Shown here in pieces: positions 1-64,000 of a stretch of 64,000 bases of DNA. The stretch lies in contig NZ_JALJRB010000006.1 in NCBI RefSeq assembly GCF_022968795.1, positions 1 to 64,000 on the forward strand, written 5' to 3'. This DNA is from Desulfatitalea alkaliphila. Lineage in GTDB: Bacteria > Desulfobacterota > Desulfobacteria > Desulfobacterales > Desulfosarcinaceae. Every line of letters begins with the position of its first letter. Positions within the stretch are counted from its first letter, which is position 1. The position numbers and the translations under genes are program-made. Under the pieces are notes generated by a model that was not told the DNA's origin, did no database searches, and was given only the letters and a program-made list of their open reading frames with translations.

Positions 1-46
1 AAAGTTTTAAGCAAGGAATTCTGTCGGTTGGAGATGGTTGGGTGGT
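1..46 (+). repeat. Dispersed intergenic repeat, copy A (edge copy)
   Basis: An AAGTTTTAAG block is followed by GGAATTCTGTCGGTTGG and AGATGGTTGGG. The same order of elements (TTTTAAGT-rich block, then a GAATTCTATCGATT-like core) recurs five more times between genes in this window. The copy touches the window edge, so its left end is unknown. Confidence 0.6.
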
Positions 47-74
47 TCCTTTCTTTGCTTGTCTGGGGGGTGTG

Positions 75-1231
75 ATGGGTCAGCGATATTGGGGGGTTTT
101 GGTCGGGGTTTTGGTGTTGTTGGTGGGGTGCGGCGAGAAGATCGGGCCGGGGACCAGCGCGCCGGCGGAGCGGGAGGTGGTGCGGGCGCCGGTGGCCGAG
201 GCGCGGGTCAGCCAGGAGCCCTTTCAATATGAGGCGGTGGCCACCATCAATGCCCGCACGGGCAGCACCATCGCGGCCAAGTTGCTGGGAACCGTGCAGG
301 CGGTGCATGTGCGCCAGGGGGATCGCATCAAGGCCGGCGATTTGCTGGTGACCATCGATCCGCGCACCGTTTCGGCGCAGTTGGAACAGGCGCAGGCGGC
401 CCTCAACGAGGCGCGTCGGGCCGAGACCTCGGCGCTTTCGGCGCGGGATGCGGCCGCCGCGGCCGCCGAACTGGCCGAGGGCACCTTCCGCCGTTACGAG
501 CAATTGCGTGCCGAAAACTCGGTTTCCGACCAGGAGTTTGACGAGGTTCAATCCCGCTTCCGGCAGGCCCGGGCGACGCTGTCCCAAACCGAGGCCATGG
601 TGGCGGCGGCCCGATCCCGGGTGCAGCAGGCCGAGGCGGCGTTGCGCCAAGCCGATGTGGCCCGCGGGGATGCCCGGGTAATGGCGCCTTATGATGGCCG
701 GGTGGTCAACAAAATGGTCGAAGAGGGCGACATGGCCTCGCCGGGGACACCGTTGCTGACGGTGGAGCAGGAGGGGCTCTACTGTGCCGACCTGGTGCTG
801 CCCGAGCGGCATATCCAGGCAGTGCGGGAGGGGATGGCGGCCACGGTGGTGGTGCCGGCCCTGGACAACATCGAGGTGGAGGGCACCGTGGGCCGCATCG
901 TGCCGGCCGCCGACGCGCGCAGCCGCAGCTTCGAGATCAAGGTGGCCATGCCCGAAGGGCTGGATTTGAAAACCGGCATGTTCGCGCGGGTGCGCATCCC
1001 TCTGGGCGGAACGGGGGTATTGCTCGTGCCCGAAAGCGCCGTGCGGCAGGAAGGGCAGCTCACCGGCATTTTTGTCGTGGATGAAGAGATGGTCGCCCGT
1101 TTTCGGCTGGTGCGCATCGGCACCCGCTATGGTGACCGGGTGGAGGTGATTTCCGGCCTGGGCGAAGGGCAACGGTATGTGACCGAGGCGCCCCCGACCC
1201 TGCGGGACGGCATGCGGGTGGAGGCGATCCA

Positions 1232-1235
<4 letters not shown>
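75..1235 (+). CDS. RND efflux periplasmic adaptor (MFP/HlyD family) lipoprotein
   Basis: This is the membrane-fusion subunit of a tripartite RND exporter, linking the inner-membrane pump to an outer-membrane channel. The N-terminus from ATG 75 is a lipoprotein signal ending in LLVGC, so the mature protein should be anchored by its cysteine. It continues with a biotinyl-lipoyl-like half ([21 protein letters not shown]), a long alanine-rich helical hairpin (roughly residues 80-180), the second lipoyl half ([17 protein letters not shown]) and a beta-barrel. An in-frame ATG at 42 would put 11 residues before the signal; 75 is preferred because a G-rich ribosome site sits just upstream and the lipobox is then correctly placed. 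The stop overlaps the next gene by 4 bases. Substrate unknown. Confidence 0.9.
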
Positions 1236-4549
<3,314 letters not shown>

Positions 4550-4599
4550 GATTGCACCCTTGGCCGATCCCTGCTAAAGGAGGTCCCGAACAGTAACCG

Positions 4600-4620
4600 G
4601 GGGGTGCCCGGCGCACCCCC
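4600..4620 (+). terminator. GC-rich hairpin after the RND operon
   Basis: GGGGGTGC and GCACCCCC form an 8-bp perfect stem with a CCGGC loop in the 97-base gap between the permease and the next gene. There is no T-run after it, so it may be a weak terminator or an mRNA structure. A strong AAAGGAGGT ribosome-site-like string at 4576-4584 is not followed by a start codon. Confidence 0.4.
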
Positions 4621-4646
4621 GATCCCACCAGAGAGGATTGCAGCGA

Positions 4647-5612
4647 ATGGATATTCAGGAAATCAAACAGGACGCCCTGGATCCGGAGGCGTTCATCAAG
4701 GCCCAGTGCGACGTCATTGGCAAGACGGTGGGTGACGGTACGGCGGTCAACGCCCTTTCGGGAGGCGTGGACTCATCAGTGGTCACCATGCTGGCCCACC
4801 GCGCTCTGGGGGACCGGTTGAAAACCTTCTTCATCGACAACGGCCTGATGCGCGAAGGTGAACCGCAGCGGGTGGTGGACATTCTGCAGCAATGCGGCGC
4901 GCCGGTGACACTGGTGGATGCCCGGGACGAATTCTTCGCCGCCCTCAAGGGCAAGACGGACCCGGAAGAGAAGCGCCAGGCGATCACGGATACCTTCTAC
5001 AAGGCGGTGTTTTCCCGCCTGGTCAAGCAGAGTGGCGCCAAGCATCTGCTGCAGGGCACCATTTACACCGACGTGGAGGAGACGGTGGCCGGCATCAAAC
5101 GGCAGCACAACATCCTGGCCCAGCTCGGGATCGACACGGCCAAAGAGTATGGCTACACCGTGATCGAGCCGCTGATCCAGCTTCGCAAACCGGCCGTGCG
5201 GACCGTGGGGCGGGCACTGGGGTTGCCGGACGAGATCACCAACCGTCCGCCCTTTCCGGGGCCGGCCCTGGTGGCCAGAGTGATCGGGGAGGCCACCCCG
5301 GAACGCATCGCCCTGGTGCGCAAGGCCACCGTGGTGCTGGAAGAGGAACTGGCCGACGTCGACGCCTTCCAGTACATGGCCATTTTGCACAACGACCGCA
5401 TTCCGGGCATGCGCGACGGCAAGCGGGACTATGGGCTGCAGATCGAAGTGCGCTGCTGGGACAGCCGCGATGCCCGCACCGCCACGCCCACCCATCTGCC
5501 CTTCGATCTGCTGGAACGATTGGCCGGGCGCATGACCAGCGAAGTGCGCGGTGTGGTCAGCGTCACCTACAACATCGCATCCAAACCCCCATCCACCATG
5601 GAGGCCGTGTAA
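4647..5612 (+). CDS. GMP synthase-type ATP pyrophosphatase (PP-loop plus dimerisation domain, no glutaminase)
   Basis: The 321-residue protein matches the synthetase half of GuaA, which adenylates XMP and replaces the AMP with ammonia. The PP-loop NALSGGVDSSVV lies near residue 38, with FIDNGLMR after it. The GMP-synthase dimerisation domain follows (NRPPFPGPALVARVIGEA), and the tail is YNIASKPPSTMEAV, like GuaA SKPPAT endings but without the usual final Trp-Glu. No class I glutamine amidotransferase domain precedes it, so it resembles archaeal two-subunit GMP synthase (GuaAb) in build. Ammonia must come from a separate glutaminase or from free ammonium. ATG 4647 is chosen over TTG 4638 because GAGAGG is 10 bases upstream. 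hisF starts 4 bases after the stop. The true substrate is not certain: it may be XMP or a different acceptor. Confidence 0.82.
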   Translation: MDIQEIKQDALDPEAFIKAQCDVIGKTVGDGTAVNALSGGVDSSVVTMLAHRALGDRLKTFFIDNGLMREGEPQRVVDILQQCGAPVTLVDARDEFFAALKGKTDPEEKRQAITDTFYKAVFSRLVKQSGAKHLLQGTIYTDVEETVAGIKRQHNILAQLGIDTAKEYGYTVIEPLIQLRKPAVRTVGRALGLPDEITNRPPFPGPALVARVIGEATPERIALVRKATVVLEEELADVDAFQYMAILHNDRIPGMRDGKRDYGLQIEVRCWDSRDARTATPTHLPFDLLERLAGRMTSEVRGVVSVTYNIASKPPSTMEAV

Positions 5613-5616
5613 CCTC

Positions 5617-6408
5617 ATGACTGCAAGCACTGACCAAAAAACGATTCGCATCATGCCGTGCCTGGACATGCAAAACGGGCGGGTGGTCAAAGGGGTGCAA
5701 TTTGTCGACATCAAGGATGCCGGCGACCCGGTGGCCTGTTGTCAAGCCTACTGCGCCGCCGGCGCCGATGAGCTGGCCCTGCTGGACATCACCGCCACGG
5801 TGGAGGGGCGGGCGACCCTGCTGGCAGTGGTCCGGCAGGTGGCCGAGGCGGCAACGGTGCCTTTTACGGTGGGTGGCGGCATCAAGGATGTGGCCGCCGC
5901 CGAGGCGGTTCTGGCCGCCGGGGCCGACAACATTTCGGTCAGCAGCGCCGCTTTTCGCAAGCCGGAGGTGATTGCCGAAATGGTCAAAGCCTTCGGCCCC
6001 GAGCGCGTGACGGTGGCCGTGGACGCGGCCGTCAACCAGGCGCTGCCGTCGGGCTACGAGGTGTTCATCGACGGGGGGCGCACGGCCACCGGCGCCGATG
6101 CCGTGGAGTGGATCAAGCGCATCGACGGTTACGGCGTGGGCGCCATTCTGCCCACCAGCAAAACCACCGACGGTGTCAAGACCGGTTACGACCTGCCGCT
6201 GATCCGCAAAACCCGGGCCGCCACCGCGGCCGACGTGGTCGCCTCGGGCGGGGCCGGCACCATGGAACACTTCTACGCGGCGGCGCAGGCCGGGGCCGAC
6301 ATTCTACTGGCCGCTTCGGTGTTTCATTTCAACATCATCGCCATCCCCGAACTGAAGCAATACCTGGCGTCGCGGGGCATTGCCGTCCAGGCCCGGCCCG
6401 GAGCTTGA
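5617..6408 (+). CDS. hisF: Imidazole glycerol phosphate synthase cyclase subunit HisF
   Basis: HisF joins ammonia to PRFAR to make imidazole glycerol phosphate and AICAR in histidine synthesis. The 263-residue (beta/alpha)8 barrel keeps the first catalytic Asp (MPCLDMQNGRVVKGVQF), the second (VTVAVDA), and the phosphate loops (TVGGGI, TDGVKTGYD and VASGGAGTMEHF). The end (LAASVFHFNIIAIPELKQYL) is typical. The start is ATG 5617, because upstream residues in this frame lie inside the previous gene. The HisH glutaminase partner is not in this window. The gene follows the GuaA-like ATP pyrophosphatase by 4 bases, so the two are almost certainly co-transcribed. Confidence 0.9.
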   Translation: MTASTDQKTIRIMPCLDMQNGRVVKGVQFVDIKDAGDPVACCQAYCAAGADELALLDITATVEGRATLLAVVRQVAEAATVPFTVGGGIKDVAAAEAVLAAGADNISVSSAAFRKPEVIAEMVKAFGPERVTVAVDAAVNQALPSGYEVFIDGGRTATGADAVEWIKRIDGYGVGAILPTSKTTDGVKTGYDLPLIRKTRAATAADVVASGGAGTMEHFYAAAQAGADILLAASVFHFNIIAIPELKQYLASRGIAVQARPGA

Positions 6409-6424
6409 AAATGGAGGCCTCGGA

Positions 6425-8377
6425 TCAAGTGTGCAGCTCCGGCAGGCTGCCGTAGAAATCCAGCACCTCGGGATTCATGAGCGCGTCGCGGTTGGCGATG
6501 GGTTGGCCGTGGATGGTCTTGCGCACGGCGATCTCCACCTTCTTCATGTTCAGGGTGTAGGGGATGCCGGGCACGGCGACGATCTTGGCCGGCACGTGCC
6601 GCGGCGAGGCATTGTCGCGAATGGCCGTTTTGATGCGTTGCTTTAAATCCTCGGTCAGCGCGTAACCGGGATTGAGTTTGACAAACAGAATCACCCGCAC
6701 GTCGTCCTGCCACTGCTGGCCGATGACGACGCTGTCCTCGACGGCCTCGATTGCCTCCACCTGGCGGTAGATTTCGGCCGTGCCGATGCGCACGCCGCCC
6801 GGATTGAGGGTGGCGTCGGAGCGGCCGTAAATCACCACCCCGCCCCGCTCGTTGATCGAAATGAAATCGCCGTGGCGCCAGATGCCGGGATATTTGTCGA
6901 AATAGGCGGCATGGTATTTGGCACCTTCGGGGTCGTCCCAGAAGTAGATGGGCATGGAAGGAAAGGGCGCCGTGCACACCAGTTCGCCCTTGCGATTGAT
7001 GACCGGTTCACCCGCTTCGTCGAAGGCCAGCACCTTCATGCCCAATCCCCGGCCCTGAAGCTCGCCGGCGTAGACCGGGGTCATGGGATTGCCCAGGGCG
7101 AAGCACCCGTTGAGGTCCGATCCCCCCGATATGGAGGACAACTGCACATCCTGCTTGATGTGACTGTACACATAGGCGAAGTTCTCCTCCGTAAGAGGCG
7201 ATCCGGTGGAGAGGATGGTGCGCAGGGCGTTCAAGGGGTATGCCGCGCCGATCTCGGCATTCAGGTTCTGCAGGGCGGCGATGTAACCCGCGCTGGTGCC
7301 GAAGACGGTGATGCCCTCCTCTTCGGCCATGCGCCACAGGGCTTCGTGGTCGGGGTGGAAGGGATTGCCGTCGTAGAGCACGATGGTGGCCCCGGTGGCC
7401 AGTGCGCTGACCAGCCAGTTCCACATCATCCAACCGCAGGAGGTGTAGTAGAAGATGGTGTCCTTGCGTCCCATGTCGGTGTGCAGCAGCATCTCCTTGA
7501 GCTGGTTGATCAACACACCGCCCACGCTCTGCACCATGCATTTGGGCAGGCCGGTGGTGCCCGAGGAGTACATGATGTAAAGGGGGTGGTTGAAGGGCAC
7601 CTGGACGAAGGGAAGGGTCGCCTCGGGTCGGGCGGGGGCGAAGTTCGCGAGCAGCACGCCGTTGGGAACGCCGGCGATGTCCGGCGCGGCATCGATGAAC
7701 GGCACCACCACCACCTTCTCCACCGAGGGCAGCGCGCCGGCGATGGTGCGGATGCGGGCCAGGGCGTCGAAGCGTTTGCCTTTGAAAGTGTAACCGTCGG
7801 CGGTGAACAGGACCCGGGGGGCGATCTGGCCGAAGCGATCCAGCACGCTCTGGATACCGAAGTCGGGCGAGCAGGAGGACCAGGTGGCCCCCAGGGCGGT
7901 GGCCGCCAGCATGGCGATCACCGTTTCGGGAATATTGGGCATGAAGCCCACCACCCGGTCGCCGGGCCCGATCCCCTGGTCTTGCAGGGCAAGGGCCAGA
8001 TCGCGCACCCGGTCGTGCAACTCGCGGTAGGAGAGCCGCACCGGCGGTCGGCTTTCGCAGCGCGCGACAATGGCCGGATGATCGTCCCGGTGGGCGAGCA
8101 GATTTTCGGCAAAATTGAGGGTGCTGCCCGGAAACCACTGCGCACCGGGCATTTTGTTCAAATCGTCCACCACCTTTTCGTAGGGCCGGTGCAAACGGAT
8201 ATCGGCAAAGGTCAGAAAAGTTTCCCAGAAAGCGGGAAGGTTGTCCACGGACCACTTGTACAGCTCGCTGTAACGGGTCATGCTGCCATTGAAGCGTTGG
8301 TTGACGATTTGCATGAAAGCCGCCATGTTGGATGCGGCAACACGTTCCGACGATGGCGTCCAAAGCAGTCGGCCCAT
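6425..8377 (-). CDS. Acetoacetyl-CoA synthetase (acetoacetate-CoA ligase)
   Basis: This ANL-superfamily enzyme activates acetoacetate with ATP and CoA, feeding ketone bodies or polyhydroxybutyrate breakdown products into acyl-CoA metabolism. The 650-residue length from ATG 8377 fits the AACS family. The N-terminal ACAS-like cap (FWETFLTFADI, then GAQWFPGSTLNFAENLL) is diagnostic. The adenylation P-loop is MYSSGTTGLPKCMVQ, the A5/A7 region includes GVVIYGRSDATLNPGGVRIGTAEIYR, and the C-terminal lysine loop occurs in a swapped form near VPGIPYTLNMKKVE. ATG 8377 has AAAGGGAG 6 bases upstream; an upstream extension to 8422 lacks support. It converges on hisF with a 16-base gap. In this window it links functionally to 3-hydroxybutyryl-CoA dehydrogenase at 53860, although they are far apart. 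Confidence 0.9.
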   Translation of the reverse strand: MGRLLWTPSSERVAASNMAAFMQIVNQRFNGSMTRYSELYKWSVDNLPAFWETFLTFADIRLHRPYEKVVDDLNKMPGAQWFPGSTLNFAENLLAHRDDHPAIVARCESRPPVRLSYRELHDRVRDLALALQDQGIGPGDRVVGFMPNIPETVIAMLAATALGATWSSCSPDFGIQSVLDRFGQIAPRVLFTADGYTFKGKRFDALARIRTIAGALPSVEKVVVVPFIDAAPDIAGVPNGVLLANFAPARPEATLPFVQVPFNHPLYIMYSSGTTGLPKCMVQSVGGVLINQLKEMLLHTDMGRKDTIFYYTSCGWMMWNWLVSALATGATIVLYDGNPFHPDHEALWRMAEEEGITVFGTSAGYIAALQNLNAEIGAAYPLNALRTILSTGSPLTEENFAYVYSHIKQDVQLSSISGGSDLNGCFALGNPMTPVYAGELQGRGLGMKVLAFDEAGEPVINRKGELVCTAPFPSMPIYFWDDPEGAKYHAAYFDKYPGIWRHGDFISINERGGVVIYGRSDATLNPGGVRIGTAEIYRQVEAIEAVEDSVVIGQQWQDDVRVILFVKLNPGYALTEDLKQRIKTAIRDNASPRHVPAKIVAVPGIPYTLNMKKVEIAVRKTIHGQPIANRDALMNPEVLDFYGSLPELHT

Positions 8378-8520
8378 ATTGGTCTCCCTTTGGTTGCGCG
8401 TTCGGTGGATGGGTGGGAACAATTAAAACGAGGGTGTATCAACCCACTATACTAAACGGAAAAGCACCATGTGTCGAGAAAAGAATAAAATACCAAATCT
8501 ACCCCACACCCCACCCCCAC

Positions 8521-8615
8521 CATCTCCAATCGACAGAATACCTTCACTTAAAACTTAAAACTTTAAACTTAAAACTGCCCGCCAGGGCCTCGACAGGATA
8601 CCTTCACTGAAAACT
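8521..8615 (-). repeat. Dispersed intergenic repeat, copy B (with a partial second copy)
   Basis: Read on the minus strand, the stretch has GGCAGTTTTAAG, several AAGTTTTAAG units, then GAAGGTATTCTGTCGATTGG. A second, shorter copy of the tail (rc of CGACAGGATACCTTCACTGA) lies immediately beside it. It occupies most of the 301-base gap between divergent acetoacetyl-CoA synthetase and moeA. The rest of the gap should hold both promoters, but I cannot pick them with confidence. Confidence 0.6.
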
Positions 8616-8678
8616 CTTAACACTGTATTCAACCCGAACACCCATTGTATAGCTCTGCCTAACGTGGCATAAGGCGAC

Positions 8679-9899
8679 ATGGCGATTTCGGATGACATAG
8701 GATTCGGCGAGGCGCTGTCCCTGGTAACGGATCATATCGCGCCGCTGGCGGAAGAGGTCGTGCCGTTGGCCGAGGCCCGGGATCGGGTCACCGCACGGGC
8801 GATCATCGCGGCGGTGGATTCGCCTTCCGTTGACGCCGCCTTGAAGGATGGCTATGCTGTGCGATCAGCCGATGTGGCCGGCGCCGGTGCCGATCATCCC
8901 GTGCGGTTGGCCTTGGGGGGCTCGGCGGCGGCGGGCGATAAGCCCGGCACCCTTCGGATCGCGTCCGGAACCGCTGCTCGCGTGCTCACCGGCGCCCCCC
9001 TTCCCGACGGCGCCGATGCGGTGGTTTCCGAAGAGTTTGCGCTGCCGGACGATCAGGCCGTTGTGCTGTGTCGTGATGCCGAAGCGGGCCGCAATGTGTT
9101 GGCGCGAGGCAGCGACGTGACCCGCGGACAGGTGGCGGCACCCGAGGGTGTACGGCTCACGCCGGGGCGGATCGGCCTGCTGGCGGCCGCCGGCTGCCAC
9201 CGGTTGCATGTGGTCCGGCGGCCGGTGGTGGCCGTTCTGGCGACGGGGGACGAGGTGGTCGCCCCCGGCGCGCCTTTGCCTGCCGGTAAGCTTTACGCCA
9301 GCAACATGGCTGCTCTGGACGCTTGGTGCCGGCGTTTCGGTTGGCCGACCCGGCTGCAAATCGTCGGCGATGATCCCGGCGCGCTGCGCGCGGCTGTGCT
9401 CGCCCTGATGAGCGAGGCCGACGTTTTGCTGACCAGCGGCGGGGCTTGGCGCGGTGATCGGGATTGGATGGTGCGCATCCTCGAGGGGCTCGGATGGCGG
9501 CAAGTGTTTCACCGTGTGCGCATGGGGCCGGGCAAGGCGACCGGATTCGGGCTGTTGGGCGACAAGCCGGTGTTCGTGCTGCCCGGTGGACCGCCTTCCA
9601 ACTGGATGGGGTTCCTTCAGTTGGCCTTGCCGGGCTTGCGCCGCCTGGCCGGTTGGGCAAACCCCACCCTTGACCTTGCCGCGGCCCGTTCGGCGCGAAC
9701 GGTAACGGGGCGGGATCCCACATGGACCCAGTTTGTCACCGGCGTGATCGACGGCCGGCGGGACGGGGCCCGGTTCGACACATTGCGCCACTTGAGCCGT
9801 TTGCATGATTTGGCCGCGGCCAACGCCGTGATATGCCTCCCCGAAGGCCGATCCCGCATCGCGGCCGGCGAATGGGTGACGGTGCAATTGTTGCCCTGA
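8679..9899 (+). CDS. moeA: Molybdopterin molybdenumtransferase (MoeA family)
   Basis: MoeA inserts molybdate into adenylated molybdopterin, the last step before nucleotide attachment. The 406-residue protein has the expected order: the N-terminal segment with the conserved substrate loop (PSVDAALKDGYAVRSAD), the GTAARVLTGAPLPDGADAVV strand-turn region, the MogA-like domain III (VVAVLATGDEVVAPG, then SNMAALDAW and LLTSGGAWRGDRDWM) and a C-terminal beta domain. TSGGAWRGD stands where most homologues have TSGGVSVGD, a mild departure. It is first in a moeA-moaA-mobA run. The ribosome site before ATG 8679 is weak (AAGGCGAC). Confidence 0.88.
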   Translation: MAISDDIGFGEALSLVTDHIAPLAEEVVPLAEARDRVTARAIIAAVDSPSVDAALKDGYAVRSADVAGAGADHPVRLALGGSAAAGDKPGTLRIASGTAARVLTGAPLPDGADAVVSEEFALPDDQAVVLCRDAEAGRNVLARGSDVTRGQVAAPEGVRLTPGRIGLLAAAGCHRLHVVRRPVVAVLATGDEVVAPGAPLPAGKLYASNMAALDAWCRRFGWPTRLQIVGDDPGALRAAVLALMSEADVLLTSGGAWRGDRDWMVRILEGLGWRQVFHRVRMGPGKATGFGLLGDKPVFVLPGGPPSNWMGFLQLALPGLRRLAGWANPTLDLAAARSARTVTGRDPTWTQFVTGVIDGRRDGARFDTLRHLSRLHDLAAANAVICLPEGRSRIAAGEWVTVQLLP

Positions 9900-9981
9900 A
9901 TCCGGGCGGAACACGGATGATGTTCCATTCGATGGACCGTTGCAAGGCTGTCCATGAAATCGATGCAGCAGGAAGTCAACG

Positions 9982-10983
9982 ATGACGGATAGAAAAGAAA
10001 AAGTGCTCTTGGACGGCTGCAAACGTCCGGTTAGCTATATGCGGGTTTCGGTGACCGATCGCTGCAATCTGCGCTGTCGCTACTGCATGACCCACCAGAC
10101 CCGCTGGTTGCCCAGGGACCAGGTGCTGACCCTGGAGGAGATTCTGCGGGTGGTGCGCATTGCAGTGGATGCCGGTATCACCAAGGTGCGCCTGACCGGC
10201 GGTGAGCCCTTGCACCGCAAAGGGGTACTGGGGTTGGTGGAGCGGGTGAGCCGCTTGGAGGGGCTGCAGGATCTCTCCCTGACCACCAACGGTACCTTGC
10301 TGGCCGAGAAGGCGCGCGCCCTGCGCCGGGCGGGGCTGCGGCGCGTCAATATCAGCCTGGACACCCTGGACGCCGAGATGTTCCACCGCCTGACTGGCGC
10401 CGACCTGTTCGAACGGGTCTGGCAGGGCATCATGGCCGCCGCCGATGAAGGTTTCGCGCCGGTGAAAATCAACACCGTGGTCATGCGCGACTTCAACGCC
10501 GCGCAGCTCGAACGGTTGGCCGATCTGTCCCGGCAATACCCATTCCACATCCGCTTCATCGAATACATGCCCATCGGCATCGATCCCCACGAATCCGATG
10601 ATCGGTTCATGCCCATGACCGAGGTGCGGCAACGCCTGGAGCGCATGGGGCCGCTGGAGCCCATCGCCAACGGGCCATCGGACGGTCCCGCGGCCCGCTT
10701 CCGCTTTGTCGGGGCGCCCGGCGAAGTCGGTTTCATCGGGGCCATGAGCCACCATTTTTGCAGTCGCTGCAATCGTATCCGCTTGACCGCCGACGGCCAT
10801 TTGCGCCCCTGTCTCTTGTCCGACGAGCAGGTGGACGTGATCTCCACCTTGCGCCGTGGCGGCACGGATGCCGATATCCGCGATCTGATCGTTGCGACCC
10901 TGGCCCACAAAGGCAGTGAGCACCACCTCCGTTTTTGCGGCAACAGGATGGTCCGAACTCGAATGGTCTCCATCGGAGGATAG
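9982..10983 (+). CDS. moaA: GTP 3',8-cyclase MoaA
   Basis: MoaA is the radical-SAM enzyme that, with MoaC, turns GTP into cyclic pyranopterin monophosphate. The N-terminal cluster motif is VTDRCNLRCRYCM (CX3CX2C). GGEPL follows, and the C-terminal auxiliary cluster has FCSRCNRIRLTADGHLRPC. The protein ends in the conserved Gly-Gly (MVSIGG), which acts in catalysis. Its 333 residues are the normal length. It sits 82 bases after moeA and 5 bases before mobA, consistent with a molybdenum cofactor operon. Confidence 0.95.
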   Translation: MTDRKEKVLLDGCKRPVSYMRVSVTDRCNLRCRYCMTHQTRWLPRDQVLTLEEILRVVRIAVDAGITKVRLTGGEPLHRKGVLGLVERVSRLEGLQDLSLTTNGTLLAEKARALRRAGLRRVNISLDTLDAEMFHRLTGADLFERVWQGIMAAADEGFAPVKINTVVMRDFNAAQLERLADLSRQYPFHIRFIEYMPIGIDPHESDDRFMPMTEVRQRLERMGPLEPIANGPSDGPAARFRFVGAPGEVGFIGAMSHHFCSRCNRIRLTADGHLRPCLLSDEQVDVISTLRRGGTDADIRDLIVATLAHKGSEHHLRFCGNRMVRTRMVSIGG

Positions 10984-10988
10984 GGGCG

Positions 10989-11606
10989 ATGGCCCACCCA
11001 TCGCTGCAAACCCGCTGTTGTGCCGTTATCCTGGCCGGCGGACGCAACACCCGCATGGCGGGGCGCAACAAAGCCTTTCTGAAGGTGGGGGGGCGAACCA
11101 TCCTGGAACGGATGATCGCCATTTTGACGCCCTTGCTGGGACGGCCCCTGCTGGTGACCCGCCAGCCGGAGCTGTACGCACCATATCCCGTGCGGGTGGT
11201 CGAGGACATCCATCCGGCGCGCTCCTCCCTGACCGGCATCCACGCCGGCCTGGTGCATACCGCCACCGAGTATGCCTTCGTGGTGCCTTGCGATGCGCCT
11301 TTTTTGCGGCCGACCTTGGTGGAGGCCTTGTTGGCGGAGATCACACCGGCGGTGGATGTGGTGGTGCCGTGGGTCAACGGCTTCTACGAGCCGCTGTGCG
11401 CCATATATGCCAAGCGTTGTTTGCCGGCCATCGAGGCGCGGTTGCGCCGGGGCGCGTTCAAGATCACCGGATTCTACGACCAGGTGCGCGTCAAAACCGT
11501 GAGCGCCGAAAAGCTGCAAAGCGCCGACGGTCGGATGGCATCCTTTTTCAACGTCAATACCCCCGACGCGCTGGAAGCCTCACGGGATTTGCTCGAAGAG
11601 GATTAG
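10989..11606 (+). CDS. mobA: Molybdenum cofactor guanylyltransferase MobA
   Basis: MobA transfers GMP from GTP to Mo-molybdopterin, making the bis-MGD cofactor used by formate dehydrogenases and other DMSO-reductase-family enzymes. The nucleotidyltransferase signature is AVILAGGRNTRMAGRNKAFL, and the metal-binding region is FVVPCDAPFLRP. ATG 10989 is chosen because AGGGGCG lies just upstream; 18 further in-frame codons run back into moaA. The final residues stop 3 bases before the stop of the convergent mobB. Confidence 0.9.
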   Translation: MAHPSLQTRCCAVILAGGRNTRMAGRNKAFLKVGGRTILERMIAILTPLLGRPLLVTRQPELYAPYPVRVVEDIHPARSSLTGIHAGLVHTATEYAFVVPCDAPFLRPTLVEALLAEITPAVDVVVPWVNGFYEPLCAIYAKRCLPAIEARLRRGAFKITGFYDQVRVKTVSAEKLQSADGRMASFFNVNTPDALEASRDLLEED

Positions 11607-11609
11607 TCG

Positions 11610-12122
11610 CTATCCTTTGATGAACCGCTGTTCGAGGAAATCGGCCACAGCCGCCGCGGCGTCGATGTCGAACCGCGGTACCCCGAGGTCCACCGCGACA
11701 TCGGAAACCAAGGCCACCAGGCTGCCCGGTTGCGCCTTGGTGTGCAGGGGCGCCGGATGGATGGTGTGCCGGAAAATTTCGACTTTCGGCTTGTTTTCCT
11801 TTTTATAGCCCTCGGTCAGCACGACATCCATGTCGATCATGAAACGCTGGACGATCTCGTCCAGGGCCATCTCCTCCTCTCGATCCTGGATCATGGCGAT
11901 CTTGCGTGGGGAGGAGATGACCACCGTCCCGGCGCCGGCCTGTTTGTGGCGCCAGGTGTCCTTGCCTTCGTGATCGATGTCGAAGCCGTGGGCGTCGTGC
12001 TTGACCGTGCCCACGCGGTACCCCCTGCGCCGCAACTCGGCAATCAACTTCTCCAGGAAGGTGGTTTTGCCGGCATTTTTTCTGCTGACGAAGGAAACGA
12101 CAGGGGGCGCCGGGTGGATCAA
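11610..12122 (-). CDS. mobB: Molybdopterin-guanine dinucleotide biosynthesis adaptor MobB
   Basis: MobB is a GTP-binding partner of MobA. The 170-residue protein keeps the family core (PVVSFVSRKNAGKTTFLEKL, then GYRVGTVKHDAHGFDIDHEGKDTWRHKQAGA). The P-loop reads SRKNAGKT, with serine where the first glycine of GxxxxGKT is expected; many MobB proteins have GxKNSGKT. It converges tail-to-tail with mobA and its start overlaps the stop of the upstream stress-protein gene by 4 bases, so those two are co-translated. Confidence 0.88.
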   Translation of the reverse strand: MIHPAPPVVSFVSRKNAGKTTFLEKLIAELRRRGYRVGTVKHDAHGFDIDHEGKDTWRHKQAGAGTVVISSPRKIAMIQDREEEMALDEIVQRFMIDMDVVLTEGYKKENKPKVEIFRHTIHPAPLHTKAQPGSLVALVSDVAVDLGVPRFDIDAAAAVADFLEQRFIKG

Positions 12123-12649
12123 GCTTCGTCCTCTTTGCGCGGCGGCACGAACAAGACCGGGATCTTGGCCTTGCGCATCACCCCTTTGACCACCGAACCC
12201 ATGGAGTTGTTCTTCAGAAAACCCTTGCGGGCGCCGATCACGATCAGATCACATTCATAACGGTCGGCCTGGGACAGCACTTCGGTCTTCACATCCCCTT
12301 CGGCCACCACGATCTGGTGGGCGCGCAGGCCGCTGTTGAGTTCCTTCAGGCCGGCTTCCTCGCAGTACTGGCGCAAGGCGGTGTGCAGCAGACTTTCGGA
12401 GGACATCTTGCCGATCAACGCTTGGCGGGCGTCCTGTTGGTGCTCTTCGGCCAGGGCGGCATACTTTTCAGGCCCCAGCACAGCCCGCAAGTGCTCCTCG
12501 ACGTGCATGGGCACGTCCCGGTCGATCACATGCAAAAGCACCAGCTCGGCTTGATACTTGGCGGACAGGGCGATGGCCGCTTCGAAGGCCGCCCGGCAGC
12601 TCGGGGACAGATTGGTGGCGAACAAAATGGTATTGATCTTTTCAAACAT
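12119..12649 (-). CDS. Universal stress protein (UspA family)
   Basis: This is a single Usp domain of 176 residues (usual is 140-160), cytoplasmic. It begins MFEKINTILFATNLSPSC and ends with the ATP-binding signature G-x2-G-x9-GS (IGARKGFLKNNSMGS), so it is likely an ATP-binding member. It precedes mobB with an overlapping stop and start. Why a stress protein is tied to cofactor synthesis is unclear; simple operon hitch-hiking is possible. Confidence 0.88.
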   Translation of the reverse strand: MFEKINTILFATNLSPSCRAAFEAAIALSAKYQAELVLLHVIDRDVPMHVEEHLRAVLGPEKYAALAEEHQQDARQALIGKMSSESLLHTALRQYCEEAGLKELNSGLRAHQIVVAEGDVKTEVLSQADRYECDLIVIGARKGFLKNNSMGSVVKGVMRKAKIPVLFVPPRKEDEA

Positions 12650-13033
12650 GGCTTTGAATTCCTTTCAGCAAACTGTCATCACAGGCAATATGAATATGGA
12701 TGCGTTCCCGGGGCACGGAACGAGGTTGCGAAGTGCTCGGTCTGGTTCACCGGAAAATACCTTTTACGGCCCATCGCCGCCTTAAGAGGTGCGCAGGTTG
12801 CAGAATCGCTAGGATCATGATGCGAACCGTACCGAATGGTTACCCAATGACCACACCTTCATTTAAATCGCATGCCGTGCTGTATCTGTCAAATCCAAAA
12901 GCGGCAACGCAACTGAAATGACTATCGATTGATCTGTTTTAGAGGTTTGTGCGGTCCGCCAGGTATGATATAGCCACCCCTTACGCGCTCGGGCGCCATT
13001 CAAACGAACAGTCCCTCGGCAGGTGTGGACAGG
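12650..13033. other. Divergent intergenic region (uspA / lnt)
   Basis: This 384-base gap separates two divergent genes and should carry both promoters. I see no convincing gene, repeat-family member or strong terminator. The stretch around 12830-12980 is AT-richer than its surroundings. Confidence 0.5.
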
Positions 13034-14596
13034 ATGCGGTCTCTCGACAAACAACGGATAATCCCCTATGCACTGGCCTTGATCAGTGGCTTGTTGCTGG
13101 TGGCGGTCTTCCCCAAAATCGATCAGGGGTGGGTGGCATGGTTCGCACTGGTGCCCTTGCTGCTGGTTTTGCGCAAGGCAGGTCCCGGGGTCGGCTTTCG
13201 TTTGGGTTTGACCTGCGGTTTGGTCCACTACCTGGGGGTCACCTATTGGACCGCCTACAGCATGCGGACATACGGCCACTTGCCCATGGTCCAGTCGATA
13301 TTCGTGCTCGTGCTGTTGGCCGGGATCCTGGCCCTGTTTACGGCCCTGTTTGCCCTGGCCGTTTGTCGTCTGAATCGCCGGCCGTGGTTGTTTCTACTTG
13401 TGGCGCCGGCTGCCTGGACGGTCCTGGAGTGGCTGCGTTCCTGGGTTTTTACCGGTTTTCCCTGGGCACTGCTCGGTTACAGCCAATACAACCGCCTGTG
13501 GCTCGTTCAGGTGGCGGATCTGTTCGGGGTGTACGGCCTCTCCTTTCTGATCGTTGCCGCCAACGCCGTTTTGACCTTGGCGCTGCTGCGCTGGGTCGAA
13601 AAATCGTGGCACGGCCATGAGGCGAGCCGCGCGCTGGTGGTGCGGTCGTTGGTGGTGTTGCCGGTGTGCCTGACGGCGGCCGTGGGATACGGCATGCTGC
13701 GGGTCAAGACGATGGACCGGCTGGCGGCGGACGCTACTCCGGTGCGGGTGGCGTTGGTGCAAGGCAATGTGGATCAGTCCATCAAATGGGACACCACTTT
13801 CCAGATGCTCACAACGGTCAAGTATCGCACCCTCTCGCTGCAGGCCGCCGAAGAGGGGGTGGATCTGATCATCTGGCCCGAAACCGCCACCCCGTTCTAC
13901 CTCTACCGCGATACCCTGCTCAGCGACATGGTGGTCCAGGGGGTGCGAACGGCCGGCACCCATTTCATCATCGGAAGCCCCAGGGTGGAAATCGATGGCG
14001 ACATCCACCGCTACTACAACAGCGCCTATCTGATCGACCCGCAGGGGGAGGCGCTGGATCGTTACGACAAGGTGCACCTGGTGCCCTTCGGCGAATACGT
14101 CCCTTTGCAACGCTGGCTGTCCTTTGCGGGTAAAATGGTGCAGCATGTGAGCGACTTCCATCCCGGCGACCGGGGCAATGCCCTGATGTGGGAAGATCGG
14201 CCCATCGGCATGCTCATTTGCTATGAAATTATTTTTCCCGCCCTGTCCAGGGCCATGGTGCGCAACGGCGGGCAACTGCTGGTCAATATCACCAACGACG
14301 CCTGGTTCGGCCGCACCGCCGCCCCTTACCAGCACTTTGCCATGGCCGTGTTGCGCAGCGTGGAAAACCGGCGCTATCTGGCCCGCTCCGCCAACACCGG
14401 CATCAGCGGGTTCATCGATCCCTGCGGCCGCATCCTGGCGACCACCGAGCTGTACACCGATGCCATCCTGACCGGTGAAGTCAAGCTGCTCGATGGGTTG
14501 TCCCATTACAGCCGCTGGGGGGACTGGCCCTTGATGGGGCTCTGTGGCGGGCTGCTGGTGCTGGCTGTGGGGCGGCAGCGGCGTTCCGCGAGGTGA
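13034..14596 (+). CDS. lnt: Apolipoprotein N-acyltransferase Lnt
   Basis: Lnt N-acylates the lipid-modified cysteine of lipoproteins in the inner membrane. The 520-residue protein has about six N-terminal membrane segments (from ALALISGLLLVAVFP), a periplasmic nitrilase-like domain and a final membrane helix. The catalytic triad is visible: Glu in LIIWPETATPF, Lys in YDKVHLVPFGEYVP, and Cys in GMLICYEIIFP. The substrate-domain motif ITNDAWFGRTAAPYQH is also intact. ATG 13034 is preferred over GTG 13025 for ribosome-site spacing. Several lipoproteins in this window would be its substrates. prfB follows after 83 bases. Confidence 0.92.
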   Translation: MRSLDKQRIIPYALALISGLLLVAVFPKIDQGWVAWFALVPLLLVLRKAGPGVGFRLGLTCGLVHYLGVTYWTAYSMRTYGHLPMVQSIFVLVLLAGILALFTALFALAVCRLNRRPWLFLLVAPAAWTVLEWLRSWVFTGFPWALLGYSQYNRLWLVQVADLFGVYGLSFLIVAANAVLTLALLRWVEKSWHGHEASRALVVRSLVVLPVCLTAAVGYGMLRVKTMDRLAADATPVRVALVQGNVDQSIKWDTTFQMLTTVKYRTLSLQAAEEGVDLIIWPETATPFYLYRDTLLSDMVVQGVRTAGTHFIIGSPRVEIDGDIHRYYNSAYLIDPQGEALDRYDKVHLVPFGEYVPLQRWLSFAGKMVQHVSDFHPGDRGNALMWEDRPIGMLICYEIIFPALSRAMVRNGGQLLVNITNDAWFGRTAAPYQHFAMAVLRSVENRRYLARSANTGISGFIDPCGRILATTELYTDAILTGEVKLLDGLSHYSRWGDWPLMGLCGGLLVLAVGRQRRSAR

Positions 14597-14679
14597 GTGC
14601 CCGGGTTGTCGGCTGACATTCGCCCGTTAATGCGCTATAATTCGAATCCAATGTTCCTGACCAATAAGGAGGTGCCGTC

Positions 14680-15778
14680 ATGTCCACCGATATCAAACAG
14701 TCCTTGAAAAATCTGCGTACCAAAATGCTCCAGATCGGAGACTCTCTTTGACATAGAGGCCAAACGCAATCGCTTGAAGGAGCTGGACAGCATCATCGCC
14801 AAGGACGGTTTCTGGGACAATCCCGACGACGCCACGCCGCTGCTCAAGGAGCGCACGTTTCTTGCCGGTCGGCTGGAGACCTACGAGGCACTGCAAAATG
14901 ATCTGGAAGACAATGCCTTGCTGGCCGAAATGGCGGCGGAAGAGGAGGACAGCCAAACCCTTGCCGACATCGAGAACCAGCTCGAATCGCTGGAGCTGCG
15001 GCTGCACGCCTTTTCCCTCGAGATGATGCTCGACGGCGAGCAGGATGCCAACAACGCCATCGTTTCCATCAATGCCGGGGCCGGCGGCACCGATGCCCAG
15101 GATTGGGCCGAGATGCTGCTGCGCATGTATTTGCGATGGGCCGAACAGCGCAATTATGCCACCGACATTCTCGATCTGCAGCCCGGGGATGAAGCCGGCA
15201 TCAAAAGCACCACCTTCACGGTCAAGGGCGAGAACGCCTTCGGTTACTTGAAGGCTGAAAGCGGGGTCCATCGCCTGGTGCGCATTTCGCCTTACAACGC
15301 CAGCGGCAAGCGTCAGACCTCCTTCGCCTCCGTTTTTGTCTATCCCGAACTGGACAGCCGGATCGTGATCCAGGTCGATGAGAAAGACCTGCGCATCGAC
15401 ACCTACCGCGCCAGCGGGGCCGGGGGGCAGCATGTGAACAAGACCTCCAGCGCGGTGCGCATCACCCACCTGCCCACCGGCATCGTGGTGCAGTGCCAGC
15501 AGGAAAAGTCCCAGCACCGCAACAAGGAGATGGCCATGAAGGTGCTGCAGGCGCGGCTCTATCAGGCCGAGAAGCAGAAACAGGATGCCGAGCTGCAGCA
15601 GCTGCATGACAACAAGGACGACATCGCCTGGGGCAGCCAGATCCGCTCCTACGTGCTGCACCCCTACCAGATGGTCAAGGACCACCGCATCAACATGGAG
15701 ATCGGTAACGTGAACAGCGTGCTGGACGGCAATCTCGATCCGTTGATCGAGGGAGTGTTGCTGGCGGGCGCGGGATGA
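14680..15778 (+). CDS. prfB: Peptide chain release factor 2 (programmed +1 frameshift)
   Basis: RF2 terminates translation at UGA and UAA. The first frame runs from ATG 14680 (AAGGAGG at 14667-14673) for 23 codons to TGA at 14749; a +1 shift at CTTTGAC continues to 15778 and gives a 365-residue protein, the normal RF2 length. This is the classic autoregulated arrangement: scarce RF2 favours the shift. The catalytic GGQ loop is present (ASGAGGQHVNKTSSAVR). The stop-codon recognition tripeptide reads SPY (LVRISPYNASGKRQTSFAS) where SPF is usual. The stop overlaps the next gene by 4 bases. Confidence 0.96.
14737..14752 (+). other. prfB programmed frameshift site
   Basis: GGAG at 14737-14740 acts as the internal Shine-Dalgarno, and the slippery CTT TGA C is at 14746-14752. 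The spacing between them (5 bases) is longer than the 3 bases of the Escherichia coli site, so the efficiency may differ. Confidence 0.9.
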
Positions 15779-16341
15779 TCGGATCCATGCCGGACGTCGA
15801 GGCGATCATCAACGAAAACTGCCGCCGCGGGTCGCGGTTGGCCGATCTGCTGCGGCGCCACGGCGCCCAGGTGCGGGACAAGGCCTTGGCCGTGGCCGAC
15901 CGGGTGGCCCACCTGCAGCCCGACCGGGACTTCCTCGCCCAGGCGGCCATGCTGCACGACATCGGCATCGTTTGGACGGCGGCGCCGCGGATTCACTGCC
16001 ATGGCGCCCATCCCTACGTGTGCCACGGCGTGATTGGGCGCCACCTTCTGCTGCAGTACGGCCTGACGGCTCATGGTTGGGTGTGCGAACGGCATGTGGG
16101 GGTCGGATTGACGGCCGAGGAGATCATCGCCCGCCGTTTGCCGCTGCCCGTGCGGGACATGCGGCCGGTCACCCTGGAGGAGATCATCATCTGCTATGCG
16201 GACAAGTTCTTTTCCAAAAGCGGCGGCGGCAAGGCACACACATTGGACGAAGTGCTGGCCGACCTGGCGCGGTTCGGCCGGGTCCAGGCCGATCGTTTCC
16301 TGGGTTGGCATCGGCAGCTGAACCTGGATGCACCTCATTAA
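15775..16341 (+). CDS. HD-domain phosphohydrolase, substrate unknown
   Basis: The 188-residue protein carries one HD domain: the metal motif is AAMLHDIGIVWT, preceded by a helix beginning DKALAVADRVAHL and followed by histidines (HGAHPYVCHGVIGRHLL) and YADKFFSK. Such proteins remove phosphates from nucleotides or phosphorylated metabolites. ATG 15775 overlaps the prfB stop as ATGA, so translation is coupled. The neighbouring genes (prfB, thiD) do not reveal the substrate. Confidence 0.85.
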   Translation: MIGSMPDVEAIINENCRRGSRLADLLRRHGAQVRDKALAVADRVAHLQPDRDFLAQAAMLHDIGIVWTAAPRIHCHGAHPYVCHGVIGRHLLLQYGLTAHGWVCERHVGVGLTAEEIIARRLPLPVRDMRPVTLEEIIICYADKFFSKSGGGKAHTLDEVLADLARFGRVQADRFLGWHRQLNLDAPH

Positions 16342-16365
16342 CAACGAAGCACAAGGGTATCCCAC

Positions 16366-17187
16366 TTGCGAGTTGCATTGACCATTGCCGGATCGGACAG
16401 TTGCGGCGGGGCGGGTATTCAGGCCGACCTCAAGACCTTTCAGGCCCTGGGGGTTTTCGGGATGAGCGCCGTCACGGCGGTGACCGTGCAAAACACCCGG
16501 AAAGTGTACGCGGTGCAGGAAATGACCCCGCAGGTGGTCCATGACCAGATTGTCCGCCTTTTCGAGGACATCGCCATCCAGGCCGTCAAAATCGGCATGG
16601 TGGCAAGCGTGGCGCTGATTGAAGCCATCGCCGCGGCCCTGGAGGGGGTGGACCGTCCGCCGGTGGTGCTCGATCCGGTGATGATATCCAAGAGCGGTTA
16701 CCCCCTGCTCAACCAGGATGCCCGACAGGCCCTGGTCGCCCGGCTGTTCCCCCTGGCGGAGGTGGTGACCCCTAACCGCCACGAGGTGGAGGCGTTGTTG
16801 GGCGAACCCATTGCCGACGAAGCCGGGATGCGCGATGCCGCCCGCAGGCTCAGCGACCTGGGGGCCCCCAAGGTTGTGGTCAAAGGGGGGCACATGTCCG
16901 GTGAAGAGGCGACCGATATCGTGTTTGATGGCCGGGATTACCACCGATTGACCCACCCGCGGGTGGCCACCCGCAACACCCACGGCACCGGATGTACCTT
17001 TTCGGCGGCCATTGCCGCCGGCCTGGCCCGGGGCTGCACTTTCTTCGATGCGGTGCGCAAGGCCAAGGCCTACGTCTCCGGGGCCATCGCCCACGCCTTG
17101 CCCATCGGCAAGGGGCACGGACCGACCCATCACTTTTACGATTTATATGCCAGGGCCGGGGTGCGAACAGACCGTTGCGACGATTGA
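16366..17187 (+). CDS. thiD: Hydroxymethylpyrimidine/phosphomethylpyrimidine kinase ThiD
   Basis: ThiD phosphorylates HMP and HMP-P in thiamine synthesis. The ribokinase-fold protein of 273 residues begins with the substrate motif LTIAGSDSCGGAGIQADLKT, has VLDPVMISKSGYPLL in the middle and the anion-hole/catalytic motif NTHGTGCTFSAAIAAGL. The start is TTG 16366, with AAGGG upstream and homology beginning right there. No TPP riboswitch fits in the 24-base gap after the HD gene. It meets a convergent lipoprotein gene 8 bases beyond its stop. Confidence 0.92.
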   Translation: MRVALTIAGSDSCGGAGIQADLKTFQALGVFGMSAVTAVTVQNTRKVYAVQEMTPQVVHDQIVRLFEDIAIQAVKIGMVASVALIEAIAAALEGVDRPPVVLDPVMISKSGYPLLNQDARQALVARLFPLAEVVTPNRHEVEALLGEPIADEAGMRDAARRLSDLGAPKVVVKGGHMSGEEATDIVFDGRDYHRLTHPRVATRNTHGTGCTFSAAIAAGLARGCTFFDAVRKAKAYVSGAIAHALPIGKGHGPTHHFYDLYARAGVRTDRCDD

Positions 17188-17195
17188 GGCGGGCA

Positions 17196-17636
17196 CTATC
17201 CGTCGTTGCGTGAGCCGTCCGCGTTCCAGAACATCTCTCCCTTGGCGCCGCCGCGGAAGCCATCCACGAAGTGCAGCCGGGCCTTGATTTGCCCGTTGGG
17301 ATGGTATTGGGTCACCACTCCGTGGAGCAGCCCGCCGGTGTACGGCTCAATGCTCTCCAACTGGCCGTCGGGATAATAAAAATAGCTGCGGCCGTCCAAG
17401 AGCCCTTTTTTGTAGCTCTTTTTGTATTCGAACGGAAAATTGCGGTAGCCTTCGTATCGGCCCCGGCCGGTGACCACCCCGCTGAACGGTTTTTGGGATC
17501 CCTTGCGGTACATGATCCCATTGCGCTCAATGGCTTCGGACGCCTCCATTTTCGCGCCGCACCCCGATAGATGCACAAACAAAAACAAGGCCGCCAGACA
17601 TGCGGCCCATCCCGGTCCAATGCGTTTGGTGATCAT
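17196..17636 (-). CDS. MORN/YwqK-like repeat lipoprotein
   Basis: The 146-residue protein starts with a lipoprotein signal ending LFVHLSGC. The body is a string of short strands of the type YYPDGQLESIEPYTGGLLHG, YHPNGQIKARLHFVDGF and FWNADGS, the variant MORN repeat known from YwqK-type proteins. It is probably an envelope-attached beta-solenoid; no enzymatic residues stand out. GGGAGAAAAA precedes ATG 17636. Confidence 0.8.
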   Translation of the reverse strand: MITKRIGPGWAACLAALFLFVHLSGCGAKMEASEAIERNGIMYRKGSQKPFSGVVTGRGRYEGYRNFPFEYKKSYKKGLLDGRSYFYYPDGQLESIEPYTGGLLHGVVTQYHPNGQIKARLHFVDGFRGGAKGEMFWNADGSRNDG

Positions 17637-17698
17637 TTTTTCTCCCAGTTTTTCCTTTGTGCATCGTATCGGTTGTTGTGCGGAAAACTTAAGTTAGA

Positions 17699-17772
17699 GG
17701 GCCCTGCGGGGCCCTGCGAGGCCCTGCGGGCAGTTTTAAGTTTTAAGTTAAGGTATTCTATCGATTGGATTA
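17699..17772 (+). repeat. Dispersed intergenic repeat, copy C, with tandem GC-rich prefix
   Basis: Three tandem copies of a 10-mer like GGCCCTGCGG are followed by GCAGTTTTAAG, AGTTTTAAGTTAAGG and TATTCTATCGATTGG. The GC-rich prefix also appears next to copy B (GAGGCCCTGGCGGGCAG on its strand), so it belongs to a longer form of the repeat. It lies in the gap between the MORN lipoprotein and the PerR-like gene. Confidence 0.65.
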
Positions 17773-17847
17773 TTTTGGTTTTGGTGGGGTTCGATGCGGG
17801 GATGGGTTGTTTTTTGAGCGGTGTTTTTTTGGGGTGGGATTTGGTGT

Positions 17848-17883
17848 TTGACAAAGATGATAATTGTTACTAATCGATAAGAT
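17848..17883 (+). promoter_or_regulatory. Candidate promoter and Fur/PerR-type operator
   Basis: TTGACA at 17848 is followed by 17 bases and TAATCG at 17871. The imperfect inverted repeat GATAATTGTTACTAATC (17859-17875) overlaps the spacer and resembles Fur/PerR boxes. It lies 40 bases ahead of the regulator gene, as expected for self-repression. The match is moderate (about 5 of 8 positions per arm). Confidence 0.5.
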
Positions 17884-17914
17884 ATATACTTGATGGACAG
17901 AGGAGGATCGGTGC

Positions 17915-18388
17915 GTGGCCGATGGCAAGGGACGATATGCTCAAATTGTTCAGAAGCTCAAGACGCATGGGCATCATCTGACGCCCCAGCGTTTGGCGAT
18001 CATTAAGGCGATTGTCGAAAGCGACCGGCATCCCAGTGTTGAAGAGATCCACGCCCGGCTGCGCAAGACCTTTCCCACCATGAGTTTGGCGACGGTCTAT
18101 CGCAATGTGATGTTGCTCAAATCCCTGGGGGAGGTGCTGGCCCTGGGCTTTCCCGACGGCAGCAACCGCTACGACGGCCGGCATCCCTTCCCCCATCCCC
18201 ATGTGGTTTGCGTGCGGTGCAAAAAAATCGTCGACCCCGAATTGCAAAGCGGCCGGGAACTGGCCCGTGCGGTGGGCGATGCCACGGGTTTTCGCATCCT
18301 GAGCCACCGGTTGGATTTTTTCGGCATCTGTAGGGATTGCGAGGCCGCCGGCAAGAAGGGTTGCGGTGCCGGCCAGGCGGCAAAGTAG
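17915..18388 (+). CDS. Fur-family transcriptional regulator, PerR-like
   Basis: This is a metal-dependent repressor of 157 residues. The N-terminal winged helix is typical (HLTPQRLAIIKAIVESDRHPSVEEIHARL, with MSLATVYRNVMLLKSLGEV as the recognition region). The dimerisation half has metal-site histidines (FPHPHVVC) and two CxxC pairs, CVRC and CRDC, for structural zinc. The start is GTG 17915, 8 bases after AGGAGG. Position ahead of a peroxiredoxin suggests a peroxide-sensing PerR role rather than iron control; sequence alone does not settle this. Confidence 0.88.
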   Translation: MADGKGRYAQIVQKLKTHGHHLTPQRLAIIKAIVESDRHPSVEEIHARLRKTFPTMSLATVYRNVMLLKSLGEVLALGFPDGSNRYDGRHPFPHPHVVCVRCKKIVDPELQSGRELARAVGDATGFRILSHRLDFFGICRDCEAAGKKGCGAGQAAK

Positions 18389-18521
18389 TTTCCCGGTAGG
18401 TTTGCCGATGCGCGAATACAGCGCTCAACGGCTTGCCATACCACAGTAAACAACGGCGGGGGCGTCTTTGCAGAGGCGCCTGCGGCGATAACCCCGCGAC
18501 GTGAAAAGGAGGTTTTTCATT

Positions 18522-18731
18522 ATGGTTGAGAAGAAATTCAAACAGGTGTGCGAGTGCAAGAATTGCGGCAATGAAGCGGAAATGGAAGTGACGTGCACCC
18601 TTGCCGAAGATGTGGCGGAGGCGCAACCGAAAGTCGTTGCCGAGGCCGAAGGCCATATCAAGGGCCACGCGGTCTGCACCCATTGCGGTGGCGAGGCCGA
18701 TATCTGGCTGGATGTGCCCCTGAAGCCCTGA
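18522..18731 (+). CDS. Small zinc-ribbon-like protein, function unknown
   Basis: The 69-residue protein starts at ATG 18522, 9 bases after AAAAGGAGG. It has CECKNC near the N-terminus and CTHC near the C-terminus, so a single zinc or iron site made of two CxxC knuckles is likely. A GTG at 18501 in frame would place the ribosome site inside the gene and is rejected. It lies between the PerR-like regulator and the selenoprotein peroxiredoxin. It may be an electron carrier or redox sensor; no family is recognised with confidence. Confidence 0.75.
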   Translation: MVEKKFKQVCECKNCGNEAEMEVTCTLAEDVAEAQPKVVAEAEGHIKGHAVCTHCGGEADIWLDVPLKP

Positions 18732-18821
18732 CACCAAACTTGTCCACCCCGCCCCTGCCTGCGGATTGCGGCCCGGACGGGGCGCTGACGGGTGGACGGC
18801 AACCAGCCAAAGGAGGTTCAT

Positions 18822-19544
18822 ATGGCGGAAGAGATGGCGGTGGGATGTGCCCGCCCGACCGGGGGGCCGGTCGGAGAGGCGGTGGCGCCGGAAACATCAA
18901 CCCCGGAAAAAGCACCCGTAAAGGAGGTGGCACCCATGATCAAACTCGGAAAAAAAGCGCCTGATTTTGCCGCTCCGGCGTATTTGCAGGGAAAGTTCGT
19001 TTCGGTCAAACTCTCGGAGTACTTGGGTAAATGGGTGCTGTTGTGTTTTTATCCGGGTGATTTCACCTTTGTCTGAGCGACGGAGATTTCGGCAGTTGCC
19101 GAAAAACACGCAGAATTTCAGAAACTGGGTGTGGAAATTCTCTCCATGAGCATCGACAGCGTTTTCGTGCACAAGATGTGGAACGACAACGAGCTTTCCA
19201 AAATGGTCCAGGGCGGCGTTCCCTTCCCCATGCTGTCGGATGGCGGCGGTCGTGTGGGTAAGGTTTACGGTGTCTATGACGAGGACGCCGGAGTGGAGAT
19301 GCGGGGCCGTTTCATCATCGATCCCGAAGGGGTGATCCAGGGTTATGAGATGCTGACCCCACCGGTGGGGCGCAATATTCAGGAGAGCATTCGCCAGGTG
19401 CAGGCCTTCCAGGTGGTGCGAGACAGCAAAGGCGCCGAAGCCACGCCATCGGGATGGCGGCCCGGCAAGACCACTCTCAAGCCGGGACCGGACCTGGTGG
19501 GCAAGGTGTGGGAAGTGTGGAAAACCGGCATGGCCTTCGATTAG
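18822..19544 (+). CDS. Selenocysteine-containing peroxiredoxin (AhpC/Prx1-like)
   Basis: This thiol peroxidase reduces peroxides; the peroxidatic residue is encoded by TGA at 19074-19076, in the motif PGDFTFV-U-ATEI where cysteine is usual. Reading through gives 240 residues with Sec at 85. The conserved downstream region is intact ([35 protein letters not shown]). The usual C-terminal resolving cysteine (VCPxxW) is replaced by ATPSGW, and no cysteine follows Sec. The only others are C75 and C9 in a 38-residue N-terminal extension (GCARPTGG). Two starts are possible, each after AAGGAGG: ATG 18822 (chosen) and ATG 18936, which gives the standard AhpC N-terminus ([11 protein letters not shown]) and puts Sec at 47. 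Confidence 0.92.
19087..19104 (+). promoter_or_regulatory. Candidate bacterial SECIS element
   Basis: TTTCGGCA and TGCCGAAA form a perfect 8-bp stem around GT, starting 10 bases after the TGA. The loop G lies about 18 bases downstream of the TGA, within the range accepted for SelB-dependent recoding. Nothing else in the gene would explain so exact a hairpin here. Confidence 0.85.
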
Positions 19545-19646
19545 TCGGATAAGGCGTTCGATCGGATTTGTTCAGCCGAAGGCGGGGGCGTCCCGTCGCT
19601 CCCGCCGGGTCGCTGAATGAAATGGAGAACGCTGGTCACCGCTGGT

Positions 19647-19718
19647 GTAGGGGCACGGCACGCCGTGCCCTGTTCGGGAGGATCGGATCTTATTGGGCAC
19701 GGCGTGCCGTGCCCCTAC
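19647..19718. repeat. REP-like palindrome pair in inverted orientation
   Basis: Two copies of a palindromic unit (core GGCACGGCACGCCGTGCC), one preceded by GTAGG and one followed by CCTAC, face each other around a 24-base spacer. The pair lies in the 372-base gap between the peroxiredoxin and NAD kinase genes. The rest of that gap holds no gene that I can support. Confidence 0.75.
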
Positions 19719-19916
19719 GGGTTTGGGGCCGGTCCGACAATCCTGCCAAGCCAGTAAACCCGTTCCCCCGATATGGTTGAAAAGAGACACGAGATGTGGC
19801 TATTAAGGGCCGACGAAGCGACGGCGGTTCGGGTGGGTTCGTGCCATCCATGCCGCTGACCTGCCATCAAAAACAACTCCCGCCGGCCGCAGCATGGTCC
19901 GGGAAAGGATGTGCCC

Positions 19917-20774
19917 ATGGCCAGGATCGTCGGATTGATCGTCAAACCGGACCCCGCTGCCAGACGGCATGCGGATCGGTTGGAAGCATGGTTGAGCGAT
20001 AACGGTTGCCGGGTGTTGCGCCTGCAAAGCGACGCCGCACCGCCGTCCGTTGCGCCTTCCGCATCCGAGACCATCGATGATGACCTGTTTTGCGTGGTCG
20101 TGCTGGGTGGGGACGGGACATTCCTCAGCGCGGTGCGTTGGATGGGCGACCGCCAGGTGCCTATTTTTGGCATCAAGTTCGGTGAAGTCGGGTTTCTGGC
20201 CGAGGCCGCGGAAGAGCAGATGCAGGCGGCCATGGAAGCCATTTTGCACAACCGCTTCGTCACGCGGCCGCGCATGCGCCTGACGGTGGAGGTGTGGCGC
20301 GATGACCGTCAGGTGGCCCGGGAAACGGTGTTCAACGATGTGGTGATCAACAAGGGCGCCCTGGCCCGCTTGGCCCTGATCAAGACCCATGTGGACGATC
20401 GCTATCTGACCGATTATCGCGCCGATGGATTGATCGTCGCAACCCCCACCGGGTCCACGGCTTATTCCCTGGCCGCCGGTGGACCGATTATGCATCCGGC
20501 CGTTGCGGGCATCATCTTGAGCCCCATCTGCCCGTTCACTCTGACCAACCGCCCCCTGATCGTGCCCGAGAGTGCGACCATCCAAATGCAATTGGCCGAA
20601 AGAACAGCAGACATCATGTTGACCTTCGACGGCCAGGTGGGAATGCCCATCGACGATCACCACATCATCCGCGTTTGCAAGGCCGACATTCCCGTACAAT
20701 TGATCACTTTGCCCGGCCGCGACTATTTCGACGTGTTGCGCAACAAATTGCGCTGGAGCGGCTATCGCCAGTGA
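19917..20774 (+). CDS. nadK: NAD kinase
   Basis: This cytoplasmic enzyme makes NADP from NAD and ATP or polyphosphate. The 285-residue protein carries the family signature VVLGGDGTFLSAVRW, a FNDVVINKGALARL strand in place of the usual NE motif, and the second conserved loop YRADGLIVATPTGSTAYSLAAGGP. ATG 19917 follows GGAAAGGA by 8 bases; GTG 19911 would be too close. A divergent partner is not visible, and the next gene follows after 83 bases. Confidence 0.93.
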   Translation: MARIVGLIVKPDPAARRHADRLEAWLSDNGCRVLRLQSDAAPPSVAPSASETIDDDLFCVVVLGGDGTFLSAVRWMGDRQVPIFGIKFGEVGFLAEAAEEQMQAAMEAILHNRFVTRPRMRLTVEVWRDDRQVARETVFNDVVINKGALARLALIKTHVDDRYLTDYRADGLIVATPTGSTAYSLAAGGPIMHPAVAGIILSPICPFTLTNRPLIVPESATIQMQLAERTADIMLTFDGQVGMPIDDHHIIRVCKADIPVQLITLPGRDYFDVLRNKLRWSGYRQ

Positions 20775-20857
20775 GGGTTTGACATACCGCGGGGCTTCCC
20801 CTATAGTGGCCGCAATCGTCGCACCCGAAATCATAACCGATTACACTATCGAATAAG

Positions 20858-21739
20858 ATGCGCTTACGGCCCCTTCACTGCTCCGTGCTCCTGTTTTGTA
20901 TCTGGTCTGTGGTGAGCAACGCCGGAGCCGCCGGTCTCTTGGTGGAACCCCTTCCCACGGGGGTCATCCATTGGAGCCGGGGCGCCATCGTGGCCAGTGG
21001 TCAGGCGGTGATGCCTGACGAGACCGCTTTTGAAGGCGAGTGCAACGCGCAGCTGCGCGGGCAAGCCCATGCCGCGGCGGTGGCGAACCTGTCGCAAGCC
21101 TTGGCCATGGTGCCCGTGGATGCCGTCCGCTCGGCGGGGGACATGTTCGTGGGTGATGACAAGATGGCCGCCCGCTTGGCGGGGATGGCGCAGGCGGCAC
21201 CGGTGATTGACGAGGTGTGCCAAGCCGATGGCCGGTTGGTGCTGACTATCCAAATGTCACTGCTGGGCAGCTTCGCGCAATTGATGCTGCCTGACGATAT
21301 CAAGCAAGTGGAGCCGATTCGGGCGATGCCTAGGGAAAGCGGCCCTGAGGCGCTTCGACAGCCGGAATCCGGCGCAGAACCGAAGCAGACGGATCCCGGT
21401 GTGTTTTCCGGCCTGGTGGTGGATGCGCGCGGCATCGGCGCCCGACCGGCGATGGTACCGACATTGATGGACGAAAGCGGTCGTGTCGTTTACGGCCCGC
21501 CCTTCATCAGCCGTTCCCAGGCGGTGCATCACGGGGCGTGCCTCTATTTGCGCGTTCTTGAGGATCGTGAAACGCACCCCCGTGTGGCGCCGCGCCCCCT
21601 GTGGGTCAAGGGCCTGCATACGCCTCCGGAGCGGCCCAGCGATATCGTGATCAGTAACGCCGATGCCGCCCGCCTGCACGGTGCATCGGCCAATCTCACC
21701 TTTTTGAGAGCCTGTCGCGTGATTGTGCTTTTGGACTGA
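20858..21739 (+). CDS. Exported protein of unknown function (possible LPP20-like domain)
   Basis: The 293-residue protein has a Sec signal peptide (hydrophobic LLFCIWSVVSNAGAAG, likely cut after AGA/AAG) and so is periplasmic. The middle contains a helical region ending in a pair of strands with VLTIQMSLLGS. The second half has SGLVVDARGIGARPAMVPT and DESGRVVYGP, a strand pattern also seen in LPP20-type periplasmic proteins. The end is DIVISNADAARLHG and CRVIVLLD. Three in-gene cysteines (ECNA, EVCQ, GACL) could form disulfides. It stands before a TPR lipoprotein by 22 bases, so the two may work together at the envelope. No enzyme motif. Confidence 0.65.
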   Translation: MRLRPLHCSVLLFCIWSVVSNAGAAGLLVEPLPTGVIHWSRGAIVASGQAVMPDETAFEGECNAQLRGQAHAAAVANLSQALAMVPVDAVRSAGDMFVGDDKMAARLAGMAQAAPVIDEVCQADGRLVLTIQMSLLGSFAQLMLPDDIKQVEPIRAMPRESGPEALRQPESGAEPKQTDPGVFSGLVVDARGIGARPAMVPTLMDESGRVVYGPPFISRSQAVHHGACLYLRVLEDRETHPRVAPRPLWVKGLHTPPERPSDIVISNADAARLHGASANLTFLRACRVIVLLD

Positions 21740-21761
21740 CGGTTACACATGGAGTGACACC

Positions 21762-22151
21762 ATGACGCGGTTACATATGGGTTGGTTGTTGTTGTTTTTG
21801 ATTTTGGTGGGCTGCGGCCCGGAAACCATCTTCGTGCGCCCCTTTCTGGATACACCGGAGCAGCATGTGCGCAACGGTGAGATCTTGCTGCGCCAGTACA
21901 AATGGGAGGACGCCGTCCGGGAGTTCCAACGGGCTGTGGAGCTGGATCCTGATTATACGGTTGCTTACGTGGGGCTGGGGGTTGCTTATGCCCAGCACGA
22001 TGAATGGGAAAGAGGTCTGCAAATGCTCTCCAAGGCAGACACCCTGGCGCAAAACCAGGAAGAACGCGCTGCGGTCGAGAATGGTTGGGCAAAGTTCCGC
22101 CAGCTGCGCCAGGATCGCAATCTTCCCCCCTTGGAGCGATCCACGCCTTGA
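21762..22151 (+). CDS. TPR-repeat lipoprotein
   Basis: From ATG 21762 the protein is 129 residues with a lipoprotein signal (LLLFLILVGC). Two tetratricopeptide-type helix pairs follow (EQHVRNGEILLRQYKWEDAVREF, split here for length: QRAVELDPDYTVAYVGLG). A longer frame from 21723 runs into the previous gene and is unlikely. It is probably an outer-membrane-attached protein-binding adaptor, paired with the exported protein just upstream. Confidence 0.8.
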   Translation: MTRLHMGWLLLFLILVGCGPETIFVRPFLDTPEQHVRNGEILLRQYKWEDAVREFQRAVELDPDYTVAYVGLGVAYAQHDEWERGLQMLSKADTLAQNQEERAAVENGWAKFRQLRQDRNLPPLERSTP

Positions 22152-22305
22152 TCCACCTTCTGTGGTGGCCGGCCCTAACCAAATTCTAACCGAAATCAAA
22201 TATTCCCCACACAATAGCGCGCTATCTTCCGCTTTCATACCCATTCATTGAAAATGCAGGCGCCGGCCCGGGTCTGATTCTTCTTTCACTATCGGAGGCA
22301 TGCGG

Positions 22306-22968
22306 ATGTCCAAGCATTTGCGCAGAGAATTGGAAAAGGTCAAGAAGCAAACCCTGTCATTGGGGGCTTTGGTGGAGGAGCGGGCCCGGATGGCGGTGCA
22401 GGCCGTGGAAAATCGGGATGACGCCCTCGCGCATAAAATCATCGATCTCGATTGGGAAGTGGATGAAATGGAGGTGGAGATCGAGGAGGATTGCCTTAAG
22501 ATCCTGGCGCTGTACCAGCCGGTGGCCGTGGATCTGCGTTTTCTGATCGCCACCATCAAGATCAACAACGACCTGGAACGCATCGGTGACGAGGCCGTCA
22601 ACATCGCCGAGCGGCTGGTGGTGATGGCCAAGCGCCCGCCCATGACCTTTGTGTTCGATTACACCCCCATGGCCGAAAAAGTGCAGGCCATGCTCAAGAT
22701 GAGCCTGGATGCCTTGGTCAATCTGGATTTGAACCTGGCGTTCAACGTGATCACCATGGACGACGAAGTGGATGCCATCCAGGCCCAGGCCTATGATCGC
22801 ATCAAGGAGGCCATCAAGGAACATCCCGATCGGGTCGGTTACTTGATCAATCTACTGCTGGTCTCCCGCCACCTGGAACGCCTGGCCGATCACAGCACCA
22901 ACATCGCCGAAGAGGTGATCTATCTGATCGAGGGCGAGATCGTACGCCACGGGGTGCGGACGATATAG
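22306..22968 (+). CDS. phoU: Phosphate-uptake regulator PhoU
   Basis: PhoU damps PhoR/PhoB signalling and Pst transport when phosphate is plentiful. The 220-residue protein has two three-helix bundles, each with the acidic metal-binding motif: D-rich VDEMEVEIEEDCLKIL with NNDLERIGDEAVNIAE, then DDEVDAIQAQAYDRI with SRHLERLADHSTNIAE. ATG 22306 is preferred over 22300 because GGAGG then has 7-base spacing. It is convergent with the pst genes rather than part of their operon, which is unusual but seen in other phyla. Confidence 0.95.
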   Translation: MSKHLRRELEKVKKQTLSLGALVEERARMAVQAVENRDDALAHKIIDLDWEVDEMEVEIEEDCLKILALYQPVAVDLRFLIATIKINNDLERIGDEAVNIAERLVVMAKRPPMTFVFDYTPMAEKVQAMLKMSLDALVNLDLNLAFNVITMDDEVDAIQAQAYDRIKEAIKEHPDRVGYLINLLLVSRHLERLADHSTNIAEEVIYLIEGEIVRHGVRTI

Positions 22969-22973
22969 AAAAA

Positions 22974-23040
22974 AAGTTTTAAGTTTTAAGTGTTAAGTTT
23001 TAAGTTGAAGGAATTCTATCGATTTTAGATGGTTGGGTTG
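22974..23040 (+). repeat. Dispersed intergenic repeat, copy D
   Basis: Repeated TTTTAAG units (AGTTTTAAGTGTTAAGTTTT and following AAGTTGAAGG) lead into AATTCTATCGATTTTAGATG and GGTTGGG. It begins 5 bases after the phoU stop. It is the longest copy here, and its tail matches that of copy A (AGATGGTTGGG). Confidence 0.65.
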
Positions 23041-23163
23041 GTTGGTGTGTTGTGTTTGTTGGGTTGATGGGCAGCGATCAATCGCAATCGAAAAGCGATT
23101 AGAGATGCATTTCGGGGTTGATCCTCAAGGCAATCGTCAACCTTTCATTCTGATACATCCCCC

Positions 23164-23188
23164 GTAGGGGCACGGCATGCCGTGCCCG
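23164..23188. repeat. REP-like palindrome
   Basis: GTAGG leads into the palindromic core GGCACGGCATGCCGTGCC. The same element is found at 19647-19718, 29219-29246 and 53626-53649. It lies between phoU and the convergent twin-repeat lipoprotein gene. Confidence 0.75.
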
Positions 23189-23249
23189 GGATATCGATGG
23201 GCAAATGTTTGTCCTGCCAGCCCTCCGGATAAGCAATAGGGTGTATGAC

Positions 23250-23276
23250 GCCCGACCCATCGAAGATGGGCCGGGC
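23250..23276. terminator. Candidate bidirectional terminator between phoU and the pst operon
   Basis: GCCCGACCCATC and GATGGGCCGGGC pair over 12 bp with one wobble around a GAA loop. On the plus strand it is followed by a T-rich stretch (TTCGTTTGGTATTGTTTTGT). It sits 20 bases beyond the lipoprotein stop, so it could end transcription from either side. Confidence 0.6.
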
Positions 23277-23295
23277 TTCGTTTGGTATTGTTTTG

Positions 23296-23799
23296 TTATT
23301 GGGCGGCGTGGTAGGCGTCCAGGGTTTCGGCGTCGGGGGCCTTGAGGGTCATGCCCAGGGGGCCGGCGGCGGGGCGTACCACGAACTTGGCCAGTTCGCC
23401 CTTGGCCTCGAAATCGGCCAGCGCCGCATCTCCTTCACGGAACACCCACAGGCGGCCCTCTTCCAGGAAAGTGACAAAGCCCGGCGTGCGGGTCATATAG
23501 TGCACGATGGTGTCGCTGTCCGGCGCCTTGAGGGTTTTGCCCTCGGGACCGGCGCCGGGGCGCACCACGAATTTGGCCAGCTCCCCTTTCTCCCTGAAAT
23601 CAGCCAATTCCTTGGCATCGGCCTGGAAGACCCAGATGCGGCCCTCTTCGTCGAAGGTGACGAATCCGTCCTTGGGGTGCGGCCCGGCGGTGGCCGGCGC
23701 CGGATCGGCGGCCCGGGTGGCGGCGGCGGATTGGCAGCCGGCCAGGCCGAAAACAAGCAAGCAGACGGTCAACAGATGGATGGTCCAACGTGGGTGCAT
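23296..23799 (-). CDS. Twin-repeat lipoprotein of the pst operon, function unknown
   Basis: The 167-residue protein has a lipoprotein signal (VCLLVFGLAGC) and an Ala/Pro linker. Two tandem copies of a domain of about 58 residues fill the rest, each starting GFVTF.EEGR.WVF, with ELADF or ALADF, then KGELAKFVVRP and TLKAPD near the end. The two copies are roughly 70% identical by eye. AAGGAG precedes ATG 23799. It is 27 bases after the pstB stop on the same strand, so it is probably the last gene of the phosphate operon. No catalytic motif is visible; each unit looks like a small beta-rich sensor or binding domain. Confidence 0.8.
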   Translation of the reverse strand: MHPRWTIHLLTVCLLVFGLAGCQSAAATRAADPAPATAGPHPKDGFVTFDEEGRIWVFQADAKELADFREKGELAKFVVRPGAGPEGKTLKAPDSDTIVHYMTRTPGFVTFLEEGRLWVFREGDAALADFEAKGELAKFVVRPAAGPLGMTLKAPDAETLDAYHAAQ

Positions 23800-23826
23800 G
23801 GTTTTTCTCCTTGATGGGGTGGGTGG

Positions 23827-24711
23827 TTAACCGAAACGTCCCGTGACGTAGTCCTGGGTTTCTTGCAGCAACGGTTTCTGGAACAGGGTTTCCGTAGGGC
23901 CGTACTCCACCACGTGGCCCAGGTACATGAAGGCCGTGTAGTCACTGGATCGGGCGGCCTGCTGCATGTTGTGGGTCACGATGAGGATGGTGTAGTCCCC
24001 TTTCAACTGGTCGATCAGCTCTTCGATTTTATTGGTGGCCAGCGGATCGAGGGCGGAGCAGGGCTCGTCCATCAGCAGCACGTCCGGCTCGGCCGAAATG
24101 GCCCGTGCGATGCAGAGTCGCTGCTGCTGACCGCCGGACAATCCCAGGGCGCTCTCGTGCAAGCGGTCCTTGACCTCTTCCCACAAGGCCGCCCCCCGCA
24201 GGCTGCGTTCGCACACCTCGTCCAGCACCCCGTGATTGCGCTCGCCGTCGATGCGCAGGGGGTAGATCACGTTTTCATAAATACTCATGGGAAAAGGGTT
24301 GGATTTCTGGAACACCATGCCCATGCGCTTGCGCAGCTCGATCACGTCCACCGAAGGTTCGTATATCGAGCGGCCGTTGAGGATCATGTCGCCGCTGATG
24401 CGCACCGAATCGATCAGGTCGTTGAGGCGGTTGACCGAGCGCAGCAGGGTGGATTTGCCGCAGCCCGACGGCCCGATCATGGCGGTTACCTTGCCCCGGG
24501 GGATGGAGAAGTTGATGTCGAACAGTGCCTGGGCCTCGCCGTACCAGAGGCGGAAGTCGCGGATGTCCAGCACGCTGTCTTCATCGTGGATCGCCGGATG
24601 AATTTCGGCCGGCACCGATCCGCCGTTGGCGATCACCTGCAGACGGTCGGAGACGCCGGAGGGCGGGTTGGGTGAGTTTATTGCTTTTTTGTTTGAGTTT
24701 GTTGGGTTCAT
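23827..24711 (-). CDS. pstB: Phosphate ABC transporter ATPase PstB
   Basis: PstB powers high-affinity phosphate import. Walker A is GPSGCGKST, the Q-loop region is [17 protein letters not shown], the signature is [14 protein letters not shown], and Walker B is [14 protein letters not shown]. The 294-residue length includes an N-terminal extension of about 40 residues before the ATPase fold. AAGGAGG lies 4 bases before ATG 24711. It follows pstA by 9 bases. Confidence 0.96.
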
Positions 24712-24720
24712 GGGGCCTCC

Positions 24721-26496
24721 TTAGAAGACGCCGGAGATGAATTTTTTGCGCAGGCGGTTGCGCAAGAGCACCGCGCCCAGGTTGAGGGAGGCGATGATGA
24801 CGATCAATAGCAGCGTAGTGGTGAATACCATGGGCTTGGCGGCTTCGCTGTTCTGGCTTTGGAAGCCCAGGTCGAAGATGTGAAAGCCCAGGTGCATGAA
24901 GCTGCGCTCGGGGTGCAAAAAGGGAAAAATCGTGTCCACGGGCAGCTCGGGCGCCAGCTTGACCGCGCCCACCAGCATCAGGGGCGCCACCTCGCCGGCG
25001 CCGCGGGCCATGGCCAGGATCATGCCGGTCATGATGCCGGGCATGGCCCGCGGCAGCACGATGCGTTTGATGGTCTGCCACTTGCTGGCGCCGCAGGCGT
25101 AGGAGCCTTCCCGCATGGATCCCGGTACCGCCGCCAGGGCCTCCTCGGTGGCCACGATCACCACCGGCAAGGTCAGCAGCGCCAGGGTGAGCGAAGCCCA
25201 CAAAATGCCGCCGGTGCCGTAGGTGGGGCTGGGCAGCTTGGCCGAAAAGAAAAGCTGGTCGATGGTGCCGCCCACGAAGTAGCAGAAGAATCCCAGCCCG
25301 AAAACGCCGAAGACGATGCTCGGCACTCCGGCCAGGTTGTTGATGGCGATGCGCACCGCGCTGATCAAGGGGCCGGCCTTGGCGTATTCGCGCAGGTAGA
25401 GGGCCGCCAGCACGCCGAAGGGCACCACCGCCAGGGACATGACCAGGGTCATCACCACGGTGCCGAAAATGGCCGGAAAAACGCCGCCCTCGCTGTTTGC
25501 TTCCCGTGGATCGTCGCTGAAGAACTCCCACCAGCGGGAGAGATAGATGGAGGTCTTCTCCAGCAGCGACAGCCGGTTGGCCGGAAAGGCGCGCACGATC
25601 TCTTCCAGGGCGAGGTTCTTTTCCTGGCCGTCGGCGGTGACCAGACGCAACTGATAGCGGCTGTTTTCCGTGTTCAGGGCGTTGATTTGCTCACGAAGTC
25701 GGGCGGTCTCGATCTGGGACCGCCGCTGCACTGTTTCAAGACGTTCCAGGGCCGCCGCATACCGGGCGGCGTCGGGGCCGTGTTGGAGCAGCGCCGTGCG
25801 CATCTCCAGGCGGGCTTTTTCCTCCTGGCGGTTGAGTTTGCCGATGGCGTGGGTTTCCAGGTGGCGCCGCTGGCGCCAGCGCTTGCGGATTTCGTTGTGG
25901 TGGGCTTCATAGCGCTCCCACACCTCGGCCGGTGTGTCGGCCACCACGGCGCCATCCACCAGGAAAGCGGCTGGAAAGCCGTAGAAGCGGCCCCAGGAGA
26001 GCCGTTCCACCGTCACGGCCCAATCCGGCCGCCGCTCGTCGCGGATCATGAAGTCGCTGAACCAGTTGAAGTGGTCGCCGGTGAGCTCGAAGTTGCCGAT
26101 GCGCACCAGCCGGCGGTGGGCCGTGCCGTCATTGGCCGCTACCGTGCGACGGGCCTGTTGTGCCACCTCCGGTGCCAGTTGCGTGAACACGGTAGCCGCC
26201 GGCGCGAACGTTTCTTCGCGGGTGACCTCCCCCATGAAGGTGCGATCTTCCAGGGTGGTGATTTGTACCAAGGGTGCCGGCCAGAACGTGGTGATGCCCT
26301 GGTGGAAGATCAGCGCCAGCAGCCCGATGATCATCACCAGGCAGATGGTCAGGGCGCCCCCGGTGAGCCAAAGCATCGGCTCCCCGTAGGCCAGCAGCGA
26401 ACTGCTGGAGCGCTGTGCGCGGCGCCGGGGGGCCCTGGGGGCGCCGCCGCTTGGCACATCGTCCGTTTGCGGCGTCGCGGCTGGATTCGAATTCAT
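24721..26496 (-). CDS. pstA: Phosphate ABC transporter permease PstA, extended form
   Basis: The C-terminal 250 residues are a normal PstA permease: the EAA loop region is GASKWQTIKRIVLPRAMPGI and there are six membrane spans (from GTVVMTLVMSLAVVPFGVLA). The protein is 591 residues, about twice the classical length. After TM1 (near residues 42-65) it has a periplasmic insert of about 270 residues that includes a coiled coil (residues 200-290, rich in E/R/L/Q). This large form partners with large PstC proteins in other bacteria. Its start overlaps the pstC stop by 4 bases. Confidence 0.92.
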   Translation of the reverse strand: MNSNPAATPQTDDVPSGGAPRAPRRRAQRSSSSLLAYGEPMLWLTGGALTICLVMIIGLLALIFHQGITTFWPAPLVQITTLEDRTFMGEVTREETFAPAATVFTQLAPEVAQQARRTVAANDGTAHRRLVRIGNFELTGDHFNWFSDFMIRDERRPDWAVTVERLSWGRFYGFPAAFLVDGAVVADTPAEVWERYEAHHNEIRKRWRQRRHLETHAIGKLNRQEEKARLEMRTALLQHGPDAARYAAALERLETVQRRSQIETARLREQINALNTENSRYQLRLVTADGQEKNLALEEIVRAFPANRLSLLEKTSIYLSRWWEFFSDDPREANSEGGVFPAIFGTVVMTLVMSLAVVPFGVLAALYLREYAKAGPLISAVRIAINNLAGVPSIVFGVFGLGFFCYFVGGTIDQLFFSAKLPSPTYGTGGILWASLTLALLTLPVVIVATEEALAAVPGSMREGSYACGASKWQTIKRIVLPRAMPGIMTGMILAMARGAGEVAPLMLVGAVKLAPELPVDTIFPFLHPERSFMHLGFHIFDLGFQSQNSEAAKPMVFTTTLLLIVIIASLNLGAVLLRNRLRKKFISGVF

Positions 26497-29090
26497 AGCT
26501 CGAAAGCCTTTCGGCGGAAGCGCAAACGCACGGTTTCCGCCACGGTATTGATGACGAAGGTCATCAGAAACAAAGTCAGCGCCGCGAGAAACAAAGTGCG
26601 GTAGTGGGTGCTGAACTGTACCGCTTCAGGCAGCTCCACGGCGATGTTGGCCGACAGGGTGCGGAAACCGTTGAAGATGTTCCAGTCCAGCACCGGCGTG
26701 TTGCCTGCGGCCATCAGCACGATCATGGTTTCGCCCACCGCACGGCCCAGTCCGATCATCACCGCGCTGAACAGGCCGCTCATGGCCGTGGGGATGATGA
26801 TGCGGATGGCGGTCTGCCAGGGGGTGGCGCCGCAGCCCAGGGAGGCGGCCCGCAAATGCTCGGGAACGGCGGAAAGGGCGTCCTCGGAGATGGTGTAGAT
26901 GATGGGAATGACCGCAAAGCCCATCACGAAGCCCACCACCAGGGCGTTGCGCTGCACGTAAGTGTCCACGAAACCGCCGCGCGGATCGATGCCCAGCAGG
27001 GTGAGCAGGCCGGACAGGGTCAGTGAAAAACCCAGGGTCAGCAGGATGCCGCACGAAAACTTAATAAGGTCCACGGTGGCCAGCTTCCGGTGGCTCCAGC
27101 CCGCGGAGTAGCTCCGCAGATAGGGGTTGAGCATGCGGGCGAAGGCGATGCCGACACCGATGGCGCACAGCGGCAGAAAGAGGATCATCCAGCCGCCGGT
27201 GCCGGTGCCCAATCGACCGGTGAGCCAACCTTTGATATCGCCGGCATAGAACCAGGTTTCAACGAGGGGTCCCAGCCAGGCGGCCATCAGCAGACCCAGG
27301 GGCAGGGTGGCCAGGTAGATCAGCAGCCGGTAGCGGGCCAGGCGGGTGTGCAGCGTTTTGGGCAGCATCTGCCACACATAGGCCCCTAACAAAAAGGACA
27401 CGGGCAGGGTGACGAAGGCGGTCAGAATGTGGGGCACCACGTTTTCCACGAAGGGTGCGAACACCAGGGCCGCCAGAAAGCCGAGCACCACGCTGGGCAG
27501 GCTGGCCATCATCTCGATGGTCGGCTTTACCGTGGATTTGATGCGCGGGTGCATGAATTCGCTGGTGTAGACCGCCGCCAGCAAAGCCAGTGGAACGCCG
27601 AAGAGCATGGAGTAGACCGTGGCCTTGAGGGTGCCGAAGATCAGCGGGTAGAGACCGTATTTGGGCTCGAAATCATCGGTGGCGCCCGAAGATTGCCACA
27701 CATGCCGCGGTTGGGAATACCCCTCGTACCATACCGGTGTGAAGAGCGTGGCCAGGGTGGCCTCCGGGTGGCCGGGGCGCACCTGCCAGCGGGTGATGGC
27801 CGCGCCGCCGGCGCTGACCACCGCGTCGTCTTTGGGGGTCATGGCCAGGGCGGTCACAGCGGGTTTGTCGGCCGGCTCGGTCTGCACCAGCAACTGGTCG
27901 CTGGTCACATGAAAGACGCGCAGCGTGCCGTCTGCGTAACCGGCCGCCAGCATGCGCGAGCGCAAGGAGGGGGAGAGGGTGGTCACCGGGGCGCCTTGTC
28001 CGGGCAGATCATGGGACAACACGAGGGTGGTGCCGTCCACGGTGCGGGCCTGCTCGGGCCGGACCCGGAACCAGGTGCGCACCCGGCCCAGGGAGTCCCC
28101 CGCCACCAGGGTGGCCTTGCCGATCATGAATTCCAGGGCGGTCAGCGAGGCACCCTCGACGCCCAGCAGCTCGACACTTTCGGCCAGCACCGGCGTATCG
28201 ATGGTGCGGGCGTCGAACCGCTGCAGGTGGCCGTCGGCCCACACCAGATAGACGGTGTCCGCGATGCCCGACAGGCGCAGGTAGGCCGGCGCGCCTTTGC
28301 CCGGCGGCATCGGCACTTCGATATTGCCGCCGCTGAGCGTGGTGGTGGTCTTGCCCGTGAGCAGGTTGCGCCGCTGGGTGACCCGCTGGATGCGCAGGTG
28401 GCCATCGGCGGTGTAGGCGGCGATGGTGGGTCCCGACGGTCGCACCGATTGATCCATCAGCAGGATGGCGGCCGGATCGTCGAAATAGAACGGCTCGCCG
28501 ATCTCCATGGTCAATTGTTGGGCGCGAAACTGGCCCTCGGGGGTCACCTGGATGACGCCCCCGGCGTAATCGGCCATGGCCCCTTTTTCCAGTGCCCTGA
28601 TCTCGGCGGGCAAGGCATCCGGATGCGGAAAGTCGGTCCCGAAACGGATGGTGCCCAGGCGGACGGCGCCATCGGCAAACCCGAAGGCCGCCTGACCGAG
28701 CCGGGGTTCGAACACATGGGCCGTGGGCGCGCCGTCCGGGAAGGGGGTCTGCCGATCGAGCACCCGGCCGTTGTCCAGCCGGATGATATCAATGGCACCG
28801 TCCGGATAATAGAGCCAGCTCATCACCTGGTATTCGTCCACCGCCATGTGCACCGGCGCGGTCCCGTTCGTCGGCCACGATGCCGGGATGGCCCCGCGCT
28901 GTTCGATGGCCGCGTCCTTGAACAGCGGTACCACCACAATGGCCAGGAAGATGAACACCAGCGAGACCGAAATGATGGTCCCGAAACCACCGAGGGAAAT
29001 CAGCAGTTTGGCCACCTTGTCGGCCATCAGCACGGACCGTCGGGTGACCCGCTCGCGGTGGCGGCCGGTGTAGGATGGTTTTTGATTCAT
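26493..29090 (-). CDS. pstC: Phosphate ABC transporter permease PstC, extended form with beta-propeller-like insert
   Basis: The C-terminal half (from about residue 480) is the PstC permease with the EAA loop GCGATPWQTAIRIIIPTAMSGL. Between TM1 (LLISLGGFGTIISVSLVFIF) and the permease lies a periplasmic insert of about 400 residues with repeated strand pairs such as ADGTLRVFHV and DAVVSAGGAAITRWQV, resembling a WD40-like propeller. The total of 865 residues is long even for this class. ATG 29090 is chosen; a frame extension to 29327 runs through a REP palindrome and has no membrane or homology support. The ribosome site is weak (GGACG). Confidence 0.9.
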   Translation of the reverse strand: MNQKPSYTGRHRERVTRRSVLMADKVAKLLISLGGFGTIISVSLVFIFLAIVVVPLFKDAAIEQRGAIPASWPTNGTAPVHMAVDEYQVMSWLYYPDGAIDIIRLDNGRVLDRQTPFPDGAPTAHVFEPRLGQAAFGFADGAVRLGTIRFGTDFPHPDALPAEIRALEKGAMADYAGGVIQVTPEGQFRAQQLTMEIGEPFYFDDPAAILLMDQSVRPSGPTIAAYTADGHLRIQRVTQRRNLLTGKTTTTLSGGNIEVPMPPGKGAPAYLRLSGIADTVYLVWADGHLQRFDARTIDTPVLAESVELLGVEGASLTALEFMIGKATLVAGDSLGRVRTWFRVRPEQARTVDGTTLVLSHDLPGQGAPVTTLSPSLRSRMLAAGYADGTLRVFHVTSDQLLVQTEPADKPAVTALAMTPKDDAVVSAGGAAITRWQVRPGHPEATLATLFTPVWYEGYSQPRHVWQSSGATDDFEPKYGLYPLIFGTLKATVYSMLFGVPLALLAAVYTSEFMHPRIKSTVKPTIEMMASLPSVVLGFLAALVFAPFVENVVPHILTAFVTLPVSFLLGAYVWQMLPKTLHTRLARYRLLIYLATLPLGLLMAAWLGPLVETWFYAGDIKGWLTGRLGTGTGGWMILFLPLCAIGVGIAFARMLNPYLRSYSAGWSHRKLATVDLIKFSCGILLTLGFSLTLSGLLTLLGIDPRGGFVDTYVQRNALVVGFVMGFAVIPIIYTISEDALSAVPEHLRAASLGCGATPWQTAIRIIIPTAMSGLFSAVMIGLGRAVGETMIVLMAAGNTPVLDWNIFNGFRTLSANIAVELPEAVQFSTHYRTLFLAALTLFLMTFVINTVAETVRLRFRRKAFEL

Positions 29091-29218
29091 GGTATGCGTC
29101 CGCCCGGAAAGCCGCTGCGCTTTGCCTGGCCCTTTTCTGTCTATCTTGTGTCCATCCGGAAACGGCGTCTTGCGAGCCATCCCTGGGTTCTTGCGCTTTT
29201 GAAATCCGCGACGTCGCC

Positions 29219-29246
29219 GCAGGGGCACGGCATGCCGTGCCCCTGC
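29219..29246. repeat. REP-like perfect palindrome in the pstS-pstC gap
   Basis: A 28-bp perfect palindrome whose centre is GGCACGGCATGCCGTGCC, flanked by GCAGG and CCTGC. It lies in the 270-base gap between pstS and pstC. In other operons such hairpins reduce read-through and stabilise the upstream mRNA, which would fit a need for more PstS than permease. Confidence 0.8.
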
Positions 29247-29360
29247 GTTTGCGGTTTCAAAATGGCTGCGGCCTTCCGGCGCCCCCGGCAGCGATGCGAA
29301 GGGGGATTCGCAAGTGGCCGCTGCCAAAAGGGCGCCCGATGGTTAACCGGTTGCCGGGCG

Positions 29361-30344
29361 CTATTGAATACCGACCGTCGCCAGGTCCTCCTCGGCGATC
29401 AGGGCCGGCACCGGGTAGTAGCCGTCCTTGACCACATCTTCCTGGCCCTGGCGGCTGAAGATGTAGCGCACGAACTCCCGGCGCAGGGGATCGAGTTGGC
29501 TGCCCGGCCGATGGTTGATGTACACATAGAGAAATCGGGCCAGGGGATATTCGCCCGTGTAGGCGTTTTCCGGAGAGGCTTCCACCGGTGTGCCGTCGGC
29601 CGTCGGGCTCAGGGCCACCACGCGCACATCCGCCGTTCGGTAGCCGATGCCGCTGTAGCCGATACCGAATTTGTCCCGTGCCACGCCCTGCACCACCGAT
29701 GAGCTGCCGGGCTGTTCCTTGACCTCATCCTTATAATCCCCGCCGAACAACGCATTCTCCTTGAAGAAGCCGTAGGTCCCCGAAGCCGCGTTGCGGCCGT
29801 AGAGGCTGATGGGGGCGTTGGCCCACTCGCCGGTCAGGCCCAGATCGCCCCAGGTACGGATGTCCTTGGTGGCCCCGCCCCGGCGGCCCTTGGAGAAAAT
29901 GGCGTCCAGCTGCTGCAGGGAGAGGCCCTGGATCGGATTGTCCTTGTTCACGTAAACCGCCAGCATGTCGATGCTGGTGCGCAACGCCGTCGGCTTGTAA
30001 CCGTAGCGCTTTTCGAAATCGTCGATCTCCTTGGCCTTCATGGCGCGGCTCATGGGGCCGAACTGGGCCGTGCCGGCAATCAGGGCCACGGGTGCCGTTG
30101 ACGAGCCCTTGCCCTCGATTTCGATCTGCACATTGGGGTAGAAGGAGAGAAAGCCTTCGGCCCAAAGGGTCATTTCGTTGTTCATGGAGTCGGAGCCCAC
30201 GCTTTTGATGCTGCCCGACACGCCGGACACCGGGGTGTAGCCCTTGAGATCCGGATCCACCATCTGCGCCACGGCCGGCACGGTTACCATCAGGATCACC
30301 GCCAGGCCCGCCAAAATTCCCTTGAAAAGTTGTTTGCTCTGCAT
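29361..30344 (-). CDS. pstS: Phosphate-binding periplasmic protein PstS
   Basis: PstS captures phosphate for the Pst importer. ATG 30344 (AAAGGAG upstream) begins a 327-residue precursor with a Sec signal (ILAGLAVILMVTVPAVAQ). Phosphate-site motifs are present: SVGSDSMNNEMTLWAEGF, GKGSSTAPVALIAGTAQFGP and YGRNAASGTYGFFKE. The frame upstream to 30401 lies in the Pho-box region and is not coding. It is the promoter-proximal gene of the operon. Confidence 0.95.
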   Translation of the reverse strand: MQSKQLFKGILAGLAVILMVTVPAVAQMVDPDLKGYTPVSGVSGSIKSVGSDSMNNEMTLWAEGFLSFYPNVQIEIEGKGSSTAPVALIAGTAQFGPMSRAMKAKEIDDFEKRYGYKPTALRTSIDMLAVYVNKDNPIQGLSLQQLDAIFSKGRRGGATKDIRTWGDLGLTGEWANAPISLYGRNAASGTYGFFKENALFGGDYKDEVKEQPGSSSVVQGVARDKFGIGYSGIGYRTADVRVVALSPTADGTPVEASPENAYTGEYPLARFLYVYINHRPGSQLDPLRREFVRYIFSRQGQEDVVKDGYYPVPALIAEEDLATVGIQ

Positions 30345-30414
30345 GATGTCGACTGCTCCTTTTATTGGAAGATGTTTCGGTTCATTCAAACCTGGCGCCA
30401 ATATGCAGACAGAT

Positions 30415-30454
30415 TGTTAGGCGGGCATAAGGGAATTGTTAGATTACTGTTAGA
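30415..30454 (-). promoter_or_regulatory. PhoB-like operator (four heptamers at 11-bp spacing)
   Basis: On the minus strand the order is TCTAACA, TCTAACA, CCTTATG, CCTAACA, each starting exactly 11 bp after the one before (plus-strand starts 30448, 30437, 30426, 30415). PhoB boxes are 7-bp direct repeats with 4-bp spacers, giving the same 11-bp period. The array ends about 71 bases upstream of the pstS start codon. Confidence 0.7.
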
Positions 30455-30489
30455 ATAAGGGGCGATGCCGATGGCGGGGGGATACGGGT

Positions 30490-31287
30490 TTATCGGGGTG
30501 GGTGCAGGAATCGCTGCAAGTGGTGGGCGTTGTTGGAGAAGATCCAGTCCACGCCACGTTGGATCTCGCGGTAAAGGCAGTTGCGGGAGGCGGCGAAGCC
30601 GGTGCCGATGCGTTGTCCCAGGGCGTGGTGGCGGCGTATCAGGGCGGTGCGCATCAGGGCGAAGTGGCTGCACACCCCGCCCCAGCGGTGGGCCGCTACC
30701 CAGCGGCTGAAGCCGTCGGGCCAGTGGTAGGCGATGGCGATGCGGGCGGAAGGCGGAAAACCGGCCATGGGCGCCAGGGTGCCCGGCGCCAGGGCCATCA
30801 GGTGAAAGGCGGTTGCGGGTTGCAGGGGCGCCAGCACTTCCTGCAGGGTTTGGTTACGGGTGGCGGGATCGGGTCGGGTGACCGGCTTGATCTCCAGCAT
30901 CAGGTGCAACCGGCCGCCGAAGCGCGTCACCACCTCGGACAAGGCCGGCACGGCGGGGGCCTCGCGCCGCAATTGTCGCCAGGTCAGTGTGTCGACGCCG
31001 GCGGGTACGCCGTGGAGCCGCGCCAGATCGGGGTCGTGGAGTACCACCGGCACCGCGTCGCGGGTCCAGCGCACATCCAGCTCGATGCCCCAGACACCGG
31101 CGTCGGCGGCCTGCTCAAAGGCCGCCAGGGTGTTTTCCAACACCGTGATGTTGTCGTGGGCGCCCCGGTGGGCCACCAGCCGGCCGTCCGCCAGACGTTG
31201 GGCGGACGGCCGGCGCCGGGGCCAATACCGGAACAGAAAATCGGTGATGCGCACATACCCTTGTTCGATGGCTGCAATGTCGCGCAT
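30490..31287 (-). CDS. Glycerophosphodiester phosphodiesterase family protein
   Basis: The family cleaves glycerophosphodiesters into glycerol-3-phosphate and an alcohol. The 265-residue protein has the full signature: AHRGAHDNITVLENTLAAFE, then GIELDVRWTRDAVPVVLHDP (catalytic His and the Glu/Asp metal ligands) and HLMLEIKP. No signal peptide is seen, so it is likely cytoplasmic. ATG 31287 is preferred to TTG 31293. It is 12 bases after the uspA stop on the same strand and lies next to the pst region, but is upstream of the pstS promoter. A role in phosphate salvage is plausible from position. Confidence 0.88.
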   Translation of the reverse strand: MRDIAAIEQGYVRITDFLFRYWPRRRPSAQRLADGRLVAHRGAHDNITVLENTLAAFEQAADAGVWGIELDVRWTRDAVPVVLHDPDLARLHGVPAGVDTLTWRQLRREAPAVPALSEVVTRFGGRLHLMLEIKPVTRPDPATRNQTLQEVLAPLQPATAFHLMALAPGTLAPMAGFPPSARIAIAYHWPDGFSRWVAAHRWGGVCSHFALMRTALIRRHHALGQRIGTGFAASRNCLYREIQRGVDWIFSNNAHHLQRFLHPPR

Positions 31288-31299
31288 GGGCAAGGGCCG

Positions 31300-31770
31300 T
31301 CAGGTCACAATCAAAACGGAGACATCCTTGGCGCCGTTGAGCACTTTTTGCGAGACGCTGCCCATGAAAAACTCCTTGATGCCCGACATGCCACGGCGGC
31401 CGATGACGATCAGGTCGTAGCCCTTTTCGGCTTCCGTCAAAATATCCCGGGCCACCCCCGAATGCTTGTCCTGAATCTTGATGCTGATGTTGTCGGCACT
31501 GAAACCGGCGTTGACCAAATGCTCCTTGCTCTTTTTCATGGCCTCTTTGACCAGTTCCCGCTTCTTGTCTTCCAAGGCGCAAAAGCTGGCCTGCTGCACC
31601 TTGAACAAGGGAATCAGCTCCGGGCTGTCCATTTGGCACAGGGTGGCCGTGTCGAGCATCACATTCAGCAAGGTGATCTGGTTGTCGGCGGCAAAGGTGC
31701 TCGCCACAAAACCGACCGCCCGCAGCGCGTTTTCGGAATCGTCGATGGGAATCAAGATCTTCTTGGCCAT
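31300..31770 (-). CDS. Universal stress protein (UspA family)
   Basis: A single Usp domain of 156 residues begins MAKKILIPIDDSENALRAV and ends with the ATP-binding signature IGRRGMSGIKEFFMGSVSQ. AAGGAG precedes ATG 31770; a longer frame to 31866 has no support. It is distinct from the Usp at 12119. It sits between a cation antiporter gene and a glycerophosphodiesterase, and Usp proteins are often found beside transporters. Confidence 0.9.
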   Translation of the reverse strand: MAKKILIPIDDSENALRAVGFVASTFAADNQITLLNVMLDTATLCQMDSPELIPLFKVQQASFCALEDKKRELVKEAMKKSKEHLVNAGFSADNISIKIQDKHSGVARDILTEAEKGYDLIVIGRRGMSGIKEFFMGSVSQKVLNGAKDVSVLIVT

Positions 31771-31905
31771 GGTGTCTCTCCTTCGGTTTGTATGTGTTCG
31801 TAAAGGCGTGTGCCGATCAAGACATCGGCCGGCCGGACCTGCAGGTGTGTGTCGACACATACCCACTTTAGACGCGAACCTGCCGGATTGTCCATCCTTT
31901 CCCGC

Positions 31906-34062
31906 TCAGAGCATCTTCTTTTCGTTGAGGGCCGCCACCGCCCGGCCGTGGCCGATAACGATCAGGCCGTCGCCCGGGGCCAGCGCTTCGGTGGGGGCGG
32001 GGGTGGTGATTTTTTCCTTGCCGCGCCGGATGCCGACCACGGTGACCCCGTGCTTTTGCCGGAAACGGGCCTCGGCCAGGGTTTGTCCGGCCAGGGGCGA
32101 GTCCTCGGCAATGTGGATTTCGGTGGCCACGAACCGTTTGGTGCTATCTTTGTCGTCGGCTGTTTGGGATTGATTGAGCAGGGTCTCGGCGCGGCGCAAG
32201 GCTTCGGCGGGACCCATGATGACCAAGCGGTCGCCGGGAAAGATGCGAAAGTCGGGCTGCAGATCATAATGGACCTGCCCGGCGCGGCTGACCGCCAGGA
32301 TCGAAACACCGGTTTCGGCACGCAGGGGGATGTCCCGCAGGGCTTGGCCGGCGACGGCGGTGCCGGTGCGCACCCGCACTTCACCAAAGGCGATGGGCCA
32401 GTCCACCTTTTCGGGCAGCACGTCCATGGCATGGGTCAGGGCGTCGGCGGCTTGCTCGGCGGCGTCCACGAAGGGGCGGAAGGTAACATGGGCGCCGGCC
32501 TTTTCAAAGCGTTCGGCCTCCTCTGCGTCGCCGGCGGTCAACGCTGTCTTGCCGGTGTACCCCAAGGCCTGAAGGCGCTCGAGCAGGGAGAGGTTGACCA
32601 GCGGGGAGCGAATGGTGCTCACCACCCAGCGGGCGCGTGTGAGAGGCAGGTGTTCGTGTACTTCAGGGTCCATTATGTCGGCATAGAGCACCGGCAGGCC
32701 CCGTTTGCGCCATTTATCCAGGGCGCCGGGATCGAAGTCGACGCCGAGCAGTGTTTTCCCGCGGCCCAGCAGGTAGGCGACCAGGCTGCTGCCGTAATTG
32801 CCCAGCCCCACCACAATCACATCCACCGTGGGAACGGTCTCGAGCGTGTCGATGGCGGTTTCGCGATGGGGATTGCGGCGCTCGAAAATTTTCAAGGGGC
32901 CGGCAAGGCGCTGATACAGGGGCCCGGAGTAGAGAATCAGGTAGGTGGAGGCGAAGATGGTGGCCACGCCCACTAGGGTGATCAGGCCCATGGTTTCCTC
33001 GTTGATGTGGCCGATGCTCAGGCCCAAAGCGGCCACGATCAGCGAAAATTCGCTTATTTGGGCCACAGTCAGGCCGGCCAGGAACCCGGTGCGCCGCCGG
33101 TAGCCCATGAACCCCATGATGGCCAGCACGATCAGGGGGTTGCCGATGAGCACGAAGATGGAGAGCAAGAGGGCCGGCAACACCTGGTCGCCGACGGTGG
33201 ACCAGTCCAGGCGGGCACCCAGGTCGATGAAGAAAAAGAGCAGCAGAAAATCGCGCAGGGTGGTCAGCCGGGCGCCGATGGCGTCGCGGAAGCCGGTGGA
33301 GGCCAGGGAAATGCCGGCCAGAAACGCCCCCACCTCCTTGCTGAATCCAAGGAGTTCGCTGCCGGCGCCGAGGCAGACGGCCCAGGCGATGGCAAAGAGG
33401 GTCAAGATCTCCTGGGAGTGGGCCAGTCGCCGGGTGAGGCCGGGCAGCACGAATCGCATCAACAATCCCACCGTCGTCAGTAGGGCCAAACCCTTGAAAA
33501 CGATGAACAGCGAGGACCACAGCACCGAACCGCCTTCCACCACCCGGGTGCCGAAGGTGGTGAGCAGCACCAGGGCCAGGATGGCGGCGATGTCCTGCAC
33601 AATCAGAAAGCCCACGGCGATCTGGCCGTGCAGGGCGTCGATCTCCTTCTTGTCCGACAACAATTTGACGATGATGATGGTGCTGGAGAAGGTGAGCGCC
33701 ACGGCCACATAGGCCGCGCAGATCAGGTCCATGCCCAGGGCCAGGGCGATGCCGAAGCCGATGGCCGAGGTGAAAATGATTTGGCCCAAACCCGTCGCCA
33801 GGGCCACCGGGCCGGTGGTGCGGATCAGGTTGAGGTCCAGTTTGAGGCCCACGATGAACAGCAGCAGGGCGATGCCGATATGGGCCAGCAGATCGATCTG
33901 CTCGTAACTGGCGATGATGCCCAGCACGGCCGGTCCCGCCAGGATGCCGGCCACCAGGAACATGATGATCAGCGGTTGGCGCAGTTTCTGTCCCACGACG
34001 CCCAGCACGGTGGCCAAACTCAGGATGGCCGCGATTTCCAGGAAGGTGTCGGCAAACGGCAC
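31906..34062 (-). CDS. CPA2-family cation:proton antiporter with TrkA-N and two TrkA-C domains (KefB-like)
   Basis: The 718-residue inner-membrane protein has a 12-13 span Na+/H+ exchanger domain (residues 1-385, with LLFIVGLKLDLNLI and FLIVQDIAAILALVLL). A cytoplasmic NAD-binding TrkA-N fold follows (VIVVGLGNYGSSLVAYLLGRG, about 415-530), then two TrkA-C ligand-binding domains (about 545-630 and 640-718). The build matches KefB/YbaL-type potassium efflux systems. The second TrkA-C copy suggests an extra nucleotide ligand. It is first of a minus-strand run with uspA and the phosphodiesterase. Confidence 0.9.
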   Translation of the reverse strand: MPFADTFLEIAAILSLATVLGVVGQKLRQPLIIMFLVAGILAGPAVLGIIASYEQIDLLAHIGIALLLFIVGLKLDLNLIRTTGPVALATGLGQIIFTSAIGFGIALALGMDLICAAYVAVALTFSSTIIIVKLLSDKKEIDALHGQIAVGFLIVQDIAAILALVLLTTFGTRVVEGGSVLWSSLFIVFKGLALLTTVGLLMRFVLPGLTRRLAHSQEILTLFAIAWAVCLGAGSELLGFSKEVGAFLAGISLASTGFRDAIGARLTTLRDFLLLFFFIDLGARLDWSTVGDQVLPALLLSIFVLIGNPLIVLAIMGFMGYRRRTGFLAGLTVAQISEFSLIVAALGLSIGHINEETMGLITLVGVATIFASTYLILYSGPLYQRLAGPLKIFERRNPHRETAIDTLETVPTVDVIVVGLGNYGSSLVAYLLGRGKTLLGVDFDPGALDKWRKRGLPVLYADIMDPEVHEHLPLTRARWVVSTIRSPLVNLSLLERLQALGYTGKTALTAGDAEEAERFEKAGAHVTFRPFVDAAEQAADALTHAMDVLPEKVDWPIAFGEVRVRTGTAVAGQALRDIPLRAETGVSILAVSRAGQVHYDLQPDFRIFPGDRLVIMGPAEALRRAETLLNQSQTADDKDSTKRFVATEIHIAEDSPLAGQTLAEARFRQKHGVTVVGIRRGKEKITTPAPTEALAPGDGLIVIGHGRAVAALNEKKML

Positions 34063-34241
34063 GGATTACGCTCCTTTCGGGATCTGTAACGAGGCCGGCG
34101 GCGCGATTTTTACTCAGAACGGCATTGTGGATCCCTTTGGCGTGGCCTTGATGCGATCCAGAAACCGCCGTCTCGGAAGCAATACCAGTTATCACAGAGC
34201 GCAGAAAATGTCATCTCGCCCTCCTCCCACCCCCGCACACA

Positions 34242-34301
34242 CACATCTAAGCGATAGAATTCATTAACTTAAAACTTAACACTTAAAACTTAAAACTGCT
34301 T
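34242..34301 (-). repeat. Dispersed intergenic repeat, copy E
   Basis: On the minus strand this is CAGTTTTAAG, AAGTGTTAAGTTTTAAG, then TTAATGAATTCTATCGCTTAG and ATG. It lies in the 363-base gap between the divergent antiporter and the hybrid kinase genes. No gene is seen in that gap. Confidence 0.65.
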
Positions 34302-34425
34302 TTGTGATCCCTGCTCAAGCAACGCGGGTGAATTGCCGATACAGACATGAGGAGGAAGAGCCGCGGTCTGCCGTCCCGCAGGGGTTCCCGTCGGGGCCTG
34401 GCGGGATCGGTGGCGGGAGGAGGTT

Positions 34426-37400
34426 ATGAACGACTGCCCGGACAGGGAAGCGCTGTTGCGCAGGATAACGGAACTCGAGGAGGAGGTGCGCCGGCTGAAG
34501 CGTCTATCGGGTGCGGACAGCGAAAAGCACCATCAAGTTTTGCAGAACATTCAGGAGGGCTACTATGAGCTGGATTTGAAGGGCAACATTCTTGCCTTCA
34601 ATGAGGCGGCGCTTGCCCTGATGGGCTATGCCCCCCATGAGCTGGTCGGCATGAATTTCCGCAACTACACCTCGCCCGCTACGGCCCACCGCATGTTCAA
34701 GGTGTTCCACCACATCTACCGGACAGGCGATCCGGGCCGCATGGTCGATTACGATGTGATTCACAAGGACGGCTCGGTCAAAATCCACGAACTCTCCGCC
34801 GGACTGATGCGCGACCCGGAAGGCATGGCGGTCGGTTTCCAGGTGATTTTCCATGACGTGACCGCGTGCAAACAGGCCGAGAACCGTTTGAAAAAAAGCG
34901 AGGAGCGCTTCAGCACCATTTTGGATGCCATGGGAGAAGCCTATTTCGAGTGCGACCTGGACGGCAACTTCACCTATGTCAACGAGGCGCAGTGTAGGAT
35001 TGTCGGCTATGCCCGGGACCAACTGCTCACCATGAACCATCGGGAATGCGCCGCCGCCGAAACGGCCAAACGCGCCTTCGAAGTGTTCAATGCCATTTAT
35101 CGAACAGGCGCGCAGCAAAGCATCCCGGATCACGAAGTGCTCAGGAAGGATGGCAAGAAAATCATCGTCGAACTTAGGGCCTCCCTCCTGCACGGCGAAA
35201 ACGGCGAAGCGATCGGCTTCAGGGGGTTGGCGCGGGATGTCACCCGCAGAATCACCGCGGAACGGGCGCTGCAGGACAATGAGCGCAAGTACCGGTTACT
35301 GGCGGAAAACTTGCGGGATGTGATCTGTGTGTTGGATGCGGCGCTGAAACCCGTATATGTCAGTCCGTCGGTGAAGCAACTGCGGGGCTACACCCCCGAG
35401 GAGGCGGTGCGCCAGACGCTGGATCAGGTCCTTGCGCCGGCATCCTATCACAAGGCCATGGCGATGTTCGACAAGCAGTGGCGGGCGCTGCCTGCGAAAA
35501 GCATTCCGGGAAAGGACTGGCAGATCAATCTCGACCTGGAGATGGTGTGCAAGGACGGCACCACGGTCTGGACGGAAGTCACGCTGAACATCCTGTTCGA
35601 TGATGAGGGCCGGCCGAAGGGGCTGTTGGGCATCGTCCACGACATCAGCGACAGGAAAGCCGCCGAGGCAGCGCTCCGGGATAGTGAAGAGCGCTATCGC
35701 ACCATCTTCGAGCACACGGCCACGGCCAATATCATCGTGGCCGGGGACACCACCATTTTGCTGGCCAACTCCAATTTCGAGCGCATCACCGGCTATGCCC
35801 GCGCGGATGTGGAAAACAAAATGAGTTGGACCGACTTCGTGGTGGCGGAAGACCTGGCACGCATGCAACAGCGGCACATGCAGCGGCGCCGCGATCCCGG
35901 ATCGGTTGCCGGCAGTTACGAATTCAGGGGGCGGATCCGCTCGGGGGAGGTGCGCGACTTTTTTATGAGCGTTGCCATGATCCCCGAAACCAGCGAAAGC
36001 GTGGCCTCCCTCATCGACATCACCGATCGCAACAAGGCGCAGCAAGACTTGCGGCAGAGCGAGGAGCGGTTTCGCGACCTGGCCAGACTGCTGCCGGAGA
36101 CGGTGTTCGAGACCAACGCCGACGGACAACTCACCTTCGTCAACGAAATTTCCTTTGAGCGGTTCGGTTATACCCCAGCGGATATGGACACAGGGATCCA
36201 CATTCTGGATGTCCTGGCACCGGAAAGCCATGAAAAGGCCGTGACCAACCACGGGCGCGTGATGGCGGGCGAGCGGCTGGGGCTGGTCGAATACACCGCC
36301 CTCAAAAAGGACGGCACCCGGTTTCCGGTGCTGATTCACTCCACGCCCATCTCTCGCGACGGCGTTCAATCCGGTCTCAGGGGGTTTCTCATCGACATCT
36401 CGGAAAAGAAGCAGCTTGAAGCGCAGCTCATGCGATCCGAGAAGTTGGAGGCCATCGGCACCCTGGCCGGAGGCATGGCCCACGACTTCAACAACCTGCT
36501 CATGGGCCTGCTGGGCAACATCACCCTCATGCTGACGGAGCTGGACGCATCCCATCCCTTTCACGACCGGCTCAAAAACATGGAGACCTATGTGCAGCAC
36601 GGCGCCGACCTCACCCGGCAGCTGCTGGGGTTCGCCCGCGGCGGCAAGTATGAGGTGCAGCCCACGGATTTGGGGGCCTTCGTGGCCAAGAGCGCCGAGT
36701 TGTTCGGGCGCACCAAAAAAGAGATTCGCATGCACTGCAAGGTGGAAGAATCGCTGTGGCCCGCCGAGGTGGATCGGGGCCAGCTGGAACAGGTGATGCT
36801 CAACCTGTTCATCAACGCCTGGCAGGCCATGCCGGGTGGCGGCGATCTGTACCTCTCCGTTGAGAATGCGACATTGGATCGGCAAGAGGCCGGCCCTTGC
36901 GACACCCCCGGAGGCCGGTTCGTCAAAATCACCGTCACCGACACGGGGGTCGGCATGGCCGAGGAGACCAAGGCGCGCATTTTCGAGCCCTTCTTTTCCA
37001 CCAAGCCGCGCGGCCGCGGCACGGGGCTCGGCCTGGCGTCGGCCTACGGCATCGTCAAGAACCACGGCGGCTTCGTCGTGGTGGAAAGCGAAACAGCAGT
37101 GGGCACCACCTTCATGGTGTACCTGCCGGCATCGACCCGGTCGGTCGAGCAGGTGTGCCAGGTGACGGATCCGGTTCAAAACGGCAAGGAAACGGTGCTG
37201 CTCATCGACGACGAGCAGATGATCCTGGATGTGGGCAGCGACATGCTCGCAGGCCTCGGGTACAAGGTGTTCACCGCCGCCGGCGGTCGACAGGGAATCG
37301 ATGTTTTCGACCAGAACAAGGCGGCCATCGACCTTGTGATTTTGGATATGATCATGCCCGATGGAGGGGGGCGCGACACCTTCGTCGCCCTTCGCCGCAG

Positions 37401-37554
37401 TGCACCGGATGTCAAGGTCCTGCTCTCCAGCGGCTACAGCATCGACGGCCAGGCCGAGGAGATTCTGGCCCAAGGCTGCAAAGGGTTCATCCAGAAGCCT
37501 TTTTCCATGGCCGCGCTTTCGCAAAAGGTGCGTCAGGCCATCGGCGAATCTTGA
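34426..37554 (+). CDS. Cytoplasmic hybrid histidine kinase with five PAS domains and a receiver
   Basis: The 1042-residue protein has no membrane span, so it senses cytoplasmic signals. After a short coiled coil (residues 8-35) come five PAS domains (about 35-150, 160-280, 285-415, 420-535, 540-655). The kinase core has the phosphorylation site at His686 in GGMAHDFNNLL, an N-box region MLNLFINAWQAMPGGG and G-boxes DTGVGMAEETK and GRGTGLGLASAYGIV. The C-terminal receiver (about 920-1040) has the acceptor Asp974 in LVILDMIMPDGGG and the Lys in FIQKPF. The N-terminal two PAS units look like recent duplicates (both have FNAIYRTG/FHHIYRTG-like segments). It stands alone, with no cognate output gene next to it. 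Confidence 0.93.
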   Translation: MNDCPDREALLRRITELEEEVRRLKRLSGADSEKHHQVLQNIQEGYYELDLKGNILAFNEAALALMGYAPHELVGMNFRNYTSPATAHRMFKVFHHIYRTGDPGRMVDYDVIHKDGSVKIHELSAGLMRDPEGMAVGFQVIFHDVTACKQAENRLKKSEERFSTILDAMGEAYFECDLDGNFTYVNEAQCRIVGYARDQLLTMNHRECAAAETAKRAFEVFNAIYRTGAQQSIPDHEVLRKDGKKIIVELRASLLHGENGEAIGFRGLARDVTRRITAERALQDNERKYRLLAENLRDVICVLDAALKPVYVSPSVKQLRGYTPEEAVRQTLDQVLAPASYHKAMAMFDKQWRALPAKSIPGKDWQINLDLEMVCKDGTTVWTEVTLNILFDDEGRPKGLLGIVHDISDRKAAEAALRDSEERYRTIFEHTATANIIVAGDTTILLANSNFERITGYARADVENKMSWTDFVVAEDLARMQQRHMQRRRDPGSVAGSYEFRGRIRSGEVRDFFMSVAMIPETSESVASLIDITDRNKAQQDLRQSEERFRDLARLLPETVFETNADGQLTFVNEISFERFGYTPADMDTGIHILDVLAPESHEKAVTNHGRVMAGERLGLVEYTALKKDGTRFPVLIHSTPISRDGVQSGLRGFLIDISEKKQLEAQLMRSEKLEAIGTLAGGMAHDFNNLLMGLLGNITLMLTELDASHPFHDRLKNMETYVQHGADLTRQLLGFARGGKYEVQPTDLGAFVAKSAELFGRTKKEIRMHCKVEESLWPAEVDRGQLEQVMLNLFINAWQAMPGGGDLYLSVENATLDRQEAGPCDTPGGRFVKITVTDTGVGMAEETKARIFEPFFSTKPRGRGTGLGLASAYGIVKNHGGFVVVESETAVGTTFMVYLPASTRSVEQVCQVTDPVQNGKETVLLIDDEQMILDVGSDMLAGLGYKVFTAAGGRQGIDVFDQNKAAIDLVILDMIMPDGGGRDTFVALRRSAPDVKVLLSSGYSIDGQAEEILAQGCKGFIQKPFSMAALSQKVRQAIGES

Positions 37555-37669
37555 CCCCCCCGCGAACCGTGCCGTAAGATGGCCATGACAGCCAATGCCG
37601 GATATATGATCGGCAACAGATGATTCGGCACCGCTATCGGAAACAACGGGCGGACTACCCTGATAGCCC

Positions 37670-37690
37670 GCTGCAACGGTATGTTGCAGC
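37670..37690 (+). other. Hairpin just before the SDR ribosome site
   Basis: GCTGCAAC and GTTGCAGC form a perfect 8-bp stem with a 5-base loop. The structure ends 3 bases before AAGGAGG of the SDR gene, and could mask or shape that ribosome site. It has no T-run, so it is not a typical terminator. Confidence 0.4.
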
Positions 37691-37704
37691 GCCAAGGAGG
37701 CCTC

Positions 37705-38505
37705 ATGGCGCAGGAAGGTGAAGGCACGGCTTACGTTATCACCGGCACGACCCGAGGTATCGGCAAGGCGCTGGCCGACGCGGTGGCGGAACGCGGACAG
37801 CCGCTTTTTTCCATCTCCCGGGCGCCCGAAGGGCCGCTGGCGGGCGGGTGGAATTTCGCCTGCGATTTGCGTTTCGCCGAACAGATCGACCAAGCCATGG
37901 CGCGCTTGACGACAACCCTGGAGGAGGCGCGCTGCCGCCAGGTGGTGTTGATCTGCAATGCCGGTGTGCTGGGTCCCGTGGGGTTTATCCACCGCTTGTC
38001 CCCCGAGAGGATGGCCGAGCATGTGCAGGTCAACCTGTTGGCACCGCTGCAGCTCATGGGGTGCTTCATTGCGGACAGTGCCGCCCGGGCATGCCCGCGG
38101 CGCATCGTACTGATCACCTCGGGCGCGGGGCGCCACCCCTATGCCGGCTGGTCCCTCTACTGCGCCGCCAAAGCCGGTTTGGACATGGCCATGCGGTGTA
38201 TCGCCCTGGAACAGGGCACACGCCCCGATGGGGTGGGCGTATGCGCGGTGGCTCCCGGCGTGGTGGCTACGGACATGCAGAAGGAGATCCGCGACGCCGA
38301 CGATGCCGATTTTCCCAACCGGTCCCGGTTCATTGAATTTCAGGAGAGTGGCGGTCTGGCGTCTCCCCGGAGCGTCGCCGAGACATTGCTGGATCTGGAC
38401 GGCAGCGGGCAGTTGGTTTCCGGCGGGCTGTACGACCTGAGGGATGTGAATCGTGAAGGGGGAACCCCGACCATCGCGCCCCGCAACCGCTTGGATGCCG
38501 GGTAG
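37705..38505 (+). CDS. Short-chain dehydrogenase/reductase (SDR)
   Basis: A classical SDR of 266 residues: the cofactor loop is [16 protein letters not shown], the NAG motif is [10 protein letters not shown], and the catalytic Ser-Tyr-Lys set is [22 protein letters not shown]. The pattern most resembles the benzil reductase/sepiapterin reductase-type branch, but the substrate is not known. ATG 37705 follows AAGGAGG; ATG 37681 would fall inside a hairpin stem. It may lead the ABC exporter operon after 52 bases. Confidence 0.88.
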
Positions 38506-38557
38506 TGTGTCGGAGACCGCACGTCTTTTTATATCTTTGCCAGTGGAAGATGCCGTC

Positions 38558-39286
<729 letters not shown>

Positions 39287-39290
39287 ACCA

Positions 39291-41654
39291 ATGAAGGCGA
39301 TCGACCGCAAAATGGTGCGCGATTTGTGGGGCATGCGGGGGCAGGCCCTGGCCATCGCCTTCGTGTTTCTCAGCGGCGTGGCGGCTTTCGTTTCCATGAC
39401 CAGCGTGATGGACGCGCTGCAGCGGACCCTGCACGCCTACTATGTGGACCATCGCTTCGCCGACGGGTTCGCCACGGTGCGCCGTGCGCCGGAACGACTG
39501 CTGGCGCAGATCCGCGAGACGCCCGGAATCAACAGCGTGCAATCGCGGGTGGCGGCCGGCGTGAATCTGACCATTCCCGGTTTCGACGAGCCGGTTTCCG
39601 GTTTGATCGTATCGTTGCCCGAGGGGCGCCAGCCGGATCTGAACCGTTTGTTTGTGCGGGAGGGCCGGCTGGTGGCCCCGGGCCGTGAGAACGAGGTGGT
39701 GCTCAACGAGCCATTCGCCGAGGCCCACGACTTGCGCCCCGGGGACCGGATCACGGCGATTCTCAACGGCCGGTACACCCCATTGCAGGTGGTGGGCATC
39801 GCTCTGTCGCCCGAGTTTCTGATGCAGATCCAACCCGGGTCGCTCTTTCCCGATCCCCGGCGCTACGGTGTGATGTGGATGGGGCGTGACGCCCTGGGCG
39901 CCGCCTTCGACATGGAGGGTGCCTTCAACGATCTGGCTTTCACCCTGGCACCCGGCGCCGATCCGGATGCGGTCATCGCCCGGCTGGACGCGCTGTTGCA
40001 GCGGTACGGCGGGCAGGGGGCCTACGGCCGGGCGGACCATCCCTCCCACTTTTTCATCACCGAGGAGTTTCGCCAACTGGAGCAAACGGCTACCGTCCTT
40101 CCCTTGATTTTTCTGGCGGTGGCCGCCTTTCTGCTCAACATCGTGGTCGCCCGGCTCATCGCCCTGCAGCGGGAACAGATCGCGGTGCTCAAGGCTTTCG
40201 GCTACACCAACCGGGATGTGGGCGCGCATTACGCCAAGCTGGTGCTGCTGATCGCCCTGTTGGGCGCCGCGGGGGGCACGGTGCTGGGCCATTGGATGGG
40301 CGCGGGGCTCGGCAACCTCTACCTGGAATATTACCGCTTCCCCTTTCTGCACTACAGCTTGCCGCCCGCCGTGGTGGCCACGGCCGTCGGCCTGACCGTC
40401 GCCGCCGCCCTGGTCGGCGTGCTGCAGGCGGTGCGCCGCGCGGTGCGATTACCCCCGGCCGAGGCCATGCGGCCCGCGCCGCCGGCTGTCTATCGCACCA
40501 CCCTCGTGGAGCGGCTGGGACTGCAACGTTTTTTCGATCCGCCGACCCGGATGATCCTGCGCAATTTCGAACGCCGTCCGCTCAAGGCGTTCCTGACCAT
40601 CCTGGGCATCTCCAGCTCCTGCGCCATTCTGATCATGGGGCTGTTCTTCGGCGATTCCTTCGACTACGTGACCCGGGTGCAATTCGGCATCGCCCAGCGC
40701 GAAAACCTGACGGTCACCTTCACCGAGCCCACTTCCACCGCAGCGCTCTATGAACTGGCAAGCCTGCCCGGTGTGCTGCACGCCGAGCCGTTCCGCACGG
40801 TGCCGGTGCGCCTGCGGCACGCGCACCGCAGCTATCAAACGGCCATCGAAGGGATCACCGCCGCACCCTATTTGCGCCGCCCCGTGGACATCGATCTGCA
40901 ACCGTTGACGGTGCCGCCCGAAGGCCTGGTGCTCACCGAGCGGTTGGCGCAAATTTTGGGTGTCCAGGCGGGTGACGAGGTGCTCGTGGAGGTGCAGGAA
41001 GGCCGCCGCCGGACCCGCGCCGTGCCCGTTGCCGGCCTGACCCGGCAGTTCATCGGCCTGGCGGCTTACATGGACATGGCGGCCCTCAATCGGCTGGCCG
41101 GCATGGGCCAGGCCCTATCCGGCGCCTATCTGATGATCGACAAGGACCGGGAAGCGGATTTGACGCGCACCCTCACGGATCGCCCGCGGGTGGCCGCTAT
41201 CATGTCCCGGGAACGGGCCATTGCGGCCTTTCGCGAAACCACCGCCAAGACCATGCTGACCTATACCTTCATCTTGAGTCTGTTCGCCGGCGTCATCGCC
41301 TTCGGCGTGGTATACAACAGCGCCCGGATTTCGCTTTCCGAACGGGATCGCGAACTGGCCAGTTTGCGGGTGCTCGGGCTCACCAGGGGTGAAGTGGCCT
41401 ACATCCTGCTGGGTGAACTGGCGGTGTTGACCCTGCTGGCCATCCCCCTGGGCTTTTTGCTGGGTGCCGGGGCCGGCGCGGCCATGGTTCAAGCGATGCA
41501 GACGGACATGTATCAGTTGCCCTTTGTGCTGGGTCGGCGTACACTCGCATTGGCCGCCGCCGTCGTGCTCGCGGCGGCACTGGTTTCCGCCCTGATCATC
41601 AACCGAAGGCTCAACAGGCTGGATCTGATCGGCGTGTTGAAAACGAGAGCGTAA
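39291..41654 (+). CDS. ABC transporter permease with duplicated FtsX domains
   Basis: The 787-residue permease has TM1 (ALAIAFVFLSGVAAFVSM), a periplasmic domain, an FtsX three-span cluster (about 270-400), then a second unit starting at TM5 (FLTILGISSSCAILIMGLFF) with a last three-span cluster (about 660-780). It likely acts mechanically on periplasmic or envelope substrates rather than moving them through the membrane. It ends in GVLKTRA, and the adaptor gene starts at the next base. Confidence 0.9.
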   Translation: MKAIDRKMVRDLWGMRGQALAIAFVFLSGVAAFVSMTSVMDALQRTLHAYYVDHRFADGFATVRRAPERLLAQIRETPGINSVQSRVAAGVNLTIPGFDEPVSGLIVSLPEGRQPDLNRLFVREGRLVAPGRENEVVLNEPFAEAHDLRPGDRITAILNGRYTPLQVVGIALSPEFLMQIQPGSLFPDPRRYGVMWMGRDALGAAFDMEGAFNDLAFTLAPGADPDAVIARLDALLQRYGGQGAYGRADHPSHFFITEEFRQLEQTATVLPLIFLAVAAFLLNIVVARLIALQREQIAVLKAFGYTNRDVGAHYAKLVLLIALLGAAGGTVLGHWMGAGLGNLYLEYYRFPFLHYSLPPAVVATAVGLTVAAALVGVLQAVRRAVRLPPAEAMRPAPPAVYRTTLVERLGLQRFFDPPTRMILRNFERRPLKAFLTILGISSSCAILIMGLFFGDSFDYVTRVQFGIAQRENLTVTFTEPTSTAALYELASLPGVLHAEPFRTVPVRLRHAHRSYQTAIEGITAAPYLRRPVDIDLQPLTVPPEGLVLTERLAQILGVQAGDEVLVEVQEGRRRTRAVPVAGLTRQFIGLAAYMDMAALNRLAGMGQALSGAYLMIDKDREADLTRTLTDRPRVAAIMSRERAIAAFRETTAKTMLTYTFILSLFAGVIAFGVVYNSARISLSERDRELASLRVLGLTRGEVAYILLGELAVLTLLAIPLGFLLGAGAGAAMVQAMQTDMYQLPFVLGRRTLALAAAVVLAAALVSALIINRRLNRLDLIGVLKTRA

Positions 41655-42857
41655 ATGAGCAGACCCATCCGCAAACGAGTGATGTTGATCCTTTTGAGCG
41701 TACTTGTCGCCGCGGCGCTGGTCTACAGTTTCCTGCCCACGGCCTTGCCGGTGCGCACCGCCGTGATTCAGGCCGCACCATTGCAAGTGATCATCGAGGA
41801 AGAAGGGGAGACAAGGGTCCTGGACAACTATGTCATCTCTTCGCCGGTGACCGCATTCATCCGCCGGATTCCGTGGGAGGCGGGCGACGCGGTCGAGCAG
41901 GGGCAGGCCCTGGTGCAGGTCGAGCCGCCACGCGCCTTGCTTCTGGATGCGCGCACGCAACAAGAGGCCCGGGCCCGGGTACAGGCCGCCGCAAGCACAC
42001 TGCAACGGACCCGCGAAGAGTTGCCGGCGGCGGAGGCGGCCGCGCGTTTGGCCGCCCGGGAACTGGCGCGGACCGAAACTCTTTTTCGCGACGACATCGC
42101 CACCCGACAGATGCTGGATGCTGCGCGGACAACGGCCGAGCAGGCCAATGCCGCCCTGGCGGCCGCCCATGCCCTGACGGCAACGGCCCGTGCCGAGCTC
42201 GCGGCGGCCCGGGCCGCTTTGCAAGGCGGCTCGGAGGGCAGCGCCGGGCAGCCGGTGGCGGAAGTGCTGCGTGCACCGGTCACCGGCCGTGTGCTGGCCG
42301 TCCATCGTCGCAGCGAGGGACTCGTGAACCCGGGGGAACCGCTGCTGGAAATCGGCGACCCGGGCCGCCTCGAGGTGTGGACCGATGTGCTGTCCCAGGA
42401 TGCCGTGCGCATCATGCCCGGCGTGCGGGTGCTGTTCGATCAGTGGGGCGGTGAAGAACCGCTGGAAGGCGTGGTCAAGCGGGTGGCGCCCTTTGGTTTC
42501 ACCAAGGTGTCGGCCCTCGGGGTGGAAGAACAGCGCGTGACGGTGGTGGCGGACCTGCTGTCCCCCTTCGAACGGTGGGCCCACCTCGGCGCCGGTTACC
42601 GCGTGCTGTCGCGGTTTGTGGTGTGGGAGGACGATGCGGTGCGCCAGGCGCCCGCCGGCGCCCTCTTCCGCACCCAAGAGGGCTGGGCGGCCTTCACCGT
42701 GGAAGAGAACAGGGCGGTTCGTAAAACGGTTACCCCGGGCCGGCGGGCGGGTCTCGTCGTGCAGGTGCGCGACGGCCTCGAGGAGGGGGATGTGGTTATC
42801 GTGCATCCGGACGGATCCCTCAAGGCGGGGATGCGGGTCCGCGCGCAACCCGATTGA
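41655..42857 (+). CDS. HlyD-family periplasmic adaptor
   Basis: The 400-residue protein has one N-terminal membrane helix (VMLILLSVLVAAALVYSFLP) and a periplasmic body: lipoyl halves (VITSSPVTAF-like region near residue 55 and LRAPVTGRVLAVHRRSEG), a long Ala-rich helical hairpin (about 85-195) and a C-terminal barrel. It completes an exporter with the ATPase and permease. The start codon directly abuts the permease stop, so translation is probably coupled. Outer-membrane channel not present. Confidence 0.9.
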   Translation: MSRPIRKRVMLILLSVLVAAALVYSFLPTALPVRTAVIQAAPLQVIIEEEGETRVLDNYVISSPVTAFIRRIPWEAGDAVEQGQALVQVEPPRALLLDARTQQEARARVQAAASTLQRTREELPAAEAAARLAARELARTETLFRDDIATRQMLDAARTTAEQANAALAAAHALTATARAELAAARAALQGGSEGSAGQPVAEVLRAPVTGRVLAVHRRSEGLVNPGEPLLEIGDPGRLEVWTDVLSQDAVRIMPGVRVLFDQWGGEEPLEGVVKRVAPFGFTKVSALGVEEQRVTVVADLLSPFERWAHLGAGYRVLSRFVVWEDDAVRQAPAGALFRTQEGWAAFTVEENRAVRKTVTPGRRAGLVVQVRDGLEEGDVVIVHPDGSLKAGMRVRAQPD

Positions 42858-42913
42858 GAAGGAGGCCATTGAAAATACTTTTATCCATCCATATCAAAAG
42901 GAGACACTCCGTA

Positions 42914-44671
42914 ATGCCGAAGAGAACAGGAAGTGGTGCAAGGGTTTGGGCTGCAACAGCTATTTTACTATTCATGAGCTTGTTGATCGGCTGCGCCGGT
43001 CAGCAAGGCCTTTCATCGACCGCAGCACAAGATGCGGCCATCGAAGCGTCCCTTTTGGCCCGGGATACCGCCGAAGGGGTGGTTCTCGGACAGGTGGACG
43101 AGGCCGGCGACACCCTCGTCTGGAAAGGGATCCCCTATGCCCGGCCGCCGGTCGAAGCGTTGCGCTGGCGGGCGCCCCAGTCGCCGGAGCGAAGGGCCGA
43201 GCCGCTGGTGGCGGATGAGTTTTGTCAATTGTGCCCGCAATATATCGATCACGACCGCAATCCCGCCACACCCCAGGTGATCGTCGGCGGGGAGGACTGC
43301 CTTTACCTGAACATCTGGTCCCCGGCCCAAAGCGATGGGCCATTGCCGGTATTTTTCTGGATCCACGGTGGCGGCAACAGCATTCAATGGCCCTTGTTGT
43401 CCCGACAGACCGGTGGTTTTCTCGCTGATCGGGGCAACATGGTGGTGGTAACGGCCAGCTATCGTCTGGGTCCCATGGGATTCTGGCACCATCCCGCCCT
43501 CAAAACCGGCGATCCGGCGGAAGATTCCGGCAATTTCGCCACTTTGGATCTGATCCAGGCGTTGAAATGGGTGCGCACCAATATCGCTCATTTCGGCGGC
43601 GATCCCGACAATGTCACCATCGCCGGGGAATCGGCCGGTGGCCAAAATGTGTTCTCCCTGCTCGTATCGCCTCTGGCGCAGGGTTTGTTTCACCGCGCGA
43701 TATCCCAAAGCGGCGTGGTGCGCCATTTTTCTCCGACGCAAGGCACCGCCCATGTGGATACCGTGCTGGCCAAGCGGTTGGTGCACGAGGGCAAGGCGGC
43801 CGATGCGGCAGCGGCCAAAGAGATGTTGGCCGGCATGAGCCTGTCGGCGGTTGCCGATTGGATGCGCGCCATGGCGCCGCAGGCCTTTTTGGAAATGTAT
43901 CCTGAAGGCAAGGCGGCCGGCATGCTTCGGTTGCCGACCTGCTTTATCGATGGTCATGTGTTGCCCACAGGGTTTTATGACGCCTGGGCCGCCGGCGCTT
44001 ACAACAAAGTGCCCTTGATCGTAGGTACCAACAAAGAGGAAACCAAGCTGTTTCTGCGCCTGGTTCCCCCCTTCGGCCAATGGCGCCAGGATTATTCGCT
44101 GTTCACCGATCCGGTAAAAGAAGCCTTGTATCAGTCGGTTGCCGAATACCAGAGCGATGGTTGGCGGGTGATGGCCGTGGATGAGGTGGCCCGCTTGCTG
44201 TCCGACCCGTCCGGCCAGCCCGATCTGTTCGCCTATCATTTCCTGTGGGGCGCCGGCGCGGGCAACACTGTGATCGCATCGCCCTTGAACCTGTTGCTGG
44301 GCGCGTGTCACGCCATGGAGATCGATTTTGTCTTCGGCACCGAGAATGCATCCCTGGGCGCCCTGGTCTTCACGGCGCGCAATCGTGCGGGGCGCATCGC
44401 CCTTTCCAACGCCATGATGGACTACTGGTCCGCCTTTGCCCATGCCGGCAATCCCAACCCGGAGGAAACACGGTTGCCTGCGTGGCTGCCGTGGTCCAAT
44501 GCCCAGGATGGACCCAAGGTGATGCTGCTGGATGCGGATCTGGAAACGGCCCATATCCGGATGAGTTCAGAAGAGATGTCCAACGCAACCATCGAGGCCG
44601 CTCTGCAGGCCGAACCGCGGCGGGACGACATTCAGCCGTTCTGGGATGCATCTCCTTTCAGGATGCGATGA
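42914..44671 (+). CDS. Type-B carboxylesterase lipoprotein
   Basis: An alpha/beta hydrolase of 585 residues with a lipoprotein signal (LLFMSLLIGC), so it is attached to the cell envelope. Family motifs are present: GIPYARPP, EDCLYLNIWSP, the oxyanion strand PVFFWIHGGGNS, and the nucleophile Ser240 in IAGESAGGQN. The acid lies in GTNKEETKLF, and the histidine is probably His466 in GACHAMEIDFVFG, the place held by His-Gly in most relatives. It is the last gene after the HlyD adaptor (56 bases) and faces a PETase-like gene. Substrate unknown; relatives hydrolyse aryl and alkyl esters, including PET oligomers in some cases. Confidence 0.9.
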   Translation: MPKRTGSGARVWAATAILLFMSLLIGCAGQQGLSSTAAQDAAIEASLLARDTAEGVVLGQVDEAGDTLVWKGIPYARPPVEALRWRAPQSPERRAEPLVADEFCQLCPQYIDHDRNPATPQVIVGGEDCLYLNIWSPAQSDGPLPVFFWIHGGGNSIQWPLLSRQTGGFLADRGNMVVVTASYRLGPMGFWHHPALKTGDPAEDSGNFATLDLIQALKWVRTNIAHFGGDPDNVTIAGESAGGQNVFSLLVSPLAQGLFHRAISQSGVVRHFSPTQGTAHVDTVLAKRLVHEGKAADAAAAKEMLAGMSLSAVADWMRAMAPQAFLEMYPEGKAAGMLRLPTCFIDGHVLPTGFYDAWAAGAYNKVPLIVGTNKEETKLFLRLVPPFGQWRQDYSLFTDPVKEALYQSVAEYQSDGWRVMAVDEVARLLSDPSGQPDLFAYHFLWGAGAGNTVIASPLNLLLGACHAMEIDFVFGTENASLGALVFTARNRAGRIALSNAMMDYWSAFAHAGNPNPEETRLPAWLPWSNAQDGPKVMLLDADLETAHIRMSSEEMSNATIEAALQAEPRRDDIQPFWDASPFRMR

Positions 44672-44694
44672 CCCGCTGACCCATGGCGGGAAAC

Positions 44695-44737
44695 AATACC
44701 AGGGGGTGCCGGTGAATCACCGGCACCCCCTGGTGTT
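44695..44737. terminator. Strong bidirectional terminator between two esterase genes
   Basis: CCAGGGGGTGCCGGTG and CACCGGCACCCCCTGG pair perfectly over 16 bp with a 3-base loop, and weaker A/T pairs extend the stem. It lies 24 bases past the carboxylesterase stop and 57 bases past the convergent hydrolase stop. Confidence 0.85.
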
Positions 44738-44793
44738 TCAAGCCTTACCGGCCTGCGAATCGTGGGCCGGTAACACATGGGATGGCCATTTGA

Positions 44794-45738
44794 CTATCGA
44801 ACGCGGATGTTGGTTTCCCAGTCGGAGGCGTTGCGCGGTTCCTGCACGATGAATTCGCCCCAGCGTGTATCGCCTTCGAGAAAGGTTTTCTGAAAGGCCA
44901 GCGCCAGTTCGGCCGCTGCATTGCCGGGCTGGGTGGGGGTCATCCAGGACATGTGGCCCACACCGCGGACTTCATAGAGGATTTTGGGGATGTTGTTGGC
45001 AATGGCGTCATAGACACCGGAGGACTGCCCCATGCCGCCCAGGATCGTCATGTCGGTGGCACCGTTCATGATCAGGGTCGGGCACTTGATGTTGCCGCCC
45101 CTGGCATCCCGATCCAAGGCCGTGGCGTTGTGTCCCGCAAGGGACATGGCGCTTTTGAGGCCCGCGACTTTGGAAGCGTTGATCCAGGTGGCGCCGCCGC
45201 CCATGGACCAGCCCATGACGCCGAAGCGGTTGGACAGCTTGCCCTGCAGCGGGCTGCCGGAGCGGGTGTGCTCGGCTTTGAGGGCGTCAAGGGCGTCGCG
45301 TTGCTGATCATCCCTGGAATCGACCGTGTCCATGGTGGTGGTGGTGCTCATGGTGACCAGCACGATGCCGTGGGAAGCGAAGAAGGGCCCCCAGGCGGCC
45401 AGCATGGACTCGGTGCCGGTGTAGGGCGGGCAGTAGACGATGCCGGCAAAGGGCGGCTCTGCATTGGTCGGGTAGTAGACCGTGGCGCCCGCGCGATAGC
45501 TGGTGCGGGGCAGGTTGTAGCTGGTATAGCGGTAGGGGCCGTTGCGATAGGAGGATTGGGTGGGCGCATCGCCCCGGCAGATGCAGTCTGCGCAGCAGGC
45601 GGTGTTGGTGTCGATTTCGACGCCGGGACTCGTGGTGCCCGGATCGCAGGCGAAGACCAGGCCCGACAACAGCAGGCACATCATGACCAAAAGGGAATTG
45701 CGCGTCAACGATTTGTGGTGCGAAGCATTTCTTTTCAT
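44794..45738 (-). CDS. PETase/cutinase-like polyester hydrolase, exported
   Basis: An alpha/beta hydrolase of 314 residues aligning with the bacterial PET hydrolase/cutinase group. The matching strings are ATVYYPTN, WGPFFASHG and GVMGWSMGGGATW. The expected catalytic set is Ser178 (GWSMG), Asp229 (NGATDM) and His262 (VGHMSW), with Tyr106 (PPYTGTE) and Met179 in the oxyanion hole. At the site of the wobbling Trp of Ideonella PETase the sequence has AGHNA (His203). The export signal ends LSGLVFAC, a near-lipobox, so it may be a lipoprotein; four further cysteines (CCADCIC, 48-54) form an odd cluster after it. It is alone on its strand. Activity on plastics is not shown by sequence; natural polyesters or lipids are equally possible. 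Confidence 0.85.
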   Translation of the reverse strand: MKRNASHHKSLTRNSLLVMMCLLLSGLVFACDPGTTSPGVEIDTNTACCADCICRGDAPTQSSYRNGPYRYTSYNLPRTSYRAGATVYYPTNAEPPFAGIVYCPPYTGTESMLAAWGPFFASHGIVLVTMSTTTTMDTVDSRDDQQRDALDALKAEHTRSGSPLQGKLSNRFGVMGWSMGGGATWINASKVAGLKSAMSLAGHNATALDRDARGGNIKCPTLIMNGATDMTILGGMGQSSGVYDAIANNIPKILYEVRGVGHMSWMTPTQPGNAAAELALAFQKTFLEGDTRWGEFIVQEPRNASDWETNIRVR

Positions 45739-45824
45739 CTTTTTCTTCTCTCTTTCTCTGTTTTTTGGTGGGCATTTGTTGGGTTAATATCCAATGATTG
45801 TGTTTAAAGGTTGCAACACTTCTT

Positions 45825-45837
45825 GGCATCACCTCCT
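45825..45837 (-). other. Unusually complete Shine-Dalgarno in the leader of the PETase-like gene
   Basis: On the minus strand AAAGGAGGTGAT occurs about 90 bases before the hydrolase start; on the plus strand it equals the 3' tail of 16S rRNA (ATCACCTCCTTT). No long gene begins here. A GTG 12 bases later opens an 11-codon frame that ends at TAA, a possible leader peptide. Confidence 0.4.
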
Positions 45838-45840
45838 TTC

Positions 45841-46592
45841 ATCTGAAGCGGCCCTGGGACCGGCGTATCGATCCGGGGGGGGGGCGGCGCCGCGCGGCAA
45901 GCGCGTTGCGGCACGGCGGTGAATGGGACGCGTCGATTTAGGTGTCAAGGGCCGCGGTGGCAGGGGCGCGCAGATGGGGTCGGGCCGTAGCAAATGTCAG
46001 GGGGCAGAGGGGAAAGCGGACGCAATCGTCAATCAGAGCGCAACGGCGTAGTGTCGCTATCGGTTCGTGTCCTTGGCGCCGGGAGTTGCAGGAAACCGTC
46101 GTTGGATGCGAAGGCAAAGGGGGATCGCAGCATATGTGGCGAGGGTAATTAGCCGAAGCGCATTGCGGATCGGTAGGGCCGGCCCTCGGCAGGGGCCGGG
46201 GATTCGGCAAGGGCCAGAAGGTTCGCCGGTTTGGGCCGGCAGGACGGCTGAACGGTGTTGCATGGAATGCATTGCATTGCTTAAACCTCACAAAGATGGC
46301 GGTGGCCGTATAGCAATCGGCGAGGCAGGCGAGCCACCTGTCTCAAGCAGGACGCAACGCTAACAAAACCGCGGCTGCCTGACAATCAGGGCAACCCCTA
46401 AAAACCACTGTTGAAAAGCCTGATTTCCCATTGCCGGTCCGGATGGGAGAATCCCGGACATACGGTCTGTTTGCCTTGACACGAGGGATCCCCCTGAATA
46501 AAACCGGCAAGGACGATAGCCCTGGTGCAAGGATGACCCATGCCCATTTTTAACCGGGTGCCACCAACGGCACCCCTTCAGGAGTTTCAGAG
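45841..46592. other. Long intergenic region without a supported gene
   Basis: This is the longest gap in the window, about 750 bases between the divergent hydrolase and zinc-ribbon genes. It contains a run of ten G at 45875-45884, frames with abnormal Arg/Gly-rich translations that do not look like proteins, and a 7-bp hairpin (GGGTGCC/GGCACCC) at 46556-46575 just ahead of the next ribosome site. I see no RNA gene or repeat-family member. Confidence 0.5.
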
Positions 46593-47024
46593 ATGATTTG
46601 TCCCAAGTGCGACCGGCAGCTGCAGGACGATGCACGATTTTGCCCGGAATGCGGCGCCTATGTGCCCCCCGCGGGGGAAACGCAAGCGGACCGTGCAACC
46701 GGTCCGTCCGGTGGGCCGGGCGGCCGTGTCGACATGATCCATCCGCGTGTCCCGCCCCGTTCGCCGCATATATGCTGGTGGAACTTGCTGGTGTCCGGTC
46801 TGGCGCAGATGATTCACGGCCAGATGGGCAAAGGCGTGCTCTGGCTGTCTCTGACCATCGCTTCCAACATGTTGTTCCCGCTGCTGCTGGCGGTGATCAT
46901 CGGCATCGCTTCGGTGGTCGACGCCTTCATGGTCGGCAAAACCCTGCAAAAAGGGGTTCCGGTAGGCAAGTGGGAGTGGTTTCCCAAAGCGGATGGCCGA
47001 GTGCCACTGCGGCCTTCCCGATAG
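46593..47024 (+). CDS. Zinc-ribbon membrane protein, function unknown
   Basis: A 143-residue protein opening with a treble-clef zinc ribbon (MICPKCDRQL and FCPECGAYVPP: two CxxC pairs). A Gly/Pro linker is followed by about two hydrophobic helices (WWNLLVSGLAQMIHG and ASNMLFPLLLAVIIGIASVV). The C-terminus is cytoplasmic-like and basic. AGGAG precedes ATG 46593. It converges on a sugar isomerase gene after 45 bases. Confidence 0.8.
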   Translation: MICPKCDRQLQDDARFCPECGAYVPPAGETQADRATGPSGGPGGRVDMIHPRVPPRSPHICWWNLLVSGLAQMIHGQMGKGVLWLSLTIASNMLFPLLLAVIIGIASVVDAFMVGKTLQKGVPVGKWEWFPKADGRVPLRPSR

Positions 47025-47069
47025 TACAATTGCTTTTGCGGCAGTGGCGATTCGGGCCTCCGGCGCTTT

Positions 47070-47915
47070 TTATGCGAGCAGTCCCGCCGCCGCCATCAGC
47101 GGCTGGAGGTGGGCCAGGCTCTCTTTGCCGGCCGCCTCGGGACGGTCGGTGTAGGGGTAGAGTTCCAGGCTGATGTCGCGTTGATACCCCAAGGCGGCCA
47201 TGGTGCGGAAGACCGAGGGGAAGTCGATGGCCCCCTGGCCGGCGATCAGATGGTTGTGGCGGCGATCGGGGGCGATGTCTTCGATGTGCATGTGCCCCAC
47301 CCATTCGAACAATTCTTCCAGGGCGGCGGCCGGGTCTTCGCCGGCGCAGAAGAAGTGGCCGATGTCGAAGTTGATGCCCACCGCGGCGCAGCGGATATCC
47401 TGCACGAACGGCTTGATTTCGGCGGTGCGTTCCATGAGCAGGTCGGGTTCCGGCTCGATGAGCAACTGCACGCCCAGCGCCTCGGCCCGGGGGATCACCT
47501 GGTCCAGGCCGCGGTGAAACAGCGCCAGGGATTCTTTGCGGGTGAAGCTTTTCTCCAGGGGGCCGCCCGGAGGCACGGAGATGTTGGCACATCCCAGAAA
47601 GGCGGCGATCTCCAGGCAGGCCAGGGTGTGGTCGATGCGCATCTGCCGCCGCTCGGCCTGCGGTTCGATCCAGGAAGGCAGGTAGGTGTCGCCCACGGCG
47701 AACAGGGTGAAGCTGTTGAGATTGGTCGGCTTGAGGTTGCCGGCCGCCAGGCGGGCTTTGACTTCTTCCAGACGAGGGGCAGGATAGTCCGGCGGGTAGA
47801 GATGGGGCTGGTCGCACATGATTTCCACCCCCTTGAACCCCAGGGTGGCGATTTTGTCGAAGCTGTCCAGCAGGTCGAAGCGGACGAAAGCGTTGGTGCT
47901 GTATCCGAAAACCAT
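47070..47915 (-). CDS. Sugar phosphate isomerase/epimerase (AP endonuclease 2-like TIM barrel)
   Basis: The 281-residue barrel matches the IolE/xylose isomerase-like family. Metal-site segments are visible: GVEIMCDQPHL, LLIEPEPDLL, INFDIGHFF, HMHIEDIA and ISLELYPY. GAAAGGAT precedes ATG 47915; a longer frame upstream to 48458 overlaps the next gene and is not coding. It lies 83 bases after inositol-3-phosphate synthase on the same strand, so a role in inositol or inositol-phosphate conversion is likely by context only. Confidence 0.85.
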   Translation of the reverse strand: MVFGYSTNAFVRFDLLDSFDKIATLGFKGVEIMCDQPHLYPPDYPAPRLEEVKARLAAGNLKPTNLNSFTLFAVGDTYLPSWIEPQAERRQMRIDHTLACLEIAAFLGCANISVPPGGPLEKSFTRKESLALFHRGLDQVIPRAEALGVQLLIEPEPDLLMERTAEIKPFVQDIRCAAVGINFDIGHFFCAGEDPAAALEELFEWVGHMHIEDIAPDRRHNHLIAGQGAIDFPSVFRTMAALGYQRDISLELYPYTDRPEAAGKESLAHLQPLMAAAGLLA

Positions 47916-47998
47916 AACGCATCCTTTCACGTACGATTGCATTTTTTTCACGTCGGGGCCGACCTGTGTGTCCGCCTGAAACGGTGTGGGGCGGATCC

Positions 47999-49159
47999 CT
48001 ATTCGGCGGTGATGACCGCGGCCAGCCGGTCCAGGGCCGCCAACTGCTCCTGGAAAGTCAGCGGCGGGGACTCGCCCACCGGCTTCTTGAAGAAGAACCC
48101 CAGATCGGCGACCGGGCCACCGATACCGGCCGTCTTCAAGGCCGCGGCCCAGCGGGCCAGGTCGATCACCATGGGCGCGGCCAAAATGCTGTCGCGGCCC
48201 TGCAAGTTGAGGCGCAGACTCATGGGCAGGCCGAAGATCCCGGTGAAGTCGATCACGTCCCAGGCCTCCTTGGCGTCGCCCCGGGGTGGGTAGTAATCGA
48301 TGTGCACCTTGTGGGTAGGCGCGTCGTAGCGCTCGCCCACCGGATAGCCCAGAATTTCGTCCAGCAGGCGCGTTTTGTTGTTGAGCTTGCCGCAGGCCCG
48401 CTCCGGGTCCATCAGGTTCCGGCCGTCGCTGTTGCCCAGGATGTTGAGGCTGTACCAACCGTCCACATAAAGGGCCCGCGCCTTGAGGGCCGACGCCAGC
48501 ACCACCTTGAAGTAGGTCTGCCCGGTCTTGCCGTCCCGCCCGGCCATGGGAATGCCGCGCCGCCGCGCCTCGACGCAGATGGTCGGCAGCTCGATGGTGT
48601 TGGGACTGAAATTGACCATGGGCACACCTGTTTCCAGGGCGGCCAGGGTGTAGGCCAGGTCGGGGGCAAGTCCCGCTGCGGGCAACTGCAGCAGGTCGTT
48701 CAGTGTTGGGGTGTCGGGGCCGAGGATTGGATCACAAGCCGCCGGCAGCAGGTTGACCCACACCGGTCGGGCCTCGGGATGACGGGCCATGAAATTGCGC
48801 ATGTCATCGGCGATGGACGCCACCTGGTCGGCCAGGAGCAAAGCGCCGTCCGGCGGCCGCCGGATGTCCAGGGCGTCGAGAAAGGCGCCGTGGCCTTGCC
48901 ATACCGCCGCCGGTACCACGCCGTGGTGTTGCACGGCGGCGCTCAGGGGACCGTCCATCGGATCCCAGCCGGCCAGGTGGAGCCGCAGGCGTTCCGCCGC
49001 CAACGGCGGCATTGTCGTGGTGGTCAAGCTGGAGAGCACGGAGCGGGCTTCTTGCTGCAACTCGGCCGCCGCCACGGCCACGGTGGAGGCGATGGCGCCT
49101 TTGGCGCCGGCGCACATCAGCAAAAGTTCACGGCATGGGTCTTCCAGGCGATGGGTCAT
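47999..49159 (-). CDS. Inositol-3-phosphate synthase family protein
   Basis: The family converts glucose-6-phosphate to 1L-myo-inositol 1-phosphate with bound NAD. The 386-residue protein has an N-terminal Rossmann region (LLMCAGAKGAIASTVAVAAA), the SPNTIELPTIC strand, the key GWYSLNILGNSDGRNLMDP motif, and LRLNLQGRDSILAAPMVIDL. The glycine loop is degenerate against textbook GxGxxG. ATG 49159 is chosen because homology starts there; the ribosome site is weak. It precedes the TIM-barrel isomerase gene, and the two probably form an inositol-related operon (phospholipid headgroup, compatible solute or sugar signal). Confidence 0.88.
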   Translation of the reverse strand: MTHRLEDPCRELLLMCAGAKGAIASTVAVAAAELQQEARSVLSSLTTTTMPPLAAERLRLHLAGWDPMDGPLSAAVQHHGVVPAAVWQGHGAFLDALDIRRPPDGALLLADQVASIADDMRNFMARHPEARPVWVNLLPAACDPILGPDTPTLNDLLQLPAAGLAPDLAYTLAALETGVPMVNFSPNTIELPTICVEARRRGIPMAGRDGKTGQTYFKVVLASALKARALYVDGWYSLNILGNSDGRNLMDPERACGKLNNKTRLLDEILGYPVGERYDAPTHKVHIDYYPPRGDAKEAWDVIDFTGIFGLPMSLRLNLQGRDSILAAPMVIDLARWAAALKTAGIGGPVADLGFFFKKPVGESPPLTFQEQLAALDRLAAVITAE

Positions 49160-49307
49160 GGCAAACGGTTCCGCAAGGCGTTGTGAGGGTTGAGGCGCCG
49201 GTCCGACGGGAGCATCCAACGGTTGCCGAAGGGGCGCGTCCGCATGCACTCGAATCAAACGGTCACATTAAAGAGTGGTCGCGTTTTTGTCAAGGAATGG
49301 GAGGATT

Positions 49308-49350
49308 AATACAACAGGGCGCCCCCGGTTGAGGGGCGCCCTGTTGTATT
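49308..49350. terminator. Bidirectional terminator
   Basis: AATACAACAGGGCGCCCC and GGGGCGCCCTGTTGTATT pair perfectly over 18 bp around a 7-base loop. It stands 24 bases beyond the bacterioferritin stop; on the plus strand nothing needs ending. Confidence 0.88.
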
Positions 49351-49374
49351 TAGAGGGTCAGGTGAATGCGGCCG

Positions 49375-49908
49375 TTATGCGCCGCCGGTGACGAATCCCT
49401 TGGAGGGGGCGCCGGTGGATGACGGCGTGCCGGCTTTTTGGGCCAGGTAGGTGGCGCCCAGGCTCTGGATGTGTTCGCCGACGTTGTCGAAGTGGTTGAA
49501 GTGGGCCTGTTCCTCGTCGATGATGGTTTCAAAAAGTTGCATGCTGACACTGTCGCCGTTTTCGCGGCAAACCAGCAGAAACTGATTGTAGTTGTCGATG
49601 GTGGAGTCCTCGAGGTCGGCGTCGAAGGGGAAGATGGCTTCGACCTTCTGGCCCTTCTTGACCTTGGCCGCCGGATCGGTGACGGGTTCGCCGCCCAGCT
49701 CCTTGATCCGTTCGGCGAACATCTCGGCATGGCGCATTTCATCGATGGCGATCAGTTTGATGTCGCGGGCCAGCTCGCCGTAATCCATGTCGTCCAGGTT
49801 GTAGTGCTGGTTCATGTATTGGCCGATGGCGTGCAGCTCCATGGCGCGGGCTTTGTTCAATACTTCGATGACTTTTGCTTTTCTCTCTTTCCTGGCGGCT
49901 TTTTCCAT
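49375..49908 (-). CDS. bfr: Bacterioferritin
   Basis: A four-helix iron-storage protein of 177 residues that oxidises Fe(II) and detoxifies peroxide or oxygen. The diiron ligands are visible as Glu24 (AMELHAIGQY), Glu57 and His60 (IDEMRHAE), then glutamates and a histidine in LFETIIDEEQAHFNHF. Met58 matches the heme-binding Met52 of Escherichia coli Bfr, so the 24-mer should carry heme. A Gly/Ser/Thr-rich tail follows the last helix. With the PerR group it suggests oxygen-exposure defence in an anaerobe. Confidence 0.9.
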   Translation of the reverse strand: MEKAARKERKAKVIEVLNKARAMELHAIGQYMNQHYNLDDMDYGELARDIKLIAIDEMRHAEMFAERIKELGGEPVTDPAAKVKKGQKVEAIFPFDADLEDSTIDNYNQFLLVCRENGDSVSMQLFETIIDEEQAHFNHFDNVGEHIQSLGATYLAQKAGTPSSTGAPSKGFVTGGA

Positions 49909-50004
49909 GTCGCGTCCTCCTTCTTGGTGTCGGCAGATGATTGGTGGATGAATAAACCTCGGTGTTGTGAACCCATGATGACCTCCACGGCGTTACGGTC
50001 GGCA

Positions 50005-50499
50005 CTACGCGTTGCCGTCGGGGTCGAACTTGAGCGCTTCCATGTCGATCTGGTGCAAAAATTCTTCCAGTTGTTCCAGCGGCACGGCCGGCATGCTCTT
50101 GCGGTCGGGGCGCAGGCGCTTGGCCTCCCGCAGGTAGACATGCACGATCTCCTTGACGCCGCAGGTGGTGTTCCAGTGGATCAGCACACGGATGCAGCGC
50201 GGCAGACCGCCGGGCACCGCCATCTCGTGGCCGCACAGCAGCGCGGCATCATACCACCCCAACTGACGGGCAGCCAGGGCCGGGTAGGTGGCGTTCAGGT
50301 CGGGGGTGGTGGTGAAGTAGGCGCTGGCCACATCCTCCGGTTGCATGTGGTTGGCCCGCATGATGACGAACAGCATCTCCCGCGTGGCCGTCAGGATGGA
50401 CTCGCGGCTGTTTTTGGGCACCGTGGTGGCGCCGCGCACGCCCCGGCACAGGATGGGGCGGTCGCTGGAAGCCGCCGACGGGGAGTTCGAGTCGGGCAT
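50005..50499 (-). CDS. aroH: Monofunctional chorismate mutase, AroH class
   Basis: AroH-class mutases convert chorismate to prephenate as trimers. The 164-residue protein has the N-terminal [18 protein letters not shown], the [12 protein letters not shown] segment and the active-site strands [23 protein letters not shown] (split: CGHEMAV and [11 protein letters not shown]) with the substrate Arg residues. ATG 50499 is preferred to 50520 because GGAG is 7 bases before it. It is about 30 residues longer than Bacillus AroH, at both ends. It stands between bacterioferritin and the CGGC-SnoaL gene with gaps of 48 and 70 bases or more. Confidence 0.9.
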
Positions 50500-50568
50500 T
50501 CTTTTCTCCGTTGTTGCCATGATGACGCTCTGATTTTTACCAAAACCCGGGAAATTGGCAAGCCCCTT

Positions 50569-51279
50569 TTACAGCCGCATGGCGTGGCGTTGCCCGTCGA
50601 TCTCCACGGTGGTCTGTGAGAAGGTGAGCTTGTTGATGATCTTGCCGTCTTTCAGGTGCATCACGTCGACCCCCTTGCGCCGCTCCAGACGGCCTTCATG
50701 CCCCTTGGTCGGGCAAGGCCACTCCAGCACCCAGCGGAAGAGCACCTTCTGGGCCGTTTCGTCGACAAACAGTTCTTCTTGCAGGAAGCGGAAGCCGCCG
50801 CCGGCGAACCAAGCGCGCCAGGCTTCGGCCAGGGCCGCCTTGCCCAAGGCCCTGCCGCCGGTCCAGTTCTCGAACACCACGTCATCGTGCATCAGGGCCA
50901 TCACTCCGTCCAGGTCGTAGCGCGCCCAGGCGTCGTTCCATGTGTCCAGGGCCTTCAGGATCGCTTCCCGCGAAAGCTGCATGTCGGACTCCTTTCGTGC
51001 TGTCAGTGTCAAGATCCGCGCGATGACCCGTTCCGCCTCCGCGATACCGGTCACCGACAAAACGGTGGGTGCGCGGCAGTCGCTCAAATCGGCGCAGGCG
51101 GTGGGGCATCCGTGGATGGCCACGACCAGATCGAGATCCGCGCCGCGGGGCGATTCAAAGACCGTCCCGGGCCCCAATCGGTCGGCGATGTGCCGGGCCA
51201 GGGCCACCCGGTCGTAGTTCGGTCGGCAGCCGCCGCAATATTTGAGGCCGATGCGCAGCGGCCGCAGGTCAGGTTTCAT
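50569..51279 (-). CDS. CGGC-domain / SnoaL-like fusion, partner of AbfD
   Basis: The 236-residue protein has two parts. Residues 1-95 form a cysteine-rich domain with LKYCGGCRPNYDRVALARHI and IHGCPTACADLSDCRAP (five cysteines: two in CGGC, three later), which could bind a metal or Fe-S cluster. Residues 100-236 are an NTF2/SnoaL-like cone (ALDTWNDAWARYDLDGVMAL, then VFENWTGGRALGK). The start overlaps the end of the dehydratase gene by 11 bases, implying tight coupling. A strong internal ribosome site (AAAGGAG) precedes Met at 50982, so the SnoaL part (137 residues) may also be made alone. Function is not established. Confidence 0.8.
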   Translation of the reverse strand: MKPDLRPLRIGLKYCGGCRPNYDRVALARHIADRLGPGTVFESPRGADLDLVVAIHGCPTACADLSDCRAPTVLSVTGIAEAERVIARILTLTARKESDMQLSREAILKALDTWNDAWARYDLDGVMALMHDDVVFENWTGGRALGKAALAEAWRAWFAGGGFRFLQEELFVDETAQKVLFRWVLEWPCPTKGHEGRLERRKGVDVMHLKDGKIINKLTFSQTTVEIDGQRHAMRL

Positions 51280-52714
51280 CGATGCCGCAAAGCGCCTTGG
51301 CCGCCCGCTGCTTTTCCGCCATGTTGGCCAGGCGGGCGATCATGATGCGTTGGGCCTGGGGCGATCCGGCGCCGTGCATCGATTCGGTCAGGTACCCCAC
51401 GGCGGCGGTACCTAGGGTCAGGTTTTCGATCAACCGCAGGATCCGCATGCGGTTCAGGGTGGGCACACTGCAATCGCCGGCGTAGTACTTTTCCAGCCAC
51501 TTGCCGGTCAGGGGCGAGGCGAAATCGGCTTCGGCCGGCATGGTCACCATCAAGCCGCCGGCGATGTCCTGGGCCAGGCGGGCGACTTCGTAGGGAAAAC
51601 GGGTCACGTTCTGTTTGTGTACATTGGCCAGCAGGGGGTCGACGATATAGGTGCCGCTGGGTGCCGCATGGCCTTCACCGGCGCAGGCGATGCAGCCGCA
51701 GTAGAGGGTCTCGTTGAGATGGTTCATCTCGATGAGTTTGTCCTTGATGTGGGAGGCCCGCTCGGCGCCGTTGTACTCCGCCGCCGTCTGGGCGGCGCCG
51801 ATGAGCACATCCCCCACGCCCACCTTGCAGGCGTAGCTCTGGCGGTGGTAGGTGGCGAACTTCTCCACCAAACTGCCGGCAAAGGCATGCTCCTTGTACA
51901 TGAACACCCGCTCCCAGGGCACGAAGACATCATCGAACACCACCAGCGCCTCGTGGCCGCCGAACAAGGGGTTGCCCCGGTCCATGCGCCCCTCTTCCAG
52001 TTTGCGCGTGTCGCAGGACTGGCGGCCCATGATGTACTTGATGCCCTCGGCGTCGCTGGGCAGAGCGAAAGAGACCGCATAGTCCCGATCCGCTTCCCGC
52101 ATGGCCATGGTGGGCATCACGATGATCTCGTGGGAGTTGACCGCACCGGTCTGGTGGGCCTTGGCGCCCCGTACCACTATTCCGTCAGGTCGTTCCTCGA
52201 CCACACGCAAGTAAAGGTCGGGGTCGTCCTGCTGGTGGGGCGGCAGGCGGCGGTTGCCCTTGGGGTCGGTCATGGCCCCGTCGCACACCAGGTCGTTGTC
52301 CTGCACATAGGTCAGGTACTGCTGGAAACGCTGGTAATATTCGGTGCCGTTGGCCTGGTCCATGTCGTAGGTGACGATGGACAAGGCGTTGAGAGCGTCC
52401 ATGCCCACGCAGCGCTGAAAACAGCAGCCGGTGGCGCGTCCCAGCAACCGGCCCATCTTGCTTTTTTTGACCAGATCGTCCCGGTTCTGGTGAATGTGGG
52501 TGAAACGATTGATCCGTTTGCCCGTCAGGTGGGAAACAGCGGTCATGATGTCCTCATGCTCCGGCCGCTGAGCCAGGGCGTAGGTTTGGGCCACGGCGTT
52601 CATGGAAGGGCGGATGATGGGATCGTCCACCACGTTCGTGATGCGCTTGCCAAACATGTACACTTCCAGATTCAAGCGCCGCAAGCTGGCTTCATATTGT
52701 TCGGCGGTCATCAT
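51269..52714 (-). CDS. 4-hydroxybutyryl-CoA dehydratase/vinylacetyl-CoA isomerase-like (AbfD family)
   Basis: The family dehydrates 4-hydroxybutyryl-CoA to crotonyl-CoA with FAD and a [4Fe-4S] cluster. The 481-residue protein keeps the cluster cysteines in TGCCFQRCVGMDALNAL (C98 and C102) and the second site YHRQSYACKVGVGD with His, Cys and Lys. The His-to-Cys spacing is six, where the Clostridium aminobutyricum enzyme (His292, Cys299) has seven, so one residue appears deleted. ATG 52714 is taken; a longer frame to 52813 reads upstream DNA. It leads the overlapping CGGC-SnoaL gene. Growth on GABA, succinate or 4-hydroxybutyrate is a possible role; relatives act on other hydroxyacyl-CoAs. Confidence 0.88.
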   Translation of the reverse strand: MMTAEQYEASLRRLNLEVYMFGKRITNVVDDPIIRPSMNAVAQTYALAQRPEHEDIMTAVSHLTGKRINRFTHIHQNRDDLVKKSKMGRLLGRATGCCFQRCVGMDALNALSIVTYDMDQANGTEYYQRFQQYLTYVQDNDLVCDGAMTDPKGNRRLPPHQQDDPDLYLRVVEERPDGIVVRGAKAHQTGAVNSHEIIVMPTMAMREADRDYAVSFALPSDAEGIKYIMGRQSCDTRKLEEGRMDRGNPLFGGHEALVVFDDVFVPWERVFMYKEHAFAGSLVEKFATYHRQSYACKVGVGDVLIGAAQTAAEYNGAERASHIKDKLIEMNHLNETLYCGCIACAGEGHAAPSGTYIVDPLLANVHKQNVTRFPYEVARLAQDIAGGLMVTMPAEADFASPLTGKWLEKYYAGDCSVPTLNRMRILRLIENLTLGTAAVGYLTESMHGAGSPQAQRIMIARLANMAEKQRAAKALCGIDET

Positions 52715-52842
52715 GGTTATTTCAAGGCCCCCTTTGTTTCTGTTCGGGTGGATGGTTTCGTCGTCGGGCGGGTAACGATGTTCACTATATGGATATCGGT
52801 GCTTGGCTGTCAAGGAGAGGCGTTTGTCGGGTTGGAAATAAA

Positions 52843-52898
52843 GAGTTTTAAGTTTTACGTGTTAAGTTTTAAGTTAATGAATTCTATAGATTATAGAT
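52843..52898 (+). repeat. Dispersed intergenic repeat, copy F
   Basis: AGTTTTAAG, TTTTACGTGTTAAG and TTTTAAGTTAATG lead into AATTCTATAGATTATAGATG. It fills the gap between the dehydratase promoter side and the vapC stop. Confidence 0.65.
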
Positions 52899-52908
52899 GC
52901 CGGATGGC

Positions 52909-53316
52909 TCAACCATCTTCTTGTTTCAAGCGTTTAAGACCGAAATGATGTTCAATAGGAATGAAATCCTTGTCATTGTGAAGAAGCGGTATTTCATGTT
53001 CTATTGCTACTGCGGCAATCATACAATCAACAGACTTTCTTATCGTGATGCCTTTTCGACGTAGTGCACGATAAATTTCCGCTGAATTCAAAAATACAGA
53101 ATGGGACATGGGAAGAAAAACAAGGTTGGCCATTAAGTCTTTGGTTTTTCGGAATTCAGCGTCATCTCTGATTCCCTGAAGAATTTCAGTCAGGATCACA
53201 CCACAAAGACAAATATCTTCTCTTTCAGCGATGAGTTTTTCCAGGGTTTCTACATGAGGCTTACGGTTTGCTGCAAAAAAATCGATCCAGACAGTGGTAT
53301 CAACCAAAACCATCAT
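52909..53316 (-). CDS. vapC: VapC-type PIN-domain ribonuclease toxin
   Basis: The 135-residue protein has the PIN acidic residues: Asp in MVLVDTTVWIDFF, Glu in ILTEILQGI, Asp in SVDCMIAAVAIE and the last in LLHNDKDF. It should cut RNA when free of its antitoxin. Its start overlaps the vapB stop by 4 bases. The AT-richer composition differs from neighbours, a sign of recent transfer. Confidence 0.9.
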   Translation of the reverse strand: MMVLVDTTVWIDFFAANRKPHVETLEKLIAEREDICLCGVILTEILQGIRDDAEFRKTKDLMANLVFLPMSHSVFLNSAEIYRALRRKGITIRKSVDCMIAAVAIEHEIPLLHNDKDFIPIEHHFGLKRLKQEDG

Positions 53317-53516
53317 GAGCTTCGCCCCTTACGCCACTCCTCCAAGTCGCCGCTCCAATTGATGCCGCCCTTCAACTCCAGCAGTTTCGTTTGTTTTTCG
53401 TGCCTGAGCAACTCACGTAAAGCGTGATCGATCAAGGCTCTCTGGGTCTTTATGCCGGTTGCTTTCAGGCAATTATCGACCAATTTTTCATCAAGAAGGA
53501 TATTGGTACGTTTCAT
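53313..53516 (-). CDS. vapB: VapB-type antitoxin
   Basis: The 67-residue protein begins MKRTNILLDEKLVDNCLKATG, a ribbon-helix-helix DNA-binding start, followed by KTQRALIDHALRELL and a tail ending INWSGDLEEWRKGR, typical of antitoxins that wrap the PIN toxin. It is translated before vapC with overlap. Confidence 0.88.
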   Translation of the reverse strand: MKRTNILLDEKLVDNCLKATGIKTQRALIDHALRELLRHEKQTKLLELKGGINWSGDLEEWRKGRSS

Positions 53517-53547
53517 GTCGGCACTCCCTAAAATTTTATTTCACGCA

Positions 53548-53576
53548 ATACACATAATATAACAAATTAGGTGTAT
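53548..53576 (-). promoter_or_regulatory. Candidate VapBC operator
   Basis: A 29-bp interrupted palindrome with outer arms ATACAC and GTGTAT and inner TAAT/ATTA lies 32 bases upstream of the vapB start in very AT-rich DNA. VapB antitoxins usually bind such repeats to repress their own operon. Confidence 0.5.
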
Positions 53577-53625
53577 GGCAAGTATTTATAAGATAACAGC
53601 ATGATCGGCGGTTTTTCCACTCATC

Positions 53626-53649
53626 GTAGGGGCACGGCATGCCGTGCCC
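53626..53649. repeat. REP-like palindrome
   Basis: GTAGG followed by the core GGCACGGCATGCCGTGCC, between vapB and the dehydrogenase gene. It matches the elements at 19647, 23164 and 29219. Confidence 0.75.
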
Positions 53650-53791
53650 GAACAGGTCCGATACCATCGATCACAGTATGCGCACCCCTTCGGCCATTTT
53701 GCCATGTAATGACTGTCGGATTTCAAGTCATTCCGAAGAAAAGCACTTGTGGTGGTCGAAGGTGTTGAGTTTGTTGAGTTTGTTGAGTTGC

Positions 53792-53823
53792 AAAAAAGCC
53801 GCCCGATCCGGGGATCGGGCGGC
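53792..53823 (-). terminator. Rho-independent terminator of the dehydrogenase gene
   Basis: On the minus strand GCCGCCCGATCC and GGATCGGGCGGC pair perfectly over 12 bp with a GG-type loop, followed by TTTTTT. It lies 36 bases past the stop of the 3-hydroxybutyryl-CoA dehydrogenase. Just beyond it TGTTGAGTT repeats in tandem (53763-53790). Confidence 0.9.
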
Positions 53824-53859
53824 CGTGTGGTGCTGTGTGGTGTTTCGGGTGTGGCTGGC

Positions 53860-54732
53860 TTACTTCTTGGAGTAATCGTACCAGCCCTTGCCGGTCTTTT
53901 CGCCGTACTCGCCCTTGACGTATTTTTCCACCACGCTGGGGGAGGGCAGGTTTTCGCGGTCGCCGGTGGCGCGGAAGTTTTCCATGCCCATGATGTAGCT
54001 CAGGTCGATGCCCGTCAGGTCGTTGAGGCGGAAGGGGCCCATGGGATGGCCGGCGCCGTAGACGCACGCCTTGTCAATGTCTTCCACGGAGGCCACGCCC
54101 ATGTCGAGAATCCAGAGCGATTCGCGGGCGATGGCGCGGAAAATGCGGTTGAGCAGGAAGCCGTCCACTTCCTTCTTCAGGTGCACGGGCACCTTCTCCA
54201 GTTTCTGGCACAGGGCCATGGAGATTTCGACGGTCTCGTCGGAGGTGTGGGGGCCCTGGACCACTTCCACCAGCTTCATGACCAGCGCCGGGTTGAAAAA
54301 GTGCAGGTTGACCACTTTTTCAGGGCGCTTGGTGGCATCGGCGATCTTGGAGCTGACGATGAAGGAGCTGTTGGTGGCCAGAATGGCGTGGGGCGGGGCC
54401 ATCTTGTCCAGGTCGGCGAAAATCTTGCGCTTCAGATCGAGGATCTCCAACACCGCCTCGATGACGTAATCGGCATCCTTGACCGCATCCTTCAGGTCGC
54501 CGGTGAAGCGGATGTTGGCGCGGGCCTGATCGGCCTGCTCCTGGGTCATTTTCCCCTTGGCCACGCGGCCCGGCAGGTATTTGTCCACGAAGGCCTCGGC
54601 TTTTTTCAGCACTTCGTCCTTCACATCGGTGACCGCCACTTTGAAACCCTTGATGGCGCTGGCGAGGGCAATCTGGTGACCCATGTTTCCGGCACCGATC
54701 ACGGCGATGTTTTTAACATCATCAATCTTCAT
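53860..54732 (-). CDS. 3-hydroxybutyryl-CoA dehydrogenase family protein
   Basis: It oxidises 3-hydroxyacyl-CoA to 3-ketoacyl-CoA with NAD(P). The 290-residue protein has the Rossmann motif IAVIGAGNMGHQIALASA, the TNSSFIVSSKIA and NLHFFNPALVMKLVEVV catalytic segments with the active-site His, and a C-terminal helical dimer domain (GHPMGPFRLNDLTGIDL). It is monocistronic: its own terminator follows, and nothing starts upstream within 460 bases. Combined with AbfD (making crotonyl-CoA) and acetoacetyl-CoA synthetase it fits a C4 acyl-CoA pathway, spread over the window. Confidence 0.94.
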   Translation of the reverse strand: MKIDDVKNIAVIGAGNMGHQIALASAIKGFKVAVTDVKDEVLKKAEAFVDKYLPGRVAKGKMTQEQADQARANIRFTGDLKDAVKDADYVIEAVLEILDLKRKIFADLDKMAPPHAILATNSSFIVSSKIADATKRPEKVVNLHFFNPALVMKLVEVVQGPHTSDETVEISMALCQKLEKVPVHLKKEVDGFLLNRIFRAIARESLWILDMGVASVEDIDKACVYGAGHPMGPFRLNDLTGIDLSYIMGMENFRATGDRENLPSPSVVEKYVKGEYGEKTGKGWYDYSKK

Positions 54733-55198
54733 TGTTCGCTCCTCCTTCTTGAAATGTGGTGTGAAATGAAAGCATGAACATCGGGGTATCGATTCTTCGG
54801 CCGACGTCGATTACGGCGCCATGGCCCGTTGCTTCGACCGGCCGCAAGCACCTGTGTCCGATTACCTTGGGCTGCTTGTGTGAAAACCGTTTCGAGCGCC
54901 ACGGGAAGCAACGCCCCGCAAAGGCCGTTTGCCTTAATGGACATACCGAGCAAATGTTCGATTTCAATACACCACATGGTGTCCAAGGTCAAGGTCGGAT
55001 ATGGACCGCAAGCGGGCAAATACGCCTGAACGGCATTCATTTCAAGGCGTGCGGCGGGTCGGAAAAACGGTATCCCGCCAGGCGCTTGCGCGGCCGCTGA
55101 CGGGGCGGGATCGTCTTTCGTCTCAACTTCAGGGGGTTCGGTGACGATAGTACTGAAAAGCGAACCATGTCGGCAACGAATCTTCGAAAGAGGCGGCC
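54733..55198. other. Divergent intergenic region (dehydrogenase / DUF4388-HDOD)
   Basis: This 466-base gap should hold two divergent promoters. Frames across it translate to shadow-like sequences; I see no supported gene, tRNA or repeat copy. Confidence 0.5.
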
Positions 55199-57337
55199 AT
55201 GATATTTCAGGGGGATCTGAGCAAGTACCATCCGGCGGATGCATTGATGTTCATGTCCCAACTCAGTTTGAACGGCGTGCTATCGGTGGCCGCCGGCCAA
55301 CGGGTGTTGACCCTGGTCTTTGAAAACGGTTTTTTGGTCGACGCCCACTCGACGGCCGGGGACGACAAATTCGTGCGCCTGTTGCGCTGGGAGAAACGAA
55401 TCGACGAGGCAGTGGTCGAACGCATCGGGCGGATCCGGTCCGAGACCGGCATGGCGGTGCGTCAGATTGTGGGCGAGCTTGATGTGGTGCCCCTCTCCGA
55501 TCTGCAAAGCACCCTGGAAACGGTTATCGAGGAGGTGCTGCTGGAGCTGTTCCTGATGGAAACGGGCACTTTCCATTTCACCGACGCGCGGGTGGCGCCG
55601 GACGGCGCCGCGATCCGGCTCGATGCCGGCGCGCTGTCCATCAAGGCGCTTTCCCACGCCGATGAGTGGCGCAATTTCGAAAAAAGTGTCATCTCCCTGG
55701 ACCGGGAGATTCAATGGCGTCCTGCCGATCCCATCTCCGCCCAATGGCCGGCGGCCTGGAAGATGGTGGCCCGCATGGCGGCCCGCCCCCTGCGATTGCA
55801 GCGGCTCCTGGCCCTGGCGCCCATGGGCAGTCACGCGGCCCTGCGCATGGTGGAGCAGCAGTTGGCCGCAGGTTGCTGCCATCTGCTGCCGGTGCCGGAC
55901 AAGGCCGCCGACCCGGTGCCGCCCGCCGCCGACACCGGTCTCGACCCGCTATTCACGACCTACAAGCAGGCGCTCAAGAGTGTCATGCGTGCCCCGGAGG
56001 TGGTGAAGAAGGTGGAGGCGGTCATCGGCTTTTGCAAGAACTATTACCGGGACATTCTCATTTTCACCGCAAGGCAGGGGCAGGTGATTCACTGCAAACG
56101 GATCGTCATCGACGGTCACGGCGGGATGCGGCAACAGTCCCACAAGGGCGACCTGGGTGCCGTGGCCGCCGATCCGGTCTTCGATGCGGTTTGCCGATCA
56201 GGGGTCGGCTTCCTCGGCAAGGTGTTTCCGTCGCCGCTGATCGCGGCCCTGATGGATCCGCCGCCCGGCGGGGAGTGCGCGTTGCTGCCCGTTGTGGTGC
56301 AGCCGCCCTTGATCATGTTCTTCTACGCCTGTACCGAGCGCACCTATGAGGGGCTGTCCCCGCACCACTATCTGGAACTGCTCTCCTGGATGGTCGCGCC
56401 ATCGGCCCAAGGCGCCCCCGGCGGTGCCGGCGGCGCGGCGGCCGGACCGCCAGGGGCATCGTCCGGCCGGCCCGATGTGTCGACCAAGGGCACCGCTCCC
56501 GCCCTGGTGCGCATGCTGGATCGGCTCGAGGAGCTGCCGCCGCTGCCGGCCATGGCCGGCCGCACCCTGGAGTTGCTGGCCGATCCCGATGCAGGCCTGG
56601 ATCAGATCGAGCCTGTCATCGCCTGCGACCAGGCACTGGTGGCCAAATTGATCAAGGTCGGCAATTCCGCCCTTTACGGTGGCGTACAGAAGGTGGGAAC
56701 CCTGCGTCAGGCCCTGGCGCGGCTGGGGGCCAAAACCACCAAGAGCCTGGTGTTGGCCGCTTCGGCCAGGGGCTATTTTCTGCAGGATCGCAAGGGCGTG
56801 CGCGCTTGGGGCCAATCCCAGTGGCGCCACTCCCTGGAGTGCGGACTGGCCGCCCGGCGCGTCGCCGCCGTGGCGGGGGAGGTGGACCCCGAGCAAGGCT
56901 TTGTCGCCGGGTTGATGCACGACATCGGCAAGTTGGCCATTCTGCTCTTGGACGAAGAGCAGTTCAAGGCGATCCAACAGTTGAGAATCGCTGAAAAAAT
57001 CAGCGAACACGAAGCCGAGCAGCGGGTTCTGGGGGTGGATCACCCGCAACTCGGCCACCACCTGCTGGAAAGGTGGCGCATGCCCGAACCGCTTGTGGGG
57101 GCCGTGCGTCGTCACCACTGCTGGGCCGCAGCCGAAACGGCGCCGCGGCTCACCGCCGTCGTGGCCTTGGCCAACCACCTCAGCCACATCCTGGGCGGCC
57201 GCTCCCGGCCGGATGACTTCGATGACCCGGGAGATATCGATGCCCTGCGCCATGCCCTCGGCCTGTCCGAAGCGCACCAGGCCGATCTGCTGGAAAAAGT
57301 GGCCATGGATTTTCAGAACGTCGATCTGTTGGGGTAG
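55199..57337 (+). CDS. DUF4388 and HDOD domain signalling protein
   Basis: The 712-residue protein starts with a DUF4388 module (MIFQGDLSKYHPADALMFMS and LTLVFENGFLVDAHS, to about residue 150). A middle region with a GAF-like stretch follows, then a Gly/Ala linker (about 400-425). The HDOD domain fills the last 290 residues: LPPLPAMAGRTLELLADPD, NSALYGGVQKVGTLRQAL, and GFVAGLMHDIGKLAILLLD. The HD dyad is intact, unlike many HDOD proteins. Such proteins link stress or second-messenger signals to output partners. Next comes a hybrid kinase after 227 bases. Confidence 0.85.
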   Translation: MIFQGDLSKYHPADALMFMSQLSLNGVLSVAAGQRVLTLVFENGFLVDAHSTAGDDKFVRLLRWEKRIDEAVVERIGRIRSETGMAVRQIVGELDVVPLSDLQSTLETVIEEVLLELFLMETGTFHFTDARVAPDGAAIRLDAGALSIKALSHADEWRNFEKSVISLDREIQWRPADPISAQWPAAWKMVARMAARPLRLQRLLALAPMGSHAALRMVEQQLAAGCCHLLPVPDKAADPVPPAADTGLDPLFTTYKQALKSVMRAPEVVKKVEAVIGFCKNYYRDILIFTARQGQVIHCKRIVIDGHGGMRQQSHKGDLGAVAADPVFDAVCRSGVGFLGKVFPSPLIAALMDPPPGGECALLPVVVQPPLIMFFYACTERTYEGLSPHHYLELLSWMVAPSAQGAPGGAGGAAAGPPGASSGRPDVSTKGTAPALVRMLDRLEELPPLPAMAGRTLELLADPDAGLDQIEPVIACDQALVAKLIKVGNSALYGGVQKVGTLRQALARLGAKTTKSLVLAASARGYFLQDRKGVRAWGQSQWRHSLECGLAARRVAAVAGEVDPEQGFVAGLMHDIGKLAILLLDEEQFKAIQQLRIAEKISEHEAEQRVLGVDHPQLGHHLLERWRMPEPLVGAVRRHHCWAAAETAPRLTAVVALANHLSHILGGRSRPDDFDDPGDIDALRHALGLSEAHQADLLEKVAMDFQNVDLLG

Positions 57338-57564
57338 GCGGACGCGGCGGCCGGGCCTGCTTCGTCCCACTGCGATTCGGCTTAATGGCCGAACTTTGCA
57401 ATCGGCTTGTTGTCCGGCGGCCGGGCGTGTTATTACTTTCCGGGTGCGGTTCAGCAGGTAAGAACAGATTCAATGCCGGCGGAGATCGATGTTCGGTCGG
57501 CCAATTCGGCGCAACGGTATCGGGATGGAAGAGCCCTAGGGGGATCGGCAAAGGGAGTTGAACC

Positions 57565-60561
57565 ATGGCGTTGTTTTCTACAGGATCCATCCGGCGGGTG
57601 TTGACCGTTCTGGTTTGCCTGGCGGTGCTGCCCGCTCTGCTCATCATTATTTTTTCCGGCTTCGAGTTGCGCCGTACAGCCATCGAGAATGCCAAGAGGG
57701 AAGTGCTCTTGCTGGTGCGTACCATGGGGGAGGTGCAAAAAGGCATCACCCGTTCCACCCGCCAAATTTTTTCCACGCTGGGCAAGATGCAGGAAGTCCA
57801 TGATATGGACGAGCAGGCCTGCAATGAACTTTTCCGGGCCATCGTGGCGGACAATCCCATCTTCATCTCCATCGCCGCCGTGGATGCCACCGGTGAAATG
57901 TTCGCCGCCAGCTTGCCCTTCGAGCGTGTTAATTTGGCTGATCGGCGCCATGTCAGCGAGGCGTTGACCCACCGCGATTTCGCCGCAGGGGAGTATATTC
58001 GTACCCGGATTGGGACGGAACATCACTCCATGGCCTTTGCATACCCGGTGTTGGACGAAGCGGGTCAAGTGCGCCTGGTGCTGGTCGCCGCCCTGCGTTT
58101 GGAGAATTTCGCCCAATTGTTCGACCTGGCCGATCTGAATCCCGACTCTTTCGTGGCGGTCACTGACCGAAACGGCATCCGGCTCTTTTTTCATCCGGCC
58201 CGGGAGGCCACCAACCCCATAGGCGAACCCATCGCCGGCGTTGCCTGGGAGCAGGTGCAGGGTGCCCCGGCACCGGGGCTCTCCGTTCACACCGGTTCGG
58301 ATGGGATGCGGCGCATATTCGGATACCAGCCCGTGCGCCTTTACGACGATCACCCGCCCTACGCCTATTTATGGGCCGGCGTGCCTGAATCGGACGTATT
58401 GCAGCCGGCCAACCAAATTTTGCTGCGCAACCTGGTGCTGATGGTCCTGGTGGCCGCCTTGGCCCTGGTCATCGCAAACCTGGCGGGCGGCCGAGCCCTG
58501 TTGAAACCCATCCGCCGGCTGGTGGGCGCCACACAGGCCATTGCCGGCGGCGATCTGGATGCCCGCGCCGGTGAGGGCCCGGCGCCCGACGAGTTGCGCA
58601 CCTTGGGCAGGACCTTCGACGAGATGGCCGCGGCCCTGGTGGAAAACCAGGAGCAGTTGAACACCATCGCCGACTACACCTACGATTGGGAGTACTGGAT
58701 CGGACCCGACGGCCGACCACTGTGGGTTTCCCCCTCCTGTGAGCGGATCACCGGTTACACAGCCGCCGAATTCATGGCCGATCCATCGCTGTTCGAGCGC
58801 ATCGTGCATACCGAGGATCAAGCGGCTTTCACTGCGCACCACTCTCAGGAAGAGGACATCGGCTGTTCCGGCCGCATCGATTTCCGGATCGTTCATCGAT
58901 CGGGCCGGGTTGTGTGGATCGATCACCACTGTCTGGGCTTGAAAACCGCGGTGGGCAAAGTTCTCGGTCGCCGGGTGAGCAACCGCGACATCACCGATCG
59001 CAAGCAGATCGAACAGGCCTTGCGGGTGAGTGAAACCCAGTTTCGCTCCCTGGTGGAAGGCGCGCCCGTCGCCATCTTCGTGCAGACCGATTTCAATTTC
59101 GTTTATGTCAACGCGGCCGGGTTGAAGTTGTTCGGCGCGGAAACGCAGGATCTTTTGATCGGCACGCCGGTGCCGGATCGGGTGCACCCCGATTTCCGCG
59201 CGCTTTCACGGGAAAGGATGGTGCATCTCAATGAACGCAAAAGCGCGGTGCCCCGGGTCGAGCAAATCTACCTGCGCCTGGACGGTACCCAAGTGCCGGT
59301 GGAGGTCTCCTCGGTGCCCATCACCTTCCAGGGTCGGGATGGCGGCCTGGCCTTCGTGCAGGACATCAGCCAACGCCGGCAGATGGAAACCCGGCTGCAG
59401 CAGGCCCAGAAAATGGAAGCCATCGGCGCACTGGCCGGCGGTATCGCCCACGACTTCAACAACATCCTGTTCCCCATCATCGGCCTGTCGGAACTGTTGC
59501 TCGAGGACCTGCCCCGCGGCAGCCTGGAGCGGGAGAACGTGGCCGAAATCCACACCGCCGCCCGCCGGGCCGGGGACCTGGTCAACCAAATCCTCTCCTT
59601 CAGCCGCCAGGCCGAGCACAAGCGCATTCCCTTGCGCATGCAGCAGGTGCTCAAGGAGGTGGGCAAGCTGGTGCGGGCCACCATTCCCAGCAACATCGTT
59701 ATCGAACAGTCGATCCAGGCCGACTGCGGCCCGGTGTTGGCCGATCCCACCAACATCCATCAGATCGCCATGAACCTGGTCACCAACGCCTTTCATGCCG
59801 TGGAGGAGAAGGGGGGGACCATCGCCATCGGCCTGCGGCAAACGACACTGGCCCTCGAAGACGTGGCCGGCACCCATTTGACGGCGGGGCCTCATGCCCT
59901 TTTCAGCGTCTGGGACACCGGCTGCGGCATTCCCGCCGATGTCATACCGCGCATCTTCGACCCCTATTTCACCACCAAGGCCCAGGGAAAGGGCACCGGC
60001 CTGGGCCTGGCAGTGGTCTACGGCATCGTCCGGGAGCACGGGGGGGATGTGCGGGTCTACAGCGAAATGAACCGCGGCACCATCTTCAAGGTGTACCTGC
60101 CCATTCTGCCGCGAGAAGCGGAGGCCGATGCGGGGGCGGCGCCCGCGCCTTTGCCCACCGGCACCGAACGCATTCTGCTGGTGGACGACGAGGCGCCCAT
60201 CGTGCGCCTGGAGACGCAGATGCTGGAACGGTTGGGCTACCGTGTTACGGCCCGCACCAGCAGCGTGGAGGCCCTGGCGGCCTTCCAGGCCGACCCGGCG
60301 GGCTTCGATCTGCTGATCAGCGACATGGCCATGCCCAACATGACCGGCGAACAACTGGCGCAACAGGTCGCGGCCATTCGTCCCGACATCCCGGTGATTC
60401 TGTGCACCGGCTTCAGCGAGCAGATGACCGTGCGGACGGCGCAACCGGAACCCCTGCGCGGCTTTCTGATGAAACCGCTGGTGCGCGGCGAGCTGGCCAA
60501 GGAGGTGCGGCGGCTGTTGGACGATGTGCAGGCGGGCGCAGGCCATCCGCGGGTGCCGTGA
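57565..60561 (+). CDS. Membrane hybrid histidine kinase with Cache, HAMP, PAS and receiver domains
   Basis: The 998-residue kinase has TM1 (VLTVLVCLAVLPALLIIIFSG), a periplasmic Cache-type sensor (about 35-290), TM2 (LVLMVLVAALALVIANLAGG), and a HAMP segment. Two PAS domains lie at about 370-490 and 495-615. His629 in GGIAHDFNNIL is the phosphorylation site; the ATPase G-box is GKGTGLGLAVVYGIV. The C-terminal receiver has Asp920 in LLISDMAMPNMTGE and the conserved Lys in FLMKPLV. It resembles the hybrid kinase at 34426, but this one senses outside signals. The next gene is a PAS-GAF-LuxR regulator after 100 bases. Confidence 0.93.
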   Translation: MALFSTGSIRRVLTVLVCLAVLPALLIIIFSGFELRRTAIENAKREVLLLVRTMGEVQKGITRSTRQIFSTLGKMQEVHDMDEQACNELFRAIVADNPIFISIAAVDATGEMFAASLPFERVNLADRRHVSEALTHRDFAAGEYIRTRIGTEHHSMAFAYPVLDEAGQVRLVLVAALRLENFAQLFDLADLNPDSFVAVTDRNGIRLFFHPAREATNPIGEPIAGVAWEQVQGAPAPGLSVHTGSDGMRRIFGYQPVRLYDDHPPYAYLWAGVPESDVLQPANQILLRNLVLMVLVAALALVIANLAGGRALLKPIRRLVGATQAIAGGDLDARAGEGPAPDELRTLGRTFDEMAAALVENQEQLNTIADYTYDWEYWIGPDGRPLWVSPSCERITGYTAAEFMADPSLFERIVHTEDQAAFTAHHSQEEDIGCSGRIDFRIVHRSGRVVWIDHHCLGLKTAVGKVLGRRVSNRDITDRKQIEQALRVSETQFRSLVEGAPVAIFVQTDFNFVYVNAAGLKLFGAETQDLLIGTPVPDRVHPDFRALSRERMVHLNERKSAVPRVEQIYLRLDGTQVPVEVSSVPITFQGRDGGLAFVQDISQRRQMETRLQQAQKMEAIGALAGGIAHDFNNILFPIIGLSELLLEDLPRGSLERENVAEIHTAARRAGDLVNQILSFSRQAEHKRIPLRMQQVLKEVGKLVRATIPSNIVIEQSIQADCGPVLADPTNIHQIAMNLVTNAFHAVEEKGGTIAIGLRQTTLALEDVAGTHLTAGPHALFSVWDTGCGIPADVIPRIFDPYFTTKAQGKGTGLGLAVVYGIVREHGGDVRVYSEMNRGTIFKVYLPILPREAEADAGAAPAPLPTGTERILLVDDEAPIVRLETQMLERLGYRVTARTSSVEALAAFQADPAGFDLLISDMAMPNMTGEQLAQQVAAIRPDIPVILCTGFSEQMTVRTAQPEPLRGFLMKPLVRGELAKEVRRLLDDVQAGAGHPRVP

Positions 60562-60661
60562 TCAACCTGGCCGGCGCGCCGGCGGTCGTTCGGCGCACGG
60601 GTTGTGTGGCGGTCGGGATGGTGGACGTGTGGATCGAAATCGGTATGAAAAGGATTGCAAG

Positions 60662-62380
60662 ATGGCCCCTGCCGTCGATTTCCATACCATTCTGTCGGCT
60701 TTGCCGATGGCGGTGCTGTTGATCGATGCCGCCGAGCGGATTGTGTATGCCAACACCGCTGCGCTGCGGCTGTTTCAAATGGCGCCGGATGGCATTGCGC
60801 CCATCCGCTGCGGCGATCTTTTTGCCTGCCGCAACCGCCATGCCCACCCCGAAGGCTGCGGCCATGGTCCCGAATGCGGAAGCTGCCCCATCATCCAGGC
60901 CCTTCGCACAACCGTTGCCGGCGGCCAGGAAGCGGAAGCGGCCGGAGAAGCCTGGTTGCGCAGCGATCAAGGCCCACCATCGCGCTGGTTGCATTACCGG
61001 TTGGGTGGCCTGGATGTTGATGGGTGCCGTTTCGCACTTCTCACCGTGCAGGATATCACCGCGCAAAAAGAGAACGAGGGGCGTTTCCAGGCCTTGGTCG
61101 ATAGCGGCCCCACCATGGTGTGGACCTCGGGGCGCGACATGCTGTGCGACTTCTTCAATCGGCCCTGGATGGAATTCACCGGCCGCCGGCTGGACCAGGA
61201 ATTGGGTTACGGCTGGTTGGAAAGTGTGCACCCCGATGACCGGCAGCGTTGCATACAGACCTACACAGAGGCTTTCAAGGTGCGTCAACCCTTCGAGATG
61301 ACTTATCGAATGCGGCGCCACGACGGCGTTCACCGGTGGGTCGAGGACATGGGCCGGCCGCGCTTTGACAAGGGCGGCGCTTTTGTGGGCTATATCGGGC
61401 ACTGTCTGGATGTCACCAAGCACATCCGGATCGAAGATAAGTTGGCGCGGCTCAATGCGGATCTGACGCTGCGCGCCAATGTCGCCGAGCGTTTTCTGGC
61501 CGATGCCGAAGGCCATCTCTTCGCGGACATTCTGGAACTGATCTTGACGGCCACCCGGAGCCGGCACGGCTATTTCGGGTATATTGACGCGCGTGGCGAT
61601 TTGGTTTGCCCCTCCCTGACCGGGAATGTGTGGGCGCAATGCCGGATGTCGGACAAAAGCATTCGCTTTCCGAAGGAAACCTGGGGAGGGCTCTGGGGCG
61701 AGGCGATGCGGCAGAGGCGCTCGCTGGTTTGCAATACGGGACTGCAACCGCCTTCGGGGCACCTGCCCCTTGAAAACGCGCTGGTGGCGCCGCTGCTCGT
61801 GGGCGCGGAATTGGTGGGGCAGATTGCCGTCGCCAACAAAGCCGGCGGTTATACGGTGGAGGACCAGCAGCGGCTCGAGGCCCTGGCCGCCTTTACCGCG
61901 CCCATTCTGAAAATCCACTTGGACAAGCGGAAGGCTCAAACGCAACTGAACGCCTCTGTAGAAGACCTGCGGAAGAAAAACATCGCGCTGAATGTGCTCT
62001 TGGAGCACCGTTCGGAGCAGCGACAGAAGACCATGGATGAATTGTTGCAGAATTTCGATCGTCTCGTTACGCCCTATTTCGCCAAAATGGAAAAGACCAT
62101 TCACCGGGAGGAGTTGGCCACTTACCTGGAGATCGTCCAGAAGCACATCCACGAAATTCTTTCTCCCTTCGATGCTTCCATCAATGCCGCCTATCGCGGT
62201 TTGTCGTCGACGGAAATCCAGGTCGCCGATCTGGTGCGGGCCGGCAAAACGAGCAAAGAGATCGCCCATGCCCTTCACATGAGTTCGCGGTCCGTATATT
62301 TTCATCGCAACAACATCCGCCGGAAATTGAACATTGCCCACACCAAGAAAAATCTGAAGTCCTTTCTGCAAGGCCTGTGA
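60662..62380 (+). CDS. PAS-PAS-GAF-LuxR regulatory protein
   Basis: The 572-residue protein has no kinase domain. PAS1 (1-130) carries five cysteines at 50, 56, 66, 72 and 75 (RCGDLFACRNRH, GCGHGPECGSC), likely a metal or redox site. PAS2 (about 140-260) and GAF (about 280-440, FGYIDARGDLVCPS) follow, then a coiled coil and a C-terminal LuxR/GerE helix-turn-helix (LSSTEIQVADLVRAGKTSKE, VYFHRNNIRRKL). It is therefore a ligand-responsive transcription factor. ATG 60662 follows AAAGGA; a longer frame to 60524 lies in the previous gene. Target genes unknown; the neighbouring kinase and CheB-CheR are candidates. Confidence 0.88.
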   Translation: MAPAVDFHTILSALPMAVLLIDAAERIVYANTAALRLFQMAPDGIAPIRCGDLFACRNRHAHPEGCGHGPECGSCPIIQALRTTVAGGQEAEAAGEAWLRSDQGPPSRWLHYRLGGLDVDGCRFALLTVQDITAQKENEGRFQALVDSGPTMVWTSGRDMLCDFFNRPWMEFTGRRLDQELGYGWLESVHPDDRQRCIQTYTEAFKVRQPFEMTYRMRRHDGVHRWVEDMGRPRFDKGGAFVGYIGHCLDVTKHIRIEDKLARLNADLTLRANVAERFLADAEGHLFADILELILTATRSRHGYFGYIDARGDLVCPSLTGNVWAQCRMSDKSIRFPKETWGGLWGEAMRQRRSLVCNTGLQPPSGHLPLENALVAPLLVGAELVGQIAVANKAGGYTVEDQQRLEALAAFTAPILKIHLDKRKAQTQLNASVEDLRKKNIALNVLLEHRSEQRQKTMDELLQNFDRLVTPYFAKMEKTIHREELATYLEIVQKHIHEILSPFDASINAAYRGLSSTEIQVADLVRAGKTSKEIAHALHMSSRSVYFHRNNIRRKLNIAHTKKNLKSFLQGL

Positions 62381-62571
62381 GTCGGCCGGCCGATATATTG
62401 ACAGGTTTTAGCTGACAAAAAACGGGTAAAAAATTGTCAACTATCCTGGTTGATCCTCTGTTATATAGAAATCATGCACTTCGACCACACGGTGGTTGGT
62501 CGATGCCGTCGGCGCGAACGGTTGCCGGCATGGCACGCAGAATCTTCCATGCGAAGCTGACGGAGGTATGA

Positions 62572-64000
62572 ATGCACCGGGACACCGGCAAAGGGGAACG
62601 CCCCCCCTCTTTTTTTGTGGGCATCGGCGCATCGGCCGGTGGGCTGGAAGCGCTGGAGGCCTTTTTCGCCCACATGCCGGCGAACAGCGGCATGGCGTTT
62701 GTCGTGATACAGCATCTGGCGCCGGATTACAAAAGCTTGATGGTCGAACTGCTTTCCAAGCGCACGGCCATGGCGGTCCGCCGCGCCGAGCAAGGCATGC
62801 GGGTTGAACCCGACACGGTTTATCTGATTCCGCCGCGCAAGCATCTGACCATCTTCCACGGAAAACTGATCCTGAAAGAGCATGATCACGGCAAGGGGCT
62901 CAACTTGCCCATCGACATATTTCTTCATTCGCTGGCCCAGGACCAGGCCGAAAAAGCCATTGCCATTATTCTATCGGGCACCGGGAGCGATGGCGTGCGC
63001 GGCATCCGGGCCATTAAGGAAGCCGGTGGCATGATCATGGTGCAAAGCGAGGCCTCGGCCAAGTTCGACGGCATGCCCCGGGCGGCCGTGGCCACCGGCT
63101 TGGCCGATATTGTGCTGCCGCCGGAGGAGATGCCCGCACGCTTGTTGGGTTTCATCAGACAGCCGATAGCCGACCCGGCGCATCGGACGCCGGTCCTGTT
63201 CTCGGACGCGGATGGGCTGGACCGAATTTTTCAGTTACTGCGCGAGCAAACCAAGGTCGATTTCACGCTTTACAAGCCCAGCACCGTCATGCGCCGTATC
63301 GAACGGCGCATGACGGTCACCCAGGCGGAGGATCTGAACGCTTATGTGCGGGTTTTGGAAACCCGTCCGATCGAAGTGGCCACGCTTTACCGGGAACTTT
63401 TGATCAGCGTCACCAGTTTTTTTCGCGACCATTCGGTGTTCGATGCCCTGCGGACCCACTATTTGCCGTCGCTCCTGAGGAGCGTCGGCAACCGGGAGCT
63501 GCGTTTCTGGGTACCCGGTTGCGCCACGGGCGAAGAGGCGTATACTTTGGCGATCCTGGTGCGGGAGAGCATGGCCGGGCTGGGTGATGCGCGGAACATC
63601 AAAATCTTTGCGACCGATCTGGACCGCGATGCCCTGCTCAATGCCGGCAACGGTGTCTACCCCGACAGCATCGGCGCGGATCTGCCCGCCGGCCTGTTGA
63701 CGAAATATTTCGTGCACCGGGAACACACCTTTCAAGTGCAGCGCCAAATACGGGAGATGGTCGTTTTTGCCCAGCACAATCTGGCCAAAGATCCCCCCTT
63801 TACCAACATCGATCTGGTGAGCTGCCGCAACCTGCTGATCTACCTGCAGCCCGCCCTGCAGCAGAAAGTGATGGCGTTCATCAACTTTTCCCTCAATCCG
63901 GGAGGCCTTTTGCTGCTTGGAACGAGCGAGACGCCCGGCGAAGCGATTGAATTGTTCGAAACGCTGGATCACAAATTGAAGATTTACCGGTCCCGCGGCC
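62572..64000 (+). CDS. CheB-CheR methylesterase/methyltransferase fusion (cut by window end)
   Basis: The visible 476 residues include a CheB methylesterase domain without a receiver (Ser21 in GIGASAGG, His48 in VIQHL, and Asp in LSGTGSDGVRGI) and then a CheR methyltransferase (MRRIERRM, WVPGCATGEEAYTLAIL, FATDLDRDAL, VSCRNLLIYL). Proteins with this order usually continue with PAS and kinase domains beyond CheR, so the 3' part is probably outside the window. GGAGG lies 4 bases before ATG 62572. It suggests control by adaptation of receptors or an output to the neighbouring kinases. Confidence 0.9.
   Translation, partial: MHRDTGKGERPPSFFVGIGASAGGLEALEAFFAHMPANSGMAFVVIQHLAPDYKSLMVELLSKRTAMAVRRAEQGMRVEPDTVYLIPPRKHLTIFHGKLILKEHDHGKGLNLPIDIFLHSLAQDQAEKAIAIILSGTGSDGVRGIRAIKEAGGMIMVQSEASAKFDGMPRAAVATGLADIVLPPEEMPARLLGFIRQPIADPAHRTPVLFSDADGLDRIFQLLREQTKVDFTLYKPSTVMRRIERRMTVTQAEDLNAYVRVLETRPIEVATLYRELLISVTSFFRDHSVFDALRTHYLPSLLRSVGNRELRFWVPGCATGEEAYTLAILVRESMAGLGDARNIKIFATDLDRDALLNAGNGVYPDSIGADLPAGLLTKYFVHREHTFQVQRQIREMVVFAQHNLAKDPPFTNIDLVSCRNLLIYLQPALQQKVMAFINFSLNPGGLLLLGTSETPGEAIELFETLDHKLKIYRSRG

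Follow-up and report, generated by a model that had tools for sequence, protein, structure and literature searches.

Selenocysteine peroxiredoxins have been catalogued as the family PrxU (NF040737), which we take to be named after a selenoprotein of Eubacterium acidaminophilum. That protein was reportedly described by Sohling in 2001, a study cited in PMC13188914 and PMC9312934. It is said to have 203 residues with selenocysteine (Sec) at position 47. A number of bacterial genes, including infB, cheA and clpB, have two in-frame starts, and we know of no example of this among peroxiredoxins or selenoproteins; a search of the PubMed Central open subset for a peroxiredoxin or selenoprotein with two starts also found none. 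A full-text search of the same subset for PrxU with selenocysteine led to Sulfobacillus only. Peroxiredoxin appears in the tables of PMC1794560 as a selenoprotein of Syntrophobacter, Syntrophus, Anaeromyxobacter and Geobacter metallireducens, and a table in PMC13188914 includes a Sec peroxiredoxin family, for which the motif is printed as PxxxTxxU.

The gene described here lies in a 64,000-nucleotide stretch of the Desulfatitalea alkaliphila genome (the window), and all features given below are on its forward strand. With TGA translated as Sec (U), positions 18822-19544 form a single frame of 240 residues, which contains one recoded codon, U85 (TGA at 19074-19076), followed by 155 further residues and a TAG stop at 19542-19544. 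The original prediction had placed the TGA exactly at the peroxidatic position of a peroxiredoxin whose frame stays open for more than 150 residues, and this is what we find. The context of U85 is PGDFTFV-U-ATEI, and the PxxxTxxU motif is present with its Sec (P78-GDF-T82-FV-U85). With a Cys letter standing in for Sec, the product scores 416.9 bits against NF040737 over residues 7-235 (cut-off 270), and 183 bits against the AhpC model TIGR03137, which is under the cut-off of 272. The Pfam families AhpC-TSA and 1-cysPrx_C (PF10417; 27.3 bits, cut-off 21.1) both match. In the PDB, 132 distinct sequences match, the best at 2.4e-49, and all of the 60 matches listed are named as peroxiredoxin-type proteins. 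Judged by its sequence, the gene is prxU, encoding a selenocysteine peroxiredoxin of the AhpC/Prx1 type, and by analogy with the family Sec85 would be the peroxidatic residue that reduces peroxide. The match over the NF040737 cut-off rules out a new selenoprotein family, and the selenoprotein itself is a further member of one already catalogued. Matches over this cut-off occur in 130 of 395 genomes of the phylum, and most of those listed contain an internal TGA.

Two sets of homologues were compared. One consists of 110 loci that are close by design, being 30 from the phylum search, among which is the window's own locus, and the 80 best of 330 named matches. The other is a phylum-wide sample of 149 homologues, made up of every row listed in the phylum search except one fragment (G388:C337), weaker matches being unlisted.

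The first 38 residues (18822-18935) form an N-terminal arm, composed of a conserved tip and a variable linker. In alignments of close relatives the tip is conserved, the linker varies in both length and letters, and a conserved Met precedes the core. The arm is present in 108 of the 149 phylum-wide homologues and absent from 41. Desulfatibacillum alkenivorans (L083) and Desulfonema magnum (L097) are two cultured species that carry it. The tip carries Cys9 (codon TGT, 18846-18848), and the armed class of the phylum-wide sample is defined by a Cys-bearing tip, so that all 108 members have this Cys by construction. A less circular count comes from the 110 close homologues, themselves the best matches, in which the Cys is found within a CxRPxG tip in 109, the remaining row (L109) having Ns there. 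The exact tip string of the window is found in 28 of the 108 armed rows, and others include GCVKPAKGPI, SCVKPSRGPI and GCGKPTGSVV. As an exact DNA pattern the tip occurs once each in 20 of the 40 genomes searched (this one and relatives) and is absent from the other 20; its sole match in the window's own genome is prxU. The ratio pN/pS is 0.42 at the tip compared with 0.81 in the 12 codons before an internal ATG discussed below, with synonymous sites near saturation. Retention of the tip while the linker varies, together with the lower pN/pS at the tip, suggests that the arm is conserved as protein. The NF040737 model already spans most of it, matching from residue 7. In an AlphaFold2 model of the monomer, based on an alignment of 39 sequences, residues 6-36 have pLDDT below 50, and the arm is disordered and unplaced. 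Neither an N-terminal extension of Sec peroxiredoxins in sulfate reducers nor the tip motif (full-text search) was found in the PubMed Central open subset, which is weak evidence, given that most subscription journals lie outside it.

The original prediction also stated that the protein has no resolving cysteine downstream of Sec, with ATP in the place of the usual VCP. This is correct: C9 and C75 are the only cysteines of the product, there is none after residue 85, and the place where many relatives have the resolving Cys (VCP or ACP) is occupied by A207-T208-P209 (19440-19448). Across the phylum-wide sample, a C-terminal Cys of the CPxxW, PCGW or GKVC kind is found in 8 of 108 armed proteins (6 of CPxxW type and 2 GKVC), compared with 36 of 41 armless ones. 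Four more armed proteins have some other Cys in the tail, and five armless proteins have no C-terminal Cys. The sole armed Cys form, L169, also has no C-terminal Cys. Because armed proteins mostly lack the C-terminal Cys and armless ones mostly have it, C9 appears to be the likeliest resolving residue. This assignment is moderately supported, and few independent evolutionary events lie behind it: no more than three changes account for the arm label on the tree, and the swap between arm and C-terminal Cys was not significant in an independent-pairs test, where the 2-3 independent contrasts available are too few. Reduction had been proposed to proceed through C9, C75 or an outside partner, and the comparison favours the first of these without proving it.

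The main competitor is that this is a true 1-Sec peroxiredoxin, in which Sec depends on an outside thiol for its reduction or has Cys75 as its partner, the arm Cys serving in docking, regulation or metal binding. We regard this as the less probable reading, though one with a substantial chance of being right. Cys75 (19044-19046), 10 residues before Sec, tracks the arm nearly as closely as C9 does, with 107 of 108 armed homologues having it against 10 of the 41 without an arm, and it could be the partner instead. A disordered arm would also suit such an enzyme, and a separate group with neither arm nor C-terminal Cys does exist (L136, L146, L150 and L153). On the other hand, the tip Cys is kept while its neighbours drift (though rows are classed as armed by that Cys), and arm and C-terminal Cys have a near-complementary distribution. 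Moreover, the armless proteins L238 and L239 carry CPxxW, and their nearest tree neighbours, after each other, are armed. We therefore retain C9 as the preferred partner of Sec85.

Several other Sec peroxiredoxins were seen in these comparisons. The separate group just mentioned has the sequences YGGDYTFVU and EFTPADW, and is found in genomes G207, G183, G230 and G367; three of these genomes (G207, G230 and G367) have an armed PrxU as well. In the armless Sec peroxiredoxins L133, L135, L140, L148, L151 and L155 the C-terminal Cys occurs in GKVCxIW or GRVCEIW, some 20-25 residues past the usual CPxxW place. Two Sec peroxiredoxin genes lie side by side in G289:C11 (L160 and L163), and two others are about 5 kb apart in G140:C46 (L212 and L217).

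The arm ends at what looks like a second start. The first start, ATG at 18822, has the Shine-Dalgarno (SD) sequence AAGGAGGT at 18810-18817 (the window is row L042), and 81% of 104 rows have a first-start SD of -8 kcal/mol or lower. Met39 (ATG, 18936-18938) is preceded by an SD sequence of its own, AAGGAGGTG at 18921-18929, with 8 bases from the AGGAGG core to the ATG. Initiation here would give a product of 202 residues with Sec at position 47. An ATG is present at the junction of arm and core in all 108 armed genes of the phylum-wide sample. The 80 named loci have 79 ATG and one GTG at this position; the GTG is in L092 (Thermodesulfovibrio sp. N1), which thus keeps a start codon and not the Met. 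The predicted duplex of the internal SD with the 16S tail is -6 kcal/mol or lower in 106 of the 108 armed genes and -8 or lower in 105, the exceptions being L233 (an ATG with no SD match), L192 (-5.6) and L033 (-7.9). The run stands mostly at one spacing before the Met. In the 110 close loci, the SD reading left out 9 rows whose core was unmatched by the pattern used.

The SD signal goes beyond what the encoded residues require. The internal SD has a mean energy of -11.32 in 103 genes. Synonymous shuffles (200 per gene, with codons drawn from that gene) give -6.65, the stretches preceding 515 other Met codons average -4.78, and the first start reaches -10.28. The 103 genes are those of 104 rows that have an ATG in the search range; four armed rows (L218, L233, L240 and L241) were omitted from this set, and all four are in the 108-gene counts. 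In the named loci, 78 of 80 were parsed as armed and gave -10.81, against -5.17 for shuffles, the two outside being L057 (its match starts with ATA) and L109 (Ns in the arm). Codon choice points the same way: over the five codons that lead up to the internal ATG, GAG outnumbers GAA 106:22, whereas downstream of it the two are nearly equal (712:681). A scan of mock starts over codons -24 to +24 gave one dominant peak at the real ATG, spread over neighbouring codons. Local RNA structure at the internal start is among the weakest tested (-4.2, compared with -5.2 to -12.4 away from the junction), and an A-rich linker would give the same. The internal start codon is thus conserved together with a separate Shine-Dalgarno sequence that goes beyond codon constraint. 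From this conservation we strongly infer that two isoforms, of 240 and 202 residues, are produced from two starts. The second start is missing from the original prediction, and would be an overlooked feature common to arm-bearing relatives. A search of the PubMed Central open subset found no description of the arm or second start of PrxU, and nothing relevant on internal translation initiation in a peroxiredoxin, which again is weak evidence, most subscription journals being outside it.

It is unlikely that the gene has a single 240-residue product, the internal SD-like run being either a relic of the ribosome binding site of an armless ancestor or a side effect of the linker favouring Lys-Glu-Val. 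A relic would be expected at first: in all 41 armless relatives an ATG lies no more than 14 codons from the core, with an SD energy of -6 or lower in 39, and this is presumably their ordinary start, at the position corresponding to Met39. Lys-Glu is also common before the Met. However, shuffling synonymous codons for the same residues loses much of the signal, and the residues just before the ATG change freely, as their pN/pS of 0.81 indicates. The GGAG run is kept with other residues (QEG in L023, REA in L020, EEV in L048 and KEM in L063), and after clustering at 75% identity all 11 armed representatives retain an energy of -8 or lower. The GTG of L092 also argues against a relic or by-product. 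The opposite suggestion, that only the internal start is used and the arm is an annotation extension, is very improbable: the internal SD is slightly stronger than the first (-11.3 compared with -10.3), but the tip is conserved as protein, and in most rows the upstream frame is uninterrupted and has a start and SD to itself.

Some 21-27 codons before the internal ATG, the tip region of the 108 armed genes has the strongest predicted RNA structure near the starts, at about -11.5 to -12.4 kcal/mol in 40-nt windows. This might reflect GC-rich coding only, or might affect the choice of start.

In both products the TGA would be read as Sec. The organism is probably a desulfobacterial sulfate reducer, going by its nearest named matches alone. 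The genome assembly (5.07 Mb in 98 contigs, 99.68% complete) contains selA (605 bits), selB (380 bits), selD (367 bits) and a tRNA-Sec (73.5 bits, gathering score 47), so that all the components named in the original prediction are present. TGA is found at the Sec85 codon in 110 of 110 close homologous loci, with the frame kept. In the phylum-wide sample, 107 of 108 armed proteins carry Sec, as do 31 of the 41 without an arm. The selD gene (G000:C16:32576-33502) has an in-frame TGA of its own, and selenophosphate synthetase is probably a selenoprotein too.

A hairpin that fits a bacterial SECIS element lies at 19087-19104, UUUCGGC-AGUU-GCCGAAA, with the loop at 19094-19097. It had been described as a perfect 8-bp stem-loop 10 bases after the TGA; the spacing of 10 is right, but the stem has 7 bp, the next flanking bases being A and A. 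Folding alone places it moderately ahead of shuffled sequences (z of -1.9 to -2.5 in three windows). Base pairing was compared in 205 distinct Sec homologues, drawn from 218 in the pooled named loci and phylum-wide sample: 95% of pair cells are standard, compared with 60% in 11 Cys forms. When the pairing partner was shifted by 1 to 3 positions, the share in the Sec homologues fell to 36-46%, except at -3, where it was 75%. Two-sided changes are seen at three of the seven pairs, for example at pair 14/29 (TA 98, GC 51, CG 27, AT 9) and pair 17/26 (GC 130, AT 60, CG 7, TA 3). The bSECIS rules, as they appear in PMC13188914, are a loop of 3-9 nt with G as its first or second base, a stem of 4-16 bp, a distance of 16-37 nt between UGA and loop, and a minimum free energy of -7.5 or lower. 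The prxU hairpin lies within these limits as given there, with a 4-nt loop having G second, a 7-bp stem, 17 nt from UGA to loop, and -11.4 kcal/mol.

Decoding of the UGA at 19074 as Sec by SelB and tRNA-Sec is supported, because selA, selB, selD and tRNA-Sec are present, TGA is found in all 110 close loci, the hairpin has two-sided changes, and it conforms to the bSECIS rules; the original reading of the gene as a selenoprotein thus gains support from each of these. TGA is a stop in table 11 and a downstream ORF begins at 19131, but a truncated gene followed by a separate ORF is ruled out for practical purposes by the four sel components, the TGA with frame kept in 110 of 110 loci, and the SECIS pair changes.

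The surroundings of prxU are less informative. Upstream is a Fur-family regulator (17915-18388) whose best NCBIfam match is PerR, at 115 bits and below the PerR cut-off of 180, followed by a gene for a 69-residue protein with CxxC pairs (18522-18731) that matches nothing in Pfam or NCBIfam. The gene on the downstream side is NAD kinase-like. The locus had been called a peroxide-stress operon. The PerR-like neighbour is indeed present, but of the 73 named loci for which more than 1500 upstream bases are available, only 8 have a PerR match, which is a thin basis. The 69-residue neighbour had no tblastn match in the 80 named loci at E 1e-4, a search in which a short protein may be missed. Among 10 flanking ORFs, picked crudely from five isolates, no family is shared, and two match none. 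A conserved operon is rejected on the rarity of PerR in the named loci, the lack of a match to the 69-residue protein there and the differing flanks of the five isolates. Among the window neighbours tested with family profiles there was no electron donor. A palindrome, GGGGCACGGCNNGCCGTGCCC, occurs in the window at 19650-19715, 23167-23187, 29222-29243 and 53629-53649, two copies being just after prxU. Across the genome it has 112 forward and 112 reverse matches at up to one mismatch, a count in which a palindrome can score on both strands; its reversed control has none.

Taken together, we think it on balance probable that prxU encodes a Sec peroxiredoxin with two starts in one frame, in which Cys9 replaces the C-terminal resolving Cys. 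SelB and tRNA-Sec, acting at the hairpin that follows, would decode the UGA at 19074, and Sec85, as in the family, would reduce peroxide. Initiation at ATG 18822 would give the 240-residue protein with a flexible arm and the Cys-bearing tip near its end, and initiation at ATG 18936 would give the 202-residue core with Sec at residue 47. On the arm, Cys9 may stand in for the missing C-terminal Cys and form a selenenyl-sulfide with the oxidised Sec, to be reopened by thioredoxin or a similar donor. How often each start is used relative to the other might, speculatively, set the number of arm-bearing subunits. A more far-reaching and rather doubtful suggestion is that armed and armless subunits are mixed by design in one oligomer, the arm Cys of a long subunit resolving the Sec of a short one in trans, so that the cell would set reducibility, and possibly a signal given by the short form when oxidised, through its choice between two ribosome binding sites.

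If the second start is real, annotated PrxU proteins may be only half of the output of the gene, and it is an easy place to test for programmed isoforms in an antioxidant enzyme. With the arm, there is a concrete, testable proposal for the turnover of a Sec peroxiredoxin that lacks the usual resolving Cys.

Compared with described systems, the protein is closest to PrxU (NF040737), with Sec at the peroxidatic position in both and a model match that covers almost all of the protein, most of the arm included. The E. acidaminophilum PrxU, with its reported 203 residues, is about as long as the short product proposed here. The typical 2-Cys AhpC (TIGR03137) is related in sequence and has an identical active-site motif apart from Sec; in contrast, the prxU product is under the AhpC cut-off, has Sec in place of Cys and lacks the C-terminal resolving Cys. 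Peroxiredoxins of the 1-Cys Prx6 type likewise lack that Cys, and PF10417 matches the prxU product, but the best NCBIfam matches here are PrxU and AhpC, and here there is a conserved arm Cys. As read here, prxU resembles infB, cheA and clpB in that one gene would give a long and a short product from separate ribosome binding sites.
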